Source of the DNA: Auricularia sp. M13 | Taxonomy: Eukaryota; Basidiomycota; Agaricomycetes; Auriculariales; Auriculariaceae | Direction: 5' to 3' | Length of the DNA stretch: 64,000 nt | Assembly (NCBI GenBank): GCA_037042915.1 | Contig: CM073203.1 | Span: forward strand, 1,984,001-2,048,000 | Shown: piece by piece, positions 1 through 64,000 of the stretch | Layout: every line of letters starts with the position of its first letter | Numbering within the stretch: position 1 is the stretch's first letter | The notes under the pieces: model-generated | Seen by the model: the letters and a program-made list of their open reading frames with translations, nothing else | Databases searched by the model: none | What the model was told of the DNA's origin: nothing | Made by a program: the position numbers and the translations under genes

Positions 1-447
1 TATTCGTTTATATATATCACGCTTTCTGGCAGGGCATTTCAGAATGTGCGCAGTACTTCCAAGGGCAACTCACCGCTCGTGTTGTACTTGCCCGAGGCGT
101 CATGAGCATTGGCACACTTCATGCGCGCACGGAGGCAGCAGGCGCGCACGCGCAACGCGCGGTTCAAGTGCCCGGGACGGCTGATGGCTCTGTGGCGCGC
201 AAGCTGCTCGACGGTGGGAGGACAAAATTGTTCGGCAAATTCCGCTCGGACCTCGTTGCGTCGCCGCCGTCGCTCACAATGAACAACTGCCCGAAGGACT
301 GTTACTGCAACTATAAAGCACAATATTGCGATCCAATTATAAGGAATTTATTAATGAGTGTAAGTCAATAATTGATCTAATTAGTCGATGTGGTAATCTT
401 GTCAGTGCGTCGTCACCGTCCCGAAAGCAGTCCAAGCAACAAATACC
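1..447. other. left-edge intergenic sequence
   Basis: No gene is recognised here. Short open frames exist on both strands but have no start context, splice pattern or familiar motif. The stretch lies just downstream of the stop codon (448-450) of the minus-strand coiled-coil gene. Confidence 0.5.
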
Positions 448-2300
448 CTAGGATCCAGACGGTCCAGCAAATAGCTGTGACAGTGCTCCCTCTCCAATGG
501 CACTCGAAGCTCTCTGAGTCTGGGCTCCACCCGATCCACTGCGCTGAGTTGCGACGACGCCAGTGCTTCCTTGACCGCCCTCGAGCTCGTTTCGACCGCC
601 GTGGCGCGTGATCTCCTCTTGCATTATACCTTCAATAAAACTGATATACTCAGAAGGGGAAATTGCGATGAGAAATGCTACACACCTCTTCCATCCAGGC
701 GATTTCAGGTCAGTTCCAAGCTCGGTGTACTTATCCTTGAACCAGTTCTTGACAAACGGCCACCAGTGGGCCTTGCGTGACTTCGGTGCTGGTTGTCTCT
801 TGCGCTTCCTGCTAGCTGGATCCCCAGGTGTGTCGCTCGGTTCCGTTCCATCGTCGCCTGCGGCGCCGCTTTCGTCGTCGCTCTCATCGTTGTCCGCGCC
901 ATCGCCCGACTGAATGATCGCCCAGTTCTCCATGGCAATGTGCCGCTACCAAACGGTGATCAGCCTCTTCGTCAGGACAGGAAAGCCAGCCAGGGAGACA
1001 TACCAGGATTCCGAGATGGATGGTGAGCTTGTTGTGTTTATTGAAGCCCTCCGTTGACGCGGCGGGAAGGTAGCGAAGCGCAACGAACGCCGCAAACTCG
1101 GGCAAGGAGGCATGGTGCTTGGACTTCTCATCGAGGCCTGCCACGATCTGAGCGAGAGTAGCGGAAATGAGAAACAGCATCTACGGGTAGAAGATTAGAT
1201 GGACGTACGTGCTGACGATAATGATTGCGGATGCTCGAGCAAGCCTCTTTGATGTAGCTGATGACCTTCAACTCGCGTGCCCGGGTTGAGAAACCCTCCG
1301 AGAGTCCAATCTTGGCTTTCTCGAGTTTTACCTGCTTCTACAGAAGTTTGAGCATCGTCATAGTCCAGAGAATTATCAAAAACATACCACCTCGCTGTGG
1401 AGCTGCGAGTACGCGGTCCTCTTTGCGTCGCAGATCAACTCGCGCGCGATGCGACGAACCTCCGTCTGAACATGTATGTTAATAGTGTCCACCGCTCTGA
1501 CAATAACTGACCTTCTGAGCTTCAGTGATATCCCATGCCTTTTCGATTGGGCCGAGAAGCTCGTCAGTCTTTGCCTCGAGCCTTGACAGATGGTCCTTGA
1601 TGTGTTCTTGATTCTGAAGCTGCCGAAATTGCGTGGCCTGCAGTAGGATTCTTGAGTACGAGTCTGCCGGAACAAGAGGCGCGACAAGCTGTGATAATGT
1701 CAGGCGTTCTGCGCGCTATCACGACGGGTGACGGGGCTCACTGTGGCGTAATGTTGCATCTCTTGACGCACTCCATCGGAAAGAGCGAAGCTGCTGCTCA
1801 GCCTGTCGGCCATCTCTGAGCACATTGACACAGAGTTGTTCGCAGGCGGAGCAGGAGCAGGCCGGGGAGGAGACGGCGGTGTGGGAGGGCGTGCGCGAAA
1901 TTGTGGCGCGGTCCGCTGCGCGTCTGCCACAAGATATTAATCGACAGCATAGCAGTACACCAATTTTCAACGCACCATGATAGCCTTCTGAGCCCCCATG
2001 CAACGATTCACGATCCTGCTCGTCGTAATCGCCATTGTGACCACTGAACACGGCAGATGACCGCCGGCGATGTTGCGAGGGCGCAAAATGCTCGGGCGTG
2101 TGTGACTGCTGCTGCGCGGACGGTTGGTATTGATGATATGCTGCCTGTCCAGTGTAGCGGTGCTCGTCGTGCTGCCGTGCGGGTCTGTGGCTGACGACTG
2201 ACCCGTCCCCATTCTCGTCACCAGAGGTGCCATGCCCGTAGCGTTGAATGCCTGGCAGATCGCTGAATTGCGCCATGCCAGGCAGCTGGCGGTGGTGCAT
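448..2300 (-). CDS. uncharacterised coiled-coil protein, multi-exon, likely transposon-associated
   Basis: I do not recognise the family. The proposed start is the ATG at 2298-2300 (MHHRQLPGMAQFSD); an upstream exon near 2478 is possible. Exons join across good GT..AG introns at about 1920-1980, 1691-1740, 1455-1512, 1338-1400, 1160-1200 and 945-1005. The N-terminal third is polar and Q/H/P-rich. A proline-rich stretch follows, then a helical, probably coiled-coil segment (VPADSYSRILLQATQF onwards), and a basic-acidic tail with a KRKRQ nuclear-signal-like patch and a WWPFVKNWFKDKY aromatic block. The splice before MENWAIIQSG uses a GTATGT donor and removes an in-frame TAG. It sits 0.8 kb downstream of, and on the same strand as, the transposase at 3106-8759, so it may be that element's accessory gene. 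That link is inference. Confidence 0.6.
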
Positions 2301-2478
2301 CGTGCTGGTAAGCTCGATGCTGGAGCAACTCGAAAAAAAAAAGAATGTGAACGCAAGCGAGGAAGATTGTGTCCCGTGGCGGTGATTCAACATGGCGCCC
2401 ACCGCTAAGCGAGCTATCCGCCTGAGCAGTTGAACTTGCTGTGAAATAAGACGATTCTATGTGAATATTCTCTGACAT

Positions 2479-3105
2479 GACACTTTAATCACTAGCTTAG
2501 CACTACACCTACGGTTGAACGCAACGCGCCGTGCTCGTTAGGGACAAACCGAACACCGAACGACATAAAAAGCCACTCCAGCGGCGCGTCCAACGTCGCT
2601 TTTCGGGCATCTACGAGGCAGAAGGGAATTATTCGCCAGTATTACGACTTTGGCAACTTGAGACTGCCAGCGAGTGCGCGGATGGACAGAAGCAGCAAGA
2701 TCTGAATGCTCTGCAGAACCAAACTGAGCAAAGGAGCATCGATTCATTGGAGCCTCGCCATCCGGGAATGGAGATCAGGATCCCGAGCAGCACAGAGACG
2801 GAGTGGGGGTTGAGCAAATCTGAGTACTGTAAGTTGGGGTGCCGCGAGTGTGAGGAAAGATGAGTCAGAAGCAAGCAGTCCTTTGTGCGCAGGTAGACGT
2901 GTAGTGTGGTATGCAACCTTGAGCTGCATAAATCATCGCAATGGCAGGCACCCCAGAAGCACACGTCGAAGAGCAGAGCTAAGATGCGGCAATTGCCGCC
3001 CTGCATCCCGCACGTCCATTCCAATGCGTGTGCAGCGCAAAGCATGATGCGATCTCAGATGAATGAGCGCGAGAATGATATGTATATATATAAGCAAAGC
3101 TTTTA
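2479..3105. other. spacer between accessory gene and transposase
   Basis: Contains open frames on both strands (a plus-strand frame of 110 codons at 2531-2863), but none has a recognisable domain or splice logic. It probably holds the 3' end of the transposase transcript and the promoter of the next minus-strand gene. Confidence 0.4.
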
Positions 3106-4259
3106 TTATCTCTGAGATATTACAAAGGACGACTGTTGCCCGCCTGGGGCATTGTCAGCAGCCTGCACCTGTCGTACAGGAAACTCCTTGGCAATGCCTT
3201 CCTCAATGCATTCGGCAAGGTTGTATGCAGCGATAGACGCAAAAGTTTGAATGTTGTTAGCATCCCTCATCTTTGCCGTGTTCAGAACAAAATCGGCTGG
3301 GTTCTGAGTGTGAGCGATGAGCGCCTGCACCTCCTCCGAGTCGTTGCGCTCCTGGCGTAGCGTTCGAAATCCGGTGGCCTTACAGCCATTTCGAGCACAA
3401 TCGTGAAGAACGTTCGCGGGGCAAAGTATTCTCTGCTAGACATGAGGATGCATGCCTGAACGCTGCTCAGGAGTTACATCACCTTTGCGTCCACAATCTC
3501 GAGGTTATCAGTCATTGCAATGCGTGGCATCTTGTAAGGCTCAGCCAGGTCGCCGGTCATAATTATGGCCTGCTTCACCAGCAGCTTGATGTCAGTGAAC
3601 GCCGGAGACGTCAGGATTTCGATAATCTGAAATATTGTGGGGCGACTGCTTCCTTTTGGAACGAAAAGCCAGCCACCGGGCGTGTAAACATCTCCTGCGG
3701 GTACCTTGACTCTGTTGCATCTGTATACTGCCAAAGACGGGTTGGCGCGCGCGAGAGATTCGTCTGTGCCAGCGTAATTGAAGGACATGGTTGCGCGGAA
3801 TTGTACTGCGTCCGCTGCCTTCGATAGTACCAATGCTGATATAAGATTAGTTAAAGGCAATGAATTATTTGAGAGGCTCACATTGAGCTTGGATATCAGC
3901 CTCGGAGGTGTCGCGCATCCCGAGGTAGTCCCGGATGATCTTGTGTGATCTGGCTGTTTGCCGCACTTGGACGCCAGCGACGAGAAAGTCAGCTGGCTGC
4001 GGCTTGTGGCGCCTGACCTCCTGACGCGTGAGAACCACAGCATCCCCATTTGGGGAGGTCTGCAACGTGTTCTGCGGACGGAAGAATCCTCCGCTGAGGA
4101 AATGCCGAATGCGGTTTGCGTGTGCAAACGCACGCGCAATGTCGCGTGACGGCGCTTGACGGTTGGAATGGATGCTCTTTGAACGGATGACGGCGTTGTA
4201 CGACTCAAATGCTTCAGTGGCAAAGAGGATGGCGGGCCCGAACCGTCGAACATGTTCTG

Positions 4260-4288
4260 CATCGGTAAAAATTCCCTGCTCGGGAGCG
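4260..4288 (+). repeat. left terminal inverted repeat of nested element
   Basis: Pairs with 5635-5665 with a few mismatches and a 2-3 base indel. It starts directly after the TG duplicated at 4258-4259. Confidence 0.8.
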
Positions 4289-5634
4289 GCGGTTCAGCGC
4301 TCTGGAGAGTCCGAACGCTTCCAACCGCTCCGGAGCCGGCGAAGCTACGAAGTGTCGGGAGCAGCGACCGCCGATAACAGTTCTGCTCCCCGACTCTCCC
4401 AAGTTGCTCCCTAGCCCTCCGAACGCTTTAATCACGAATGTAAAAATTGTTGCATCCGAGCGGAACAGGCAGAGGTTGAGTCGGACTGTGAATTGAACTT
4501 AGCATGTTGGCTCTTGTGCCCGCCGACTTCATCCAAGCGGCGGCCAGTGACACACTCAGCGGGCCTGCCCTCCGTCGCCTATCCTCCTTTCGCTCAACTA
4601 ATAGCATAGGTGCGCTGCTTGGACTTGTAGCTGCGCTCCTGCTCACAGTCTGCTCACTCATTGTCCACGCCCTGCCGACTTGTAGCTTCAGGGCCTGCAA
4701 AGCCTACTTCCGCGGTACGTCGACCCTAGAGCCACGTCCTCGAGTCCGCATCTAAACTAAATCACCGATGCTATTTTTCCTGCAGAATTTTCATCTGTCA
4801 CCGAGCATCGGAAACTCGTCCCAAGTCGACGGAGCCCTCGTCGCACGCCGCATTTGTCCAATCGCTCTCGCTGGCACCGCGGCACGTCGCCTCTACAGCG
4901 TCACGGGGCTGGTCTCAAGCATCCAACTCACGAGCGCCGTCATAATCCCTTCATCGTTGCAGAAGGAGACTTGGAACGCGGTCTCTGGGTCAGTGATTCT
5001 GCCTTTGTCGGCATTCGGCTTATGTGCTTGACAGAGCCTGCATTGTCAACACCCGAACAAGCATGACGGTGCGTGCGAAGTAGCCTGTGTATTGTCCTCG
5101 AGCTAACCCTCCAATGTCCCTGGCGTCCATTCAGGCGGCTACATTTCAGTATGAACAGCTGGTGCAGATATGAGTTGTGTGGCGCTCGGATTTGGACAGC
5201 AGAGGAGGATCGGTGAGCACAACGACCTCGGGCCGAACGCGATGTGTGGAAAGCAGGCTGGAGGACGGTGCGATGTTCGCGGGTAGACGTCAATGGTACA
5301 CCGGTGCGTCCTTTGAACGTCGTGTCGCATGAATTGGGGAGTTGTATGAGTGCCTCGGTTGCTATACCACCGTAGGTTTAGACTGTAGCTACAGCAGTAG
5401 TGGAAATATAATGTTCATTGTTAATGTTATTCATTCGGAGCAACGGAAGTGATGGGAGCAGTGGTCAGAAAAAACAAATATACTGACCACGAGCGCAACT
5501 CCAGATGCGCTCCTACAGCTCCGAACAGCTGTCTGGAGCAGTTCGGAGTGCTCCGGAAAGCAGGCGGCCGCTCCGGGTGCACCTGAGATGGGTACACTGA
5601 TTCAGAGCTTCCAAAGCTCTGGAGGCACCCGGAG

Positions 5635-5665
5635 CGCTCCCGAGCTGCGGGATTTTCCACCGATG
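5635..5665 (-). repeat. right terminal inverted repeat of nested element
   Basis: Reverse complement begins CATCGGTGGAAAATCCCGC and is followed outward by TG (5666-5667), the second copy of the target dinucleotide. Confidence 0.8.
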
Positions 5666-8600
5666 TGGTAGATGCAGAAGCACGTGAAACTTAGGCTTGT
5701 TGAACCATTTCGGCGTCCAGGCAGCTGTAGCTGCCAGAAGATTGTTGATGAGAGTGGTGAGACGCGTCTGAGGAAGCTATGTGAGTGAGAGTTTCGGCAT
5801 GCATGCCTTTGGACTCACGCAGTAGGCATCGACATCGCGAATTTCAGGGACCCAGACTACTGGGACCAGTGCTGCAAGTGCGAGCCATGCGTTGTAGCAA
5901 GCGGTAGGAACAAGACCGTGGAGTATGAAGGGAGCAACCTGGATGATCGTGCGGAAATCGCGTCCCACGAGCGAGCCCGCATAAGTCACCAGCGAATGTC
6001 CACTGAGCGGCGATATGCCAAGGCCGCTGGTGTCAAACGAATCGATATGAGCTATCAGGAGCCGTCTCTTGGCGTCGGACTTGCAGTGATTCTTGACGAC
6101 ATCGCGCCAAAAGTATTTGACAATCCCCAGAAGAATAACATGGAGGACTTCGACTGGGGTATCACAGTTCGGGTCGAGGCCTGGAAATTGACGTTAATGG
6201 TCTTCGTTACCGGATGGTACCAACGACTCTCACCTTTGAGGCGCCATATAGCACTTCGGAGATCGTCCTGCGGAAGTTGGGCGTGTGCACGCTCAAATGC
6301 AGCTTGGCGCGCAGCACCACGCTTGCCCTTCATTGCAGTAGCCAGCTTGTCGATCCAGTATTGGAGCGCAGTGTCCTTCACCCCGTACTGAGTTTTCAGA
6401 GACTTTGCACGCTCCTGGCCATTCGCACTCATTGCAGCAGCCTGGACCTCGTTGATAGCATCAAGAGTCGACTGGCGATGGCGAGTTGGCGCAATCTACA
6501 TAGATCTCAGTCGATGCTTTCACCGGTGCTGTAGCTCGACATACCGATGTGAATCGTTTGACCCTGGCAAGCATTTCTGCTGCTGTCTCCTTGACCTTCT
6601 TCCGCGCTGAAGATGTTGGCAGATCGTCATCTGAGCCTTCTGTATCATCCGGCGAGTCGTCGTCACCATCTGCTGGCCGTGTCCCATCTCGCTTATAGAC
6701 CCAGCACGTCCGACAGAAGTACCTGCCACGCAAGCCAATATGGCATGAGAGCTCGCTTTGCATGGGGTTATCGCCCAGCAACCCGAGAACAAAGGGGATG
6801 ATGAGAATTATCTGGCGAGTAACGAAGTCAAAAGCCCAGATTCCATGCTCCTGCGCTTTCCTATAAAAATTAATGACTGAAAGTCATCCCATGAAACATG
6901 AACTTACTCGATCTCTGAGACGACACCGTCAAGCATTTCAGGGACCGGGGCTGTGTTTGACGTCGCAAGGAAGTGCACATTGTACTCCTGATGGCCCACG
7001 CGGGGCAAGCCAGCACAGCTGAACAGGAAACTATTATGCTTGTTCCACTTCTTCGACTGATTGCCAGACGTATCGTCGCAATACAGCCAGAAGGGACATG
7101 CGCGGACCTCGCAGCCCTGAGCCTGTGCTCGACGAGGATTACCGGCGCTTGGGTCCGTATGAGACCAGGGGCTCAGGCGACGGGCGTGTAGATCCGCCAA
7201 GGTAATATAGCTCCCTACGAGCGTGTGAGATAGTGCGCTAGCTAGATAATACGCAAACCTCGTACCAAGTATTGCACTGGGGTGTGGAATGTTCCGTTCT
7301 CGGTGACTATGAGACAATTCGGGCATAGAAAGTAAGAAACGGTGCTCAGAGACGTCTATGGTCTCGTATTCATGAGCACAGAAGCCTTGCATTTCGCGAC
7401 CGGTACGAGGGTCATAATACGTTTCCACAGTCAGGCGCCACGCACAAGCATAGCGCTCGCCCCCACGGATGAACCAGCGGTACGGAATGCACATTTCGCC
7501 GTTGGAGAGAAGCACAGGCTCGAAAATGTAAAAGTCTTGCTGGTTGCCACGTCGTATCATCGGCGTCGCTAAGTGGGGATTGATCTCGTGGAGCCACTTC
7601 CTGGCCTCGAATGCCTGGCCAACACTGGCGCTGTTGTCGACGGGAAGATATTGTAGGTGAGGGCCGACGAGGGGATTAGCATGTTCCTTGAGAGATAAGG
7701 TGAGAGCGTGCCTGTGGAACAAAATGAACACGTACTTGCGCAATGATGTCACTGAGTGAATTCACGCAGTAACGATGTCCCATCTTCCCCATGTATTCCA
7801 CAGTCTCAATGCCGAACGTCGCTTGCAGGTACTTGTGTACATTCTTCATTGCGGACACAGAGGGGAGATTGGTGACACCGTTGAAACGCATGCACCAGGC
7901 GAATAGGTCCATCTGCTTGTCCGAGATCCCAGAGCGAGTGAGATGAGGCACGGTATCGAGGCTGAACTCCTGGAGACGATGAGACGGGCCTCACCAGGCG
8001 GGATCAACGGAATCTCACCGGTTTCTCAGTGTATGGGAAGAACGGCGCAGAGGGATCGACCATACGGTGTCTGAGAGGACCGCGGGCGCGCGCAATGCCA
8101 TCTTGCGGCTAAAGTCACAGTCAGAATACGTAGCGCACGTACTGCATGACATACCTCGTCGTCTTCGGACTCCTCAGAAAGGGTCGGCTCGACGTTGTCC
8201 GAGTCCGAATCCTCGCCAATGAATATGCCGGAAGTAAGGCCTTGGTGCAAGGCTTCCGCAAAGGCATTCGTGACGCGCTCCTCCTCAGAAATGATAAGAT
8301 TCGAGTCATCACCGAAGTCGACGCAATCGAGATCGAGAGAGATGGGGTCTTCAACGACAATAGGCGCGGAAACCTGTTGCTGGACGTCCTGACGCAAAGC
8401 GCGGCTTGCCTCCAGGCTCGCGGTCAGCATGTTGACAGTTGCGTAAGGATCGGTTGGCTGAGTGGACGAGATCGAGCGTGCGGCTTCGCGCTGGTGATTT
8501 AGCTGACGATCTCGGCCGTACTGGGCGACAGCAGTGCGATGCTTTGCAGTCTTTTGATGCGTAAAGACATTCTTGAGCTGTCGAACGGATCCATCATCGC

Positions 8601-8759
8601 AGGCGCGACAAAGGTAACCGCCATTATGTTCCTCCCAGCCTGCGATAGGCATCAGCATTGCATTGCGCAGTGTTGCGCTGTGCACAGACTGGGCTTACAG
8701 TCTGGGTCGTCGAAATCGTCTGCGGTACGACGCTCTCTAGGTGCGTACGAGTGCGACAT

Positions 8760-9555
8760 GGATTGCGGTAAATGACTGTGTGGAACTGCAACTGTGCATT
8801 GAAATGTAGCTTAGCGCATCTATATATACGATGGTGCAGTGTACCGCTACGCGCGTGCCGCAGCATCCTTGCTCAAACCGCGAGGAACGCCTGGCCATTG
8901 CAGCTTGGTTGCAGGCTTGCATCCGTGCTTGCAGCGCACCAAAATGACGCGTTGATTAAAAATAGCTCGCGGTGCGCCAGCGCGCAACCTGCTGCAGCGG
9001 CCAGGCGACGTTTCGGCTGCGGCTGCCGGGCTGCGGATTCGTCTGTCGCCCGGCCGCGACCCGGTGCGACATCAAAAAGCCGTTCGCTGGGCGCGGCCGA
9101 GCGGCTCCTTCCCGGCTGGCAGTGTAAAGGACCAGATTGCGAGCTTTTCGTCGTGCTTTCCCGCAGTCCAACCTCACGCGCAACATTAAAATGCCATAGT
9201 CCCTGAGTTACAGTGTTGCATCAATCCTCAATGATTATGTCGTTACAATAAGCAAGCGCGGCTGATGTGCAAGGGCTATGTACTGCATCATCTGAAAAGG
9301 ACGCAGCTGAATCCTCGGTGTTATGCAGGCGAGAGCCCGCAGTGACCTGAACTGCGCGGAGCAAGCCAGGAACGTGCCCTATGTAATGGAATAGAGCAAT
9401 TGAACCGATAAGCACAACGGTGCGGTGCACGAGTGGCTCAAAAATGCGGGATAGCAGACAAGTAGTATGCGGGCTTGCGATTGGGACTATCAGTGCCGCA
9501 TCGATGCAGAACGAACGACCAGGCAGAAACACAGTGCGCAATCGCATGATTCGAT
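8760..9555. other. intergenic sequence upstream of transposase
   Basis: Likely contains the transposase promoter and one end of its element. I could not find terminal repeats matching the other side. A TATATATA stretch lies at 8820-8827, about 60 bp upstream of the start codon. A minus-strand open frame at 9221-9547 is unassigned. Confidence 0.4.
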
Positions 9556-9659
9556 CTAGAGCTCGGGGAAATCAGGCGTACGCATTGCCTGGCATCGTAG
9601 TGCTGGGAAAGCAACGTTAAAAAGCGAGAGTAGCAAACGGTCCGCGCGTCGAACAACAC

Positions 9660-10110
9660 GCCGAATGCTCAAGCCGGCAAAATTCATTCGGGCATAACGT
9701 CGACAGTAACCTGTGATCTTCGCGACATTCATGTTGACATTCGACTCGTTGACTGCTTCGCATTGCATGTATGTGTTGGCAATGGGAATGACACGCGCAC
9801 CATCATCGGTGAATGATCTAGCGTCGGGCAGATCCTGCGCCAGGACCCGGAGTGCAACGAGGCGGGCAGATTCTCCCGCGACCTGCGACCGGTCAGTGTC
9901 TATCACTGGCTTCTTGACCTCTCAGGCTCGGATTGGACTTGCGCCGGAAGTGCCAATCCAAGTGCAGACCATGCGCACCTGTCAAACAAGCTGCCCTTGC
10001 GCGTCTCTTATTCCGCACACGGTGCTTCCCTTCAACGCCTGGTATTTTACCGCCGGAGCGCGTGTGAAGACGGTGTCCTGCAAGAGGAGCCGCCGGCGTC
10101 GGATGGCTGA
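9660..10110 (-). pseudogene. possible relic of a PD-(D/E)XK nuclease-like gene
   Basis: On the minus strand, a CTCCTCTTGCAG acceptor is followed by DTVFTRAPAVKYQALKG and GIRDAQGQLV. After a plausible short intron comes EVKKPVIDTDRSQVAGESAR and then DDGARVIPIANTYMQCE, ending at an ATCACAG/GT donor-like site. A beta-strand carrying G-x-L-V followed by E-V-K-K resembles the (D/E)-x-K half of the PD-(D/E)XK fold, but the upstream Asp was not pinned down. No convincing start or remaining exons were found, so the stretch is either a relic or a gene whose exons I could not assemble. Function is not claimed. Confidence 0.25.
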
Positions 10111-10130
10111 CTGGCATCGTCATCGTCACG

Positions 10131-13100
10131 TTCAGATCTCGGGTCGCATTGCCTGTACTGAGGGCGTCTGCGGCTATGCATGCATACGTACGACGACCGA
10201 ATGGGGATCAGTCGGGCGTTCTCTCAGTTATGACAGGAATGCAGCGGTTGGCCGGCATCAGGGTTGCGCGCACTGGCAGAAAGCTTCCTGCAGGGCGAGA
10301 GTCTAGGTGCGGTAGTACTTTGCATCATCATGATCCAGCCATGAGGTACGCTGACAATGTTGGATGTAGCTTAAACGTTGTTCGTGTTTGCCGCAGAATG
10401 CGCGGACCGGCATCGCTTCCCGTCCTTTGTGAGCGCGGAACGGAATCATAAACAGAGTCGCAATTGCACCACAGCGTCCGAAAGAGCAAAAATCCGTAGA
10501 AAAGCATGGTTTCAAAGTCATTGAGCACCTTTCTGACGAGACGCGCCATGGACCGCTTCAGGGACAGTGTAAGGACCTCCTTGAAGTCGCAAAAAACAGC
10601 TGGTGACAGTAATTGGAGCAATGTAGAAAACTGGAAACGGCAGACCCTATACGCTGATGCAGATGATGTACGAAGTCCGGACTGAGAGAGCCTCCAACCA
10701 AGGGACATGCCAAAGCCAGTTCGTGAATTCCAAAAGCAGAAACAGCACAGTAGGGCTCGAGACAGCGGGGCGCAAGCGTCCAGTCCAGGAAGCGTTTCGG
10801 GCGACTCCGTTTGGACGCCGTCGTGTGGCCGGACCAGCTGGCGACGGGCGCAAGCGAGCAGTACGCGAGCGCGCGGGCCATAGACGCGCGCAACCAGAAG
10901 TAAGAGGGCAAGCAACGGAGACGGAGTCGGCCCGGGGCTGTCTTGTCCGCGGGTACTGATCCGCGAATACCTCCGGCGTTGTTCGAAACTAGCACCAGCG
11001 TCTAGCTCACGTCCCGGCCTCTTTTCTCCTCGTGGACGCATGTCCTAGTCAGGATGACACTTTCCGCTATCCTGCGCAGCACGCCCTGAATTCTTGCTAT
11101 CTTCCAGTACCCGCGAGCGATGATCTCTGCAAGTCGGACATCCTCGCCCTCAAGAATCGGGGCGGGGCTGGCTCATCGGACGAGATGAGTTAGTTGGTTT
11201 TCGACCCGGATTCACGAAGATTAACACCCGAGCCAAATGCAGCTCATCCCTGCACGGTTTGTATTTCATTTGTGTCTGAAACCGTGCGCAAGAGCTTTCG
11301 GCGGTGATCCGTCTCAAATGTGCACGGTCTTCCTTCCGACCCTGTTGATGCAACTCAAATCTAGGTCGTGCTTCCAGAGCCCCAACAAACAGCGTCAAGA
11401 CTAGTTCCTAACACTGTTTCGAGGGCTTCTCACATTTCAAGTAGTTTTATCGGTGGACGCTAGCACGGCGATCGGGCCACTGTCTTTCATGACCCTACGG
11501 CGCTCTGCGGTCTCTGGATGACCGTGCGGATACTTGAATCACGCGCATGCAGGATTGGGAACATGGTGCTCGTGTGTAGGTTACTACATCCTTCTAGATC
11601 TGTGTTGCGAAGTAAAATCGCATCTGCAGCCGCCCCGATGAGCAGAAGCGCGCAGCGTCGTCATCGCCATCATGAGCGCCCCTGCGGCCCAAATCGCAAT
11701 CTGAGATTGTGACCGGGTGGCGGTGTGCCTGCAACCTTGTACAGGCGCGCACGCGAGGCGGCTTTGCCTAATTCTCCCGATCGGCTTCGTCCAAGTCCAA
11801 TTCACGAAACCCACGATATGCGGATATGCGCCCCTTCCAATCAAAATGCTGATGAAATTCAGGCTTGTAACTCTATCAAGACTGTCAGTCGCGACGACGA
11901 GTCTCTAGGCGCGACGGGCGCGAAAGTGGCTTTGTTAAATGAACATCTGACTTGTGCATCGGCTGTTAGCTCTGAACAAGACCGCAGGAGGTACATTGCT
12001 GTCTCAATCCCTGAATACACAGAGCGCGCCGCACAACGAGCGACGATAAGTCTTTATCGACCCTTTCACACGCACAAAAAGAGTGGGTCACATTTGTTTT
12101 GCAGCCTGATGGGGACAAGGCGACCGAGATGGAAATGGGAGCTTGCAGCGCATTGAGGCCTCGAGGAATCCCAATCAGGCTCTACCTAGCGTTCCTGGGG
12201 ACAGCCTCCGGGAACGGCGGTTTGCGCGCCACCAATAGGTTGCGCCGTGAGCAATTGCGTGATGGCTAGGCGCGAAGAAAGGCCGCCGCGGCCATTGTGG
12301 GCGAGAAGATAGCGCACGGCTCCCGCGATATTCGGGTCCTTGAATTCACACGGAATTCACACGTCGTACCCGGACAGTGTGCGCTCCCTGGTAATAGAAC
12401 GAGATGATTGTGTAGGCTGTCAAAAGGTTCAGAGATATATGAACGGAGCCTGACAGATTGCAGTGAGATTTATATGCTATCTATAATGAGCCAATGTACG
12501 CCGCGCTGGACCAGTAGTAGACCCGCGGCGCGTCCAGGGCAATACTAGCCACGGCGTGAGAATGTTCACATCGCCCCCCGCCCAGCGCGATCCCGCTCAA
12601 CCTTAGACTTCTCCCCTCTGCGGAGCATACCCACAAGTCCGCGGGATGAAATAGCAGGGCCTAGAACCGCCCATGCAGTTTCTGCTGCCCGGCGTCCGCA
12701 GGAGCTCTCTATCGGCGAAACCTCGCGGGGCCGCAATAGTCCCTCTCGCCCGGCGCGGGCGCCGCGGGGATCTCCAGCACCAGCACACTGGACAGCGCCC
12801 GGCGCGGCGCGCGGCATGCATACCGCAAACGGCGAGTGCGGCTCAATGCATATTAGCGCTGAGCATTCACTGCGGGCCTGCGGCCCACGTGGCATTGCAT
12901 GACCTATCCTCCCCGGACCGCGCGAGCAGACGGCGGCCGCCTCAGCGTCATACTCAATGGCGAAAGCGTGCAGACTTTGTCTTGATGCGTGCAGCCTTTG
13001 TATTCGAGCCGGCAGCCTTTGTCGCAAGGCACAGAGACCGTTCCGCACACTCATTCTTTACTTCGTAAGCGGGGTACGTGGGCCGCGGATGTAGCGCGCA

Positions 13101-13933
13101 CCTTGTACACACTGCAGACTTTGTCCCTGCAGCTCTAACCTAATTCAAAAGCACAGGGACCGCATTCTCAGGACGTTCGAATAGGGAACGGCGGCAAAGA
13201 AACACAGAAGCACAGAACTTGTTGGCGCGGTCGTCCGCAACCATATGTATTGTACCGATGCTGTTTGAGACCTGTTTCAACTGAGGCCAACAATTGTATC
13301 AGCGTAAGTGTACGCCGAGCCAGGATTGTACGGTATAACACTCGTTTGAACCGAGTCAACAGTTGTACCACAGTGAAAGCACATGGTCCAAACGAATTGG
13401 TACAAACGCGACGAACTCAGCGTGCAGCTCATACAGCGCTGTACAAGATCCACTTCTGAAATGACCCGATACCAGGCCAGTCTCGCGCAGAGCAAGTCAT
13501 TCCAAGCGAACGCAACTTCATTTGGTCGTCTCGAAAAAGGATCGTCGTTTATATACAGTCTATGGAGGCGAGGGCCGACGCGCCATGTGAAGCGCTCTAC
13601 ATGCGAGGGGGAAAGCGGAGTTGAGTTGAGTGAATTAACCTATAGCCTACGGTACGGTACCCAAGAGACGCAGAGCCAAGCCAAACGAGCGTGGGGGTTG
13701 TGTACAGCGATAGTACAATGGGCGGTGCGGACTCCAGACAGCAGCGAGCGTCCAGTCCGCGATGGATAGATAGATACGAGTCGGTCGATCACCCTGCGTG
13801 CGTTTGCGGCCAAGAGCAAGACAGAACGGACAGAAAGGGATCTAATGCATGGGTGGAGTGGAATGGAAGTGTGGGGCAGGGAAGAGCAGAGAAGAGTTCG
13901 TGCGTGCGTGCGTGCGTGGGAGCGGGAAGCTTC
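10131..13933. other. gene-poor stretch before the GT2 gene
   Basis: Open frames up to 237 codons occur on the minus strand (10328-11041), but they are GC-rich, lack splice coherence and show no known motif. Two imperfect direct repeats of about 38 bp lie at 13271-13309 and 13341-13379. A GTGC/GCGT simple repeat at 13900-13918 falls just downstream of the GT2 stop codon. Confidence 0.5.
13271..13379 (+). repeat. pair of diverged 38-bp direct repeats
   Basis: TGTTTCAACTGAGGCCAACA... at 13271 and CGTTTGAACCGAGTCAACAG... at 13341 align along their length with scattered substitutions. The two units are 70 bp apart start to start. No gene is associated. Confidence 0.5.
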
Positions 13934-16900
13934 TCAGTAGGAGAAGATCATGAGCCAGGGATTGAGCACGATGGGGAAGAGGATGTGCGAGCCCGTCTGG
14001 AGGCTGCAAATGCAATAACGTCAACGTCAGCGTCAGCGTCAGCGCGCGGGCGCGTTGCAAGGGGGAGGACGCACGCGAGGGGGAAGATGACGCTCCAGCT
14101 CTCCGCGCCCACATGGAACCCGCGCGGGACGGCGTTGGTGGAGAGGACGATCATGCCGACGCAGAGCAGGCCGCAGATGAGGAACGTCGCCCAGAAGCGC
14201 TTGAATATGCGCGGCACCTCCTTGAAGAAGTTGGACTTCTCGACCTCCTTGATAGTCGACGACCACGAGATGTCGTACGAGACGAGATGCGCGATGATCG
14301 AGCCCGACTGCAGCGATAACGATAAGAATGGATGCGTGGAGCGAATTGGGAGCAGCACACGTACGAGCGAGAGCGACAGCCCGCCAAAGAAGAAGAAGCT
14401 GTCAAATGAAGATCGCAACGTCAGGGAGACTGAATACTGATAACCACGCGGGATCGACGCACAAGAACGGCAGCCACTTGATGTTGCTGAAGATCGAGTC
14501 GAGCAGGTTCTTCTGGTTGAGACGATACTCGAGCACCGAGAAGCCAATGTTGCCCGCGCCGAGGAAGACGACGGAGCACGCCATCCACAGCTCCCACGAG
14601 TGCGAGTAGAAGTCCTCCAAGCGGATCTGGAACCCGATCGCGCAGTAGTTGAGCACGGAGAGCGGGAGCGCACTCGCGATGGCGTAGTACGAGAACATGT
14701 ACGCCATCATCGAGATCTTGTAGTGGATGGGCACCGGGCACCAGAAGAATTTGTGGAACTGCTTGGTGATGGGTCCGCGCGTCAGCCAGTACCGGAGCGG
14801 GTTGAACATGAGTCTGCCGGCGCATGCATATTAGCGAACAATTCCCGAGAAAACGAAAATAGAGAAACTAAGACGCACTCGGAGCAGCCATACGAATACT
14901 TCTGCCAGCGGTTGAGCTCGTCGTCGACGGTGAGGGAGACGCCCTCCTTGAATCCGCCGTGCGAGTACGTCGCCCAGCGAATGCAGTACCCCTGGAGCTG
15001 GAGCCGCAGTGCCTGCGCCGCACCGAATCAACAACACCGCACCGCGCTAGAACAGGGACAAAAGATAGACGCACGATGTCAAAGTCCTCGCTAACATGGC
15101 TCTCGGACCAGAACTTCTTCTTCCCGTCCACCGGGTCGACGAACGCGGCCTCCTGCACCGCCGACCAGCGCAGGAACCTATACGAATACGAATCGACAAA
15201 ACAACAGTCATGTGAGCGCGCGCGGGGGCCGGGGAGCTAGCACGCACGCGTTATGTCCGACAAAGGGCGCGATCTCGCCATTCGAGCACGCTAATCAATG
15301 GTTTCAGCGCCTCCCGCGAGATACTGGCAGACGCGCGACAAGACGAGAAACAGCACTGACCGACACTGATAGCGTGGTTGATCCGGCGGGTGAAGTACGC
15401 GATGGCGTTCTGCGCGGAGCGTGAGCAGCGTCAACGCGAACGAGTCGAGTCGGACGTACCTCGAAGTAGTGGTGCGCGACCTGCATGGCATCTGCGTACC
15501 GTCAGCATTCGGCGTCAAAGAGTGGCGCAGATAGGACGAGGGATCGACAGCGACAGCGCCATGCAATCGAGCGTCGGACGAACAGACAAACAGGATAGCG
15601 GCAATAAAGGGCAACAATAAACACGGGCAGAGGGGCGACGGCGGCGGAACGAGGGAACAAACAGTGCAATGCCATGCATGACAGCGATCTGAGCCAAGCT
15701 CGGACGTGCTGGCAGTGCGGACAGGCAGGCAGGGAAATTTAGCCTGCTATGATGCAGGGCGCGCCAATCCAAGGGTCCGGCGTGACGTGCCGAAGTGCAC
15801 CCGTCCGAATGGACGGGAACGTGGCAGTGGCAGAGGCAGGCAGGCGCCGCGCCACAGGGAGTGATAAGAAATCGGAAAAGTGAAAGCGGGAAAATGTGCC
15901 ATGGGTGTGGAAAGAAATGAAAGCAAGTCGAAGTAAAGAAAAGAAAACGCACCGGAGACATGCTGTATAATCGCGACCTCCGGGCTCTCCGCCATCTCGC
16001 GCGCCGCATCGCGCAGGCAGTCCTCCGGGACGAGCGTGTCGGAGTCGACGATGAGGATGATCTCGCCGAGCTTCATGGCGCGCGCGCCGCGGCCCCACGC
16101 CTTCCCGCCGGTCTCCGCGCACGCCATCTCCAGCGCGCGCTCCGCGAGCTGCGTCTCGTCCATCCCCGCCAGCGAGTCCGCGGGCAGGGCGAGCGGCGAG
16201 GACGCAAAGTGCACGCGGCCGGGCGTGCCGGGGGTCGGCGGCGGCGAGGAGGGGAGCGCGGAGGCCAGGCGCTCGGACTCTTTGTTCGCTTCCTCGGCCA
16301 GCTCGACGAGGATCTCCTCCATGCGCAGCGCGACGGACATGCAGAAGCTATGGACGCGACACAGGTTAGACAAAGTAAAAGGAGATACGGACGGGAAAAG
16401 CACGCACTTCATGTTGCTCGCCTTCTTGAACCGTCCGCGCCTGACAAACCCATCCACATTATGCCCAGGGCGCGCGACCCAGCCAATGCCGCGGTTCTCG
16501 TAGAACGCCTGGCGCGCCATGCGGTCCTCGGGCGAGATGAGCTGCATGCCGTCGTCGTTGATGAAGATGCTGCTCGTCCCGCCCTGGCGCGCGTACGTCA
16601 GCATCGCGCGCTGCAGCGAGTCGACGCTCGGCCGGATGACGGCGTCCAGGCCCTCCTTGTACACCGGCATCTGGATCGTCACGTGCGGCAGCCGCTCGCG
16701 CCCGCCGACGACCGTCCCCGGCGCGGGCCCCGCGGGCGCGCTCGCGGAGTAGTACTTGGAGTTCTCGTGGTACTGCGCGACGGGCCCGAAGAGGAAGCAC
16801 ACGTTCGTCACGAGCGTCAGGCAGAAGAAGATCGAGATGCAGAAGAGCATGGGCAGCGTGATCGCCAGTGCGAAGCGCGCGGTGCGCCCGTCTAGGACGT

Positions 16901-17833
16901 ACGCGGTGAGCAGCTTCTCGAGCCCCGTGCACACGAAGTAGAGCGAGAGCGCCGTCGCGAGCCCGTTGTAGAACGGCGCGAAGAGCCGCACGGGCCGCGC
17001 GGGCGGCGCGCCGCGCTCGAGGTCCGGGAGCGAGTCCTCCGACGCCGTGGCGGATGCCGAGCCGTCTTTCTCTTTGGTGTCCGTGAGCGGCAGCGCGCGC
17101 ATGGAGGATGCGCCGGAGAGCGCGAGGTTCACGGCGGACGAGGCGGACGACTGCACGGCGGAGTCGAGCGCGCCGAGGAAGGTCGACCGCGGGCGCGCCT
17201 GCCAGACGAGGTTGAGCAGCTGCAGGTCGAACGCCTTGACCTCGTCGATGATGTCCTCCACGCGGTCGCTCCATACCACCAGCACCCGTTCGTCTCTCTG
17301 TACGAAGGCGTCAGCCGCAGTGCCCCCTGCCAATCCCTCAACCTGACTCACAATGAACGCAGCACCCTGCCCCTTGACAGCACCCGCCAACTCGCCCATA
17401 TCCCTCAAAATCTGAATGCGGTTCTCGCCATCGATAAACATCTCGGTGGCGTCCAACGCAACGCGTCCAAGGGCAGCATGCACGGAGGCGGAGCGCAGCT
17501 TGACGGCGACCTCGGGGTTGAGCGCGTCGATGGCGGCGGCGAAGGTGTCGAGCGCCGGCGTGTCGGGGTACACGCGGAACTGGTGCTGCGCGATGCGCAG
17601 GCAGACGCCGGTAGGTGCTGAGCCCGGGCGCGAGGGCGCGTCGTGCTGCGTCTGTGGACGGGGAGAGGAGCGTTAGCGAGACGGAGGGGCGGGCAGGACG
17701 CGAAGGTGCGTGGGCGATGCAATGCCATGCACGACGCGGCGTCGGCGACAGCAGAGATGGGACAGGACGGACAAGGTAAACGCACCTGCTTGTAGATGTG
17801 ATGCAAAAGAGCGTCGTAGGCGTCGTACTCCAT
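13934..17833 (-). CDS. family 2 glycosyltransferase, multi-pass membrane protein
   Basis: Predicted processive GT2 enzyme (Glyco_trans_2_3 type) polymerising a cell-wall or surface polysaccharide at the plasma membrane. Start ATG at 17831-17833 (MEYDAYDALLHHIYKQ), stop TGA at 13934-13936. A soluble N-terminal domain of about 200 residues leads to two transmembrane helices (LYFVCTGLEKLLTAYVL; FCISIFFCLTLVTNVCFLFG). The catalytic part follows: IQMPVYKEG, FINDDG, IVDSDT, then SESHVSEDFDI and a DELNRWQKYSYG block like the R-W acceptor motif. The C-terminal half has about six more helices and ends ILFPIVLNPWLMIFSY. At least ten exons were read, including a 32-nt micro-exon at 15460-15491 behind a 461-nt intron. 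The product is not known from sequence; chitin, hyaluronan-like or glucan are all possible. It shares its upstream region with the GH16 gene. Confidence 0.88.
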
Positions 17834-18282
17834 GACTGAACTTGGAGGGTGGTTGAGGAGGGGAGGAGGAAGTGAACGCGGGCTAGGGCGATGGAGAAAG
17901 GCGGCAGCTGTCCGCGCGCAGGGCGTTTTATGCACACGGGCGTCCAGCGGGTGTAGTTCAGATGTCGCTGTCAGGAAACGCGCATATGCAGATGCGGATC
18001 GACAGCGACGGACGAAATGCCGTGCCAAACGTGTCACGCCGTCACGCGCGTTACAGCAGCCGCGGCGCAGAGCCCCCTCCGCGGTGCGAGAGCGGATGAT
18101 CAGGGCGTGCGCGGGCGTCGGGTGCTGTCTTCGGCTGTCCTGTCGTGCGGGTACGATTTAGCGCGTCAGTCAGGATGGACGGGACAGGACGCAAGCAAAG
18201 CGAGGGTGCAGCTCTTACCTCTTAGCCCTAGCCCTGGCCCATCCGTCCTTCTCCGTCCCTCTGTCCTTCCTTCCCACTCCCC
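17834..18282. promoter_or_regulatory. 449-bp divergent promoter of GT2 and GH16 genes
   Basis: The two start codons face away from each other across this interval. A strongly pyrimidine-rich tract occupies roughly 18213-18282, directly before the GH16 ATG, as is common in fungal core promoters. No TATA box is obvious. Confidence 0.6.
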
Positions 18283-20028
18283 ATGTCGCACGCAACAGCA
18301 ACGGAGGAGAAGACGGCCGAGCTGCATCTGCAGCTCGACTCGGCCGCGTCGTCCAGCCCGGACCTCCATGCCCACTCGCAGGCGACGAGCCCGTACGGCA
18401 TCTACGACGAGAAGGGCGGCGCCGTCGGCCCGGGGCTGCAGCAGCGCCGCGCGGCCACGCGCTCGTCGTCGCCCTCGCGCACGTCGCTCGCGCCGTCGAT
18501 GCTCCCGCCCCGCAAGAAAGCCGGGCCGATCGTCATCACGTCCAACCTGCTCAAGGGCCCCGTCGCGAAGCCCTGGCTCAAGCCCGCGCGCTACGCCTGG
18601 ATCCCGCGCTGCATCTTCGTCGGCCTCTCGCTGCTCGGCGCCGCCCTCGGCGCCGTGCAGATCTACTTTGGCGTCAAGTCCGTGCCCAAGCTCGGCAACG
18701 TCTGCCTCGTCCTGGACGAGCAGTTCAGCGGGAACAAACTGGATAGTAGTGTGTGGACGCGCGAGGTCGCGGTGGACGGGTGGGGCAACGGGCAGTTCGA
18801 GTGGTCGACGGACGAGGACGGCAACGCGCGCGTCGAGGACGGCGTGCTGTACATCGTCCCGACGCTCACGGCCGACAAGATCGGCCAGGACGCCATATTC
18901 GACGGCTATAATCTGACGGTCAGCGGCTGCACGAGCGGCAACGACACGCAGTGCTGGGTCGCCAGCAACGCGACCGCCGGCACGGTCATCAACCCCGTTA
19001 TGAGCGCCCGCTTGTCGACAAGGCTGAGCAAGAGCGTCAAGTACGTGCTGCTTTATCGCATCCAATGACTGCGTCCTAAGTAATTGCTGCTGCAGATACG
19101 GCCGGGTCGAGGTGCGGGCGCGCATGCCGCGCGGAGATTGGGTGCGTCCGTTCCGTTCGAGGAGAACATGCGGCGTTTACCGATACGCGCTTTTCCCGTT
19201 CTTCGCAGCTATGGCCCGCGATCTGGATGATGCCCAAGGACGACATCTACGGGCCCTGGCCGCGCTCGGGCGAGATTGACGTGCGCACGCGCCCCATCTA
19301 GCGCGCTTTATTGCTTAATAAAAACCTTTTGCAGATAATCGAGTCGCGCGGCAACGGCCCGTCCTACCCCGCCCAAGGCTCCGACTGGCTCGCCTCCTCG
19401 CTGCACTGGGGCCCCGCGCCGCTCCTCGACGCATACATCCACACGACAGGATGGTGGCACGACAAACACGTTACCTTCGACGAGTCCTTCCACACCTACG
19501 TCCTGGAATGGGACGAGAATTTCTTGTGGACGTTCATCGACTCGCGCGGCGCGCGCATCTTCAACCGCCGTTTCCACCGCAACAAGCCCTTCTTCGATGC
19601 GGGGCGCTTTCCGAGCACGGTGTTTAACGGCACGCATGAGGTCCGCTTGGAGAATCCGTGGGCGGGCTCGGAGAATCCGGGTGTGGCGCCTTTCGACCAG
19701 TGTACGTCGCGCTCTCCTCCACCTTTTTTCCCCCCTTTTGCTGACCTGTATTGATTCAGCGTTCTACTTGATACTGGACGTCGCAGTCGGCGGCACGAAC
19801 GGCTGGTTCCCGGACGGCAAGGGCAAGAAGCCTTGGGTCAATGGTGCTGCCAGTGCGTAACCCCCAGCTTCCCTTCTCCACTGTTTGTTTGATGCTGACG
19901 CGCACTCTCTCGCAGCGGCGATGCGCGACTTTGCGCGCGCACAGGACCAGTGGTACCCCACCTGGCCGCAGGACTACAAGCGCCGCGCGCTCGCCGTCGA
20001 GTACGTCAAGATGTACCAGAAGTGCTGA
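18283..20028 (+). CDS. GH16 membrane-anchored endo-beta-glucanase/transglucosylase
   Basis: Six exons (18283-19040, 19096-19141, 19209-19280, 19335-19701, 19760-19852, 19916-20028) give 482 residues with every junction in phase. A Ser/Pro-rich cytosolic tail of about 115 residues precedes one signal-anchor helix (IFVGLSLLGAALGAVQIYFG), so this is a type II membrane protein. The GH16 domain starts at VLDEQFSGNKLDSSVW. The catalytic E-[ILV]-D-x-x-E signature is assembled exactly across intron 3 (SGEID / IIESRG), giving both the nucleophile and the acid/base Glu. The sugar-binding tryptophans LWPAIWMMP and GWWHD are present. By family it should cleave or re-ligate beta-1,3/1,6-glucans of the wall. 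Length and layout fit the SKN1/KRE6-like or related anchored GH16 groups; the exact subfamily is undecided. Confidence 0.92.
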
Positions 20029-23000
20029 GCGCGCGGCTTCGAGAGTCGGGTTGCGCTGTGTGCGATCGGGCGTGTTTCTTTGTTTCTTGGTGTCCCCTCC
20101 CTCCCTCTCGTCCCTTCTGCTGTCGCATCCATACATGCTCAATCCGCATCTGTACATCTCATCGGTTCCCTCATCTCTCCACCGCGCGCATAGACATGGC
20201 TGTGCCCCCAGCCGTCCGCTCTTTACTGAGACTCCATACATCGCCGTAGAGCCAAATGCTACTTACTTATTGCTCTCATCTAAACCCCTGCGCGCACCTT
20301 CGTCTTCACGTCTAAACTCACACGCGCACCGTCTTGCCTTCATCTGAACTCGACTTGCGCGCGCAAATGTCCGAACGAACACTTGGTGAGCGACCGTCCT
20401 GCGCTTCCGTGCCATTCAGTACACCCCGTCGCCGCGCCCATTGAGTATACACCGACCCAAGAGTACTCTATACATCGCGTCCCCTTCAGTACTATATATA
20501 TATATATCGCATCCCGTTGCAATCCCTGCTTCCGCGCGGGAACAGGGCCTGGCAGCGGCGAGCAGGTCCCTACTCTAGCCGCGATGCGATGCGTGCGTTC
20601 CCGTCGCGTGTACTTGTGCTCGTTCAGTAGCATTATTAGAGTGGAACTTCGTCCCAGCGTAAGTTCATAACAGTCTCCAGTCGCGTGCGTTCGCGACCGA
20701 GTTCCCGGCCACTGGCTGGTCACGCGAAAGCGAAATGAGGCATCGCGCGACCCTGCCTGTGCACGCAGACTTCGTCCCCAATTATGGAACACGAGTGTGC
20801 TGTGTGTTACCCAATTGAACGACGGTTAGTCTTTGTCGTGCGACCCTGCGCGCGCACACAATTCTTCCACATTCAGATGCGGCGGTGCTGCGTGTTCGTT
20901 GCCACCCTGCGCGGCGCCGGGCACGCTAGCAATGAACGCTATGATGAAGGCGATGATGCGCTGGAGCTCTGAGGCCCTGAGACTCTGCGTCGCCGAACGC
21001 CCTCGCCTCCCGCGGCCCAGGTCGACCAGTGCACATCCGACGAGGGCGCAGATGGGGGTCATGATGTCACCCGCAGAGCGTACTCCACCGCAATCTGCAA
21101 TCTGCAATCTCATCCTTCTCCTCCCGAGATCGCCCTGCGCGATGCTCAATGGCGGCAAGAGTCAATTGAATAGCGATGCGCCAATTCAAGAAGACGGCAA
21201 TGGTGTGCCAGGAATAGATGCGTACAGTCGGACTACAGGTGCCGCGGTGCCGTCAACAGAACTGTGAAAGCGAAGAGCTGTATGACATTGGAGCCCTGCA
21301 TGCAGCGCTCTATCATACGTTGTTTCTCTGCTGCTGCTCGACACTGACAGCTGTATGGTGCCGTTCTTTCTGCTTTGTAGCTGAGATAATAGACAGCGTC
21401 CTTCGCGCTTCGTGACACCTGACAGCTGTATCGCTGCCACAAACATCGCCATCGTCGTCGTGTTCTCAAGTGCACGCTCGTATCGCGCGAATGCCACTTG
21501 ATCAGCCTGAGTCGCATACGTTCCCTGCGCTGCGTTCTCACGTATCGCCACCCGGCATCCGCGATTCGTGTGCCTAGGCCCTCCCGCCTAGCCGTGCGAT
21601 GATAGCAAAACGCGACCTATTGGCGCGCAATCCCCCGAGGGTCGTGCTATATCGAGCGCGCAGGCGAGGTTGTTCCGCAACAGTCCAACCGGATGCCGAG
21701 TGACTATAATGCAATAGGGCGGAGCTGATGAGACGATACGGGCACTAGTACAGCAACACAACAAGGAGAACTTGAAGGCGAAAAGGGGGGTTGTAATCAC
21801 CGACGCGCGGGCATCAAGGGGCGGAAGTGCGGAACGGACTGCTAGATCAGGAAAGATAATGCGTCTCCTTCTAACAGTAACATCCGGACTGGCGCGCGCG
21901 CTGAGAATCAGACTCATATCAAAGCTCGGAGAGGAATCGAGAGCAGGACTACTAATACTAATAGGTGCGCTAGGACGCGGGCCGATCGCGCGAGACGGAG
22001 GTAAAGGCGAAAGTGGAACATGCACCGATGCATCGACTGAGTACGGTGACAGTCTACTGACACTAACTTACTAGTGGGATGTCTGTAACTCGGGATGGAC
22101 AGCAACGCTATCTGCAGTGCAGCGGACGGAATTCAGTGAATGCCCAGTGGATTACCCAGTGGAGCTAATCAAGGGCGGGCGGCTGCATGTAACGAGTAGC
22201 AGCGGGCGTTGCAGTGCACGACGGCAGCGCACCGTGACCATGGCATTTGATTCGATGCATCTCCAGCTACGAAGTAGCAGGTTGGATACCACATGTGCGA
22301 TTCGCACATTCCAGACGAACTGAAGCGATAAAACACGTCGAATCCTGAACCTGAATCTTTGCCACTAGCATCAGGGCGTTTGTTTGCTTCGACACGTGCC
22401 TGCGGCTTCGAGTTTGGCCTTTGACCTGGATTGCCGCATCAGGGACATCAGGATCGGGAGGCCGTCACGCTCACGCTCTCACTCCGCTTGCGCGACCGGA
22501 GGTGAATCCTCGCCGGTCTCAGTCCTAGGCTCAGTACTGTATGGGGAGAAGATTTGCCCGAGTGTGCATATCATTTGCCGACGCGGACGGTGATCGCCTC
22601 AGCGATAGCGAGACCGCGAGGCGTGTCGGGCAGGGCAGGAGTTCTCTGGCGTAAAGATAATGAGCTGCCAATGAGCTCAGAGGCGTCCGCGAGGCGAGAA
22701 GATGCCGGACGCCATGACAGTGAAGACGCCGGCGAAGCTCTGTCCACTGGCAGTGTCGAGGTTTATTCTTGGCCTTGGACCTTGAACAACGCCGGAGCAG
22801 TTCGACATCACGTAAGCCTCCGCGGTGCTCGGTCCGACGCTGCTGTTCTTTCTCTCGCTCAAGTTTGACACTGTCAGTCGTCTATTCTTGCAATCCGGCT
22901 GGCATTCCTCCGTTCTATCGGGAGGAATAGAGACCGACGAAGTGCACCCTCGATTCCCTCACCTCGAGCAAGCTGCATCGATACGATGGGGCACCTGGAT

Positions 23001-25774
23001 CACTAGCTACGTAGTACAGGATCAATCGGGACGGTTCGTGCTACTCGTTCTGCGATTGCATGGTTGAGAGATTATCACCGCACAAAGGCGCGCATCGCTT
23101 TAGCTGGGTTACTGTATGTTAAGGTCGCCGACTGAACGACGCGTTCCTGGCTTACCCAAGTCGGAAGGGCTCCCACCAACACTGCCCGCGCTGAGCGCGC
23201 GACTAGGAAGAACTCAGGTAGCCATTGATGAACATGAGAGACAGAGTCAATTTTGTGTTGGCTACGGTAATAATACCGATGGGCATCCGTTCTGCTGAAT
23301 CGGTGGACTGCTTTACCGTTCGCGGTCCCAATTTTCTCATAGTATACCCTGATATTGGTCGAAATATGGCAGATGTCGATGCAAGAAGCAAATGAATGCC
23401 GATTGGCGATGAACGTAGCCATGCGATCGTCCGGCCCTGAGATGATCGAGCCACCTGTTCAGATACTGCAGCAACCCGATATATCTCAGGGATCTGCTGG
23501 TCATCTCGTCAGTCGGCCAGCCAGACAAGAAGCCGACCATGCAGATGTCGGGACAATTTTTGTTCGATTTTGGAACGACTCGCGTTTGACGCTGGCCACG
23601 CGACCGCGGACCAAAACTCCGCTCCTACTCTTGCTCCGCGACCATCACCTCGGAGCGCGTCGCGCGTTCTGCATCGCGCCTACCTTCGACGCAGCATTGG
23701 AAACATTGCGGCGCGCTCTAAACGAGTCCTCACTGCGCAAGGTGCGTGCCGATTTGTCCAGTGCTGTGTTTGACAATGTGCTCATGTGCGCGCAGCACTC
23801 TATCCCAACGGTCTGCGCCGACAAGTCGTCCGGGCGTGCACTGCGTGCTCGTTAACAGGCTGTGCTGGCCAAGCAATATCTGCCAACACTTGCCCTACCA
23901 AGATGAAGCGGTCTGGTCGCTGCACGGCACACCGAATTATCTTTGGTCATACCACTGCATAGCGCACTGTGGTACGTCACGTACCTGTCCTGGACCTTCC
24001 ATCACTGAATATTCCTCATAGATCTACGCTCAGATGACGAAACTCGCGATTTGGTTGAGAAACTACGCGAAACGTGCGCGCACGGTTTCAATATCTTTCT
24101 CTTTCCACTGAACTTCAGCGTAGGACGTACTTCCTTGATACGGCGGATGTAGCGCTGTAATACAAACGCGCGGTGCATTGCAGTAGCTGCGCGGACGTTC
24201 TACACTCCTCGTCGCCGCAAGTGGCATTGCAACCACGACGACTTGCTCTTCACCGACAAGAGCCAAAATTCGTGCAGCAGCAGCGCTACAATCCCGGCCA
24301 CTCTCGGTTCTCGTGCGGACGGCTGGCGCGGCCCTGCCTTCGTTGCTACTATTACCGGGACGCTCGCCGCGTTGCTACATTCTCGTGCCGAGCACAGTGG
24401 TTCTACCTCCGGGCGACTATTTGTCTCTCGCGCGCTGTATACTGCCGGACAGCACGCTTCATCAGACGCAGCCAACATCAAGACGGGCGCGCCGGCGTTC
24501 CACGTTGCTCCTGGCGGCGCGATTCGTCTACTGGCTAGTACGACCCATCCGAGCGCGCGGACGCTAGCTGCTGCAGTATCCACTGGCGCGCAGCGCGAGT
24601 GCGAACTCGGCGTTGCCTCTACGCGTCGCGCGACCTCCGTCCTCTGCGCAATACGGCTCCTCGCGCTCAGGTCACATGGATGCTCTCCCATGTCAAGGAA
24701 CGGCGCGCGAGCGCTGCGCACGCACTCGAGCTCGCCGACAGGCATGTCGCCAACGCAGCGCAGGGTGCTGATGCACGCTGCGCAGCGGGCTTACTCGAGC
24801 TGCAATGCAGGAACGCTCGTTAGCGAGGGTGGACAGGAGAAGCAGGCGACGATAGCGCACTGGCAGTCCAACGAGCGGGTCGCGGAAGTGCCCCCTTGCG
24901 CAGCGGGAGACTCTGCGGCGAGGCTTGTCGTGCGCTCAAGAGTCCGGTCTACATTCGTCGCGCGCGCGATGGTGGAAGGAGTACGTCTCGCTGGCTTTCC
25001 TGCCGCGCCGTGCTCTAACTGGCATGTGTTTTAACTCAGGTCGCCGCGTTCATACTTCAACAGGCGGGCGCGCTCATGGCGATGCACGGTGAGAGGGCGC
25101 GCGGGAGCACGGCGAGTGCTGGCAGTCCTCGCCGCGCGCGGCGTCGGCAGTGCACAATGCATTTGTGCGTCCGTCAAGGCGGGTGGAACGCCTCGTTGTC
25201 TGCGTTTGCGTGAGCAACGGTTCCTCCTTCGACGCGTGCCGCTCCTCGCGATGGTGGGCTGCATATCGAGTACGTATCGCTGGCTGTTTGCTGGGTCGTG
25301 TTCCGATGTCTGCTTTTAGATCTGTTCTACGCGTTTCGCACGGCGCAGGTGAAGTAACGCGCGAGCGCTATAGGTGAACGCCGACGCACGGTGCAAGCGC
25401 GAGCGATGGGATGGTGGCGAGTGCGTGTCTGTTTGGTCGCGCGCAAGGCTTGCAAAGCCTTCAAAGCGGTGACATGCCTCCCGCTGTCTTCGCGTTGTTA
25501 GGCTCAAGGGGCGGGCGGCACGCGCCAGATGCGCACGGTGACCGCGATGGGAAGCGGCGGGTGGATCTTGTCGCGCGCAGCTGCGCGCCGTGTATACGCG
25601 TCCCTCTTCTCATCCTGCGCAATCCTCGAGATGTGAACCTCAGATTTCAGCTTGCAGCGCACTGTCGTGCTCTTTGGCGGGGGCGCGCATCAATATTTTA
25701 GCGTTTTTACTCTGTGGAGTCGGATGTAGGGCCGGAGCAAGGAAGTGTGCTAGAGTGTATTGGGCGGTTTCAGG
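20029..25774. other. 5.7-kb stretch without a supportable gene
   Basis: GC-rich sequence with many CGCG and GCGC steps and long accidental open frames on both strands (for example plus 24243-25034). None shows domains or a consistent exon chain. A short minus-strand exon-like piece (GYATQ.. region, about 21420-21550, ending FVAAIQL before a GTGTCA donor) could be a small membrane-protein gene, but I could not extend it. A (TA)n run is at 20493-20507. It adjoins the satellite array. Confidence 0.5.
20493..20507. repeat. (TA)n microsatellite
   Basis: About seven TA units in a non-coding region downstream of the GH16 gene. Confidence 0.8.
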
Positions 25775-25901
25775 TACCTATTAATATGTCGCCCGGATCT
25801 CATGGTATGAGATCCAAAAGGTTCCTGCGCCACGGAAACGAAGGAAGGGGGGCTCGGCGCTGACTCGCAAAATTATGTTGGGCCCGGCAGTTCGATTGAG
25901 G

Positions 25902-26732
25902 GTTGGTGCCGGAATTTTGCGAGCCCCACGGCACTCTGCGTGCAAAGCGCGTTTTGGCCTTGTCCATCACTTGCCCATCATTTGTCCATCACTTGTCCGC
26001 GATTTGTCCATCATTTGTCCGACAAGAGACCGTCAAGAGCTTCCAGGGACTCCAAACGAGAGCAGACACCCCGACAGCCATATATCTCCGGAAGGCTGAC
26101 GATCGTGGCTACGCGATGGTGTCGCTACCTCGGCCGTCCGTTGCCAAAGCAACCCGGAATACCTGCCGATGTCACGAAACCCGGACAAGGAGCCGTATCT
26201 CCGCGAGGGGTGCAGCTAAACCCGCGGGACGACGAGCGCACGCATTCTGGACGAGAGCCCAACAAATCCCCGACAAATGATGGACAAATGATGGACAAGG
26301 CGTCGACAAGGAGCCGTATCTCGACGAGGAGTGCAGCCGAAACCGCGGGACGAAGACCAAACACGTTCCAGACGTGAGCCCGACCGATTGCCAACAAATG
26401 ATGGACAAATGATGGACAAGGGACCCACAAGAGCCAATGGCGACCCCAGTTGGACCCCGATCGTCGGACACCCATATATCTCCGGGGAGCTCTCGCGAGG
26501 GTCTACGCGATGGTACCCTTCACGAGGCTGTGCGCCGTCATGGCAACGCGCAATTTTCGCCGATGCGACAAAATCCGAAATGGGCGACCGCAAACCCTGC
26601 CGAGGTTACCTATTAATATGTCGCCCGATCCCGATGGTATCAGGATGAAAAGCTTCCAGGGGACGCAATATCGGAGATAGCCGGTCGGCGGAACGTCAGA
26701 AATTTATCGACGCCCTCAGAAAACATTCCGGA
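25902..26732 (+). repeat. satellite monomer 1 (831 bp)
   Basis: Bounded by successive GTTGGTGCCGG words. Monomer 2 matches it closely from its start to about 27441. Confidence 0.85.
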
Positions 26733-28288
26733 GTTGGTGCCGGAATTTTGTGTGGCCCGTGGCAGGCTGCGTGCAAAGCGCGTTTTGGCCTTGTCCATCA
26801 CTTGCCCATCATTTGTCCATCACTTGTCCGCGATTTGTCCATCATTTGTCCGACAAGAGACCGTCAAGAGCTTCCAGGGACTCCAAATGAGAGCAGACAC
26901 CCCGACAGCCATATATCTCCGGAAGGCTGACGATCGTGGCTACGCGATGGTGTCGCTACCTCGGCCGTCCGTTGCCAAAGCAACCCGGAATCCCTGCCGA
27001 TGTCACGAAACACGAACAAGGAGCCGTATCTCCGCGAGGGGTGGAGCTAAACTCGCGGGACGACGAGCGAACGCATTCTGGACGAGAGCCCAACGAATCG
27101 CCAACGAATGATGAACAAATGATGGACAAGAGCTCAACAAGGAGCCGTAGCGCAACGAGGAGTGCAGCTGAAACCACGGGACGAAGAGCAAACCCATTCC
27201 AGACATGAAGCCGACCGATCACCAACAAATGATGGACAAATGATGGACGAGGGACCGACGAGAGCCAATTGCGACGCCAGTTGGATCCCGATCGCCGGAC
27301 ACCCATATATCTCCGGGGAGCTCTCGCCGAGATCTAGGCGATGGTACCCTTCGCGAGGCTGTGCGCCGTCATGGCAACACGCAATTCCCGCCGACACGAC
27401 AAAATCCGAAATGGGCGACCGCAGACCCTGCCGAGGTTACCTTCCGGAGTCTTCCCGGCGTGCTGGACGACCATCCGATGGGCGGTGCCAAAATACGAAC
27501 CCTGCCGATCGAGTTTTGACTGCGCTGTGAAGTGCCGAAGGCAGATCGCGAGACTCGCGGGACCGAGTCAGAGACATCCATATATGACCTGAGAGCTGCC
27601 GAAGACGCCGATCCGATGCACTGGAAGCCTGGGATCTGCAGGGACCGTGTCCAGACCTGATCGCACTCTGCCGCAGGATTTGCAGATGCCGAACTGGGTC
27701 TGGCTTCGTCCCTGGCGCTCGTCGAGGCCTGAAACTTCTCTGCGCACCATGTCGGGACGCTGGGGGCTCATTTGCAGGGGAAATGGCACAGAATCGCAGA
27801 ATCCGAAGCCCGCCGACGCTGTCGGACTGGCCTCGATTTGGGGGTTTTGGGGGTGCGCGGCTCGGGAGCCTGTCGGTCTGCCCACCGATCGGCTGTGTTT
27901 GGCTGGCAGAAGGCAAAAGGACCCTGCCGATAGTCCGAGCATCTTTGGCCAGGCGACGGGAAGTCCCACGCAACGGGGGCTGAATACGTTCTTCCGACTT
28001 GGTCTCGTCCAGCAAGGCCGATTGGAAGCGTGCCCGTCTTTCTCGGCGATCGTGATGCCGCATGTCGGATCTGCGACGAGAAAAATTCCAGCTCCCCGGA
28101 ACAGTTTCAACCGTGCGAATCGGTGCACCGGTCGTGCCGCTGCGAGTGGGCCGAGGTCCCGGAAGATATTAATATGTCGCCCGATCCCGATGGTATCAGG
28201 ATGAAAAGCTTCCAGGGGACGCAATATCGGAGATAGCCGGTCGGCGGAACGTCAGAAATTTATCGACGCCCTCAGAAAACATTCCGGA
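26733..28288 (+). repeat. satellite monomer 2 plus a diverged third unit
   Basis: The first 710 bp parallels monomer 1. From 27442 the sequence departs, but it returns at 28167 to the shared 120-bp tail that ends CATTCCGGA. Confidence 0.75.
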
Positions 28289-28299
28289 GTTGGTGCCGG

Positions 28300-28318
28300 T
28301 TAGGGTTAGGTTAGGTTA
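28300..28318 (+). repeat. telomere-like TTAGGG stretch
   Basis: TTAGGGTTAGGTTAGGTTA follows directly on the truncated start of a further satellite monomer. TTAGGG is the usual basidiomycete telomere unit; here there is one perfect unit and shortened TTAGG units. Confidence 0.65.
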
Positions 28319-28347
28319 TAGAGGGGGTTCCAGGCATACCAGGCAGG

Positions 28348-28418
28348 AAATCTTGCCTGGCCTGCACAGGCTAGGACTTCCTGCCTGGCCTTCGCAGGCC
28401 AGGACTTCCTGCCTGGCC
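28348..28418 (+). repeat. 28-bp minisatellite at the gap edge
   Basis: About two and a half copies of CCTGCCTGGCCTTCGCAGGC... (28 bp). Each copy contains a GGCC...GGCC palindrome, and the array runs straight into the N run. Confidence 0.8.
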
Positions 28419-28518
28419 NNNNNNNNNNNNNNNNNNNNNNNNNNNNNNNNNNNNNNNNNNNNNNNNNNNNNNNNNNNNNNNNNNNNNNNNNNNNNNNNNN
28501 NNNNNNNNNNNNNNNNNN
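28419..28518. other. assembly gap of 100 N
   Basis: Exactly 100 undetermined bases, so probably a placeholder of unknown true size. Repeats lie on the left and the interior of a gene on the right. Confidence 0.98.
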
Positions 28519-30929
28519 AGCGTGGTGCTCGTGCTGAATGGCCCAAGGTAGACTTGCGCAAGGGAGTTCGTGTCCGGCGTTACGACAAACGAGTTTGTGA
28601 TAAACTTCGGCCAGCCTGGTTGGCGTCAGCGCGGGGACCTGCTTGACCGCTCGTGCTCACCTTGGGGATGGTTGACCTGAGGGAATGGTCAGCCGCGGTC
28701 GGAGAGAGGCGAGGGAGACAGCTTGGACGCACAGTGCAACACGCTGAAAAAATATGAGTCAAAGCTGAAGTCGACATTTGCTGCAACACTTACGATAATT
28801 GGGCTCAAGTCCGAACACGTTCGAGTACGGTCTTCGAGCGGTACAGTTTAGGACGCGCACGCTTCAATGCGGATACGAACGCACCCGTCATTTGGAAATG
28901 GGTTTCTGAAAAGGACGTCGATGTGAGCGTTGTGATTGGTTTGTTTGACAGTGCTCACGGTGTCATGTTCTTAGCGGCAATTTGGTTTTGCTGCTGAAGG
29001 TACTGCCTTGTCCACATGTCTGGACATAGATCAGCAGTCTGTAGTCGACCGGGAAGAATCCCACTCGCCGCCCGTGAGTGTTGCCGGCAATGCGTTGTAC
29101 GTGATGCGCTCGACCTGGGCGCGGAACATCAGCCGTTGTCAGAGTAATAACCTCGAGGTACCATACCCTATCCGCGTATTTCGGGTCTCCCGAGACCTGG
29201 AACAAATAAGAACCTCTGAAAGTAGATCAAGGTCATGTCGCCAATCGATGTATCGCCGAGCGTACGAGAACATGGTTTCCTGCGCGACGTCAGCATTCAA
29301 CCAATTTCAACCCTGCCAGAACGTACCACGACGAGGCAGAGTTCTGTCCTGCGATCACAGTGAGCAATTCGCTGGTATGAGCGGTCAGAATAGAAAGGAT
29401 GCGGACCCGCGATGCGCTTCGAGGCCAGCGAGATACTCGTCTGCGGCGAAAATGCCTGACGGGCGACCGTGGAACTTAAACAGATTGTCCCAGCCCTCGC
29501 TGGCCCTAGCCAAGTCTAGGAGGTAACGTTTAGGTCAGTTGTCGTTGCGATGGCAAATTCTGCTCTACGAACCAGATTGGTTGTGCGTGAAGCGGAACGT
29601 AGACGGCAGCGCCTTCAATCCCTCGGCCATATTCACCTAGACAAGGTCGACATGAGCAGAGTTTCTGGAAGCAGGAGGAAGAGCATACGCCATGCCACGT
29701 GAGGACGGGGAAGGGATTGGGCGTGTTGTCGACTGCCGCCGTCGGGAAATTCTGTTGAAAGTAATAAGTGAATCAGTGGGCCAACACAAAAGACAGTGAG
29801 CAAAATCGGGCGGACCTGGGTAGCGAACACCTGCTCCCAGGGGTCACCGGTGACTTTGAGCATCTTCATCGTATCGATGAGTAGCGCCTCGTTTCCGCTG
29901 GGGTGGAAATCGTAGAGCCTTGTTTCGAGCATTAGTCCATGTCAGGGCATGGAATAGCCATACCATTGCAAAGCGATGACGAAGTCCTCCCAGCGAGTCG
30001 CCGCCCAGTCGTCCACGCCTTCGCCTTTGTTATGCAGCATCTTGTTCGCGAGTGCGACGAACTTGTGCAGCGCTGGCACCACACGGTCCGCCAAAGTCGG
30101 GTTATTCTCGACGAGCTGAATGGCGCCAAAGAAGAAGGGATAGCGGCCCCATAGATATCTAGGTTTGCTTGTGCCCACTAGAGAATGTCAGCGAATTCGA
30201 AAGGACTGGGACTGGCTATGGGCAGTGGCGGCAGACCTTCGGGCCCCAGCCAACCCGTCGAGTCCTGGTGGTCGATAACGTAGTTGAGGAAGTTCAATGT
30301 CAGGTTGTTGAAAACTGCATTATTGGACAGAATCCCAGCAGGAACCGCAGCGTTCTGTCGGGCGATGAGCCGCACGAATGGCGCGTTGACAGACAGGTCA
30401 CGCACAAACCAATAACTTCCAGCTGTGCTTTGGTCAGCGAGCTGCGGTCATGCGAGACAACAACAGCGCACCTTCCTCCAGGTTGGAATAGTAGCCAGAG
30501 CCGCCTGTCCAGTCTGTGTTGTTAACCTAGAGCACTGTCATTCCATCTGCGCAGGGGATGAGCAGTTAAGTACGAACGCTAGCAAGGCAAGGGGTCAGTG
30601 CGTGGCCGACTATCGATAAAGTGGAAGACAAACTAGTGATAGAACTCGTGCTGGTGGCCAGCTAGCCCGTTCATTTGCACGTTCAGCTAACAATGCGTGA
30701 GCCCAGCAGGCTGTACAGTGCAGCCTCCATGATCAAACCTGGTCAGATAGCCATCCCGCAGGACGAATGGCACCCAAAGGTAAGCTTAGGAACTTCTTGG
30801 GCGCGACTGCACGAGTAGTTTAGGATTAGAAGGACGCGAGACTATATCATGGCCGAACGCACGTCCAGTTTGAGCACCAACCACAGCGCCGCCGACGATA
30901 ATGTTGAGCAATCGCAATAGCTTGTGCAT
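28519..30929 (-). CDS. secreted GH127/DUF1680 glycosidase, 3' end lost in gap
   Basis: Predicted retaining glycosidase of the DUF1680 (GH127/GH146) beta-L-arabinofuranosidase group. Start ATG at 30927-30929. A hydrophobic leader (MHKLLRLLNIIVGGAVVGAQ) is followed after an intron by the signature FLSLPLGAIRPAGWLSDQ and then GLAGHQHEFY and DWTGG. Further on come RYPFFFGAIQLVE, GWDNLFKFHGRPSGIFAADE, RGTELCLVVETMF, VSGDPKYADR, a CCTVNHPQG-type block assembled across two introns, and PKFITNSFVVTP. In the characterised Bifidobacterium HypBA1 enzyme the Glu and Cys of the TELC-like motif and the Cys pair bind zinc, one Cys being the nucleophile; all are retained. The gene stops at the gap, without its last beta-sandwich part. 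One intron, 29020-29068, uses a GC donor. At least twelve short exons. Confidence 0.85.
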
Positions 30930-31566
30930 CGTTGGCCATTCCAGCAGAGCAGGTGGCCACAGGCTTAATATACCGTCGAGCATCGCGCAGGCGAAGAACG
31001 CGAAGAGGGTCCAGGTTGGCGCGCGGGCCGGGACAGAGGTGGCATGACGCAGTCGCCGTTCTCACAACCAGAACTGAGAACCGAGGTCGAGATTGCAGAT
31101 CGGCAATGGGCGCATAGAATTGAAGGGCGTATCATCTTCGGCAAGACTGCATCCTAACGCTGCGAACGGCCAGCCCGCCAGCTACGATACACTGGTGGTC
31201 AGTGTGAACAAGGCTCCATGTGACCCGCGCCATGAGGAACGACGGCGTACATGGTTCTAGAGGCTTCCCAGGACCTATTCTTCCCATGCATGTTATGTGG
31301 AGCATCTGGTCGAGAGGCCGCTGCCAGGAAAGCAGCGGCCCGGTGCGTGGAAAGAGATGCAATTCCAGTTCGATACGGGCACAAATTTGAATGACGCTGG
31401 GAATAAGTTGACTACAGAAAAAGAGCGCGAGGCAATATGGGGATAGTGGGGACACGAGCACGAACAAGAGGGGTGAAGAAAATGCATGGGTCGGGACATA
31501 CTGTCTATAACTTGCGAAATTTGAGCTGGGGCGACTAAGTGGCCCAGCGGCGGGCGTGTTCTGGCG
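30930..31566. other. intergenic sequence between GH127 gene and FunK1 relic
   Basis: Promoter side of the GH127 gene. No coding signal or repeat recognised. Confidence 0.5.
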
Positions 31567-33420
31567 CTATACTTCACCGGAGAGCTGCAGTATCGATGGT
31601 TGGCGGGCTTCAATGGTCGGTAGCGTTCGCTCCATAAGTTGCGCATCCTGGTTCGAGGAGACCTTCGTCATGGCCTTCTTTGGAGCGCGGTCGAGAGGGT
31701 CGGTTGCTTTGCGCTTCTTCGTCGGCTCGCTGTCGCGCAACTGGGGCAGACCTATTCGTTGGCTGTCGCGAAGCAAGGTGCGGTGACTTGCGATGGCAGC
31801 CTCGTACAATAACGTCCAGCTATCCTCGCCATCATCTGCGCAATATTCGATGGTTCTCGGTTTGTCGGTATCGAATGTAACACCGAGCGTGTTCGTATCG
31901 ACCGTAAGAAGGAAGTGGAGGATCAGGTAGCGGAAGGCAACATGTGCATGGTCGTCGTCCACCATGTTGAGTTGCTCGTAGGAATGCCAAGGGACGGACA
32001 GGTAAGAAGCCATGGTTTCGAATAAGTCGTATAGTCGGCCAATATCTGGATGGAAGAGATCTTCGAGGTGTCCTCGGCGTTCGAGGAATGTTGCGCGCTC
32101 GTCAGCCTTTCCTTCAGCAAGACGGTGACGGAGCATTGCATCGCACAACTGGGCATGGGCGTGGACGTCTCGCAGCTCGGGAGCTTCGGTCGCACAAAGG
32201 GGGTAGCGCGCAACGCGACCCATAGGAAACCCCAAAAGAATGATTCTGCGTCATGTCGAGGGAGGTGGTGCGGACGGGATGCGAGCCTTAGAGGCTTTCT
32301 GCGGACGCTCTCCAGCTCCATGACTTTGGCGAAGTTGGCGAGGAAGCTGTCGCCTTTGGGTCCCAAGAAATTATGCTGGCGAGCCTGCAGCATAGCACTC
32401 AGTTAGTTTGCTCCGGCGAGCAAACTCACATGTTACTAACACTGTGTGTTAGTAAGATACTGTTAGTAACGTTGTTAATAACACTTACTGACCTTCAGTG
32501 TACACAGTGTTTACTGTCTATTAGATTGGTGTCCTGCCTTCCTTACTTTGCATTGAATAAGGGAAATGGATCATTAAAGCAAATCTCTGCCTGTCAGATG
32601 ATACAGCTGCCCTGACCATCCCCAGTCACACCCGTCTGACTGCCCTAAGAACTGGGAAAAGTCTGAAATGACCCAGGACTTTGTTCAGCCTCTGGGGTAC
32701 TGTTTCTCCAGCAGGAGAGAGAGGCTCAGAGTGGTACAGGCAAGCTGAAGGCTCTCCCAAATTTGCTGTGTGCACGACCTTCCAACGTTAGTAACCCATG
32801 CTCGCGGTGAGGGTGAGGTTACTAACATGTTACTAACTCACACATTAGTAACATTGTTACTCACATCCAGTAACTAACTGAGTGCTACTGCAGCAGCTCT
32901 GATGTCGTCGTAAAGGTAGAAAGTAGCTCGGACATGATTGGCAGAGGGTAGTAGTATGTCATCCCCTTGTAGTCCGATAGCTCGACTGATACGAACATCG
33001 GCGTGCCCTACACCAGAGATGAGAATGCAGAATACTGGATTATTGCTTAGGGGTGGAACGCACCGATGGCAGGCGGCCTACTATGGGATCTTTCTCGAGC
33101 AATTTCTTCTCCAGAGCATAACCTGGGTCGGCCAACAATACGCGGGACGAAAACGACGGCTCATGACGCACACTGGGAGCATCGACTCGCGCGCTGACAA
33201 TGACCTGGCCAGGAAATCCATTGACACCGAGGCTGGTTTGCTCGAGCAAGCACGTATGCTTGGACCCCAAGTTTAGCTGCTCGCAATCGGGAAGCACGGA
33301 TCGATGTGCGAGGTTATTGGCGTTAACCAGGGATTCCAGCGACATGATGGGGCTGAGAAAAACGGCAGGTCTGGCACCACGCGCGGCCCTCCTTAAGTAG
33401 CGGTCGCACCATGGTGGGTG
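31567..33420 (-). pseudogene. FunK1 kinase relic, truncated, frameshifted and split by a MITE
   Basis: The same family and orientation as the intact gene next to it. The readable parts are SFSSRVLLADPGYALEKKLL (the DFG-region strand), GTPMFVSVELSDYKGM after a GTAG acceptor, then ELLQ / ARQHNFLGPKGDSFLANF split by the element at 32393-32887, and ASRPHHLPRHDAESFFWGFL. Near 32200, at a CCCCC run, the frame shifts by one base before ELRDVHAHAQLCDAML, and it ends after a KKRKATDPLDRAPKK tail. The N-terminal half, including the HRD catalytic loop, is missing. Three independent lesions make it a pseudogene; only the frameshift could be a sequencing error. Confidence 0.8.
32393..32887. mobile_element. 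495-bp MITE with 8-bp target duplication
   Basis: Both ends carry the 16-bp terminal inverted repeat TAGCACTCAGTTAGTT. The 8-bp word CTGCAGCA is duplicated exactly at 32385-32392 and 32888-32895. Subterminal regions hold many GTTAGTAAC/GTTACTAAC words. The 8-bp duplication and short TIR fit the hAT superfamily best. No open frame of note. It lies between the Gln codon of ELLQ and the following Ala codon of the FunK1 relic. Confidence 0.9.
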
Positions 33421-33624
33421 ACGAACGGAAACAAGCTTCAAGACGCGGAGTATAAACCGCGTCACGGCTGCTGTCTTATCTGTGTTTGTGGTTCCTGTCG
33501 ATTGCAGACATGCTATAACATACAAAATTACACAAGGCTATATACACAGATATGATGCGATTGCGGGACAGCATAAGGAGAGCAAAACGTAACCGCGAGA
33601 GAGACCGGAGAAAAAGCCGGGACA

Positions 33625-36532
33625 CTACTCGCCCTTCGAGAACCAAAGTTGCCTATCCTTCCAGAACTTGAGGCGTAGCGCGTGGGCGGTCCGAACATGC
33701 GCGTGTTCGACCGGGTCATAAGCCTCCTGCGCGATCGCGCCGTAATTGCGCCCAGGGTCGCACTGGTCGCGAGCGTCTGGCGCTGCAAAATGCGCGTCCT
33801 GTGGCAATGCGTCGGGCGCTGCAAAACGCGCGTCCTGGGGCGATGTGGCCTTTTTCGTCGCGGTCCTCTTGGATGCCCCGGTATCACGGTCCACGGGTTC
33901 TTCGGCCTTGCGTTTCTTGGGTTTGTTGGATTGCGACTCCGGAAAGCCAGAAAGTGCGCTGTCGCGAAGAGATGCCTGGATGCTTGCGAGGGTAGGAGTG
34001 TCCACAGACGCTTTGCGCTCCTTGCTGTCCTCCGCGATATACTTCATGATCCTAGGATGACTGGTATCGAGTTTGAGGTCCAGCATCGTGTCGTCGGTCG
34101 TCAAGAGGAAATGGAGGAGCAAGCGACGGAATGCAACATGCACGTGGTTGTCCTCGACCATGTTGAGCGATTCGTAGTGATGCCAGGGAATAGACAGATA
34201 ACAGGACATGTTTTCGAAAAGCTGATAGAGTTCGTCCAGGGCCGGGTGGAAGAGGCCTTGAAGGAGAGTACGGTATTCGATGAACTTTGCGCGCGGGTCG
34301 ACCACGTTCTCCGCGACGGTGTGAGCGAGCATCTCTTTGCAAAATTGCGTGAATGTGTTGATCGCTGTTTCGCTGGGGCCAACGGTAGCGTCAATAGGAA
34401 GAGCTCGTATCGCAGCCCAGAGGAAGACCCAGAACGCTGATTCTGCATCGTGTCGAGGGTGGTGGGTGGGTCGGGACGTGAGTCCAAGTCGATCCTCGCG
34501 GTCTTTCTCCAGCTCTAGGACAGCTTGGAATCTGGCCACGAAGTTTCTATCGCCTTTGGGTGCGGGAAAAGCATACTCAAGGGCCAATGATCCGTGGGGC
34601 AGGCTGTCGATGGCGGTGATTGCGGTAAAGAGCCGTTTCAAGGAGGGCAGGATGGGGTACTTCATGGAGACGTAGGACGAAAGCTCGACGGAGATGAACA
34701 TCGGCGTGCCCTACGATAGCAATCAGTATAAATAATTTCATCTTTCAATGTCACGTACCGTTTTCTCGCGGCCCAAGTTGGGGCTTTCCTGCAGCAACTT
34801 CTTCTCGATGGCGTGATCCAGGTCGATCAACAAGACGCGCGGCGAAAAGCTTGGAGCGTGGGCCTCGTCTGCGCCGTCCTCGACACGGGCGCCATCTTGT
34901 TGGCGGGACGTCAGCTTGTGCCTGCGGAAGAAAGGTAAGTATGACAGCAGTGAGAGGATCTGAAAGCCGACGAACATTATTTCCGCAATGCAGGGCCGTT
35001 CCACAACCTTCCGCGGGTCGTCGGCGGGGGTGAGATGTATTGGGTCGTAGAGCACGTTGAACCAACTGACGTCCCGATGGAGGACGCCCTCGTCTTTACT
35101 GTCCTCATTCCACATATGGATTAGAGCTGCAATGAGCAAAGCGTCAGGCGAGGAATGCAAACTCAGAATGCCGAGACATACTTTCGAGCAAATCGTAGAA
35201 CGTGTAGAGAAGCTCGCGGGGGGAGCCACACTGGCTCAAAGGCTCTCCGATACTGGCCAGCTGAATAATATCCTGGATGCGCTCGACCACGATAGACGAG
35301 CCGGCGCTCGTCGACAGAGGCTGGATCGAAGTATCGGAAGGACCAGCGGCCGCGAGGCGCGAGTCTGCTACGCGGGCGTTTTGCACATCCGTTGTTGTAG
35401 GAACCTTCAAGGCCTCGCCGGCGTCGTCGTCGTCGTCGAGTCGGACAAGGCCAGGAATCCAACCGTTCTTGTGCAACGAGCGCAGGAGCTCCTTCTCCTT
35501 GGAGCGCGCATTCGTCTGCTGCCAGGATAGCTTCCAAAATCCCTGGACGTCGTCCTCGAAGAAAGCGCGTGTCGCGAGATGATTGTGGATTGGAGCACGC
35601 GAAATCCGGAACGATGCAAACGTAATCCGACCAGGCGCGCGGGCGACGTAGAACGGCGAGATGGCGTACTTCTGCACTGGTTCTGGTCCTGCGCAGTCCA
35701 TGCCGTTCCACTGCACAAAGTTGTTCTGCGTGGCGTTGAACTGTAGCTTCCGGTCGCGACTGTCGAGCGAGATGTATAATCCGACGACGTAAGCTATCCA
35801 CGGCTCCAGACTCTTGCAGCTGACCCCGTAGGATGTCCACATGTCGCACGCGTTCAGCTCCGCCAGCACAACCTGGCCGGCATGAACCTTGAACCCGCGC
35901 ACGGTGGGGATGTCGGGCCGGTAACGTTTCAGAGTGGCCATGTACGACTTGAGCTGACCCATGCCGTCGTCAACGTTCGTGGGAATCTTTTGCTCGCCAA
36001 CGCTCTCGATCTCGGGCCAAGGCATTGGGCGTCGATGGTCGTCGATGGTCATGGCATATTGGAGGTCGGCTAAGCTGCCTTGATACGAGATGTAGTCGGG
36101 CTCGAATAATGTCCCGAGGAAGTCCCCGGAAGGTACTGTGCGCGGCCCACTGGCGAATATCAAGGCGCTGTCGCGTGTGTCGCGGCGATTGAGCAGATCG
36201 TAGTAGCTGTAGCTGATGCAGTTCAGCAGATTCGTGGTCGGGCCGTAGTGCTCCGTCTCGGCCTTGGAGTTGACAACCGCGACGAGGGCGGCGTGCGCCC
36301 CGACGACTTTGGGATTCGCGACGATATCGTTCCAGGCCGATTTACGCGGCCGCAGGCCCTTGCCTTTCGTCTGCTTGATCGCAAGCTGCGATTTCACGTG
36401 TTCGATATAGTCCTGCATGGTACGAGGCTGGATGGCACGGTTCGCAATGGCGTGTGCGTGCCGGGCCGCGACGTTGGCTTGGTGCGAATGGTGGTTGTCT
36501 CTGTACGGCGAGTCCTGGGGTTGCTGCGACAT
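33625..36532 (-). CDS. FunK1-family protein kinase
   Basis: Fungal-specific kinase of the FunK1 group, expanded in mushroom-forming fungi; substrates are unknown. Start ATG at 36530-36532 (MSQQPQDSPYRDNHH), stop at 33625. Introns at about 35117-35171 and 34713-34757 join in phase. The N-terminal 350 residues are the FunK1-specific region (VHAGQVVLAELNACDMW). The catalytic loop is VLHRDVSWFNVLYD (HRD and Asn present). The metal-binding Asp lies in VLLIDLDHA, where D-L-D replaces D-F-G, and GTPMFISVEL is the activation/P+1 segment. HHPRHDAESAFWVFLWA is the hallmark C-lobe motif. The C-terminus is a lysine-rich tail with two KKRK-like patches, then a short repeated DARFAAPDA/DAHFAAPDA unit. It lies in tandem with the relic at 31567-33420. 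Confidence 0.9.
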
Positions 36533-37984
36533 GACGGCGAATAAGCAAAGTGATGGGCCTGGCAACGGATACGCACCTCCTTATGTAGCGCTGGCGGCAG
36601 TCGTGGTGGATGGACGGAAGCAAGATGCGGAGTTCGCCCGCGTTTCGGCTCTGTCCGACCAAAACGTGGTGCCAGTCAAAGATCATTTATTTCCGTGCCA
36701 ACCCGTATCCGAGCCTATCCGAGCATCGCAGACGCAGATTCCCACGCGAGGCTAGAAATTCCACATATTCCGCTGTACACATCGGACGAGCGTACGCAGC
36801 ACTCGCTATGATCATCAGTTCATCGTGCTGACACGTTGGGCCTGCCTGTCAGAAACCAGAACGCGGTGAGGTGTACCAGATGATTTTGGAACCCGAGATA
36901 CTTCACGCGTGGTTCAGATAACTCTCTACTGTTGACATATCGTCGCTTCGAAATGCACTTTCTTCGGGCTGTGCTCTAAGCGCACCACGCATCGCAGACT
37001 GATGCATCAACACGGGACCACGCTTTTTCTGAGGTCTGGGATGAGATCGAGACTGATTCTATTATAAGCGGGACACCTCCGGACGCCGAGTCACGTGACC
37101 GTGGTACGTCTGTATCATCACGTGATCATCTGAACATCTCAGCACCTGAAAGGCCGAAATCGTCGAATTATCAAGTTGAATCAATGTAGCTGGTATGTTT
37201 TAATATAAGCCAGCGGAATCTTCGAGGGCATGCCACTGTATTTAGCGCCCGGACAATTTCGATTCTCTTCAGTTGGGAGCCTCTGATACTTGCGAAGATC
37301 GTCACAAATGATCCCTCGTCGTTAAACTGAGCTGCGTGCTGAATTGGCTGTTGCAAATTGGACATTCGAATGTGTACCTCTCAGCCCAGCCAAGCCGCGG
37401 CTGTTGTGCGCTTGGAGATCCTGGACGCTGGAGAAATCAAAGGAGGACTCTGGAAGGAGTGACGTTCAACTCCACTTTCCTCAGACCTCCGTTGAGGGCT
37501 CATCAACCGGCTCCTTGAACCCAGCTGGCGAATGTCACGAAAGAGCGCTATTCGGCGCAGCACTAAATTTGGGTTCGGAATTTATGAGCGCTGAGCTGGA
37601 GGCCCATCCACTTCGGGACCTTGCATGGCGATTCAGACTCTAGGGGCCTATCCGTCCTTAGATATGGGAACCGGGATCAGGGATCATCGACGAGGAAGAT
37701 GACTCCGCAGAATACAGACGAGTGTTCGACTCAGAGTCTTCTACAGCAGAGCTTAGTGATCAAGCAATTTAAGTATCATGTGCAGATTCCAGAGGCGGAT
37801 TGGAATGACACGGATGCCAATCATTCCATGCCCGTACATTGCCTACTCCAGGAACTTCTAGAAACTGGAGCTGATGATCCCCATGCGAGGGACACGCGCA
37901 CGCCGACCTCTTAGGTAAATTCAGAAATATTGATTGCGGCAGCTTTCGAGTCGGAATGGCGAAGTATGGGAGTCAACATCGAGT
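36533..37984. other. intergenic sequence with two TCACGTGA palindromes
   Basis: No gene recognised. TCACGTGA occurs at 37091-37098 and 37118-37125, a perfect 8-bp palindrome around the E-box CACGTG, which basic helix-loop-helix factors bind. Whether it serves a neighbouring gene is unknown; the nearest start codon on either side is more than 500 bp away. Confidence 0.4.
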
Positions 37985-37992
37985 GCCGGTGC

Positions 37993-38403
37993 CAAGGGGC
38001 GGTCAGAATTATAATTTAGTATATACCGTCAGAATTTTTCGTCAGCCCAAGGGTGGAGGACTAACTAACTATATGACGTCACTACTTCCTCAAGCGGTAG
38101 CTCCGCTGTCACCAAATTGACTCCGACCTGCCAAACTGCCTGCCACCGTGTCATTCCACTGTCGGACGGCCTGCCATGCCCCTGTCAAAGGGCAATGACT
38201 ATTACCACGGCCTATCCCACCAGCCTAGTGAGACTGTACCTAGAAGAGTAATGCAGTACTCTGGCAGCCTTCTATACAGTCTGGCAGTATCTCAGGACCG
38301 TCCATGACCAATATGCTCATGAAGGAGAATTTTTCGCAAGGCTCAGATGGCGGGACTGACTAACTAACGTCATATCACGGAAGCAATTCCTGACCGCCCC
38401 TTG
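37993..38403. mobile_element. 411-bp hAT-like MITE upstream of the GNAT gene
   Basis: Ends are CAAGGGGCGGTCAG-AATT and, on the opposite strand, CAAGGGGCGGTCAGGAATT. GCCGGTGC is duplicated at 37985-37992 and 38404-38411 (8 bp). ACTAACTAAC and GACGTCA words occur near both ends. No coding capacity. The right end lies 60 bp before the GNAT start codon. Confidence 0.9.
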
Positions 38404-38422
38404 GCCGGTGCCGCAGTACCGC

Positions 38423-38433
38423 ACATATATATG
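38423..38433 (+). promoter_or_regulatory. possible TATA element of the GNAT gene
   Basis: ACATATATATG lies 20 bp downstream of the MITE and about 30 bp before the chosen ATG. That is short for a TATA-start site-ATG arrangement, so the assignment is weak. Confidence 0.3.
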
Positions 38434-38463
38434 CTGAAGGCAAACATTAACCACAGTACCGCC

Positions 38464-39141
38464 ATGTCGTCTTTCAGCATACGCACAGCAACAGTGGAAG
38501 ATGTACCAGCAATGGCGCGCCTCGGGAACGACGCGTTCAAGAAAGACCGCAACTCGCAGCTCAAAGCTGTGACGAACGGGTATGACCACGAGGCGACGAT
38601 GCTCGAGCTATTGCCGGGTTGGGTCGCTCGCGCCGACCCGGGCGTGAGCATTGTGGCAGCGGATGACAGCACTGGCGAAGTGCTTGGCTGGTGTTGCTAT
38701 GGCCAGGCCCTGCGCGGCGAGCCGAAGGAGACCGTTGACCACGACGCGAAGGAGCGTGAGGGCCGTGAGGCTAAGGACCTGGGCGCATACTCCGGCGCCA
38801 ACATGCAGCGCTGGATCGATATCCTCATGCCGCCTGGCAAGCGGGTCATGTATGTCATGTCCATCGCCGTCGCGCCGGCCCACCATGGCAGCGGCGTTGG
38901 CTCAGCGCTCGTGCGCCATCTCACAGAGCGCGCCGACAAGGACAGGCTGTATGTCTGGGTGCATGCGTCCGAGGCTGCCTACCCTCTCTTCTCCAAGCAT
39001 GGTTTCGAGGTCGCCGGCGAGCTCGACCTTGACCTCGACGAGTTTACGACCGTCCCTCCGCCGGAGGAACTTTCGCAGGAGAACGGAAAATGGGGGCACT
39101 ACGTCTTCAGGTACATGAAGAGGCTCCCCCAGACGCAGTGA
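38464..39141 (+). CDS. GNAT-family N-acetyltransferase
   Basis: Intronless, 225 residues from MSSFSIRTATVEDVPAMARL; an in-frame ATG 33 bp upstream (38431) is also possible. The acetyl-CoA binding motif A is VMSIAVAPAHHGSGVGSALV, with the family's (Q/R)-x-x-G-x-G/A pattern, here H-G-S-G-V-G. VWVHASEAAYPLFSKHGFEV is the motif-B aromatic segment that closes the fold. The N-terminal RTATVEDVPAMARLGNDAF is the usual first strand and helix. GNAT proteins move acetyl from acetyl-CoA to an amine; this group is commonly annotated as small-molecule acetyltransferases in fungi, and the substrate cannot be told. A transposon sits directly in its promoter region. Confidence 0.88.
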   Translation: MSSFSIRTATVEDVPAMARLGNDAFKKDRNSQLKAVTNGYDHEATMLELLPGWVARADPGVSIVAADDSTGEVLGWCCYGQALRGEPKETVDHDAKEREGREAKDLGAYSGANMQRWIDILMPPGKRVMYVMSIAVAPAHHGSGVGSALVRHLTERADKDRLYVWVHASEAAYPLFSKHGFEVAGELDLDLDEFTTVPPPEELSQENGKWGHYVFRYMKRLPQTQ

Positions 39142-39836
39142 CGGCCCGGGGAGTTCGAGGAGAAATTTGGCCTTTGGTTTGGCACTTCGCTCTCACTCTG
39201 TCACCATCCCGAATTCAACATCGACTTCTCTTCACTTGCAATCGTTAGCTTCAAGCGGATTAATATCCAACTGCACACCGGCCTTAGGTGCATATGCGGG
39301 CGGCATGAGTCTTGGTTCGTAGCCTGGGCTTGCCAGCTCAATTTTTATTGCATGGCCGCCAGGAAGCATTCGTTCTGCCTTCACCCATGCCATCTTCGGG
39401 GAGCGGGTATTCGGCCTGGAAATAGCCACGGCAAGGCATGTTGGCCACGAAACAATCAGTCTCGTCGGCGAATTAGCAGCGCAAGAGACTGTATCGCGCT
39501 CCGCTGTCTAAACGGCACTGGAAAGCCTACGTGTAGGGCTGTTCCCAAGAAGCACTGAATTGATTCGGTTGGCAGCTGCCCGCGGACGCACTCCAAACCC
39601 TGCTCTTGGTATTCACGACGCGGCACGAGGACGCGCCGTCCTCGCGGGGACCCCAATCGTCTTGCACACACAGCATGCAGCGGCACTACGCGCCGCAAGT
39701 GTGAGGAGTAAAACATGCGCGTTTGATTTCGTGTACGAAATAGGATGATGTATGTATGCCTGTAGATGCGGTCTCTGGAAACCCACAGTCACAATTCCGC
39801 TCCACAGTTTCAGGAGAAAGGCACTCCTTAGGCCGT
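39142..39836. other. intergenic sequence with a possible minus-strand relic
   Basis: On the minus strand, fragments such as PNTRSPKMAWVKAERMLPGG and GYEPRLMPPAYAPKAGV (39232-39430) look protein-like. So do PARTARPRAAS and FGVRPRAAANR farther upstream, but in other frames. I do not recognise them and see no start, so they may be a decayed gene. Confidence 0.3.
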
Positions 39837-42338
39837 TTATAGACATTGCGAGTACTGCAGCCTTGTCAGAGAATAACAACTGTGAGCGCGCTGACGTACG
39901 TAGTCATTTTGTTTAACGCAGGTCGTTCCACTCTGGCAGAGCGTCGGGCCGCTGCAGGTATCTGTCAACGCGCAGTTCCTTGAATAAAATAATTCCCAGC
40001 TCACGTGTAGCCGATGCCTCCACATTGCCCATACTTAGTCTGAGTGGGCTGAGGAGCTGTGCTCGTGGTGGTCGATGTGGTGCTGGTGGTCGTCGTACGC
40101 GTCGCGCTGGAAGTGCTGCTCGAGGTGCTCGAGCTGGCGGTCGTCGTCGACGACCCAGGCAGATTGGAGCCAGCGCGTGCCTTGATAAGGTCTGCGGCCT
40201 GCACGAGACAGTCAGCATGATGCTAACCAAAGAAATTTCGGAGGATATCGGTATACTTTCTCAGCAATGGCGTAGACGGTTGCGCAGGTGTGCGCGGCGG
40301 GGATGAGCGGGATGATGGAGATGTCGCCGACGGAGAGGCCGGAAACGCCGTAGACGAGAAGGTCGGGCCCGACGACGCCGCCGAGCGACTGCGGCTGCAT
40401 TGGCGCCGTGCAGCAGCCGTGAGCCGTACTTGCGCGCGTGCCTGTCCGCGCAGCGTTGATGAGCTGCGCGTCGGTCGTGAGCGAGGTGCCTGGCGCCTGC
40501 TCGACGGGCGACAGCTGCCGCATGGCCGTCGTGTTCATCCACTTGCGCACGAACTGGAAGCTCTTGGCCACGATGAGCGCGTCGACCGGGTTGACGAAGG
40601 TGTTATAGTCGACGACCGGCTCGGCGTACTTGTTCGAGGGATTCAGTTGAATTATACCGCGCGACAGCGGGTGCTCGAGAGAGAGCGATGAGCTACCAGA
40701 GCCGGAGAAAGGCAGCTCAATGACGCCAGCAGTAAGGCTGCCGTAGGAAGCGATAAGCAAGTCGCGCTGGGCTTGGAATCCTGCCACAAGAGTAGACGTG
40801 TATGCACTGGGTAGGTACTGAGCTGGGCTCTGCGCCTGAATCTGACTGAGGATGCTTTGGTAGTCCGAGGTCAATACCGACAACGGAATCCAAGCGCCGA
40901 CATTGCCGACACCCATGGAGCGAGGACCTGTGGAGAAATATAAGCAAGGCTATCTGTATTACGCATAAATATGGCCCACCGGTCCTGTTCGTCTGCCACA
41001 GCTGGTCAGCCCATTGCTGGAACGTCGTGTTGGTGTACAACGACGTTGGGTTAGGAGATACGTCCGTCGAGACTGAGTGATATCAGCACAGAACCGACTC
41101 CAATGCGAAGCGCTCACATCTAAAGCTCGCAGACGCAGACGCATGGTCCTGGAAATTCGACCCGACACCGGGCAGGTCAACCACAACGGGGATATTGGCG
41201 CGCTGAAGAAGCGCTGCCGGGCCAACTCCACTGCGCTGTAAAATTTGCGGCGTGTGCAGGTACCCAGCGGTGAGAACTATCTCCGAGTTGGCGCTGATGA
41301 CCTTGACGTTTTGACCGTCGGGCGTGCCGCGCTGCTGGATGCTGACACCGGTGGCCCTCTTGGCCGAATCAAATTGCACCTCGTTGACACGGTATCCGGT
41401 CAGAATCTCGAGATTGGCGCGAGAAGACACAGGTTGATAGTAGCCGTTGACGGCATACGAACGCTTGACGTTCACCGGGTCCAGTGCGCCAGGATACCAG
41501 AAGAGACCATAACCATTAAGGCCACCTTCGCGCTGCGGAGCGACGCCAGCCTGAACCATACCCTGGTATTGGATTTCTGACGAGTAGGTCAGCTGAGTTC
41601 GTCCGCCAAATTAAACGCGGGCGTACTGGTGCCAGGATATTGATACGTCGGGTAGCTCAGCTGGATGGGGCTGTTTGTTCCATACGCAGAAAGGTCGTAC
41701 GTGATGTTGAAATCCTGGGCGACGTCTGAGCGCGGAGGCGTGAGCTGCATTGCCTGTACAGAAGTGTCAAATTCGGCTGAACTGTCATGCAGGGCTGACG
41801 TGCCTTCTTAAAGTACGGCAGCAAATCAGAAAACGACCAGCCCGAGTTGTTCAACTTGGCCCAGTTGTCGTAGTCCTCGGGGGCAGCACGGTCAAGCATC
41901 ATGCCGTTGATGGTCGAACCACCGCCAACGACGGCCGCGGCGTACACAGTCGAGTTTTGCGCGTTGTTCAGGCCAGGCTGTACGACGGCGGTGAGGTTGT
42001 ACAGGTTGCGCTGGGCATACATCGTTGCGGACGACGGCTCGAGTTGGGCGGGGTTGGTGTCGAAGTAACCATACTCGACGACCAAGACGTTCTTGGAAGG
42101 GTCCTCGGACAAACGGCTTGCAATGACAACACCTGCCCTGGAAGTCGTCAGTGTTAGCTTATTTCGTACTTGTAAAAAGAGCTCACTGTCCACCGCCGAC
42201 GACGATGTAGTCGTACGACGACCTCGCCTGTCGTGCCGTGATCTCGCGCGACCGGAGGTCCGACAGCACGTTCGCATACCCAAACACGACGGCCGAAAGC
42301 GCAAGCAGCTGGGCGAAGGTACCGACTATGCGAGCCAT
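39837..42338 (-). CDS. secreted GMC oxidoreductase (AA3-like) with C-terminal CBM1
   Basis: FAD-dependent sugar/alcohol oxidoreductase with a cellulose-binding tail, predicted extracellular. Start ATG at 42336-42338; leader MARIVGTFAQLLALSAVVFG. The FAD-binding fold is YDYIVVGGGQAGVVIASRL, with an intron inside the G-x-G-x-x-G-like loop. GMC signature 1 is AAVVGGGSTINGMMLDRAA; signature 2 is ILTAGYLHTPQILQRSGVG (from Ile-Val-Leu at about 41290). The C-terminal block VGPDLLVYGVSGLSV...PAAHTCATVYAIAEK carries the likely catalytic His. A Ser/Thr-rich linker leads to CBM1: YGQCGGIGYT, then CSGPTLCQSGTTCVKQNDY, and the last exon YSQCL at 39837. Around ten exons. It could be a glucose, aryl-alcohol or oligosaccharide dehydrogenase; the CBM1 points to cellulose surfaces. 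Confidence 0.88.
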
Positions 42339-43105
42339 GGCGAGCCTGTAATCCAAACGTGCCGCGCAGATTGCAGCCAGAGGAATTTAAGCACTTCCAG
42401 ACAGTTTCTCCCCACGTGCGCGTGCTGGCAGACCCGCTAGACTCCGGAGTCATGAGATCGCATGAGGACGACAGCGAAGAGTTCGTTTCTGCGGAAAAGA
42501 ACCGAGTGATGTCCGTTTATGGACGCGCGCCGGCGGAGTCTCGAGTCGCGCCTTCCACGTGGGACCCCATGGGGTAAGTACCCGGGCCCGTGCGTTTCCT
42601 CGCTATTATTGCGGCAGTTCGTAGCACACGAACCTCGGACACCATACGCAATGCCAAGACAATGGTCGTGCCGAATCAGGGAACCGCACACGATGTGTCT
42701 TCTTGCACGTTTGCAAAGCAAAGCGCACGAGTCCGCGACGTCCCCACGAGCACGACCTCACACCACGTGCGATCCCGACTCACCCCGAGCTTTCGAGAAA
42801 ACCCGGATATCTGTCGACTGTCGTTGCTAGTTCCACAGATGCACCGAAATTCTTCATTGGACTTGGGCATGTTCTCGGCGTTACTGATGCGACGGGAGTG
42901 ATTGATACGTTCCTCGAAGTTCGGACAGCAGGGTGAGTCTGCAAGGAGAGACTGCAGGGTGGAGTGGATGTTGTCGAAATGCCTGGATGCGCGGGGACAG
43001 TTGCCTTGCTGCATCAGACTCTGACTGGAAGAGCTTGTGCGTAGTCAGTTCCCATAGTAAAATAATGTACAGTACTTTAAACCAAAAGAAGTCCATATGG
43101 CGGCG
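42339..43105. other. intergenic sequence between GMC oxidoreductase and sugar transporter
   Basis: Upstream region of the GMC gene and 3' region of the transporter gene. Frames on both strands are open, but no motif or splicing supports a gene. Confidence 0.5.
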
Positions 43106-45236
43106 TTATATGCCAGAGGAGGTATCATGATAGCCGCCGATGCCCATGCCGCCATCCTCGTCCGAATCGCCTGCAAGAAGATGCACCAGCCGCACCAGCC
43201 CTAGCCGTTCCTCTACCTGGCCGATAGTGAGTCTGCATTCGATACGGGTGTGATAAAATATAAGCAGGCGCATCGTACCTTTCGCCGTTCTTCTGCCTCC
43301 CCACTCCATTCCTCGGAAGCGCCGTGATCACCGTGTCCAAAGGCACGGTCCACCTCTTCCAGCGCAAGACCGCGCGTTTCGGGCACGTAGCGCGACGCCC
43401 ATAACGAGCCGATAATGCAGGATATGGAGAAGAGCGCGTATGTAGCGCTACGCAAGACGCATTCAGCAGACGCGGTGTGAAGAGAGGGGGCACATACGCT
43501 GCAGAGGATTCGAGCAACACTGGCGTTATCAGACCGACGAGGACTACACGAAGCAGGTCAGGTAGGCCGGAATGCGCGCAGAATAAGAAAATCCCACAAT
43601 TATTGAACCACGTGCTAGCTGTGCTCAGCGCTACGCCACGACTGCGAATGCTGGCGGGGAAGACTTCCGCAGGCAGGACCCAAGTGACTGGACCGAACGA
43701 GACACCGTACGCGAGCGTGAAGAGATACAACAGCCTGCGCGGTGCATGTCGTTAGCGAAGAACGGATACACGGATTTAGACGCACGCTACGGCTCCCATG
43801 CCCGCGGCTGGATGCGCGTCCCAATGCGCGGCATAGTTCCAAGTCTGCGCTCCGCGTCAACAACGGCGTATTGCCGCAAACATCGGTTATGCACTCACGA
43901 GAGCCGCTACACCGCAGTGCATAACCGCCATAGCAGCGGCGCCGTCTGTACACATGTGCGTCAGCATGACTAAACTGAATCGGTTGTGTGCGCCCACTCG
44001 CAAATTAGCAGGGGGCGCCGACCTGTGAGCGCCGGTTTGAGCTGTGTGCCGCACAGTTGATCAGATTACGCACCGATCAAGTCGATGAGCGCCAGCGCGG
44101 GGGCCACAGCTAGGACCTGCACGATGCCAATGCCACCAGCGCCAACGAGGGTCGCCTCGAAGCCCAGTTTAGCCATCAGGGTCGGTCCGTAGTAGAGCAG
44201 CGCGTTGATCCCCGTCCATTCTACATCCACATGTTCAGACACGACGCGCAGATCGCTGACAGGTTGTACGCACGCTGGAAAAAGCCGACGCCAGCGCCTA
44301 CATGTGTCCTCTTCTTGTACCTACGCCATAACGACGACCACGATGCACCATGGGAAAGGGCGACGTCCACCTGAATTTCCAGCAGCTCGAGTTCGATAAG
44401 GGCGTCGGTGGGCTCGAGACTGCGTAACTTGGCGAGCGATTGTCGCGCTCCCGTAATGTCGGAGCAGAGCACGAGAAAGCGCGGGCTCGGAGGAAGTGCG
44501 AGGACGCCAACGCCGAGCACGATGCCGGGGATAACCTGCAGGGCCAGGGGGAGCCGCCATGCGAGAGAAGCGCCCAGGGAGCGCGTAAAATAGCCCGCCC
44601 AGAAGCCGAGCACAACGCCGGTGCATATGGCGAGTTGCTCAAGCGCCAACAGCCGTCCACGCACGTCCGGCGCGGATATTTCGGTGATGTAGAGCGGCGC
44701 GAGCATGCTGAGTGCGCCGATACCGATGCCGCCCACCGCGCGCCCGAACGTGAGCGCGTCGAATGACCAAGCTGTTGCTTGGATGCTAGAGCCAAGGCAG
44801 AATATTATAGATGCCAGTACTATAGCCCACCGCCGCGAAAGTCGGTCAGCCGCGACGCTGGCAGACAATGCGCCGAAGAGTGCCCCCAGCTCGAGTATGG
44901 CGGTCATCCAGCCGACTTGGGCGGGTGTGGCAGGGAACCTCGCAACGAAATCCGGCATGACGAGTACGTTGGCTATCACTCCCTGGTCGTATCCAAATGT
45001 GAGGCCGCCCAGCGCGGCTAGCTACAATCTAATTAGCCTTGGCTGCAGTGCAGTGAGCCTCAGTGACGAACGAGTGCGCAGACGATTGTGAAGGTGGTAC
45101 GGCCAAAGGCGTATGTGTATTGCAGTGGTTCCAACGACGTGACTGTAATGTGCCCTCCATGGGCAAAATTTCGCGTGATTGAGCCAGCCGAAGTGGTATG
45201 CGGCAGCGCGACATAGTCGGTGCGAGTGGCAGGCAT
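43106..45236 (-). CDS. MFS sugar porter
   Basis: Twelve-helix proton-coupled hexose or disaccharide transporter of the plasma membrane. Start ATG at 45234-45236 (MPATRTDYVALPH). An intron ending TTGTAG joins VCAL to LAALGGLTFGYDQGVIANV, the classical first helix. VGGIGIGALSMLAPLYITEIS and the following DVRGRLLALEQLAI are the sugar-porter signature after helix 4. Intron removal restores GFFQQWTGINALLYYGPTL. VSFGPVTWVLPAEVFPASIRSRG is the second-half signature, and YVPETRGLALEEVDRAFG the C-terminal PETKG-like motif. The last exon ends after DSDEDGGMGIGGYHD. Seven or more short introns. It faces away from the F-box relic with only 78 bp between start codons, and neighbours the GMC-CBM1 gene, as expected for uptake of sugars released outside the cell. 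Confidence 0.9.
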
Positions 45237-45314
45237 AAGTACGGGAAGCGCCGGCGGCCGTGACTGCTTGTGCTTTAGCCGGTCGCCTGTTGCATCGCAG
45301 CCCTGCACAGTGCA

Positions 45315-46332
45315 ATGCCCCCCGCTGTTGCAGCGTCCTTCCCGGCCGAGATTATCGAGCGCATCGTCGACTGGGTTGCTTATAACCGCCGTAGTGACCT
45401 TTCCGTCTGCCCGCTCACATGCAAGACCTGCAGGACCTGGCGCTACCCGAGCCACTACAACTTGTTCCACACCATACAAGTTGTGCGGCAGTACACACGA
45501 TACCGCGGTCGTTCAAGTGCGAAACGATATGATGCTCCAATTCTTGGAGGATACACCGAGGCTCATATCTCTTGTGACCCATTTGCGCATCATGCACTGG
45601 GGAGTTTGGTCTAGCTCTCGATTGCCCGAGCTTATGTTCGAATGCGACTTGAGTACGCTACAGCAGATCACGATCCAGGGCGCAACTGCTTTGCGAGGTC
45701 TGGTAGCTCTCGGTACTGGGAGGACAGCGCTTCATAACCTACGAGTCTTCCATCTCGTCGACGTCGAATATGTCCGACCAACTCGATTTGCGGAAGACAT
45801 GCTTGCATTCTCTGCCCTCAAAGAGTTGTATGCGAATGTTTTCTTTGAAGGATTTGATTTTGGCCCTCTGACATCGTGTCAACCCGCGTTCTCCGACTGC
45901 GTCGTTTGAGTACGACACGGACAAGGTTGGTCGGCAGCTTTTAGGGATTCTATCAGCCTTCCCCGCGTTGCGCACTATCAGCATCGACTTCAACATGTCA
46001 TCACCCGTGATAGCCTACGATGTCGTGCACAGTCTCGCGGCTTTATTCGAGTGGGATGACCAGGCCCTTTTCTCGCGACTGGAACATCTGCACTTGCGCT
46101 TTGACTCCTTTCGGCCAGGTGCCGATATCGTTGCGGAATTAGCATATCCAGAATGGCAGACGCTGGACCGAGCTTTGGCGGCTCGTCAGCAACTCCGTCG
46201 CATCACAGTGCACCTGGATGTTGGCGAGCAGGAGCTTGGCGCTTAGCGGTGGATACAGCCCGGCCTTTTAGGAGCATACTTCCCGTCCTGAGCCGCCTAC
46301 GACGCTTGGAAGTCGTGCTTGGGAACATATAG
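45315..46332 (+). pseudogene. broken F-box/LRR-like protein gene
   Basis: Begins MPPAVAASFPAEIIERIVDWVA, an F-box-like start (P-x-E-I-I-x-x-I), then DLSVCPLTCKTCRTWRYPSHYNLFHTI. The reading then has to change frame near 45480 to reach HDTAVVQVRNDMMLQFLEDT and leucine-rich strands. It changes again near 45890 (to FEYDTDKVGRQLLGIL) and near 46245 (to VDTARPFRSILPVLSRLRRL), ending with TAG at 46330-46332. No intron with GT..AG ends explains these steps. Such basidiomycete F-box/LRR genes form large, rapidly decaying families; three frameshifts argue for a pseudogene rather than read errors. Confidence 0.65.
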
Positions 46333-47128
46333 CGTTGATATCAGCAGCATGAGGCGTATTTTTGCCGATCTTGCGTTGTGCTAGTTCTGCTCGGTGCCTT
46401 ACAGCTCAACTGCCAGTAATTTCGGAGCCACGCATCGCCCTTTTGGTCCTCCTTTTCGATGCAGCATTCCGCTAGTCCTGTCAGCATATCTAGGGTATTA
46501 TGCTTTAAGATGATTGTGCTTACAAGATGTCGCCGCTGTGAACCAGCAGTTCTGTGTGTGCTGGCGTGTAACCCATTAGAAGACATGTTAGTGATATACA
46601 CAGCATTTGTATTTCCAGTTCTTTCCTGCTCTGATTGAACCTATCGCTCACTGATTGGTGCCCATCAACCCGTTCTGGGGGCTGAGTAAAACGGTGTATC
46701 TATATTTTTTCGATGTATCCGGATAGCCTTCCGCCGGATCTGAAATGTTACCAAGGAGGCGAAAAAGGAGAGAGAAGGGAGGGGGTTACATCGATTCCAC
46801 GCGGCGTCTGCGATGTGGTACTTGTTAGCACACGCAGAGCGGTCGTTCCGCCATGGGACCTCCCCGTCTTGTGTATATATCCTATCCTATATCCTATCCT
46901 ATCCTTCTGAATCTGCCATCGCCGCCAGGTAGTTCCAACCTGTACAGCCGCTTGCATGCCAACTTCAAACATACGCACGCTCTAAAGTCTGTTTGCCGCG
47001 TCGTGCGGAGTCACGTGGACGGATCTCAATTCGCGCATGATGCGAAGTGTATTCACTCGCGCGGAAGTCATAGTCAATCGGAGGCGACGACGCAGATACT
47101 TGACGCGCGCCTGAGGAACTTTACAGCC
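46333..47128. other. intergenic sequence with a TATCC microsatellite
   Basis: No gene recognised. A short TATCC/CCTAT simple repeat is at 46875-46905. Confidence 0.5.
46875..46905. repeat. (TATCC)n-like microsatellite
   Basis: Irregular copies of CCTAT with interspersed TATAT, about 31 bp. Confidence 0.75.
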
Positions 47129-47130
47129 AC

Positions 47131-48517
47131 CATCAGGAAAAATTTTCTGCTACATAGTTCGGGAAATTTGTATAGGTGCTTGTAGCTCTGCATAGAGAGG
47201 TGATATTATAGAACACTCTGTAGTTTCTTGTAGAAACCGTGTTCTCTGTAGTTCCCTGTAGTTCTCTGTAGAACTCGTAATCTACATAGTGATACATATA
47301 TTGGCTGATTCTACAGTACATCCATGTTGAACTATATATTGCAGGACAGGGTTCAGAGTACTAGATGATGGCTGGGGCCTATGCATTGCACCCTGGCTGT
47401 GCAAAGCACACCTTCCACTGTACGCACACACTTTATTACTATGTCATGCATCACAGAGGTCATGCGGTGTGAATGCCCTTGGTTTTGAGGTGTCACAGTC
47501 AATTTTGGGGCTCAAAGAGTCCAAATCAGGCCCAAATTTTCATCGCTGGTTTGTGGCGCTCACCCAGATCATTCCCATCATGTAAAGGCTTTCTCATTGA
47601 CTTCTGACTTCCCTAGAGCGGTGAGAGTCCCAGTTCCATTGCTTGGAGAAGCTTAGAAAGACTCACAAGTGTTCATTGCCTGACCAAAACCTGAGCGACC
47701 CTGGTAAACATCACCAGTCACAGATGGGCTGGACGTGTCACAGCAGTTCAGGTGCTGGTAATAGGCATGTGTGTACAGCACACTGCCTTGATTTCTGCAC
47801 ATAGAATGGTCTACCACTCGCTTGAATTACTTTTATACAACTGTGAGAGGGTGGATAGTCCCCCAGCTGAGCTTGCCCACTGTTTGGCTGTAATAAAGTG
47901 CAACACTTATCATGACCTTGACTCCAGACAGGCCTTCAGTTAATCAGCTCAGGTCATATCTCACACAATGATCTCCACATTACTTAGTTGTCAACTAGAA
48001 GTCAGCAGAAAGCAGGACTCTTGACTGCTTATGGGACTGTACTTGTGTGTTGCTTAGAGAGGCTGTTTGTATTGTACTGGCGCGTTGCCTACTATTAAGG
48101 CTTAATAGCGCAGTTGGTAACATGCGGTTTTGCTGAAGTTCCTCAGGTGCTCTCAAGAGAGCGCGAGTTCAAGTCCGGCTCAGGGCGTCAGTGTGAGTAA
48201 GTAATTCAACAGTGAGTAAAGTCAACCATAGCAGCTGTACATAATTTCAATAGTAAGTAATAAGTAACTACTCGGCTATAACAAAGAAATTCAAAATTAG
48301 TCATATATGTTTTCTTATTGGCTGGTATGTGACTGATTCTACATAGAACTACAGGCTCCTACAGAGGTCATTTCTACAGAGTACTACAGAGAAGTAGGGA
48401 ACTACAGAGCTCTACAGTGTGCTACGGTAGTGTTCTATAAAGGGGTTAGTCCTACAGGCCTACAGGACCTACCAGGACCTATGTTGGTCTACATGGTAAG
48501 AAGAATTTTTCCTGATG
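47131..48517. mobile_element. 1387-bp non-autonomous TIR transposon with 2-bp duplication
   Basis: The left end is CATCAGGAAAAATTTTCT and the right end, reversed, CATCAGGAAAAATTCTTC; the first 14 bases are identical. AC flanks both sides (47129-47130, 48518-48519). The left subterminal 180 bp is filled with TGTAG words and the right 220 bp with CTACAG words, so the arrays are mirror images. The interior has no convincing gene but includes a tRNA-like stretch at 48100-48190. End sequence, duplication length and subterminal layout parallel the element at 4260-5665. Confidence 0.85.
48100..48190 (+). repeat. tRNA-derived, SINE-like sequence with pol III A and B boxes
   Basis: TAGCGCAGTTGG (48106-48117) matches an A box and GAGTTCAAGTCC (48165-48176) a B box at tRNA-like spacing. 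The acceptor stem does not pair and the T-stem is imperfect, so it is not a working tRNA. AT-rich GTAAGTAA-type repeats follow, as in SINE tails. Confidence 0.5.
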
Positions 48518-48519
48518 AC

Positions 48520-49145
48520 GTGTCGGCAACTTGAGTCCACCGGCAGTGAACGGGCTTTTATCCGGCGCTGGTTTTAGCGCCTCGTTCACGCTCTGTATCA
48601 TGAAATATCTGTTTAGAGATGATTATTGTGCGTGAAACTTGTTGACTCGGCCGTCAGGCGCCGCCGCACGCTCCGGACCGCTGAGCACCATGAGCAATAC
48701 CCAATTACTGCAATCTCACTCTCTGGAAGTTTATCGTTGGCAGAAAACGCCTTGCGGAGTGTATTGACGTCGCGTGAGACGGGGATTTGGTGCCCGACGA
48801 GTTTGACAGGACGCGAATCTGCTTAAACGGGCGCTAACATTCAAATCCGATACTCGCCGATGACCGCTATTCCGCGGTTCGAGAGTGCGGTGAAAAAGCA
48901 GGTGAAACGCACGTCGAGTCCGCAAGTTGGTGAGTCACTGGCAGTGCGTCACCGAGGCTAATCAGTGTATGCCCACTAGGCGGCAAATACAGCAGGCCGT
49001 GTTGCGGTATGCGTAGCACTACTAACTCCATATTAATAACCTGGTACACGTACGAGCCTATAAAACGCAGGGGGATTCGCGCCGGTGCATCCTCACTTGT
49101 ATTTCACTCACCCAAAAGTTACCCTCCACCCTCTAGTACTACAAC
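48520..49145. other. upstream region of the UbiA gene
   Basis: No coding signal. A TATAAAA at 49058-49064 lies about 85 bp before the UbiA start codon and may be its TATA box. Confidence 0.4.
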
Positions 49146-50242
49146 ATGCTCCGCTCTACCTTCCACCTTCGTCACCCCATGCAGTGGCAACTGCCGCGTG
49201 TGCCCAAGTCTCCCGTCGCTCAACTCTTCGCGTCTATACGCAATTTTGTTCACACTCTCATCCTCTTCACCTACCGCGACCATGAAGCCCTCCTCATCCC
49301 AGTCGTGAGTATCTGCCTGACATTGCCGGATAGGCCAGGGATTCTCAGCTGTCCTTCACATTTAGATGATTTTTGCCGCGGTCGCTGCGCCTGTTCATTC
49401 CCCCGCGGCCTTCCTCAAAGCAGTTTTCTGGATATGGTGCCACCTGCTACAGTTCACCATCTCCAATCAGTACATCGCCGTTGAGGAGGACGCCGCAAAT
49501 CGGCCCTGGCGGCCTATCCCCTCCGGGCGGATGTCCCTACAGCACGCGACGGTTCTCCGCTGGATCATGCTCGCGTGGTGCACACTCCACTCCGCGGCCC
49601 ACGGTAACACTGTCCTCGGGGCGAGTCTCGCGCTCTCTGCCGCCACGCTCGCGCACAACGAGCTGGACCTCTCCAAGCACTGGTTTACGAAGAATCTCTG
49701 CAACTCTATCGGGTATACGTGCTTTGAAATCGGTGCCACAGCAATCATGAGTATGCTGCTTCCATCCCATCACTGTTGCGTGGCTAAACTGACATCCTTG
49801 CAGGTGCAAGCGGAGCGTTGGACAGCATCGCGCGGCTCTCCGTTTCCCTGTCCGCGTCAGTGATCGTCTTCACTATCACAATGCAGGACTTCCCGGACAT
49901 CGAGGGCGACGCGGCACAGGGCCGCGTGACATTCCCAATCGCGTTCCCGCGCTTCTCGCGCTGCTTCACCAGCCTGATGCTCCTCGGTTGGTCGCTTGCG
50001 CTCGGCACGATCTGGGGACTCTCCCCGCTCCCCCGTGCCTTGTTCCTCGCGCTCGGCACCTGGGTGGCGAGCCGCAATTGGACATCGTGCGGCGCAGAGA
50101 AGTACGACGCTAAGACCTATCTCTACTTTAACGTGAGTCCCCCATATGGTCTCCATCCAGTCATAACCCTGAGGCTGAGAGGGTCCCCCAGATCTGGCTG
50201 TTCACAGCTCACCTACTCCCGCTTGCGGCACGCCTCTCATGA
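49146..50242 (+). CDS. UbiA-type prenyltransferase family membrane protein
   Basis: Four exons (49146-49304, 49366-49750, 49804-50132, 50192-50242), all in phase, give 307 residues. UbiA enzymes are polytopic membrane proteins that transfer a prenyl chain to an acceptor using two Mg-binding aspartate-rich loops. The first loop corresponds to NQYIAVEEDAANRPWRPIPS, where the canonical N-D-x-x-D is replaced by a Glu/Asp pattern. The second is DFPDIEGDAAQGRVTFPIAF, matching D-x-x-D-x-x-G-D well. Several hydrophobic helices lie between and after (HLLQFTIS; SVIVFTITM; SLMLLGWSLALG). There is no terpene cyclase or polyketide synthase nearby, so it is a solo enzyme with unknown donor and acceptor. 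The altered first motif may mean a different substrate. Confidence 0.82.
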
Positions 50243-51897
50243 TTAATCAACTACTTATCAGAACCGAAAACGCCATCATCTCCCTTAATGCAGACAAAAA
50301 TGCCCCGGACTCTCGCGCTGTATCAATTAGCTGCCCGGTAAATTACTTATTCACGACTCGTCGCGACCCACCAATTTGTAGGCCCCATTTTTCCGCTCGC
50401 TAGCCCGCAGCGCCGCCGAAGTTGCTTGTTCTCCTGTGTACATAACTTCGCTTCCTTGATATCCCACACTGAGTAACAAGCACCTTAATTCCCTCAGTTT
50501 GGAAGGCAGGAGCAGAGCCCAGAGCTCAGTAGGACTGAGATGGTTTGTTCCCTGAGAAGGTACACTGGCACAGCCTGCGCACGCCGGCGAGAGTGTTAAC
50601 GCGCCCGGTAAACGATGCTAATCTGGCATGCAAGAAGTTATGGGAATAGGCTGCCGCTGGCCCATCACCACGAGCGGCCCTGCTAACGGACAAAGGGTAC
50701 AATGGCAATAAAGCTGCCCGATTCGGTGCCTAATGCTGTCGGTGTTCGCGGTGGCTGTTTGACCGTCCAACTGTCCACCGAGAGAGGCGGCGCACACGGA
50801 CTCCGTACGCAGGCACATGCTGCACGTTGGATCTGCGCACGGTCCGTGAATCCGCGCGGTGAATAATTTGCCGAACAAAATCTCGAAAACTGGCCGGAGC
50901 GGTGCTCGCCTGCGGTCAGAGTCCGAGCAAGCGCGCGCCAGGCTGAGCATCCAGCACGGGCGGCTGGCGAAAAAAGGAGCGTCATAGCTATAGGGAGATG
51001 CCTGCGCCTGTGCAAATGCTGCAGATAATCATGAGGATCCGAGATAGCCATGCAGCTGAGGGGCACCGACATGGCCGACCACCCAGTTTGTACAAGATCC
51101 CGGGAATTGGGAAGAAAACACAGGAGGTCCCATAGGTTGATCTATCAGCCATTGCATCAGCAGCTCCAGTCTGACCGGAGACGATTGCAAAGGGATGAGC
51201 GGTCCCAAGAACGGGGTACTTAGGGTGCGATGAGGGGAGTTCGTTGGTTGGAGTCATCGTCAACAAAGGATTAGACGCGAGTGAAGCAATCAACGATTAT
51301 CAAACGCAAACAGTAGCAACGTTTGTCATCCAGGGAGGCAATGTCAAAGCCTCGAACAAGGAAGGCTGAGAACGATGGGAGCCACGGATGTCATACCGTA
51401 CGCCGGGCAAGCTGAAGATCTGCAACCTAGAGAGCAAGTTCACCTGTCTATCCACAGACAACATGACAAGGGCTATTGTCACTGGGCAGAACACAATTCC
51501 GCAACCTCCAAACAGCCGTTGACCAGGCACCGACAGCAAACCCGCGCTGCAGTAGCTGCAGTAACAAGCCATCTCCGTCTGTTATGCGGACTAACAGCTG
51601 TCTCAATTTGAGCCATGCATGCGCAGTAGCCTTTCTCCAGCGTCATCTGCATGGCCGGGGAGCGAGACAACCAATAGCTTTGTCCGACACAGAGGAGGGC
51701 GGCTAAGACCAGTGTTGATGCGGATACGCAGTCGACAAGGCGATGAAAAGACTCCACTCCGGCGTATGAAGGCCTGCTAGGCATCTGAATCAGGACTGGC
51801 GTCAGAAAAAAAATCATAGACTGAGTTGTGAGGAGGCTGAGGAGGAAGCGCGAGTCGGATTTGGCCGAACATCTCGTTTCGTCCACGTCCGCGCGCC
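50243..51897. other. intergenic sequence between UbiA and zeta-COP genes
   Basis: Hydrophobic open frames on the minus strand (50988-51293, 51300-51572, 51479-51961) hint at a membrane-protein relic, but I found no start or exon chain. The last one overlaps the zeta-COP promoter. Nothing assigned. Confidence 0.4.
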
Positions 51898-52580
51898 ATG
51901 GTGAGCTCTTCTCAGATGGTTTTGTCCTGCAATGACTAAATACTGGCTGCAATTGCACCACAGTCCAATCTGTCCCTGTACTCCGTTCTGGCCTTTGTCG
52001 CGCTCGACACGGACGGCAACCGGGTTCTGGCGAAATATTACAAGCCCAAGCACTCGCCGCAGCAATTCGTGGACGCGAAGCCGCTGGCGACGCTCAAAGA
52101 GCAGCGCGCATACGAGAAATCGCTGTGGGAGAAGACGAAGAAGCCTGGCGGCGATATTATCCTATACGACGGCCTGCTAGCCGTCTACAAGCATTCGCTC
52201 GACCTCATATTCTACGTGCTCGCGCCGCCCGCCGAGAACGAGCTCATGCTGAACGTCGCACTTAACGCGTACTCAGACGCGCTCTCGCTGCTGCTGCGTG
52301 GCCAGGTCGAACGGCGCGCACTCATGGATAGCCTCGACCTTGCCCTGCTCTGCCTGGACGAGACCATCGACGACGGGTGCGCTTTTTGCCAGAATTCTCT
52401 TGCAACAGAATGCTCACGGCGGTATTCAGCATTATTGTCGAGACGGACGCGACCACGATCGCTTCTCGCGTGTCGCGGCCAAAGGCGGACACGTCCGAAA
52501 TCGTCATCAACGAGCAGACGCTCATGAACGCGTACCAGACCGTCAAAGACAGGATGGCGCAGCGTATCGCGCAATTGTAA
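51898..52580 (+). CDS. RET3: coatomer subunit zeta
   Basis: Small subunit of the COPI coat, acting in retrograde Golgi-to-ER vesicle budding; it belongs to the AP sigma/zeta longin-like family. Exon 1 is only the ATG (51898-51900), directly followed by GTGAGC. After a 63-nt intron with a TGACTAA branch site, exon 2 (51964-52376) starts SNLSLYSVLAFVALDTDGNR. Exon 3 (52430-52580) continues the frame from DETIDDG into IIVETDATTIASRVSR and ends MAQRIAQL. The total is 188 residues, normal for fungal zeta-COP. The motif LAKYYKPKHS and the KQ-like YEKSLWEKTKK block are characteristic. It converges with the F-BAR gene, 164 bp apart. The symbol follows the yeast orthologue. Confidence 0.95.
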
Positions 52581-52744
52581 CTGCAGCCGTAACTTAGATG
52601 TTCTTGTAAATAGGAGAATCGCGGCGAGGGTGAAGTTTTGAAAAGGTTGGCCGTCCGTATTCCGCATGTACAACATTTTGAACACAGATGAGATGCAAGC
52701 AAGCAAGAGGGCAGAAAGGGCTAGGCAAAAACACATACTAAGTC

Positions 52745-55700
52745 TCAGAACAAGCAGACGAAATTGCTGGGGAAGACGTGCCGCCCGGGCACGCGCCGCG
52801 CATCGTCGAGCAGGTAGCCGGACCACCACCCGTCCTCTGGCGTCTCGGTCACGGCGATCACGTCGTTCGCCTGGAAGTCAAACTCCTCGTCGATCGTCGC
52901 GGTGTAGTCGTACAGCGCCTTGACGTAGAACAGCACGCCTTTGCCGTCTTCCAAGTATTGGCCGGTCGGCGGCACAGCAGGTGCGGGGGTGGGCGACGGC
53001 TCGCGCTGCTGCTGAGGTGCCGGTGTCTGCGAGGGCAGTCCCTGGAACGATCCCGAGGGCTGCGACGACGACGGACCTGGACCGGGGGTAGCATATCCGT
53101 TCACCGGTGGGGGCGCCTGCTGCTGGTACCCGCTCGCCTGCTGCTGGTGCTGCGGCGGGCTCTGCCATCCGTTCTGCGCGCCCGCAGCTGACGGATAGCC
53201 GTTCGACTGCCGCGGCTGCTGCTGTTGCTGCTGTTGCTGCTGGTATTGCTGCTGGTAGAACTGCGCGGGCGTAGGAGGCGGCATGCCCACTGGCGGTGGC
53301 TGCGTCGGCGGCCCGCGGTACGCCTGTTGGTTATACCCGGGCGATTGCGACGCCTGCGCGAACGATGTGGTGGCGCTTCCCGCAGACGAATACCCCGAAG
53401 GCGCCGGCGTCGCAGATGAGTATGCAGACGGGGCAGGTGTCGCAGAGTATCCTGATGGTACAGGAGTGGCGGCCGTATATCCGACTGGTTGGCCGTAGCC
53501 CGCACCATACGGTTGGCCAGCAGTCGGGTATGATCCCTGCTGTTGATGATAGCTGCCTGTGCGCTGAGCCGCATACCTCTCCGCCATGGCATCCTCCGTC
53601 ACGCGTCCCTGGGGATCGAGCGAAATACCCAGCGGGGCGCGAGACGAGCCGCTCAACTGCGGGTGCATCGGGCTGGGACTGCGCTGCTGCTGTGGTGCGC
53701 GCATCGGGCTCGGCGCGCGCTGCTGCTGCTGCTGCTGTTGGGACGGGGCCCGCATCGGACTGGGCGCCCGTTGCTGCTGCTGAGGCGGACCTTGCTGATG
53801 CACGCTCATACGGCGCACAGCTGGCGGAGCAGGCGACAAGCTACCCCCGCGTCCATTCGCTCCAATGCCCGCGTGGCCCTCCCTGCTGACGGGCCGCCCG
53901 CGGTTTTCTATCTCGGCACCCGCAGTAGACTGCCGCGACACCGAGCCTTGGCGCGACAGCGCGCGGCGGTGTGCATGCTCGCCGGGGAAATGCTGCTGGT
54001 ACGACCCCAGCACCTCCTCGACGGGCACCGGGCTCGCGCGCACGTTCGGCGGCTTCATGAAGTTGGCCGTGGGAGCTGGCGAAGACGGCCGCGAAGACGG
54101 GTGCGAGCCGACGATGGCGTTCGCCGCGGCCGAGTAGTCGATGCCCAGGCCAGCACCGCCGCGAGACGACGACTCGACTGTACCGCGCCGGCTCTGGCGG
54201 CTGGGCGAGCGTACGGCCTCTTGCTGTTGCGACGAGCCCACATGGACGCTGGACCGTCGAGGGTTCGACGCAGCCGAGCGCAGGTTCTCGAGCGTCCTTG
54301 CCAGCGGGTCCGCCGCGTCTCCAACCGTACCCGGGCCTGTTAGCGGTGCAGAAGGCGCAATCGGCGGAAGCTGCGGCGGCGGGCCCGACGAAGGCGTCGA
54401 TCCACCGCCAGACTGTATACCGGCAGCATGGGACACGGACGATGGCGCGCCATTGCGGAGAGCCTCGCTGACAGCCGAAGCCTCCATGAGCGCGCTCCGG
54501 GCTCGTGAATTGGCGCGGCTACGCGACGTGCGTGGCTCTTGGCCGGATGCTGCAGCCTGGCCGCCACCGGCGCCTATGCCGGCCTGATTGACCGGTGGAC
54601 CCTCGTCTTCTGGCGGGTACATTGGCTGGGGCGGTCGTGCCGATGATCGAGCATAGCACGCTATGCGTTTTGTCTGCTGGGGGACGGCAGCATCACCCTC
54701 CGCCTTGTAGTTGACGATGGGCGGCGGGTCGGCAATCTCGCACAGCTCAATACCGTTTCTCTTGGCTGCCTCGAGCATTCCACGGATGAACGTCTCCTGT
54801 TCAACGGGCGTGTCGACGCCCTCGAGCGCAATTCGCAGGTGTTCGCAACTCTGTGTAATTGAACGTGAGCGACGTCAAGTCAAAGTTGCGAATGCAAGTA
54901 CCTCATCGTCGGCAACACACGCCGTGGAGACGGCGTTGGCAAAGGCCCAGAGATTGTTCTTTGTAAAGTCGATGCGCTCTTCCTCCAAATCCTGGCACTG
55001 GTCGCAGAACTGCTTCCACTCCTTCTCCCACTTGGCGCAGGTATCGTGCAGCGCACGGGTGAGCGTCTGGTACTCTTGCTCGTTAGTTGCGATGCTCTGG
55101 CGCGCGCGGTCGAGCTTGAGCTGCAGCTTGTCGTACTCGCGGCCCTGGACGAGCGTGGACTGGGCGGTGTACGAGTTGATGACGATGCAATTCTGCTCGT
55201 ACTTGTCACGCGCCTTGTCGACCATGCTGCGCTGCGTCTGCTTCGCCTTGAACTGCTTTTCGATGTGCGCCTGGACCGTCTTGCGATGCTGCGTTTGCCG
55301 CGCCACGAATTCGGCGGTCTGAGCCTCCAGCACGCGCCGGATGGTTGACGACAGTTCCAGGTGCGTGCTGCCTTGTTGCGCAGTCTCGGCGACCAGGGTA
55401 GAAAACGACACTGCCAGCTCTCTGCAAGTGCCTCAGCTTCGTGTTGGCAACACACCGTAACCATAATACGCACCCAGTCTCGTTCACGGCGATCTGACGC
55501 TTGCCCAGCGACGCCAGCCGTTTTGCATAGTCCTCCTCGATGGCCGCACTGCTCGAATTCAGTTGCAGCACATACGCCCATGCGTAATGCGCACCGTTCT
55601 TTCCAAAACGACCGGAGCTCGTCGGTCGTGCGCGCCGCATCGCGCATGCGCATGAGCAGCCGCTCCACGCCCTCGTCGTTCACGCCCCAGAAAGCATTGC

Positions 55701-55794
55701 AGTACTCGTGCTGCCGCTGCGCAAGCTCGGCCTCGGTCTGCTGCCCATATCGCGCCGTGAGCGATGTCGACGATGACTGTCGGCGGGCGGACAT
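52745..55794 (-). CDS. F-BAR/SH3 cytokinesis protein, Cdc15/Imp2/Hof1 type
   Basis: Membrane-curving scaffold of the contractile ring by family (fission yeast Cdc15/Imp2, budding yeast Hof1). Start ATG at 55792-55794 (MSARRQSSSTSL). The FCH part is YCNAFWGVNDEGVERLLMRM and, across two introns, AAIEEDYAKRLASLGK. A long basic coiled coil follows (RKTVQAHIEKQFKAKQTQ; CAKWEKEWKQFCDQCQDLEE). A disordered middle of some 480 residues, rich in Ser, Pro and Gln, carries repeated Q-rich plus RAPSPMRAP units and a poly-Gln run encoded near 53215-53260. The C-terminal SH3 has ALYDYTATIDEEFDFQANDV, the WW pair in DGWWSGYL and VFPSNFV. Stop at 52745. Which paralogue it represents is not settled by sequence alone. 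Confidence 0.9.
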
Positions 55795-57563
55795 GGCGGC
55801 AATGAACGGCTTCGTTCGGGCGGACTTTGAACAGAGAATTTCGAAGAACAAACCATGCCCTTGAATCCATCACAACACAGGCTAGACAGATAATAGTGCG
55901 TGTTGGCATCATTGTTAGCGATGCACTACAAATGACCGTGAATTCAAGTCCAACAGCGTCGAAAATGTTACCGGTGAGACTCAACCTGGGGCAAACATGT
56001 GCAAATGTTTTCGGTGTGAGTTCCGACGTCCGGACACAAGGCTTAAAATTTTGAGAATTGAAGCTGGAAATTGCAGTTTCATTTGCGTTGCCCGCATGTT
56101 CCGGATTGCTGCGTTTATTTGCCGTCCAGAAATAAACGCATGCATGACGAACAACCGAGAGAACGATGAGAAACAGCAGACTGGCAGGCGCGACATGCAA
56201 AATTCGCCAGGAAATAGCCCAGGAAAAAAAACACGCTGAAAATTCAAGCCAGGTGAACGAGCTGGCGACTCGGGGTATAAGAAAATCGGCGCCGGAATGC
56301 CTCTACTAGTAGATGTCCGGAGAGTCGCAATCGGTGCCGAGGAGAATGCATCGCGAACGTCGACTGCTAGAGCAAGTGCAGTTTGATAGACTGAGGTTGT
56401 CGATGGCGGTGTCCGCGGAGAGCAAGCCTTTCTGCCAGTGGATGGCGAGAAGAGGGGGAAAAAAGGGCAACGACGCGTCCGCGCCGGTGGTGCTGCTTTT
56501 ATAGTCAAGCTTCTGCCCTCCAATCCGTTGGGGTAGACCTTGACGAATGAAAGTCCTTCGACGGTCGAATTCGACATACCTCCTGCCAAATTTGGCGCAA
56601 AGTGAAGGTGTGATGACGTCAAAGAAGTATCAGCGTCGAGCGGAGGACAGAGTTTCTTCCTCGGACTCGTCGGCGCACCCCAATGGAGTCTTCTCCTATG
56701 GGAGGCTTACCCCAACGAATTGGCAGACGTCCTCCATATAAAGTCACGCGCCCCCGGCGCGATGGACACGTCGTTCTCTTTCCCGCTTTCCCTCCAGCAG
56801 CCTTCGCGTCTATTTGTAGGAGTCGACCTTAGGCGTTCTCCTCGGAATTCCGTACGGACGGCGACTGGCAATTCGGCGCGCATCTCAGTGGCCAGTGGCC
56901 AGGTGATTCTCCGGGGGTTTCGAGTCTTTGTTGCCGTATCCCTCCTTTACTGAGGAGTGCGTCCGCGGCCCGGCATCAGATTTCAGAAAGCTTGCTCTCG
57001 CAGGTCTCACGCAGTCTCCGTTCGTACTCTCCTGGTATCAGCTGCAGGTCTCACCTTGTGGCCAGTGATTTCTATGAATCTTGCCGGGCTTGGGCTCCTC
57101 AACAGCGGGATCGCGTTTGGGACACTGCTGAGCTAGGCTTCCTGGGTTGATTTTCAGTCTCGCGGGGTCGTTGCGCATCTCGCTTGTGTCTGATACTCCG
57201 GCGACGAATCGGGAGGAACTGGCTGATCACAACGCAGCAACTCGAGAGATGCGAGCCCTGTTACCAGTGTGGCTTGGTTCCCATGTCACGAGGATGCGAC
57301 GTGGAAATGTTTGACTGGCGACGTGAAGTTCCTGCGACGACTGGACGTTTTGCTCCTAGGATTCCTCAAAGGCTGTTCGACTCCAGCGGTTGCCCGCGCG
57401 CCTCTCGAAACATAACAAGTTGATCTATGAGGTTTCTCGACCGACCGGGACATGATGCAGACTCAGGGTAGCCTGAGTGATCCATAATACCAAATACCCA
57501 GACAACATAGTGCCTCTCCCGAACTTTGACAGAACTTTCCACGAAGAGGGCGAGCGAGGTGCC
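55795..57563. other. intergenic sequence with one perfect hairpin
   Basis: Upstream region of the F-BAR gene. No gene recognised. TGCGTTTATTT and its exact complement flank a 9-nt loop at 56110-56140. Confidence 0.5.
56110..56140. repeat. perfect 11-bp inverted repeat, 9-nt loop
   Basis: TGCGTTTATTT (56110-56120) and AAATAAACGCA (56130-56140) are exact complements. The arms do not extend, so it is not the end of a longer transposon. Confidence 0.8.
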
Positions 57564-59002
57564 TCACTCGCCACCAGCATCGCCAGCGGCAGCAGCACCA
57601 GCATCGCCGCCGGCTCCGGCCCCGGCGTCCGCTCCCGCACTGGCACCTGCGCCGGCGCCGGCACCCGCATCATGCGCGGCATGTCCGTCCGCGGTCGGGT
57701 GCGCGGCGCCTCCGCCCACGGCGCCGATCACCGTGGCCGGCGCAGCAGCAGTCGACGCTTCTCCGGCGGCAGGAGCAGCAGCGGGGGCAGGCGCGGGCTT
57801 GGGCTCTTCCTTTTTGTCGGCGACGGGCGCCTCGCTCTTCTCCTTTTCGAGATGGGCGGCAACGAGCGCGGTCGGCGCTGGGTTCTCCGTCGTCGTCGCC
57901 ACGGCTTCTGGCTCCGGCGGCGGGTTCACGATGGTCTTGCGGAACCAGTTGACGGTCTGCTCGAAGGCCGCTTCGAAGGCGACTTTCACCTTGGGGTGCT
58001 GCAGCGCGGGGCGCGCCGCGAAGCCGTGTGTAGTTCCTGTTTGCAGGTTAGCGCGTTGTTCACGAGAATAGGTTGGGCGCGCCGCACCTTCATAGTCACG
58101 GAACTCGTACGGCACAAAACTCTTCTTCCCTTTGCGCGCGGCAAGTTGCTCTTCTGCGGCCTTGCGCTGGGCTGGGCTGAACGAGAAGTCCTCTGATGGG
58201 CGTCAGAACTAAGTATAGCGGCGACGTTTGCGATGTTTTCGACCCACCTTCAGCACAGATCCAGGAATTGGGAACCTAGACACGTCAGTATGGGACCGCA
58301 TGCAAGCAGGTAAGTAACGTACCTTTATCTTAGTGATGTCGGCCAAGGTGACGTTGGTGCCGGGATGGGCGATTACAACACTCTGGACCTTGTCGGTCGC
58401 GGCAAAGCGAATGCAGGCGCCGCCGCCGTAGCAGAAGCCCACGGCGCCAACGCGGGCATAATTGCGCTCCTTCTTGAGCTTGTCAAGGAAGGCGTGTATA
58501 CGCTTGTCGGCTACGGCAGGACGCGCAGCATACAGACGGGGGATCCGAGTGAGGAAGATGGCGTAGAACTTGAGCTTCTTGCTGAGCGGCTGCTTGGTGT
58601 TGGGCACGACGGGCACGTACGGCTCGAGCTCGTCGACCGTGACAGGCGGGTTGCCTGATAATCAAATTGGACAATTAGTTGCGCAATTTTGCGTGCGAAC
58701 GGCGCGCACCGTTGAACAGATCTGGCACCCAGACGTCGACGCCCAGCGCCTTCGAGTACTCGTCGGCAAGAATCTTGGGATTATTGAGCGCGAGCCCGAA
58801 GATGTCGGTCAGCACGACGATGGCGGTGGACGTGGGCAGGCCGTCGGGCGACGCAGGGTGCAAGTATGCATTGAAATCCTGGAGAAACTGGCCCTGGGGC
58901 GTCCCGTCGAGCTTGAAGCCCTGTGCAATATGCGCGTTAGTCGCTGTCCGGGCCGCATCGACGCGCTAAGGGCCTCACCTGCGTGCAGTTTTCGCACAGC
59001 AT
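57564..59002 (-). CDS. dienelactone hydrolase family protein with Ala-rich tail
   Basis: Alpha/beta-hydrolase with a Cys nucleophile. Start ATG at 59000-59002 (MLCENCTQ); exon 2 begins GFKLDGTPQGQF. ILTDIFGL-like strand (VVLTDIFGLALNNPKI), the nucleophile elbow VGFCYGGGAC (G-x-C-x-G-G), the acid in SWICAEEDFSFSP, and the His in GTTHGFAARPALQHPKV complete a Cys-Asp-His triad. The core is of usual length. It is followed by an unusual low-complexity tail of about 120 residues: acidic-lysine first (KKEEPKPAPAPAA), then almost only Ala and Gly. About six introns. By family it hydrolyses lactones or esters, perhaps of aromatic breakdown; no pathway partner lies beside it. It is divergent from the copper-radical oxidase, with 240 bp between start codons. 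Confidence 0.9.
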
Positions 59003-59242
59003 CGTGTATCACTGAATGATAACGGCAAGGCAAGCCCGCAGCAGCTGCACCGGCTGCGACAAGTTCACTTAGCGCCAGGGTCTGTGGCAGTGATTTACGT
59101 CCGGCACTCCGCTCTGGCTCCGGCCGGCGGCACAGCCGAGGCCTGGCAATACAAAGCCCGACGATCTTCCCTTGGCCTGCTGCCACCGCGTTCGTAGCCG
59201 GCCGTCGATTTGTGTTCTTTATCCCGCCTGGCCCGCAGCAGT
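59003..59242. promoter_or_regulatory. 240-bp divergent promoter of hydrolase and copper-radical oxidase
   Basis: The two start codons face away across this interval; any shared activator site must lie here. No specific site recognised. Confidence 0.5.
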
Positions 59243-61867
59243 ATGATAACAAGGGCGACGCTTGCGCTCGCTCTCGCGGCCTCGATGGCTCGCGCTCAGG
59301 CCCCAGGCTCCTTCAAGACTGTTGGCAACACGCTGGGTGAGTCTGCCCGGGCGTCTTTGACTTGACGTGAACCCCCGTACTCATGCATACTTGTTTAGTT
59401 TCTGCTATGATGGTGGGTGCCCACAACGATCCCTTGCTCGCGTGCGCGTGCTGAATGTGCCTTAGATGTTCCTCGGTAACGACGAGAAGGTTTATATTCT
59501 AGGTCCGTATTACCGCCGTCAACCAGCACTCGATCTGACTGTGCGGTGCAGACAAGGCTCAGGCCAACGCCGCCCAAATTAATGGCCATCCCGCATGGGG
59601 CTCCGTATGGTGTGTTAGCGCCCGTATGCTGACGTTACCCGTCGGAAGATTGAGCGCCACTGCAGGGACATCGCAACCAACAAGGCGACCGTCGTCGACG
59701 TCGTGTCCAACTCGTTCTGCGCATCCGGCTTCCACCTGCCCAACGGCTCCTGGGTTGCCCTGGGCGGCAATAATCCCGTCTCGCCCGGCCCGGTCGACTA
59801 CCATGGAGAAGGGCTCGACCCCACCTACCAGGACATGGACGGCCGCAACGCTCTGCGCATCATCACGCCCTGCACCGGAGACGTCGACTCGTTCACTGGC
59901 AACTGTCTCTGGTACGACGACCCGCGCGTGCTCTCCATGATGCGCAGGCGGTGGTACTCCACCGCGGAGGCGCTCGGCACTGGCGAGATCTTCATCATTG
60001 GCGGCATGGTCAACGGCGGCTACATTAACCGCCCCGGCCCTAATCCCAGCGATCCCATTACTCAGAACGCCCAGGCAGAGAACACGCTCGAGTTCTACCC
60101 GCGCCGCGAGGGCTACGAGCCCCAGGTCAGCCCGTTCCTCGTCAAGGCCGGCGGTCTCAACACCTACGCCCACGCCTTCCTGCTTAAATCCGGCAAGATG
60201 CTCATGCAGGCCAACATCTCCACCGTTGTCATCGACACCGACACGCTGCAGGAGACAGATCTGCCGGACATGCCTAACGGTGTCGTTCGTGTCTATCCTG
60301 CCTCGGGCGGTGTTGCCATGTTGCCGCTGACGCCGGAAAACAACTACAACCCGACCATCCTGTTCTGCGGTGGCTCCAACGCGTACACGGACTACCAGTG
60401 GGGTGGCTACGGTGGTCCCAACTGCAACAGCTGGGAGTTCCCCGCATCTTCGGACTGCCAACGCCTCACGCCCGAGCCTGAGGACGGCTCGCCCGTTGCG
60501 TACGAGGAGGATGACCAGATGATCGTCGGCCGCTCCATGGGCCAGTTCATCATCCTGCCCGACGCCTCGCTGCTAATGATTAACGGTGCTGCGAACGGAA
60601 CCGCGGGTTACACCACTCGCACGCCGGACTACCCTGTCACTGCCGACCTGCCATTTGGTCTTACGCTCGCGACGAACGAGGTGCTTAAGCCCGCCCTTTA
60701 CTTCCCCGACAAACCCAAGGGCCAGCGCTGGAGCGATGCCGGCCTGCAGGCGTCGACCATCCCGCGCATGTACCACTCGAGCGCGTTGCTGCTGCGTGAG
60801 TTTGCTTTATTTATAGTTAACGTTTGGGACGATCATACTGATGGACTGCGGGATCGGCAGCTGACGGATCTGTATTTGTCGCGGGTAGCAACCCCAATGC
60901 CGATGTGGGCAATTCGGTTGGGTACAATGTCGTCTACCCCGCCGAGTACACTGCCGAGATCTGGTACCCGCCGTACTGGGGCAAGCAGCGCCCGGAGCCC
61001 ACGAACCTCCCGACGGATTCGCTGACCTACGGCGGCGAGTACTTTGACATCAAGCTGAAGAACGGCTCGTATCCTGGCGCTGCGAACAGCGCTGCTCAGA
61101 AGACGAAGGTCGTGCTCATCCGCTCCGGCTTCACGACCCACGGCATGAACATGGGACAGCGCTACCTGCAGCTCAACAACACGTACACTGTCGAGGATAA
61201 CGGCGACATCACGCTGCACGTGTCGCAGCTGCCGCCGAACCCGAACCTCTTCACGCCTGGGCCAGCGGTCATGTACGTCGTGACGAACGGCGTGCCGAGT
61301 ATCGGCAAGCACATCAACGTTGGCAACGGGCAGATCGGCGAACAGAGCCGCAACGCGCAGGCCGTGCTGCCCCCGCCCAAGCTGAGCGAGGCGCTGAAGG
61401 ACCAGGACAAGGACGGCGACGGCGAGCCGGACAACAACGGCAAGCCGTCCAAGTCCTTCTCGCCGGGCATCCTCGTTGCCGCCGTCGCTGGTGGCATTGC
61501 GGCCGCCGCGCTCCTCGGCGGGCTCATCTTCTTCATCTGCCGCCGGAGACGTGCCGCAGAGCACCGCACGATCGGCGGCGCGCCGTTCGACTCGCACAAT
61601 GAGGGCTTCGCGGGTGGCGCGGTACCGCCCGCCGGCTTCACGGGCCCGCCTGTTGCAACGCACGGCCTGCAGAGCTCGTACAGCGGCTATGGCACGCCGT
61701 ACTCCGCGGCCGGGTCCGACATGAACCTGCCGTTCCAGCAGACGCGCAATTACGAGCAGCAGTACGCCGCGGCGCCCCCGCCCGGCGCAATGACTCCCAG
61801 CGGCGGCGGACACCACGCGTACGAGAGCAGCGGCGGCGGGCAGTACTACGACCCGTACCGTCGTTGA
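59243..61867 (+). CDS. copper-radical (glyoxal-type) oxidase with C-terminal membrane anchor
   Basis: AA5 family; oxidises small aldehydes to acids and makes H2O2 outside the cell, which feeds peroxidases in lignin-degrading fungi. Start ATG at 59243-59245; leader MITRATLALALAASMARA. The thioether-forming Cys is in SNSFCASGFHLPNGSW, its partner Tyr in RRWYSTAEALGTGE, the other copper ligands in PRMYHSSALLL (Tyr-His) and SGFTTHGMNMGQRY (His). The DUF1929 domain follows. Introns lie at 60796-60860 and four small ones before 59700; the short intron after HPAWGS is the least certain. After the domain come an acidic linker (KDQDKDGDGEPD), a helix (ILVAAVAGGIAAAALLGGLIFF), CRRRR and a 95-residue Gly/Tyr-rich cytosolic tail. 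Ustilago maydis Glo1 is a known membrane-bound relative. Catalytic residues all look intact. Confidence 0.92.
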
Positions 61868-62671
61868 GCAGGGCGCTCGGACCCTTCGTCGGCGGTTGTG
61901 GATGTGGATGTCATGGACCACTTGATTTTTTTCTTTTTGATTTGCAAAGTTACGATACGCATGGACCTTCATATACTCATCACGCACCTTTTTGTGGCTC
62001 TTACATTCTTTTGTCACTGTGGCATCCTATGCTTTCTGCGGGCGCGTTTGCCTCGCTGAACCCTTTTGCTGCTATCTACAATGTCACAATGTCCCAAATC
62101 TTCTCGGGCTGGCCGATATAGGGAATACATGGACCATTTAATCGGAACGGGGCTCGATAGTCATAATGAGCTGATCACTCGAACGAGGACGAGGTTATGA
62201 TCACCGTCAACGTCGTCACCACCATCCTCCTCCTCCCTTCCCTCCGCCGGAGCGCAGAGAAGCATCACAACGTCCCTGTTCAATCTCCGTCGTTGGCAGT
62301 AATGTCCACTCCTACACCAGCTTCCCCGAGCGCAAGGCGGCTGAGATCGTCGAGAACCTGAGGGACGCCGCTGCCGCGCGCATGGACTCCTTCTGTAAAA
62401 ACCAAAAGTCGTTGTAGCGGCCAGGTGTGAGTCTGGAGAGAGTCGTAGCGAGACATACGTCTCCATAGCGTTTGTAGCGCCGGAGAGCGCCGGAGAGCGG
62501 TAAGTCTTGCCGCGTAGACTTTGCGCCTTGATCTGGCGTGCTCACAACCCGTATAGAGCCTATATGGCCGCTATGTCCTCTCTCGCCGCTACTGGTATGT
62601 ATGCATCGTCGGTTTAGGTTGCGCTTGGGTTGCGCAACCTCGTGAACCACAAAGTCCGACAAAGTTGCCCA
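61868..62671. other. intergenic sequence between oxidase gene and tyrosine-recombinase element
   Basis: No gene recognised. The left boundary of the mobile element should be near or before 62672. Confidence 0.5.
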
Positions 62672-62808
62672 ATCTGTTGTTGACGTCGCTCAAGAGATGG
62701 AAGTGCGGGCGGAATGATTTGGAGGAGGTCAGACGCAGGGGTGATGGCGTAGGCAAGTATATTGTCGAAGCCGGCGCTCTGGAGTCGAAGGCGGAAGTGC
62801 TCAAGCCA
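62672..62808 (+). repeat. 137-bp direct repeat, copy 2 (B2)
   Basis: Identical to 63131-63267 apart from one visible base difference (GCGGGCGG versus GCGGACGG). Confidence 0.9.
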
Positions 62809-63130
62809 GCGCAAGCTAAGTACAGACAAAAACAGGAAAACAGACGACACGGGGAGGATGTATCTAATAGGGATGTGGAGGGTGGGCGAAAGTTGTGCGA
62901 GTACGAGGGTGCTACAGACGAGAACGAGGACAAGACGAGATGCGGATTCAGAGACTACAAATTGGCCTATATATATGAGGAGCAGACCACGGCGGGAGCC
63001 ACTAAAACCACGGTGAAGCGGGGAGCAAGCGGTCATAATGGTGAAGCAAACGGGACAAGCGACCACGAAGCGTAGTGAGAGGGAGGCGCTCCTGACCACA
63101 GACCGCTGATAGTGCTTACACTATCCTCCC

Positions 63131-63267
63131 ATCTGTTGTTGACGTCGCTCAAGAGATGGAAGTGCGGACGGAATGATTTGGAGGAGGTCAGACGCAGGGG
63201 TGATGGCGTAGGCAAGTATATTGTCGAAGCCGGCGCTCTGGAGTCGAAGGCGGAAGTGCTCAAGCCA
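63131..63267 (+). repeat. 137-bp direct repeat, copy 1 (B1)
   Basis: Overlaps the last codons and stop (63260-63262) of the recombinase gene, as expected when the 3' repeat starts within the coding end. Confidence 0.9.
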
Positions 63268-64000
63268 CCCAAGGCACGCGTAGGTCCGGAGGATCGGGAG
63301 CGTTGCCGAGCGCAGCCGCCAAATGAAGACGTTGCGACAAATCGAGTGAACGAGCGAGCGGGATGTCGATATAGAGGGTGTATGCGTCGGAGAGCCACCG
63401 ACCAAGCTGCTGGACTTCCAAGTCTGAATGACCTGCAAGAAATGCTGTAGTAGCGGCACCGCGTCGAAAGCTGTGACCCGAGTAGTCATTGGCAGGGAAT
63501 CCAAGAGAGGCCAGTGCTGCCTTGAGCTCGGAGATGAAGCTGGTGCGAGTGAGTGGTGTATTGACGTCATCCCAATGAAAGAGCGGGGCAGATGGGTCGG
63601 CTGGGCATGCGATGAAATATTCGCGTAGCGCGTTGACGGGACATGTTGGAGAGTTGGGAACAGCAGCGAGGGGAATGCGAACACCGGTGCGGAATGGGTC
63701 GGTTTTGGAAGCGGGTAGTTGTAGGAAAGCGTGGGTTGGGTTATCGAAGGATGGGAGGAACGTAACACATTCACGAGTCAGGTTGAAGCCAGGTTTGAAT
63801 TCAGTCACGTTGCGGACGGTGAACTCGCCGCAACGCAGGAAGCCGGTGAAAGCGGTGCACCACGCGGCACGAAGCATGAGGCCGCGGGTCGTAGACAAAT
63901 CGAGGGAGGCGACGAGCTGGCGCAGGATGCTGATCGTGATGGGGAGCTTGGGTTTGCGACCAGGCTCGCCATGTGCGCGCTTGATACCGGTGAGCACGCG
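63260..64000 (-). CDS. tyrosine recombinase, partial at window edge
   Basis: DNA breaking-rejoining enzyme of a mobile element, running off the right edge. Readable from KRAHGEPGRKPKLPI. The first catalytic Arg is in AFTGFLRCGEF. The H-x-x-R box is GHSFRRGAA, followed by GHSDLEVQQLGRWLSDAY, with the nucleophilic Tyr most likely in DAYTLYID. It ends LRVPWVA at 63260. All four key residues that can be judged are present, so the domain may be active. The direct repeats just downstream support a tyrosine-recombinase element. Confidence 0.88.
   Translation of the reverse strand, partial: RVLTGIKRAHGEPGRKPKLPITISILRQLVASLDLSTTRGLMLRAAWCTAFTGFLRCGEFTVRNVTEFKPGFNLTRECVTFLPSFDNPTHAFLQLPASKTDPFRTGVRIPLAAVPNSPTCPVNALREYFIACPADPSAPLFHWDDVNTPLTRTSFISELKAALASLGFPANDYSGHSFRRGAATTAFLAGHSDLEVQQLGRWLSDAYTLYIDIPLARSLDLSQRLHLAAALGNAPDPPDLRVPWVA

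Follow-up and report, generated by a model that had tools for sequence, protein, structure and literature searches.

Two short elements in an Auricularia genome are recently inserted, non-autonomous members of the Plavaka transposon superfamily

Two short elements, here called E1 and E2, were analyzed in a 64,000-nucleotide stretch of contig CM073203.1 of Auricularia sp. M13 (hereafter the window). They are further members of an already known transposon superfamily, Plavaka, and come from different subfamilies of it. The overall reading, that both are short, recently inserted, non-autonomous members of these CMC-like DDE cut-and-paste transposons and move by the mechanism outlined below, is assigned a probability of about 0.93. 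The original description of Plavaka is reportedly that of Iyer et al. in 2014. The analysis places a puzzling element pair in a named superfamily and documents recent insertion by empty sites, and this one genome offers termini, array words, and transposase cores for comparison across 16 lineages. The initial annotation, which had noted similar ends beside different subterminal arrays and proposed a common superfamily, was confirmed in its observation and right in its proposal; exchange of arrays between subfamilies is supported by the comparisons, and the function of the arrays and the protein that would read them are putative.

Insertion sites, ends, and coding content

Both elements are genuine insertions with 2-bp target-site duplications, as demonstrated by paralogous empty sites (Table 1). 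The site lacking E1, C11:2748600-2749900, carries a single TG and shows one mismatch to the E1 flanks over 1162 bases on the left side and none over 141 bases on the right side. The site lacking E2, C11:426900-427560, carries a single AC and agrees with the E2 flanks joined once at 655 of 661 bases; the paralogous copy of these flanks spans C11:426900-427952. The simplest reading of the empty sites is that both insertions postdate recent duplications of their hosts. Together with a re-reading of the sequence, these sites bear out the coordinates, ends, and 2-bp duplications given at the outset for both elements.

Table 1. Coordinates within the window of E1, E2, their duplications and arrays, and the gene interrupted by E1
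Feature	Start	End	Strand	Description or basis
E1	4260	5665	+	Non-autonomous Plavaka element, 1406 bp; empty site and end matches to elements with a Plavaka core
TG target-site duplication, E1 left copy	4258	4259	.	One TG in empty site
TG target-site duplication, E1 right copy	5666	5667	.	One TG in empty site
E1 left array, GGAGC/GCTCC (GCTCCGGAGC-type)	4274	4459	+	3 GGAGC and 3 GCTCC in 186 bp; shuffle means 0.3 and 0.6
E1 right array, GGAGC/GCTCC (GCTCCGGAGC-type)	5466	5651	-	5 GGAGC and 2 GCTCC; shuffle means 0.5 and 0.5
E1 host: duplicated transposase-like gene interrupted by E1	3106	8759	-	Near-identical copy of the region without E1 at C11:2745644-2749900
E2	47131	48517	+	Non-autonomous Plavaka element, 1387 bp; empty site and end alignment to C6:236548-244435
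AC target-site duplication, E2 left copy	47129	47130	.	One AC in empty site
AC target-site duplication, E2 right copy	48518	48519	.	One AC in empty site
E2 left array, CTGTAG, mostly inward	47145	47330	+	6 GTAG; shuffle mean 1.8
E2 right array, CTGTAG inward (CTACAG on + strand)	48318	48503	-	12 GTAG; shuffle mean 2.8

On the forward strand, E1 begins with CATCGGTAAAAATT and closes with ATTTTCCACCGATG between two copies of TG, and E2 begins with CATCAGGAAAAATT and closes with AATTTTTCCTGATG between two copies of AC. Read inward, the ends are CATCGGTAAAAATT and CATCGGTGGAAAAT for E1 and CATCAGGAAAAATT at both sides for E2. The shared pattern first proposed, CATC-R-G-NN-AAAATT, is exact at three of these four ends and fails at the right end of E1 (CATCGGTGGAAAATCC). 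Stop-to-stop frames reach at most 145 aa in E1, and a search of E2 for such frames of at least 110 aa found none. As a whole, E2 has one other long match, at C11:1837571 (about 97% over positions 1-949, with the right part missing); a relative of E1 at C12:943240-944445 has damaged ends, and no duplication was obtained for it.

The gene that E1 interrupts had been suggested as the type of zinc-finger DDE transposase to look for in full-length copies. This suggestion is abandoned: the gene gave no Plavaka match at E 0.001 or in a looser scan, with nothing else convincing in Pfam, and it is ruled out as the transposase for E1 and E2, being the host that E1 landed in. It contains CRAC..H..H and VLHVILLGIVKYFW stretches and has diverged partial relatives on C1, C2, and C10.

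Transposase-bearing partners in the same genome

Searches for ends, transposases, and arrays covered this one genome (52 Mb), in which the Pfam family PF18759 (Plavaka) has 87 matches, none of them within the window, and in which transposase-bearing relatives measure 5.5-9.5 kb. Ends of the E1 type accompany a Plavaka core in two elements, designated A, at C4:3563320-3571809 (8.5 kb) and C13:40448-48349 (7.9 kb); the outer 169 and 167 bases of E1 match both ends of these elements at 79-87%. The 14-base end of E2, CATCAGGAAAAATT, occurs at seven sites, two being E2's own, one belonging to a truncated E2 copy, and three belonging to elements of 7.9, 8.9, and 9.5 kb with a Plavaka core (C6:236548-244435, designated B; C6:3772802-3781679; C10:3464120-3473648). 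At the seventh, C4:4380464 (end at C4:4380477), no partner end and no Plavaka core was found nearby. With hmmscan, PF18759 was matched at E=2.5e-91 by the frame of element B and at 5.4e-88 by that of one C element. Transposase-bearing copies of both types thus match PF18759, in agreement with the proposal of a single superfamily.

Alignment of 200-bp ends, each judged against 60 shuffles, pairs the left end of E1 best with the A 3' ends (score 172; best shuffle 30) and its right end with the A 5' ends (228; best shuffle 24), so that the left end corresponds to the transposase-3' side and the right end to the transposase-5' side of the transposase-bearing relatives. For E2, the left end aligns best to the B 3' end (39; best shuffle 24) and the right end to the B 5' end (54; best shuffle 23), a less sharp pairing than that of E1, as its left end reaches 33-35 against the C 5' ends and the opposite end of B as well. 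The closest transposase-bearing relative matches E2 in short outer stretches only, and is therefore at most a candidate for the element that moves E2. One of the partners, the C element on C10, also contains a 517-aa frame (C10:3468474-3470024, minus strand) with a match to PF24550 (MGM1 dynamin-like GTPase stalk; E 2.7e-12), which may be part of a host gene that the element captured.

For Agaricomycotina, the main text of Kojima 2025 (PMC12730594) describes PlavakaA, with termini TGT..ACA and 2-bp duplications, and PlavakaB, with termini CATCA..TGATG and duplications of 2 or 3 bp. The termini of E2, CATCAGG..CCTGATG, have exactly the PlavakaB form, and the 2-bp duplications seen at the empty sites of E1 and E2 fall within its range. 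The termini of E1, CATCGG..CCGATG, depart from it at the fifth base; E1 is therefore placed in Plavaka by its transposase-bearing partners and not in the published B lineage by its ends. Partner transposases resemble those of PlavakaB, as far as that text describes them, in their C(2)C and H(3)H motifs: CPKC and HSLVHY stand in the core of D_C1a and CPVC and HSLSHY in B, in line with C(2)C and H(3-4)H, and CPxC and HxxxH motifs are present in both E1-type and E2-type transposases. Unlike the published CATCA, E1-type ends in this genome read CATCGG or CATCTG, and many elements end in CTTCTG..CAGAAG, beyond the CA..TG rule of that text. As Plavaka elements with CATCA..TGATG ends and 2-3-bp duplications are already published there, E1 and E2 do not constitute a new superfamily, and the original alternatives of a CACTA variant or a separate group both give way to Plavaka.

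PlavakaA itself was rejected because its TGT..ACA termini differ from those of E1 and E2, as was KDZ (Zisupton), which requires an 8-bp target-site duplication in place of the 2 bp seen at the empty sites. The Plavaka families of Marasmius oreades are likewise defined by pfam18759, with a terminal motif reported in the supplement, and in the available text of that study non-autonomous families are classed by the ends and duplication of autonomous ones (PMC8290104). In the main text of PMC12730594, to which this statement is confined, the words 'subterminal' and 'zinc finger' and all DUF names are absent. The literature searched here contained nothing that combined Plavaka with 'subterminal', an absence claimed for this search only.

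Array words, termini, and transposase cores

Each element carries an array of short words at both ends (Table 1). Compared with dinucleotide shuffles, the whole of E2 holds 16 TGTAG against 1.6 expected and 12 CTGTAG against 0.6, and E1 holds 8 GGAGC against 1.0. The initial description of the arrays as mirror images stands mostly for E2, whose left side has 6 TGTAG and 3 CTACA and whose right side has 0 TGTAG and 10 CTACA. It says little for E1, because GCTCCGGAGC words are nearly palindromic.

Among 5-6-mers enriched over dinucleotide shuffles, GGAGC/TCCGGA characterizes A, D, and F (GGAGC in E1), CTGTAG is found in both B and E2, and CATAG marks C. Other words are GCTCAC/TGCTC in T_C6 and T_C11, AGAGC/CTCCGG in T_C1, T_C7, and T_C3b, and, more weakly, ATAGC, CATAG, and CTGTA in T1. 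The T2a group of this word analysis took in one end (T_C3b2) later assigned to a separate 1.1-kb element. Ends are known on the 3' side only for T_C1, T_C11, T_C3b, and T_C7, and five Plavaka loci (B_C3, F_C5, T_C12, X_C4, X_C7) as well as 23 weaker loci have no defined ends. One of each near-identical element pair was left out of the array, 16-lineage, and Mantel counts. A genome-wide search with array words that made no use of end sequences yielded nothing useful.

Terminus and array word vary separately, as different words occur under like ends and like words under different ends. Across 16 lineages with differing words (GCTCCGGAGC, CTGTAG, CATAG), mean identity of the 3'-terminal 12 bases is 83%. 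Between A/D/F and B/C, cores are 37-44% identical and the 3'-terminal 12 bases 75-92%, with an array 4-mer cosine of 0.21-0.41; B and C both have CATCAGG ends, with cores 55% identical and an array cosine of 0.29. Conversely, A/D/F and the T2 group differ in their ends and have a mean core identity of 42% and an array similarity of 0.50 (46% and 0.42 for A/D/F and T1), F_C3b joins a CATCAGG 3' end to GCTCCGGAGC-type words, and words of this type are common to CTTCTG and CATC elements.

In a tree of the cores, built from this genome's copies only, B and C group together with support 100 and A, D, and F with support 81; CTTCTG-ended loci form two groups between them (support 100 and 50). Because a single, very divergent copy sets the root, any order of terminus change read from this tree would be provisional. 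Core identity and array similarity are correlated over the 16 lineages (r 0.56, permutation p 0.0002), and shared ancestry accounts for part of this correlation. The suggestion that members of the superfamily have replaced their arrays is thus retained in part: subfamilies do differ in their arrays, and array exchange between them is supported by these sequence comparisons, but 'replaced' may be too strong, as GCTCCGGAGC, GCTCTGGAGC, GCTCACGAGC, GCTATAGC, and GTAGC look, by eye, like drifted forms of one AGC half-site.

A divergent DUF6532 neighbor and a putative mechanism

The domain PF20149 (DUF6532) has 41 matches in the genome, merged by hand into 25 loci (the weaker Plavaka matches were likewise merged into 23). 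Of these 25, 23 are located upstream of a strong Plavaka core and run on the strand opposite to it, at gaps of 0.6-11.3 kb; in 2000 trials of random placement, the mean count was 0.28 and the largest 3. Conversely, 23 of 25 strong Plavaka cores have a divergent DUF6532 neighbor, the exceptions being B_C3 and F_C5, and none of the 23 weaker Plavaka loci has DUF6532 beside it. This uncharacterized domain looks like the second protein of the Plavaka family. The two lone DUF6532 loci, C11:1368784-1369321 and C7:2594906-2595163, have no Plavaka match within 80 kb and may be remnants or reflect an independent use of the domain. In the available part of a published account of two Ganoderma species, DUF6532 and Plavaka appear side by side, unconnected, among the domains, and no statement of the link was found in the literature searched.

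In the proposed mechanism, E1 and E2 would obtain their enzyme from transposase-bearing relatives in the same genome, the likely source, whose proteins have a zinc-finger-like motif N-terminal to the PF18759 core. The conserved terminal bases, CATC../..GATG or CTTC../..GAAG, would be where the catalytic core cuts, and insertion into a target opened with a 2-bp stagger would produce the 2-bp duplications. The subterminal words (GCTCCGGAGC-type in E1, CTGTAG in E2) may serve as multiple docking sites that limit each transposase to members of its subfamily; either the transposase zinc finger or the divergently encoded DUF6532 protein would do the docking. More broadly, Plavaka could be a two-protein system with a two-part address, in which a conserved terminus is cut by the core, a swappable array is read by DUF6532, the zinc finger, or both, and terminus and array evolve separately; we offer this model tentatively, at close to an even chance. 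If it is true, a new subfamily with a changed array word would be shielded from the passengers of its relatives, and DUF6532, so far without a function, would be a transposition (or anti-silencing) protein. The DUF6532 link itself offers a testable role for a domain of unknown function.

Of 23 loci scanned, 20 have the zinc-finger-like motif at a distance of 0.57-0.67 kb upstream of the core (counted by eye); it is atypical in X_C7, incomplete in D_C1b, and absent from B_C3, and F_C3b has CxC for CxxC. Its form is C2HC in E1-type families (..QDFKNHR.. or similar) and C2H2 in B and C (..QGR..H..). In partial Mantel tests on 15 lineages (D_C1b left out), core identity given the finger remained correlated with array similarity (0.36, p 0.006), and the finger given the core did not (partial r -0.07, permutation p 0.70). 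Beyond the core, then, the finger explains no array similarity, and the tests do not mark it out as the array reader.

This null result favors a different assignment of one step, in which the DUF6532 protein alone reads the arrays, as a TnpA- or VANC-like accessory, and the finger has another role; Plavaka membership is not at stake in that choice. The divergent position of DUF6532 at 23 of 25 loci points the same way. VANDAL transposons are plant Mutator-like elements. In VANDAL, according to the available text of PMC5735166, related transposons have arrays of different short words, which are bound in a family-specific manner by diverging element-encoded VANC proteins. Set against such a role, DUF6532 has no recognized DNA-binding domain, and 150 aa of one copy showed no solved-structure relative by sequence; we rate it somewhat below an even chance. 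The parallel also has limits, in that the VANDAL words are tandem repeats in the element's non-coding parts, and binding and loss of methylation were demonstrated there (PMC5735166), whereas protein binding to the arrays here is putative. If the arrays under the proposed docking mechanism are indeed addresses, Plavaka would provide a tractable fungal case of transposon lineages ceasing to move each other's copies, comparable to VANC and VANDAL in plants.

Position and composition of the array words

The words are putative binding sites; a rival reading takes them for compositional by-products, for example of methylation-linked C-to-T change on silenced ends. In favor of the latter, some words are only a few changes apart, and array GC is 38-46% in E2 and 60% in E1. 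However, the words are enriched over dinucleotide shuffles and are confined to or concentrated at the ends: in E2, TGTAG/CTACA is limited to the two outermost 200-bp bins (GTAG/CTAC, which is shorter, also occurs three times inside), nearly all TGTAG/CTACA and CATAG/CTATG of E2, B, and C lie within 200-400 bp of an end, and the words of E1 and A are concentrated at the ends, with some inside. In addition, E2 words mostly point inward, and the words also occur in long transposase-bearing elements. A by-product origin is accordingly regarded as very improbable.

Duplication length and end-like sites across the genome

An exact 2-bp duplication was found in 41 of 46 elements, and none was longer; those without it are A_C4, D_C1a, C3:382381, C9:1117384, and C8:595198. 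The set comprises 13 elements for which both ends are known, among them E1 and E2 (11 with an exact 2-bp duplication), 30 pairs picked blind by end pattern and spacing (27 with exactly 2 bp, one with 1 bp, two with none), and three further elements (3/3). The end pattern CWTCKGTAAAAA has 116 sites in the genome against 15 for its reversed control. Among the 100 of these sites listed, 68 form 34 inward-facing pairs (+ then -) 1.0-9.1 kb apart, of which two were already in the 13-element set, 30 made up the blind test, and two are among the further three; in the third of these (T_C5), one listed site is combined with an end that carries a single base change. The set excludes unpaired sites and two pairs of wider spacing (12.5 and 22 kb). 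The same pattern search also revealed the 5' end of T_C10. The initial annotation would have been contradicted by unrelated ends, other duplication lengths, or a different transposase in each autonomous copy; in this genome, end-like sites are in excess, the duplication length is constant (41 of 46), and transposase-bearing copies of both types match one family, so that it was not contradicted.

These data also weigh against CACTA/EnSpm. Dense short subterminal repeats, direct and inverted, are present in E1 and E2 and recall that superfamily, as do CA..TG termini and the presence of two genes (PMC8978399 and PMC12730594, in their available text). The differences lie in the terminal bases (CATC, not CACT(A/G)), the duplication length (2 bp, not 3), and the transposase family (PF18759); CACTA/EnSpm membership is ruled out on these grounds and is barely credible. 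Barely credible as well is chance convergence of two unrelated superfamilies on similar ends, for which one could cite cores only about 40% identical between the two subfamilies and interiors of E1 and E2 that match neither one another nor their partners, short stretches aside, but which is contradicted by matches of both types to PF18759 far above the cut-off, common CxxC/HxxxH motifs, a divergent DUF6532 gene in both, 3'-terminal 12 bases 75-92% alike, and a common 2-bp duplication.

Other repeats

Among the 100 listed sites of the pattern CWTCKGTAAAAA, CTTCTG..CAGAAG ends form 22 pairs 1.0-1.9 kb apart, several near-identical at their ends (for example, C1:5265062-5266551 and C8:3458532-3460022). 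All but one of the 22 are flanked by an exact 2-bp duplication; they are apparently a recently active non-autonomous group. Within E2, window positions 47408-47469 (E2 positions 278-339) match, over at most 62 bp and at 81-83%, repeats at C10:616583 and C1:8783771, which are 98% alike over 387 bp. Positions 48105-48187, also in E2, look tRNA-like by eye (GCGCAGTTGGTAAC..GAGTTCAAGTCC); a tRNA is not supported, as ARAGORN (bacterial setting) reported none in the window and Rfam gave one sub-threshold match in 46900-48800. Finally, CATCGGCGAAAATT, which resembles a Plavaka end, perhaps by chance, and has one copy in the window at 26552-26565 (minus strand), recurs, among the matches listed, mostly every 1.56 kb or so near three contig ends (C4:4505220-4549024, C5:4366699-4405780, and C7:3156-34384), as if it were part of a subtelomeric tandem repeat.
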